From the NCBI GenBank assembly GCA_003649445.1, contig QMRV01000088.1:1-7224 (forward strand): DNA of 7,224 nt, written 5' to 3'. The position numbers were made by a program, and so were the translations under genes. The stretch comes from Thermoprotei archaeon. Its GTDB lineage: Archaea; Thermoproteota; Thermoprotei; Thermofilales; B15-G2. Under the pieces are notes generated by a model. It was given only the letters and a program-made list of their open reading frames with translations, was not told where the DNA came from and did no database searches. Every line of letters starts with the position of its first letter. Position 1 is the first letter of the stretch. Below, one piece after another: positions 1 to 7,224 of this stretch.

Positions 1-690
1 AAAGTCTTCAGGCTTAAGGCTTACCGGAGGATATACTTCTTCCCATGAACCATAAGTATTTGGATCATTGTTCCAGCGCTCACCGAGCTCCTCTAGGCTA
101 AACTGTTCTTTAAGCCACTCTCTAAACTCGGATACAGTGCGCTCGTCGTAGCTAGCATCCTCTATTCCTCTTTCAGTTGAAGTAAACTCAGGCACAAGAG
201 CCCATTTTTCGCCGCAAAGCCAGTAGTCTACTACAACGTCGTCATATTCTTTAACAACTTCGATTACCCTCTTGACATACTCTTCTAGCTTTCTGAAGTA
301 ATTCTCGTCGTGAGGTACGGTGCCCATATAGGGTATAAGTACTCTTCTGCCAGTTTCAGTAATAATATACCAGCCATATTTCTCGGACATCCACTGAGGT
401 GGCGTTGGATCAAAGTGAATAAATACTCCAATACTCATGCGCTTAGCTTTCTCCAGTAAATTCTTTAGGCTGCTTAAATCCCATATGCCGTCATAAGGCT
501 CAATCTCTCTCCATCGAGCCCAGAACTCTGCTGCAGTAAAACCTGCTCTTAAATATAGGTTTCTAGCAGGATCCTCGACACACTCGTCTGGTAGACTTAT
601 TAAGTAGTTTCCGCTCCCGTAAGCAGTTGTCTTAATGAAAGGTTTTCCTTTATAGTAAAAGCACCCGTTTTTCACCTCGAATACTGGCAT
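1..690 (-). CDS. GH42-like glycoside hydrolase (beta-galactosidase-type), N-terminal part
   Basis: An open minus-strand frame of 230 codons starts with ATG at 690 and runs off the left edge. GH42 enzymes are TIM-barrel hydrolases, classically of beta-galactosides, and usually exceed 600 residues, so about a third is visible. Seen here: an N-terminal strand with a YKGKPF motif (residues 13-18), the segment FWARWREIEPYDGIWDLSSL (56-75) that matches the GH42 'W..LEP.dG.ydf..LD' block, an HFDPTPPQWM stretch (92-101), a YWLCGEKW motif (156-163) where the acid/base Glu belongs (E161), then FREWLKEQF (189-197) and a W/YPP ending (216-222) like the GH42 'FR.WL...Y..L..LN..W....W..i.PP' region. The usual Asn before the acid/base Glu is Gly160 here. 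There is no signal peptide, so it is probably cytoplasmic. The start is supported by a GGAG Shine-Dalgarno (697-700) six bases upstream. The true substrate is unknown; family membership is inferred from motifs. Confidence 0.78.
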   Translation of the reverse strand, partial: MPVFEVKNGCFYYKGKPFIKTTAYGSGNYLISLPDECVEDPARNLYLRAGFTAAEFWARWREIEPYDGIWDLSSLKNLLEKAKRMSIGVFIHFDPTPPQWMSEKYGWYIITETGRRVLIPYMGTVPHDENYFRKLEEYVKRVIEVVKEYDDVVVDYWLCGEKWALVPEFTSTERGIEDASYDERTVSEFREWLKEQFSLEELGERWNNDPNTYGSWEEVYPPVSLKPEDF

Positions 691-696
691 AATATG

Positions 697-700
697 CTCC
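697..700 (-). promoter_or_regulatory. Ribosome binding site of the GH42-like gene
   Basis: On the minus strand GGAG lies six bases before the ATG at 690. This supports that start and shows that this transcript has a leader, unlike several neighbours that look leaderless. Confidence 0.6.
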
Positions 701-749
701 GCTTTTAGCTTCGATGCTTGAGTATAAATGAGTATGCTTAAACTAATCG

Positions 750-767
750 AAAATTTATTTAAATATA
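750..767 (-). promoter_or_regulatory. TATA box for the GH42-like gene
   Basis: Read on the minus strand, an AT-only block (ATATTTAAATAAATTTT-like) lies about 60-75 bases before the ATG at 690. An archaeal start site about 25 bases downstream would give a leader of roughly 40 nt carrying the GGAG ribosome binding site. It sits immediately beside the palindrome at 763-788. Confidence 0.5.
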
Positions 768-788
768 GTCTAAAGACCTAGACTATAT
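763..788. promoter_or_regulatory. Palindrome between divergent TATA boxes, candidate operator
   Basis: Perfect inverted repeat with 10-bp arms, ATATAGTCTA (763-772) and TAGACTATAT (779-788), around a 6-base spacer AAAGAC. The outer arm ends merge into the two outward-facing TATA elements of the GH42-like gene (minus) and the ATPase gene (plus). A protein bound here would block TBP/TFB access to both promoters. That function is inferred from position; the repeat itself is directly visible. I found no second copy of these arms in the window. Confidence 0.55.
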
Positions 789-793
789 AAATA
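783..793 (+). promoter_or_regulatory. TATA box for the ATPase gene
   Basis: CTATATAAATAC matches an archaeal TATA element. Initiation about 25 bases downstream would give a leader of roughly 50 nt before the ATG at 864. A second AT-rich block at about 829-841 could instead drive a leaderless transcript starting near 864, and no Shine-Dalgarno is visible before that ATG, so the active promoter is uncertain. Confidence 0.45.
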
Positions 794-863
794 CTTAGCA
801 CAATATTCGCCGAAGCTCTGGACAAACAAAAATAATTTAAGTTAGGCAATTTAAATTATCATA

Positions 864-2174
864 ATGTCGGTTGCCAAATTTATTGACAGAGAAGAAGAGC
901 TTAACGCCTTAAAAAAGGCTCTCGAGAGTAATAGGTTTGAATTAATAGTAGTTTACGGTAGGAGAAGAGTAGGTAAAACAAGACTAGTGCTTGAAGCACT
1001 CAAAAATAAAGAATACGTCTATTATCTCGCTGTAGAGAAAGGGAACTTAGAAAGATTTAAGAAAACTGCAGCTAAAGTATCTAGCGAAATAAAGTATGCT
1101 AAAGAAGACTGGGAATCATTCTTCTATTTCCTCAAGAACAAAATAATAGTAATAGATGAGTTTCCGAATCTAATTAAAGAAGATAAGACAATAATTTCAT
1201 TATTTCAGAAAATAGTTGATGAAAACTTACTAAACACTAAAACAAAGCTCATTCTCATAGGCTCATCAATATCAATGATGAAAGAAAAAGTACTGAGCTA
1301 TAAATCTCCACTTTACGGCAGAAGAACAGGCCAAATAAAACTTAAACCACTTAAATTCAAGTACCTTAAAGAATTCTTCCCCAGCGCCTCGCCACAAGAG
1401 CTAGTCGAAATATACGGTTTCGCGGGAGGAACTCCATACTACTTAGAAAAGATTAAAACACCTTTTTGGAGTTGGTTAGACGAAGAATTGAAAGATCCTA
1501 AGAGCTTCTTAAAAGAAGAAGGAGACTTTTTACTCAGGTACGAGTTCGAAGAAATAGGTACATATAAAAGAATTTTAGAAGCAATAGCATGGGGTAAAAC
1601 AAAACTAGGAGAAATAAAAAGTTTCGTAGGAAAACCATCGATAACAGAATACATCAAAAACTTGATCGAAATAGAGCTAATAGAGCATATTAAGCCAGTA
1701 ACAGGAGGAAAGAGAGGAATATACCAGATAGCAGACAACTTTACACGCTTCTGGTTCCGATATATTTATCCAAATTTAAGTGAAATAGAGCTGGGAATAT
1801 TCACGGCCCAAGACATTAAACAAGACTACAACAACTACCTGGGAGAAGTATTCGAAAAAATAGCACTAGAATTCATAGCAGAAGAAATAGCCCGCGGAAA
1901 ACTGCCTAAAGTCACTAAAATTGGCAAATGGTGGTATAAAGGTGAAGAAATAGACATAGTAGGATTAAATGGCAGAAGAACAGGAATATTTGTTGAAGTA
2001 AAGTGGAGCGATTTATCTCGCCGCGACATTGCCAGAATATACGAAAGCTTAGTGGGAAAGGCTCGATACTTCAAAACCGATAGCAAGTTGTACATAATAG
2101 TCTGTAGAAACGCTCCCTTCATTGAAGAAGAAAACCTAAAGGTATATACATTGGACGACATACTTCAAGCATAA
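864..2174 (+). CDS. Archaeal AAA-type ATPase with C-terminal DUF234 / PD-(D/E)XK-like domain
   Basis: This 436-residue protein belongs to the archaeal ATPase family typically annotated 'ATP-binding protein' (Arch_ATPase plus DUF234). Seen: an N-terminal FIDREEEL box (residues 6-13), Walker A GRRRVGKT (32-39), Walker B IIVIDE (94-99), a sensor-1-like IGSS followed by the family's PLYGRRTGQIKL segment, a winged-helix-like middle, and a C-terminal region with EEID (D364) and EVK (E378, K380), the spacing of a PD-(D/E)XK nuclease core. The length is normal for the family and all key residues are present, so it is probably functional. The cellular role of the family is poorly defined; NTP-driven nucleic acid processing or defence are guesses. 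It is divergent from the GH42-like gene across a palindromic operator candidate and convergent with the URO-D-like gene, 18 bases away. The coding strand looks very A-rich. No Shine-Dalgarno is visible at the ATG. Confidence 0.9.
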   Translation: MSVAKFIDREEELNALKKALESNRFELIVVYGRRRVGKTRLVLEALKNKEYVYYLAVEKGNLERFKKTAAKVSSEIKYAKEDWESFFYFLKNKIIVIDEFPNLIKEDKTIISLFQKIVDENLLNTKTKLILIGSSISMMKEKVLSYKSPLYGRRTGQIKLKPLKFKYLKEFFPSASPQELVEIYGFAGGTPYYLEKIKTPFWSWLDEELKDPKSFLKEEGDFLLRYEFEEIGTYKRILEAIAWGKTKLGEIKSFVGKPSITEYIKNLIEIELIEHIKPVTGGKRGIYQIADNFTRFWFRYIYPNLSEIELGIFTAQDIKQDYNNYLGEVFEKIALEFIAEEIARGKLPKVTKIGKWWYKGEEIDIVGLNGRRTGIFVEVKWSDLSRRDIARIYESLVGKARYFKTDSKLYIIVCRNAPFIEEENLKVYTLDDILQA

Positions 2175-2192
2175 GTTCTATAGTATATCTCT

Positions 2193-3314
2193 TCACAGAG
2201 TACTCGCAATAGGGTATTTCCCATACTTTAGCGCTAGACGGTAAGCCATAATCGCGTTTTCTGGAGGCGTATTTTCGCGTATATGCTGTAAGCCAAATAT
2301 ATATCCTCCGCCTGGTGCAAGAATACTTATTACTTCCTTGACATGTTTCTCTACTTCACTCAGTGTTCCAAAAGGAATTATTCTCTCAACATCTATTCCT
2401 CCTTGAAAACATATCTTATTGCCAAAAGTTTTCTTAAGCTTAATAGGATCATTACCCTTTTCTTGAGGAAGTATTGGATTCAGTATGTCTATGCCGCAGT
2501 CAATGAACTCTGGTATTAGCTGAAATACCGCTCCGTGACAGTGATAATTGAACTTTACTTTGGGAAACTCTTTCTTAATAGTTTTTACCAGTTTACAGAA
2601 CCATGGTTTAACAAATTCTCGGTACATTTTAACCGACATAAATGGCTCTGTTTCAGTGCCCATATCGTCGCCAAAATATATCCAGACTACATAGTCTGCT
2701 ACTTCGTTTAAAAGGTTAAGAGTTGCTTCAAGGACTATTTCTAGTATTTTATCTGCTAAAGCTTTGTACAGCTCGGGATTTAAGCGCATGTCTAGAAGCC
2801 ACTGCTTAAATCCTCTTAAATGAGCATATCTATGGAAAATCGAGCCTGCCGCACCACAGAAGATTGCATAGTCTGTTTCCTCGTATAGTTTCTTGGCTAT
2901 TTCTCGAACTCCTTCAATAAGCTTGGGGTCATTTGGGTTAGGCCACTTAGGGTAGTTCTCGATATCTTCTACGGTTTTAGCATCTTTAAGAGGATGCTTT
3001 GCTACATAAACCATGTCTCCTGAATCTTTCCATATTACACCCCACCAGTCTTCAACATATCTTCCTGGCAGTCTTTTAGCAGGTATTCGGAGTCCTACGC
3101 CGCGGAAATCTACGTCGAGTGCCCACAGAAAATCTTCGTGTAAGGCAGCATCGTACGAGAGTAAAGCACGCTTTATTTCCACATTGCTTAAACCGAGATA
3201 AGACCTCAATTTAGCGTAAGCTTTGACGGTAATAGTGTTTACGTATATTGGGACTCTATCGGGTTCTTCTAGGTTTATTGCTGCTTCAACTCTCTCCCTA
3301 TGGCTGTACTTCAC
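2193..3314 (-). CDS. URO-D superfamily protein (methyltransferase/decarboxylase-like)
   Basis: This 373-residue protein is in the uroporphyrinogen decarboxylase superfamily, a TIM-barrel fold that includes HemE and the corrinoid methyltransferases MtaA/MtbA. Seen: the N-terminal RERVEAAINLEEPDRVP block (residues 6-22), the FGDD motif (214-217) and 'EP.MS...YREFVKPW' segment (222-238), an YHCHG motif (257-261) in the usual 'FHsCG' position, DILNP (276-280), QGGID (304-308), and a glycine-rich GGGYIFGLQH (335-344) followed by NTPPENAI. It lacks a convincing porphyrin-binding N-terminus, so HemE is unlikely; a family methyltransferase or an uncharacterised relative is more probable. No corrinoid protein or partner methyltransferase lies nearby. 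The start is GTG at 3314; no ATG lies in frame near the N-terminus, and a TATA box about 26 bases upstream fits a leaderless transcript. It ends with TGA. Confidence 0.88.
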   Translation of the reverse strand: MKYSHRERVEAAINLEEPDRVPIYVNTITVKAYAKLRSYLGLSNVEIKRALLSYDAALHEDFLWALDVDFRGVGLRIPAKRLPGRYVEDWWGVIWKDSGDMVYVAKHPLKDAKTVEDIENYPKWPNPNDPKLIEGVREIAKKLYEETDYAIFCGAAGSIFHRYAHLRGFKQWLLDMRLNPELYKALADKILEIVLEATLNLLNEVADYVVWIYFGDDMGTETEPFMSVKMYREFVKPWFCKLVKTIKKEFPKVKFNYHCHGAVFQLIPEFIDCGIDILNPILPQEKGNDPIKLKKTFGNKICFQGGIDVERIIPFGTLSEVEKHVKEVISILAPGGGYIFGLQHIRENTPPENAIMAYRLALKYGKYPIASTL

Positions 3315-3333
3315 GTTAATATAGCGTGAGATA

Positions 3334-3345
3334 CCATAAAATAAC
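3334..3345 (-). promoter_or_regulatory. TATA box for the URO-D-like gene
   Basis: Minus-strand GTTATTTTATGG is centred about 26 bases upstream of the GTG at 3314, which would place transcription initiation at the start codon (leaderless). There is no Shine-Dalgarno. Read on the plus strand, the same AT-rich block could also serve the flavodoxin gene with a short leader before 3404. Confidence 0.5.
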
Positions 3346-3403
3346 TATAGCCGCTGTCCTATTGAACAAAAGAAGTTATCTAGATGAACACACTATTTCC
3401 TGC

Positions 3404-3880
3404 GTGAAAGTAGCCGTAGTGTATGCATCTGTATACTACGGAAATACCGAGAAAGTAGCTAAGGTTATAGCCGAGGTGCTTAAAGCAGACTTGTATAAGG
3501 CGTGGGAAGTAGACCCTAGTACTCTGCTACAGTACGATTTAATTGGCTTCGGGTCTGGCATATACTTCGGTAAACACCATAAGAGTCTCTTCAAGCTAGT
3601 AGAGAAACTACTTAAAGTAGAGGGTAAGAAAGCATTCGTGTTCTCTACAAGCGGCATAAGGAAAATACCTATTGTCCACAACTTTCATAAGCCTTTAATA
3701 AAAAAGCTCCGTGAAAAAGGGTTCTCTATAGTAGGCGAGTTCTCTTGCAGAGGTTTTGAAGACTACGGTCCATTTAAGCTAATAGGGGGCATAAATAAGG
3801 GAAGACCAAGTGAAGAAGACTTAAATAAAGCTAGAAAGTTTGCTTTCAGCCTCAAAGAAAATCTGCTGCAGGATACTTGA
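3404..3880 (+). CDS. Flavodoxin-family protein
   Basis: From GTG at 3404 the protein has 158 residues and begins directly with a flavodoxin beta-strand, MKVAVVYASVYYGNTEKVAK (1-20). The phosphate-binding loop for FMN is SVYYGNTEK. A second loop, GFGSGIYFGKHHKSL (48-62), and a third, FSTSG (80-84), are in the expected flavodoxin order, and the C-terminus has GGINKGRPSEEDL (128-140), typical of anaerobe flavodoxin-like proteins. It probably carries electrons using FMN; the partner is unknown. The fold is related to HemG-type protoporphyrinogen oxidase, but nothing here shows that activity. The frame is open upstream to a GTG at 3326; I reject that start because it lies 11 bases from the divergent URO-D gene and would add 26 residues that do not resemble a flavodoxin. 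No ribosome binding site is seen at 3404. It ends with TGA; a TAA follows three codons later. Confidence 0.85.
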   Translation: MKVAVVYASVYYGNTEKVAKVIAEVLKADLYKAWEVDPSTLLQYDLIGFGSGIYFGKHHKSLFKLVEKLLKVEGKKAFVFSTSGIRKIPIVHNFHKPLIKKLREKGFSIVGEFSCRGFEDYGPFKLIGGINKGRPSEEDLNKARKFAFSLKENLLQDT

Positions 3881-3897
3881 GTACATGAATAAAAAGC

Positions 3898-3909
3898 AAT
3901 AAATATACT
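3898..3909 (+). promoter_or_regulatory. TATA box for the ChrB-like gene
   Basis: CAATAAATATAC lies about 24 bases before the GTG at 3927, the right distance for a leaderless archaeal transcript. Its preservation suggests that the interrupted gene downstream was active until recently or still is transcribed. Confidence 0.45.
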
Positions 3910-3926
3910 GGCAATAGATACTTCAG

Positions 3927-4439
3927 GTGAAGCGGGTTACCCTAAATTTCCCAGGAGTAGACCGCACTGCTAGCGCGTGACTCATAAAAAGATACATAGA
4001 CCCTGAAGCAGAGTTTATTTTCATTAACTGGTCATACGAGCCTATACCAGAAGACACTGTACCTTTCGACATAAAAGGTGTAGAACTATGTCACAAAAAC
4101 AATAAATGCACCTTCGAAGTAATAATCGAAAAATACGGCATAAAAGACGCTATTGTACATAAAATAGCGGAACTTGTCCATGCAATGGATATTGAAGGCG
4201 AGCTAGATAAAGTTCCCGAGGCTAAGGGAATAAAAATGATAATTAGTGGACTAAGATTTGCCGCGAAAGATGACTCAGAAGTAGTAAACTTAGGGCTAAA
4301 AATATGAGACGCTATTTACGCATACTTCAAGTCAGTAGAGCTTATGGAAAAGTACGCCGAAAAAATAAAGGATTTAAGTAGATTCGAGAAATATAAGTTA
4401 ATTAGGGAAGAAGTTAGAAAAGACATTATATTCTATTAA
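3927..4439 (+). pseudogene. ChrB-type chromate-resistance domain protein, interrupted by two in-frame TGA codons
   Basis: A single frame of 170 codons runs from GTG (3927) to TAA (4437-4439) and is broken only by TGA at 3978-3980 (codon 18) and 4305-4307 (codon 127). The product matches the ChrB C-terminal domain family (chrome_resist, PF09828): VDRTASA-stop-LIKRYIDPEAEF, then VPFDIKGVELCHKNNKCTFE, then KIAELVHAMD, then GLRFAAKDDSEVV and DAIYAYF. The first TGA stands where family members have Trp (AWLIRRFIDPEAEF); the second stands at an aromatic position just before DAIYA. Each TGA is one G-to-A change from TGG. ChrB proteins are linked to chromate resistance and sensing in bacteria; the role in archaea is inferred. 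The gene lies 46 bases after the flavodoxin and 10 bases before an MFS remnant, as in a two-gene operon. The most likely reading is a recent nonsense pseudogene; UGA readthrough cannot be excluded. Confidence 0.8.
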
Positions 4440-4449
4440 AGGGATTAAA

Positions 4450-4655
4450 ATGATCAGAAAATATTTTTACTTATATGTGTAGCTAGGTTCTTCGCCATAT
4501 TGAGTTCAACGATGTCTAAGTCTCCTACACTTCCACTCTACGCTGACAGCTTAGGAATACCTGTAAGCGAAATAGGCTTTATTGCCACCTCCTCTACGAT
4601 CGTGGGAATATTCACTAACATTATTGCAGGAAAACTTTCAGACACACGAAAAACG
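4450..4655 (+). pseudogene. MFS transporter, frameshifted and truncated N-terminal remnant
   Basis: ATG at 4450, with a GGG-containing Shine-Dalgarno-like sequence just before it, opens MIRKYFYLYV and then hits TAG at 4480-4482. Shifting frame at about 4480 (two extra bases or one lost) restores ARFFAILSSTMSKSPTLPLY, then ADSLGIPVSEIGFIATSSTI and VGIFTNIIAGKLSDTRKT, which ends in TAG at 4656-4658. This is the standard start of a Major Facilitator Superfamily transporter: membrane segment 1, the 'LPLYA..LG.s..eIGfi' loop, segment 2, and the 'G.lSD..GRk' signature between segments 2 and 3. The remaining ten or so segments are absent. It sits 10 bases after the ChrB-like gene and was probably its operon partner, perhaps as an exporter. 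It is clearly non-functional. Confidence 0.78.
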
Positions 4656-4656
4656 T

Positions 4657-4920
4657 AGTGTATCCTTTATTAACAAACTCATTGAATGGAAATTAATACT
4701 AAGCAGATACAAAGTCTTAGAGAAAAATAAGATAGCTTACGTACCCTGCAGAGAGAGCTCTGAGTGGAGCTTCGACTATGGCTTACTTGAACCACTTTAC
4801 CGAAATGTTCGCAGAGTAACTAACCCTAATCAGATAATCCCTAAGAAGAACTACTACATTACACCTTTGATTTTACCTCACCTTAAAGAAGAATTTAGTA
4901 AATGCTGTCGCGTTAGCTGA
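4657..4920 (+). pseudogene. Unidentified coding remnant fused behind the MFS fragment
   Basis: In the frame after the MFS break there is an open stretch ending in TGA at 4918-4920. Its protein-like core has segments such as FINKLIEWKLILSRYKVL, KIAYVPCRESSEWSFDYGLL, EPLYRNVRRVTNPNQIIPKK and NYYITPLILPHLKEEF. The composition (Trp, Tyr, Pro, Arg, charged helices) looks like a soluble globular protein, not a transporter. It has no credible start of its own: the nearest in-frame ATG (4582) lies inside the MFS sequence in the wrong frame. I read it as the C-terminal part of another gene joined to the MFS stump by a deletion. I do not recognise the family. Its 3' end overlaps the minus-strand gene ending at 4873. 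Confidence 0.4.
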
Positions 4921-5103
4921 GACTACGAGATACTTGAAGATATACTCTTTTGGTATGCTAATTTTAATTAAGGCAATATAATGTTTGTTAACACGGTGCA
5001 AAGAAAGCTTTAGCGCAGTACTTTTAGGTAATAGTGTAATAGGTTCAGCGACAATAGAACTTAAGAGAATAATAGAAAAGAGCAATTGTAGAAGTTTCTT
5101 CAT
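4873..5103 (-). CDS. Short secreted protein, probable stump of a surface protein
   Basis: 76 residues starting at ATG 5103, whose first bases form an ATGA overlap with the TrmB-family stop codon, so it is likely translated by coupling from the same mRNA. The N-terminus MKKLLQLLFSIILLSSIVAE is a clear signal peptide (charged start, hydrophobic core, small residues near cleavage at about residue 19). The rest (KLSLHRVNKHYIALIKISIP, then KEYIFKYLVV and an NAT glycosylation sequon) looks like the first strands of an extracellular beta-rich domain, but the frame stops with TAA after residue 76. No lipobox Cys and no second membrane segment are present. The 3' part is antisense to the remnant ending at 4920. 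Most likely the gene was truncated by the rearrangement that made the decayed cluster; a genuine small secreted protein is possible. Function is unknown. Confidence 0.45.
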   Translation of the reverse strand: MKKLLQLLFSIILLSSIVAEPITLLPKSTALKLSLHRVNKHYIALIKISIPKEYIFKYLVVSANATAFTKFFFKVR

Positions 5104-5813
5104 ATTTTTTCGCGCTCAAATAGAGCTTCAAGGAGCTTGTAGAAAGTTTCTGAAATAGATCTATTGTCTATTAATATTCCTACATCATGTCCTGAAAGCA
5201 TGTCTTCGTCATCAGGAACCGATAAGAAAATTAGTATCTTGTCTCTTGTTGAAACAATATTGCATTCCGCTTCACACTCCTTTATTTCAATTAGCCTGAA
5301 ATCGGGGTTTTTAAGTCTCCTGCTCAAGTACTTTGATAATCGTCTCCAAGTCGGCTTAGTTAATATAGCATAAATAGGTCCGGGAGCAGAGAGCATTTCA
5401 GAAACAATGTTATTTACAGGAATTCTGCCTTTAAGAAAAATAGCTAGCTTTTCTGCCCGTGATACAGGGACTTTCTCATATATTGGAACAAGTTTATCTT
5501 TAAGCTCTCGAGCTACTTTCTCAAATCTCTCTATTCTCTTCCGGTACTCATTTTCAAGATTTTCTTTAAGTGTCTTTAAGGCTATTTCAGGGTGAACAGC
5601 CTTGTACTTAATAGGCCTCCCACCTAGAGAAACCACAAGTCCTTTGCTTTCAAGACTACTCAATACATCATATGTTTTAGTGTAAGGTACTCCAGCTAAA
5701 TCACTTAATTCGCTTACAGTAGCTACCCCCCTAATACATAGAGCAATATATATTTTTGCCTCCTGATACGTGAGCCCAAGATCCATTAACATTCTAACAT
5801 GTTGTTCACTCAT
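5100..5813 (-). CDS. TrmB-family transcriptional regulator
   Basis: 237 residues from ATG 5813. TrmB proteins are archaeal regulators with an N-terminal winged helix and a ligand-sensing C-terminal part, often controlling sugar uptake and metabolism. Seen: DLGLTYQEAKIYIALCIRG (11-29), ELSDLAGVPYTKTYDVLSSL (35-54) as recognition-helix region, a wing with GGRPIKYKAVHPE (64-76), an amphipathic coiled-coil-like helix (about 80-112) for dimerisation, and a C-terminal alpha/beta domain ending in HDVGILIDNRSI and a TFYKLLEALFE helix. It is shorter than full-length TrmB (about 340), so the sugar-binding domain is probably absent or different and the ligand is unknown. An ATG 11 codons upstream (5846) is rejected: it lies only about 20 bases from the TATA box, whereas 5813 has a GGTGG Shine-Dalgarno six bases upstream. 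The gene is followed with ATGA overlap by a secreted stump, suggesting that it regulates its own operon. Confidence 0.85.
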   Translation of the reverse strand: MSEQHVRMLMDLGLTYQEAKIYIALCIRGVATVSELSDLAGVPYTKTYDVLSSLESKGLVVSLGGRPIKYKAVHPEIALKTLKENLENEYRKRIERFEKVARELKDKLVPIYEKVPVSRAEKLAIFLKGRIPVNNIVSEMLSAPGPIYAILTKPTWRRLSKYLSRRLKNPDFRLIEIKECEAECNIVSTRDKILIFLSVPDDEDMLSGHDVGILIDNRSISETFYKLLEALFEREKI

Positions 5814-5819
5814 TTTAAG

Positions 5820-5824
5820 CCACC
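5820..5824 (-). promoter_or_regulatory. Ribosome binding site of the TrmB-family gene
   Basis: GGTGG on the minus strand lies six bases before the ATG at 5813. It decides between the two in-frame ATG codons (5813 and 5846) in favour of the shorter protein. Confidence 0.6.
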
Positions 5825-5859
5825 TGCCCCCTATGAAAACATACATAACTTGCCTTACT

Positions 5860-5872
5860 TAATATATATAAT
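5860..5872 (-). promoter_or_regulatory. TATA box for the TrmB-family gene
   Basis: A run of alternating T and A (AATTATATATATTAAG on the minus strand) is centred near 5866. Initiation about 25 bases downstream, near 5840, would give a leader of about 27 nt with the GGTGG site before the ATG at 5813. The element is nearly symmetrical and could also support plus-strand transcription. Confidence 0.55.
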
Positions 5873-5941
5873 TGGGAAAACTATTATATGAAACTTTTCG
5901 TACTCGTAGATTTCCATATTCCTCTAGTTAATATTATGAAG

Positions 5942-5947
5942 AAAAAA
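5942..5947 (-). terminator. Oligo-T terminator after the peptidase gene
   Basis: A T6 run on the minus strand lies about 24 bases beyond the TAA of the C25-like gene, with no hairpin in front of it, as expected of archaeal termination. It lies upstream of the TATA box of the TrmB-family gene, so the two genes are probably separate transcription units. Confidence 0.45.
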
Positions 5948-5970
5948 TATTAATGAGTAACCCTTTCGTC

Positions 5971-7224
5971 TTAAATAAATGTTCTATGAAACTTTCTTAC
6001 CCGCAAAATAGCTATAGTTACAACTACTACAGCTATTAATGCAGCTAAGTACATTAAGTAAGTGTAGTCAAGTTTCTTTTCAAATACTATTTTTCTAGGA
6101 CGCTTCATTTTACACGCGATAAAGTTCACATAGTATACGCTGCCCTTTTTAAGCGGAGGATCTCCTTTCTTCCATACGTACAGTAGAACAAAGTTGTCTG
6201 CCACTACTGCCTTGTAGGCATTTGTTGAGATTACTGTCACGTTCTCTACTCTAAATGGAAGAATAATCACTGGATGTCTATTACCCCACTTACCGTTCCA
6301 TCCGGGTGTTCCATCTTTGTTCATTATTATACCTACAGTTATATTCATGTAGGTCTGATTAAGATACTCTACATGAATAAATCTCGTGTACATTCGCTCA
6401 ATAGATACCTCTGCTTTCACATCGAGTGCTGGGTCTCCGTAGAGCGCTGGCCCATTTATGTCTTTCTTCAAGTACTCGTGGTTAGGTCCTGGAACCAAGT
6501 TGATCATATCGAAGATCGCTGACTGCTGGTTCGCGAAAAAGGCTTCAGCCCAAGTATAGTTGTCTTGCTCAATAAAGTAAGCAGGTATTCCGCCCATCAT
6601 GTAGCTGTAGGGTCCTTCTTCGATAACATATCCTGTGTAGAATACTGCTCCGCCAGAATGTATCCATGCTGGAGCCATGCTGTCTTTTCCCCTTATTGCT
6701 CCTATGTAGCAGTTACCTAGCCCGAAGTATATTTTAGGGTTAGTCGACTTAATTAAGTGCGCCGAGTTATTTGCCGCTATAGCATATACTTTTCCGTCTT
6801 CTGAAACAAAGTAGCCTTCAGGCCAAGGGTCAGGGTAATGTACTTGCCACCTATCGTGATTCCCATGACCACTCGTAATAATCATGTCAAACTGATTACT
6901 ATTCACTAAGTCTGCAAGAAGTAGCGTAGAGTCTTTAGGTATCTTCTTCTCCACTTTTGTTCCATTGGAATAGATAATGTAGAGTATACCGTACTTTGTT
7001 TCAGGCTTCATTACTCCTCCTTCTTTAATATAGTAAACCCACCTAACACAGCAGCACGCTAGAATACGTTTGACTTTAAAGCCTTTCATTAAAACTACCC
7101 TCAAAGCATCATCATAACTATATCCAGTTAATATAGCCCACACAGCGTCTACATAGGGGTCGTCGTCAAGTCCTCTCATAAGCCTATTAACGCTTTTAAC
7201 AAATTCAGGCGACGCTTCGCTAGG
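5971..7224 (-). CDS. Membrane-anchored C25/gingipain-like cysteine peptidase, C-terminal part
   Basis: The minus-strand frame is open to the right edge, so the 417 visible residues are the C-terminal portion; the Met at 7179 is internal, since DPYVDAVWAILTGY begins right after it and belongs to a domain starting further upstream. Seen: IITSGHGNHDRW with a candidate catalytic His (codon 6865-6867), YFGLGNCYIGAI with a candidate catalytic Cys (codon 6709-6711), a Gly-rich AWIHSGGAVFYTGY segment, and ALYGDPALDV, a GDP motif common at the end of C25 peptidase domains. A beta-rich domain follows, then one hydrophobic segment (YLMYLAALIAVVVVTIAILR, 5997-6056) and a basic tail, giving an outside catalytic domain anchored by a C-terminal helix. 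Six N-x-S/T sequons fit an archaeal surface glycoprotein. A signal peptide would lie outside the window. The gene ends with TAA and an oligo-T run. The substrate is unknown; the catalytic assignment is by motif only. Confidence 0.72.
   Translation of the reverse strand, partial: PSEASPEFVKSVNRLMRGLDDDPYVDAVWAILTGYSYDDALRVVLMKGFKVKRILACCCVRWVYYIKEGGVMKPETKYGILYIIYSNGTKVEKKIPKDSTLLLADLVNSNQFDMIITSGHGNHDRWQVHYPDPWPEGYFVSEDGKVYAIAANNSAHLIKSTNPKIYFGLGNCYIGAIRGKDSMAPAWIHSGGAVFYTGYVIEEGPYSYMMGGIPAYFIEQDNYTWAEAFFANQQSAIFDMINLVPGPNHEYLKKDINGPALYGDPALDVKAEVSIERMYTRFIHVEYLNQTYMNITVGIIMNKDGTPGWNGKWGNRHPVIILPFRVENVTVISTNAYKAVVADNFVLLYVWKKGDPPLKKGSVYYVNFIACKMKRPRKIVFEKKLDYTYLMYLAALIAVVVVTIAILRVRKFHRTFI

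Follow-up and report, generated by a model that had tools for sequence, protein, structure and literature searches.

The reassignment of UGA from a stop signal to Trp is a change of the genetic code known in bacteria, some eukaryotes and organelles. In-frame stop codons are also found in pseudogenes, where a single transition in a codon such as UGG is considered their most likely origin (Shulgina and Eddy, 2021; PMC8629427). Two other sources run contrary to such a reading in general terms, one treating in-frame stops as poor markers of pseudogenes when neither frameshifts nor long deletions accompany them (PMC7918605) and the other stating that most interrupted genes are functional (PMC8211752). 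Here we describe a chrB-like gene of a Thermoprotei archaeon that carries two in-frame TGA codons, both in alignment columns where its close family has Trp. The evidence presented below makes it very probable that this gene is an ordinary pseudogene of recent origin, one half of a chrB-MFS pair that is decaying.

Gene Content of the Window

The window (the whole stretch of DNA analysed, 7,224 bases with a GC content of 38%) is apparently one complete short contig, as the fragment between the two TGA codons is itself listed from a contig of 7224 bases. Its features are collected in Table 1. The 402-residue protein contains SGHG and GNCYIG stretches tentatively reminiscent of C25-type cysteine peptidases. 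The URO-D protein shows weak similarity to MtaA/CmuA methyltransferases, far under the cut-offs of those families, and, besides its own cluster, has only two relatives above 57% identity among the matches listed. A search of the window returned neither tRNAs nor Rfam RNAs. A plasmid origin was considered and rejected, as blastn of positions 3327-4926 gave no match in 72,556 plasmid records.

Table 1. Position of genes, gene remnants and in-frame TGA codons within the window.
Feature	Position	Strand	Remarks
GH42-like gene, partial	1-690	-	gene order in window
AAA ATPase with DUF234	864-2174	+	
URO-D family gene	2193-3314	-	
Flavodoxin-like gene, intact, 5' of chrB	3326-3880	+	stop codon is TGA
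chrB-like gene, very probably a pseudogene (stand-alone ChrB_C domain)	3927-4439	+	starts with GTG, ends with TAA; codons 18 and 127 are TGA
First in-frame TGA, chrB codon 18	3978-3980	+	column Trp in 64/64 close and 120/122 examined homologues
Second in-frame TGA, chrB codon 127	4305-4307	+	column Trp in 63/64 close homologues; Trp, Tyr or Phe in 118/122
MFS transporter remnant, 61 residues	4461-4643	+	66% identity to residues 5-65 of the 387-residue MFS protein of locus L010
Gene-poor stretch without recognised gene	4644-5099	.	no convincing MFS match; no Pfam match in two ORFs
TrmB-type regulator	5100-5846	-	
402-residue protein without significant family match	5971-7179	-	Pfam and NCBIfam

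A ChrB_C Frame Interrupted at Two Trp Positions

The chrB frame runs for 170 codons before its TAA, and its translation contains no stops other than the TGA codons at positions 18 and 127. Under the standard code the frame is therefore not uninterrupted, and its longest open piece, between the two TGA codons, comprises 108 codons. There is no indel in its 513 bp, which is mildly unexpected if the gene is decaying. When TGA is read as Trp, residues 4-134 match the ChrB_C family PF09828 with 140.3 bits (E 6.2e-41), far above the curated cut-off of 25 bits and over profile positions 2-132 of 132. A role in chromate resistance is suggested for proteins of this kind by their annotated name. The closest relative by identity, P0001 (170 aa), aligns over its full length with the read-through frame at 74% identity, and P0002, a protein of a Thermoprotei archaeon, is 69% identical; the names attached to the best ChrB matches include Thermoprotei archaeon and Candidatus Methanomethylicota, which points to a probable origin of the contig within the Thermoproteota.

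The two interrupted columns were read in 122 homologues, namely 119 of the best 120 of 211 matches together with P0241-P0243; the window's own fragment between the two TGA codons (P0013) was excluded. A close set of 64 sequences consists of P0001-P0065 minus P0013. Codon 18 falls in a column that is Trp in every member of the close set and in all but two of the 122 homologues, the remaining two having Pro and Cys. At codon 127, 63 of the 122 homologues have Trp, 35 have Tyr, 20 have Phe, one has Cys and one has Leu, with gaps in two; the close set has Trp in all sequences but one (P0053, Cys). The first-pass annotation had described a frame running from GTG to TAA without frameshift and broken only by these two TGA codons, which the translation bears out, and had placed the first TGA on a Trp of the family, which the alignment confirms. 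Its description of the second site as aromatic is accurate for the wider family and can be sharpened to Trp for the close one, so that the alignment it had proposed as a check finds Trp at both sites among close relatives.

Searches for nearer relatives returned little. A search for sister-strain fragments, among candidates of about 59-189 aa, gave only the window's own P0013 and homologues that are at most 81% identical. Neither the best 120 of 211 matches nor the fragment search contained an intact ChrB that exceeds 74% identity. The cluster of P0013 has two member sequences, with one contig listed; if the second member comes from another strain, the pair of TGA codons would be shared and older than one lineage. 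A scan for viral relatives, in which the segment bounded by the TGA codons served as query, gave four pattern matches and no encoded relative.

TGA and TGG in Neighboring Frames

The six other frames of the window contain 38 TGG codons and no internal TGA, a count that is partly circular since these frames were chosen as open. For the same reason the lack of TGA at conserved Trp positions across several genes of the 7.2-kb window is to be read with the selection of its frames for being open in mind. Three of the five frames that end inside the window do so at a TGA, and reading through these three ends with code 4 would add only 4, 5, and 13 codons. The TGA that ends the URO-D frame stands in the same alignment column as the ends of P0122 and P0123, the relatives nearest to it. 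Trp 124 and Trp 172 of the URO-D protein are invariant in an alignment of the window with six relatives, and the frame has no internal TGA. This protein belongs to a cluster (P0121) of 16 members, the longest of whose contigs measures 81.7 kb, as against no intact ChrB above 74% identity among the matches listed; such a difference would be expected if the species does not maintain chrB.

Constraint on the Remaining ChrB Positions

The read-through protein was compared with its relatives at 48 nearly invariant columns, defined by a conservation of 95% or more among the relatives. It departs at six of them (codons 3, 6, 23, 36, 55, and 147), while P0001 departs at one, which is also the median of the 65 sequences. 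Codon 3 encodes Arg in the window and Trp in 111 of the 122 homologues, and so a third family Trp has been altered. Residues unique to the window's chrB number 12 against a median of 2, the fifth-highest count among the 65 sequences. The terminal branch of this chrB has a length of 0.37 compared with 0.05 for P0001, placing it sixth of 65. In the tree the window groups with P0002, P0003, P0004, and P0006 and not with P0001, at a node whose support is low (0.46). Relatives with open frames reach similar numbers of departures, with 7 in P0028, 6 in P0021, and 5 in P0042, so that two of the 64 (P0028 and P0021) equal or exceed the window; five open-frame relatives have longer terminal branches. 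Taken together, these comparisons support a loosened constraint on chrB, as far as it can be read from sequence, and fall short of proof since open-frame relatives overlap with the window.

If three to five of the changes are taken to be in excess, they correspond to roughly 0.03-0.05 neutral substitutions per site, for which 0.5-1.0 stops would be expected, with a probability of 0.08-0.28 for at least two. The two stops thus fit the other damage in chrB loosely. With regard to P0028, this ChrB_C protein is encoded on a contig of 1113 bp and, in addition to its seven departures, has Arg at codon 3; it is possibly decaying itself or poorly sequenced.

The Partner MFS Gene

A set of 21 loci was compared, several of them short and three of them (L001, L008, and L009) representing one place. 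The closest loci retrieved, L010 and L011, encode ChrB proteins with 56% and 54% identity. In L010 (chrB 1492-1995, MFS 316-1479) the MFS gene follows directly after chrB on the same strand at a distance of 12 bases, and in L011 an MFS gene likewise follows chrB on the same strand, its product being 80% identical to the L010 MFS as far as the contig extends. Matches to the L010 MFS were found in six of the 21 loci (L010, L011, L013, L016, L017, and L019). This order suggests that chrB and the MFS gene may form a conserved pair; in a literature search on ChrB, chromate, archaea and MFS, such a pair did not appear in the titles or the opening lines of abstracts.

In the window, 61 of the 387 MFS residues remain (residues 5-65), with 66% identity and an E of 9e-19; all further matches have an E of 0.11 or worse. 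The remnant frame stops at a TAG (4656-4658), lacks a start codon from the stop that precedes it up to the matching region, and is accompanied by an ATG (4450-4452) in another frame. The lesions of the MFS gene, namely truncation, frame change and TAG, are unrelated to TGA. Downstream, positions 4644-5099 yielded no convincing MFS match, and the ORFs at 4582-4920 (+) and 4873-5103 (-) have no match in Pfam. A repeat-driven deletion of the MFS gene was considered and rejected, as positions 4300-5150 contain no direct repeats of at least 14 bases. A 22-nt inverted pair with 77% complementarity (4418-4439 and 4968-4989) flanks the gene-poor stretch together with the 3' end of chrB, and is possibly due to chance or a trace of a small mobile element.

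How Unusual Are Two TGA Codons at Trp Positions?

The sense codons of chrB do not include CAA, CAG or CGA, and as a result its Trp codons are the only ones that lie one transition away from a stop. The family Trp codons 18, 35, and 127 offer six transition routes to stop, while the other 167 sense codons offer 75 transversion routes and no transition route. The odds were calculated for assumed ratios of the transition to the transversion rate per route. At ratios of 1, 2, 4, and 8, the probability of finding both of two stops on Trp codons is 0.4, 1.3, 4.3, and 11.7%, and the probability that both are TGA at Trp is 0.09, 0.3, 1.1, and 2.9%. The earlier argument that random decay should have struck other codons holds in part: there are 75 transversion routes elsewhere in the gene, but there is no transition route elsewhere. 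We judge two TGA codons at Trp to be somewhat unlikely (about 0.1-3%) for a given pseudogene with two stops, but the pattern was chosen after the fact, and as the outcome of pseudogene decay it is in our judgment far likelier than a new archaeal genetic code.

Interrupted ChrB_C Genes in Other Archaea

Of 227 genomes from another archaeal phylum, 49 contain matches to ChrB, 58 in total. Stops were counted in eight of these matches and all eight were read. In four (L014, L020, L022, and L024) the stops are confined to the protein's C-terminal end, leaving internal stops in 4 of the 58 (L023, L025, L026, and L027). L023 has a TAG and a TAA, the latter at the codon-127 column beside DALY, where relatives such as L014 have Tyr. 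L025 has a single TGA in a column that is not Trp, L026 has a TGA at the Trp column of codon 3 plus a TAA, and L027 has a TAA and two TAG near its start. The possibility of recoded relatives was rejected on this survey, all eight stop-bearing matches being without TGA at codons 18 or 127. Decayed ChrB_C genes, as judged by sequence, do exist beyond the window, and an ordinary TAA may occur in one gene together with a TGA in a Trp column. The four interrupted copies come from genomes G171 and G092, and L025 and L026 are two ChrB_C copies of one genome, both of them interrupted. Tandem, diverged ChrB_C genes were also seen in three genomes of one archaeal phylum (L008:1495-2447, L017:952-1908, and L019:1477-2460).

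Weighing the Explanations

The reading of chrB as a pseudogene is preferred because its partner MFS gene is also broken and because other conserved ChrB positions have changed. Relative to intact homologues, the disabling mutations are the two stops in chrB and the truncation, frame change and TAG in the MFS gene. In-frame stops by themselves, with no frameshift or long deletion, are held to mark pseudogenes poorly (PMC7918605); here the truncation and the frame change lie in the MFS gene and not in chrB. The suggestion that a damaged MFS gene next door points to a pseudogene is upheld by what is left of it, 61 of 387 residues with the ATG out of frame and a TAG, and a very young pseudogene, one of two options raised in the first-pass annotation, agrees both with an MFS gene broken without any TGA and with changes at nearly invariant ChrB positions that include a third Trp. 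From what the alignments and the neighboring gene directly display, we infer the order of events and the use of the standard code in this organism. An ancestor would have had chrB and the MFS gene side by side, both of them intact. The latter would have been lost to a large truncation combined with a change of frame close to the start, so that 61 of its residues can still be recognised; chrB, next to it, would be decaying through point mutation, with two of its Trp codons changed to TGA. With UGA acting as a terminator, the product would be a peptide of 17 residues and no ChrB protein would be made.

The other option, that the archaeon reads UGA as Trp at an appreciable rate, whether genome-wide or by leaky reading, so that chrB still yields a protein, is very improbable as a whole; nothing in the window speaks for it except the two Trp sites and the unbroken frame, and the neighboring frames use TGG and in three cases end in TGA, a partly circular observation. 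A genome-wide code resembling code 4, in which chrB would be a normal gene, would account for Trp in 127 of 128 cells of the two TGA columns among the 64 close relatives and for a frame free of indels, and it would extend the TGA-ended neighbors only briefly. Against it stand the 38 TGG and zero internal TGA of the six neighbors (partly circular, as noted), the URO-D terminator shared in position with the two nearest relatives, an MFS gene broken without TGA, and a third family Trp that is now Arg. The Codetta screen covered 6927 archaeal stop codons from 2309 species and inferred an amino acid for 9 of them, while all the new codes that it accepted are changes of arginine codons in bacteria (PMC8629427). 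Such a code is extremely unlikely here; UGA decoding as Trp, genome-wide or leaky, would if real be the first reported in an archaeon, within the part of the literature covered, and would carry this code change into the third domain. A milder version would leave UGA as a stop and let selection keep a low level of ChrB made through near-cognate reading by tRNA-Trp or through editing. UGA is read as Trp at very low frequency in Escherichia coli and Salmonella (PMC7918605), and a four-base-pair anticodon stem allows tRNA-Trp(CCA) to read UGA in E. coli (PMC13092985); the two Trp sites and the intact chrB frame are also as expected. However, two successive UGA codons would multiply the loss, nearly invariant ChrB positions have changed, most of the partner MFS gene is gone, and the archaeal recoding described as demonstrated in one review comprises Sec, Pyl and frameshifting (PMC8211752). 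We regard this version as most unlikely.

Two explanations do not involve Trp decoding or decay at all. One or both TGA codons could be errors of sequencing or assembly in an intact chrB, which is conceivable for what appears to be a short contig, but the six other frames have no internal stop and two like errors in one gene of 510 bp beside a truncated partner would be a strange coincidence; this explanation is very unlikely. Selenocysteine is inserted at UGA in archaea (PMC8211752), but the relatives have Trp and not Cys at the two positions, Cys occurring in only 1 of 122 at each site, and the window gives no match in Rfam, though archaeal SECIS elements can be missed by such a search. A selenoprotein is close to impossible. 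As a pseudogene, chrB is ordinary, and its value is that of a clean example of how weakly stops at Trp codons of a single gene testify to recoding: where a gene lacks CAA, CAG and CGA, its Trp codons are the sole targets from which a single transition gives a stop, and decay in the neighborhood helps to decide.

Comparison With Known Systems

The closest described relative of the window's gene is the archaeal stand-alone form of the ChrB C-terminal domain (PF09828, annotated "chromate resistance protein"), which it resembles with 140 bits over residues 4-134 and from which it differs by two in-frame TGA codons and by changes at 6 of 48 nearly invariant positions. It shares order and strand with the chrB-MFS pairs of L010 and L011 (MFS neighbors also occur in L013, L016, L017, and L019), but here only 61 of 387 residues are left of the MFS gene, with its ATG out of frame. 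Like L023, L025, L026, and L027, the window has a recognisable ChrB_C frame with internal stops; theirs, however, are a mixture of TAA, TAG and TGA lying mostly off the Trp columns, whereas both stops of the window are TGA at Trp. The nearest parallel to its two TGA codons is found in yeasts, where stops in pseudogenes, at Trp columns and a single transition from Trp codons, were misread as UGA or UAG encoding Trp (Shulgina and Eddy, 2021; PMC8629427). While that case concerned a genome-wide inference in eight yeasts, which the authors themselves attributed to pseudogenes, the present one concerns one gene on one archaeal contig.
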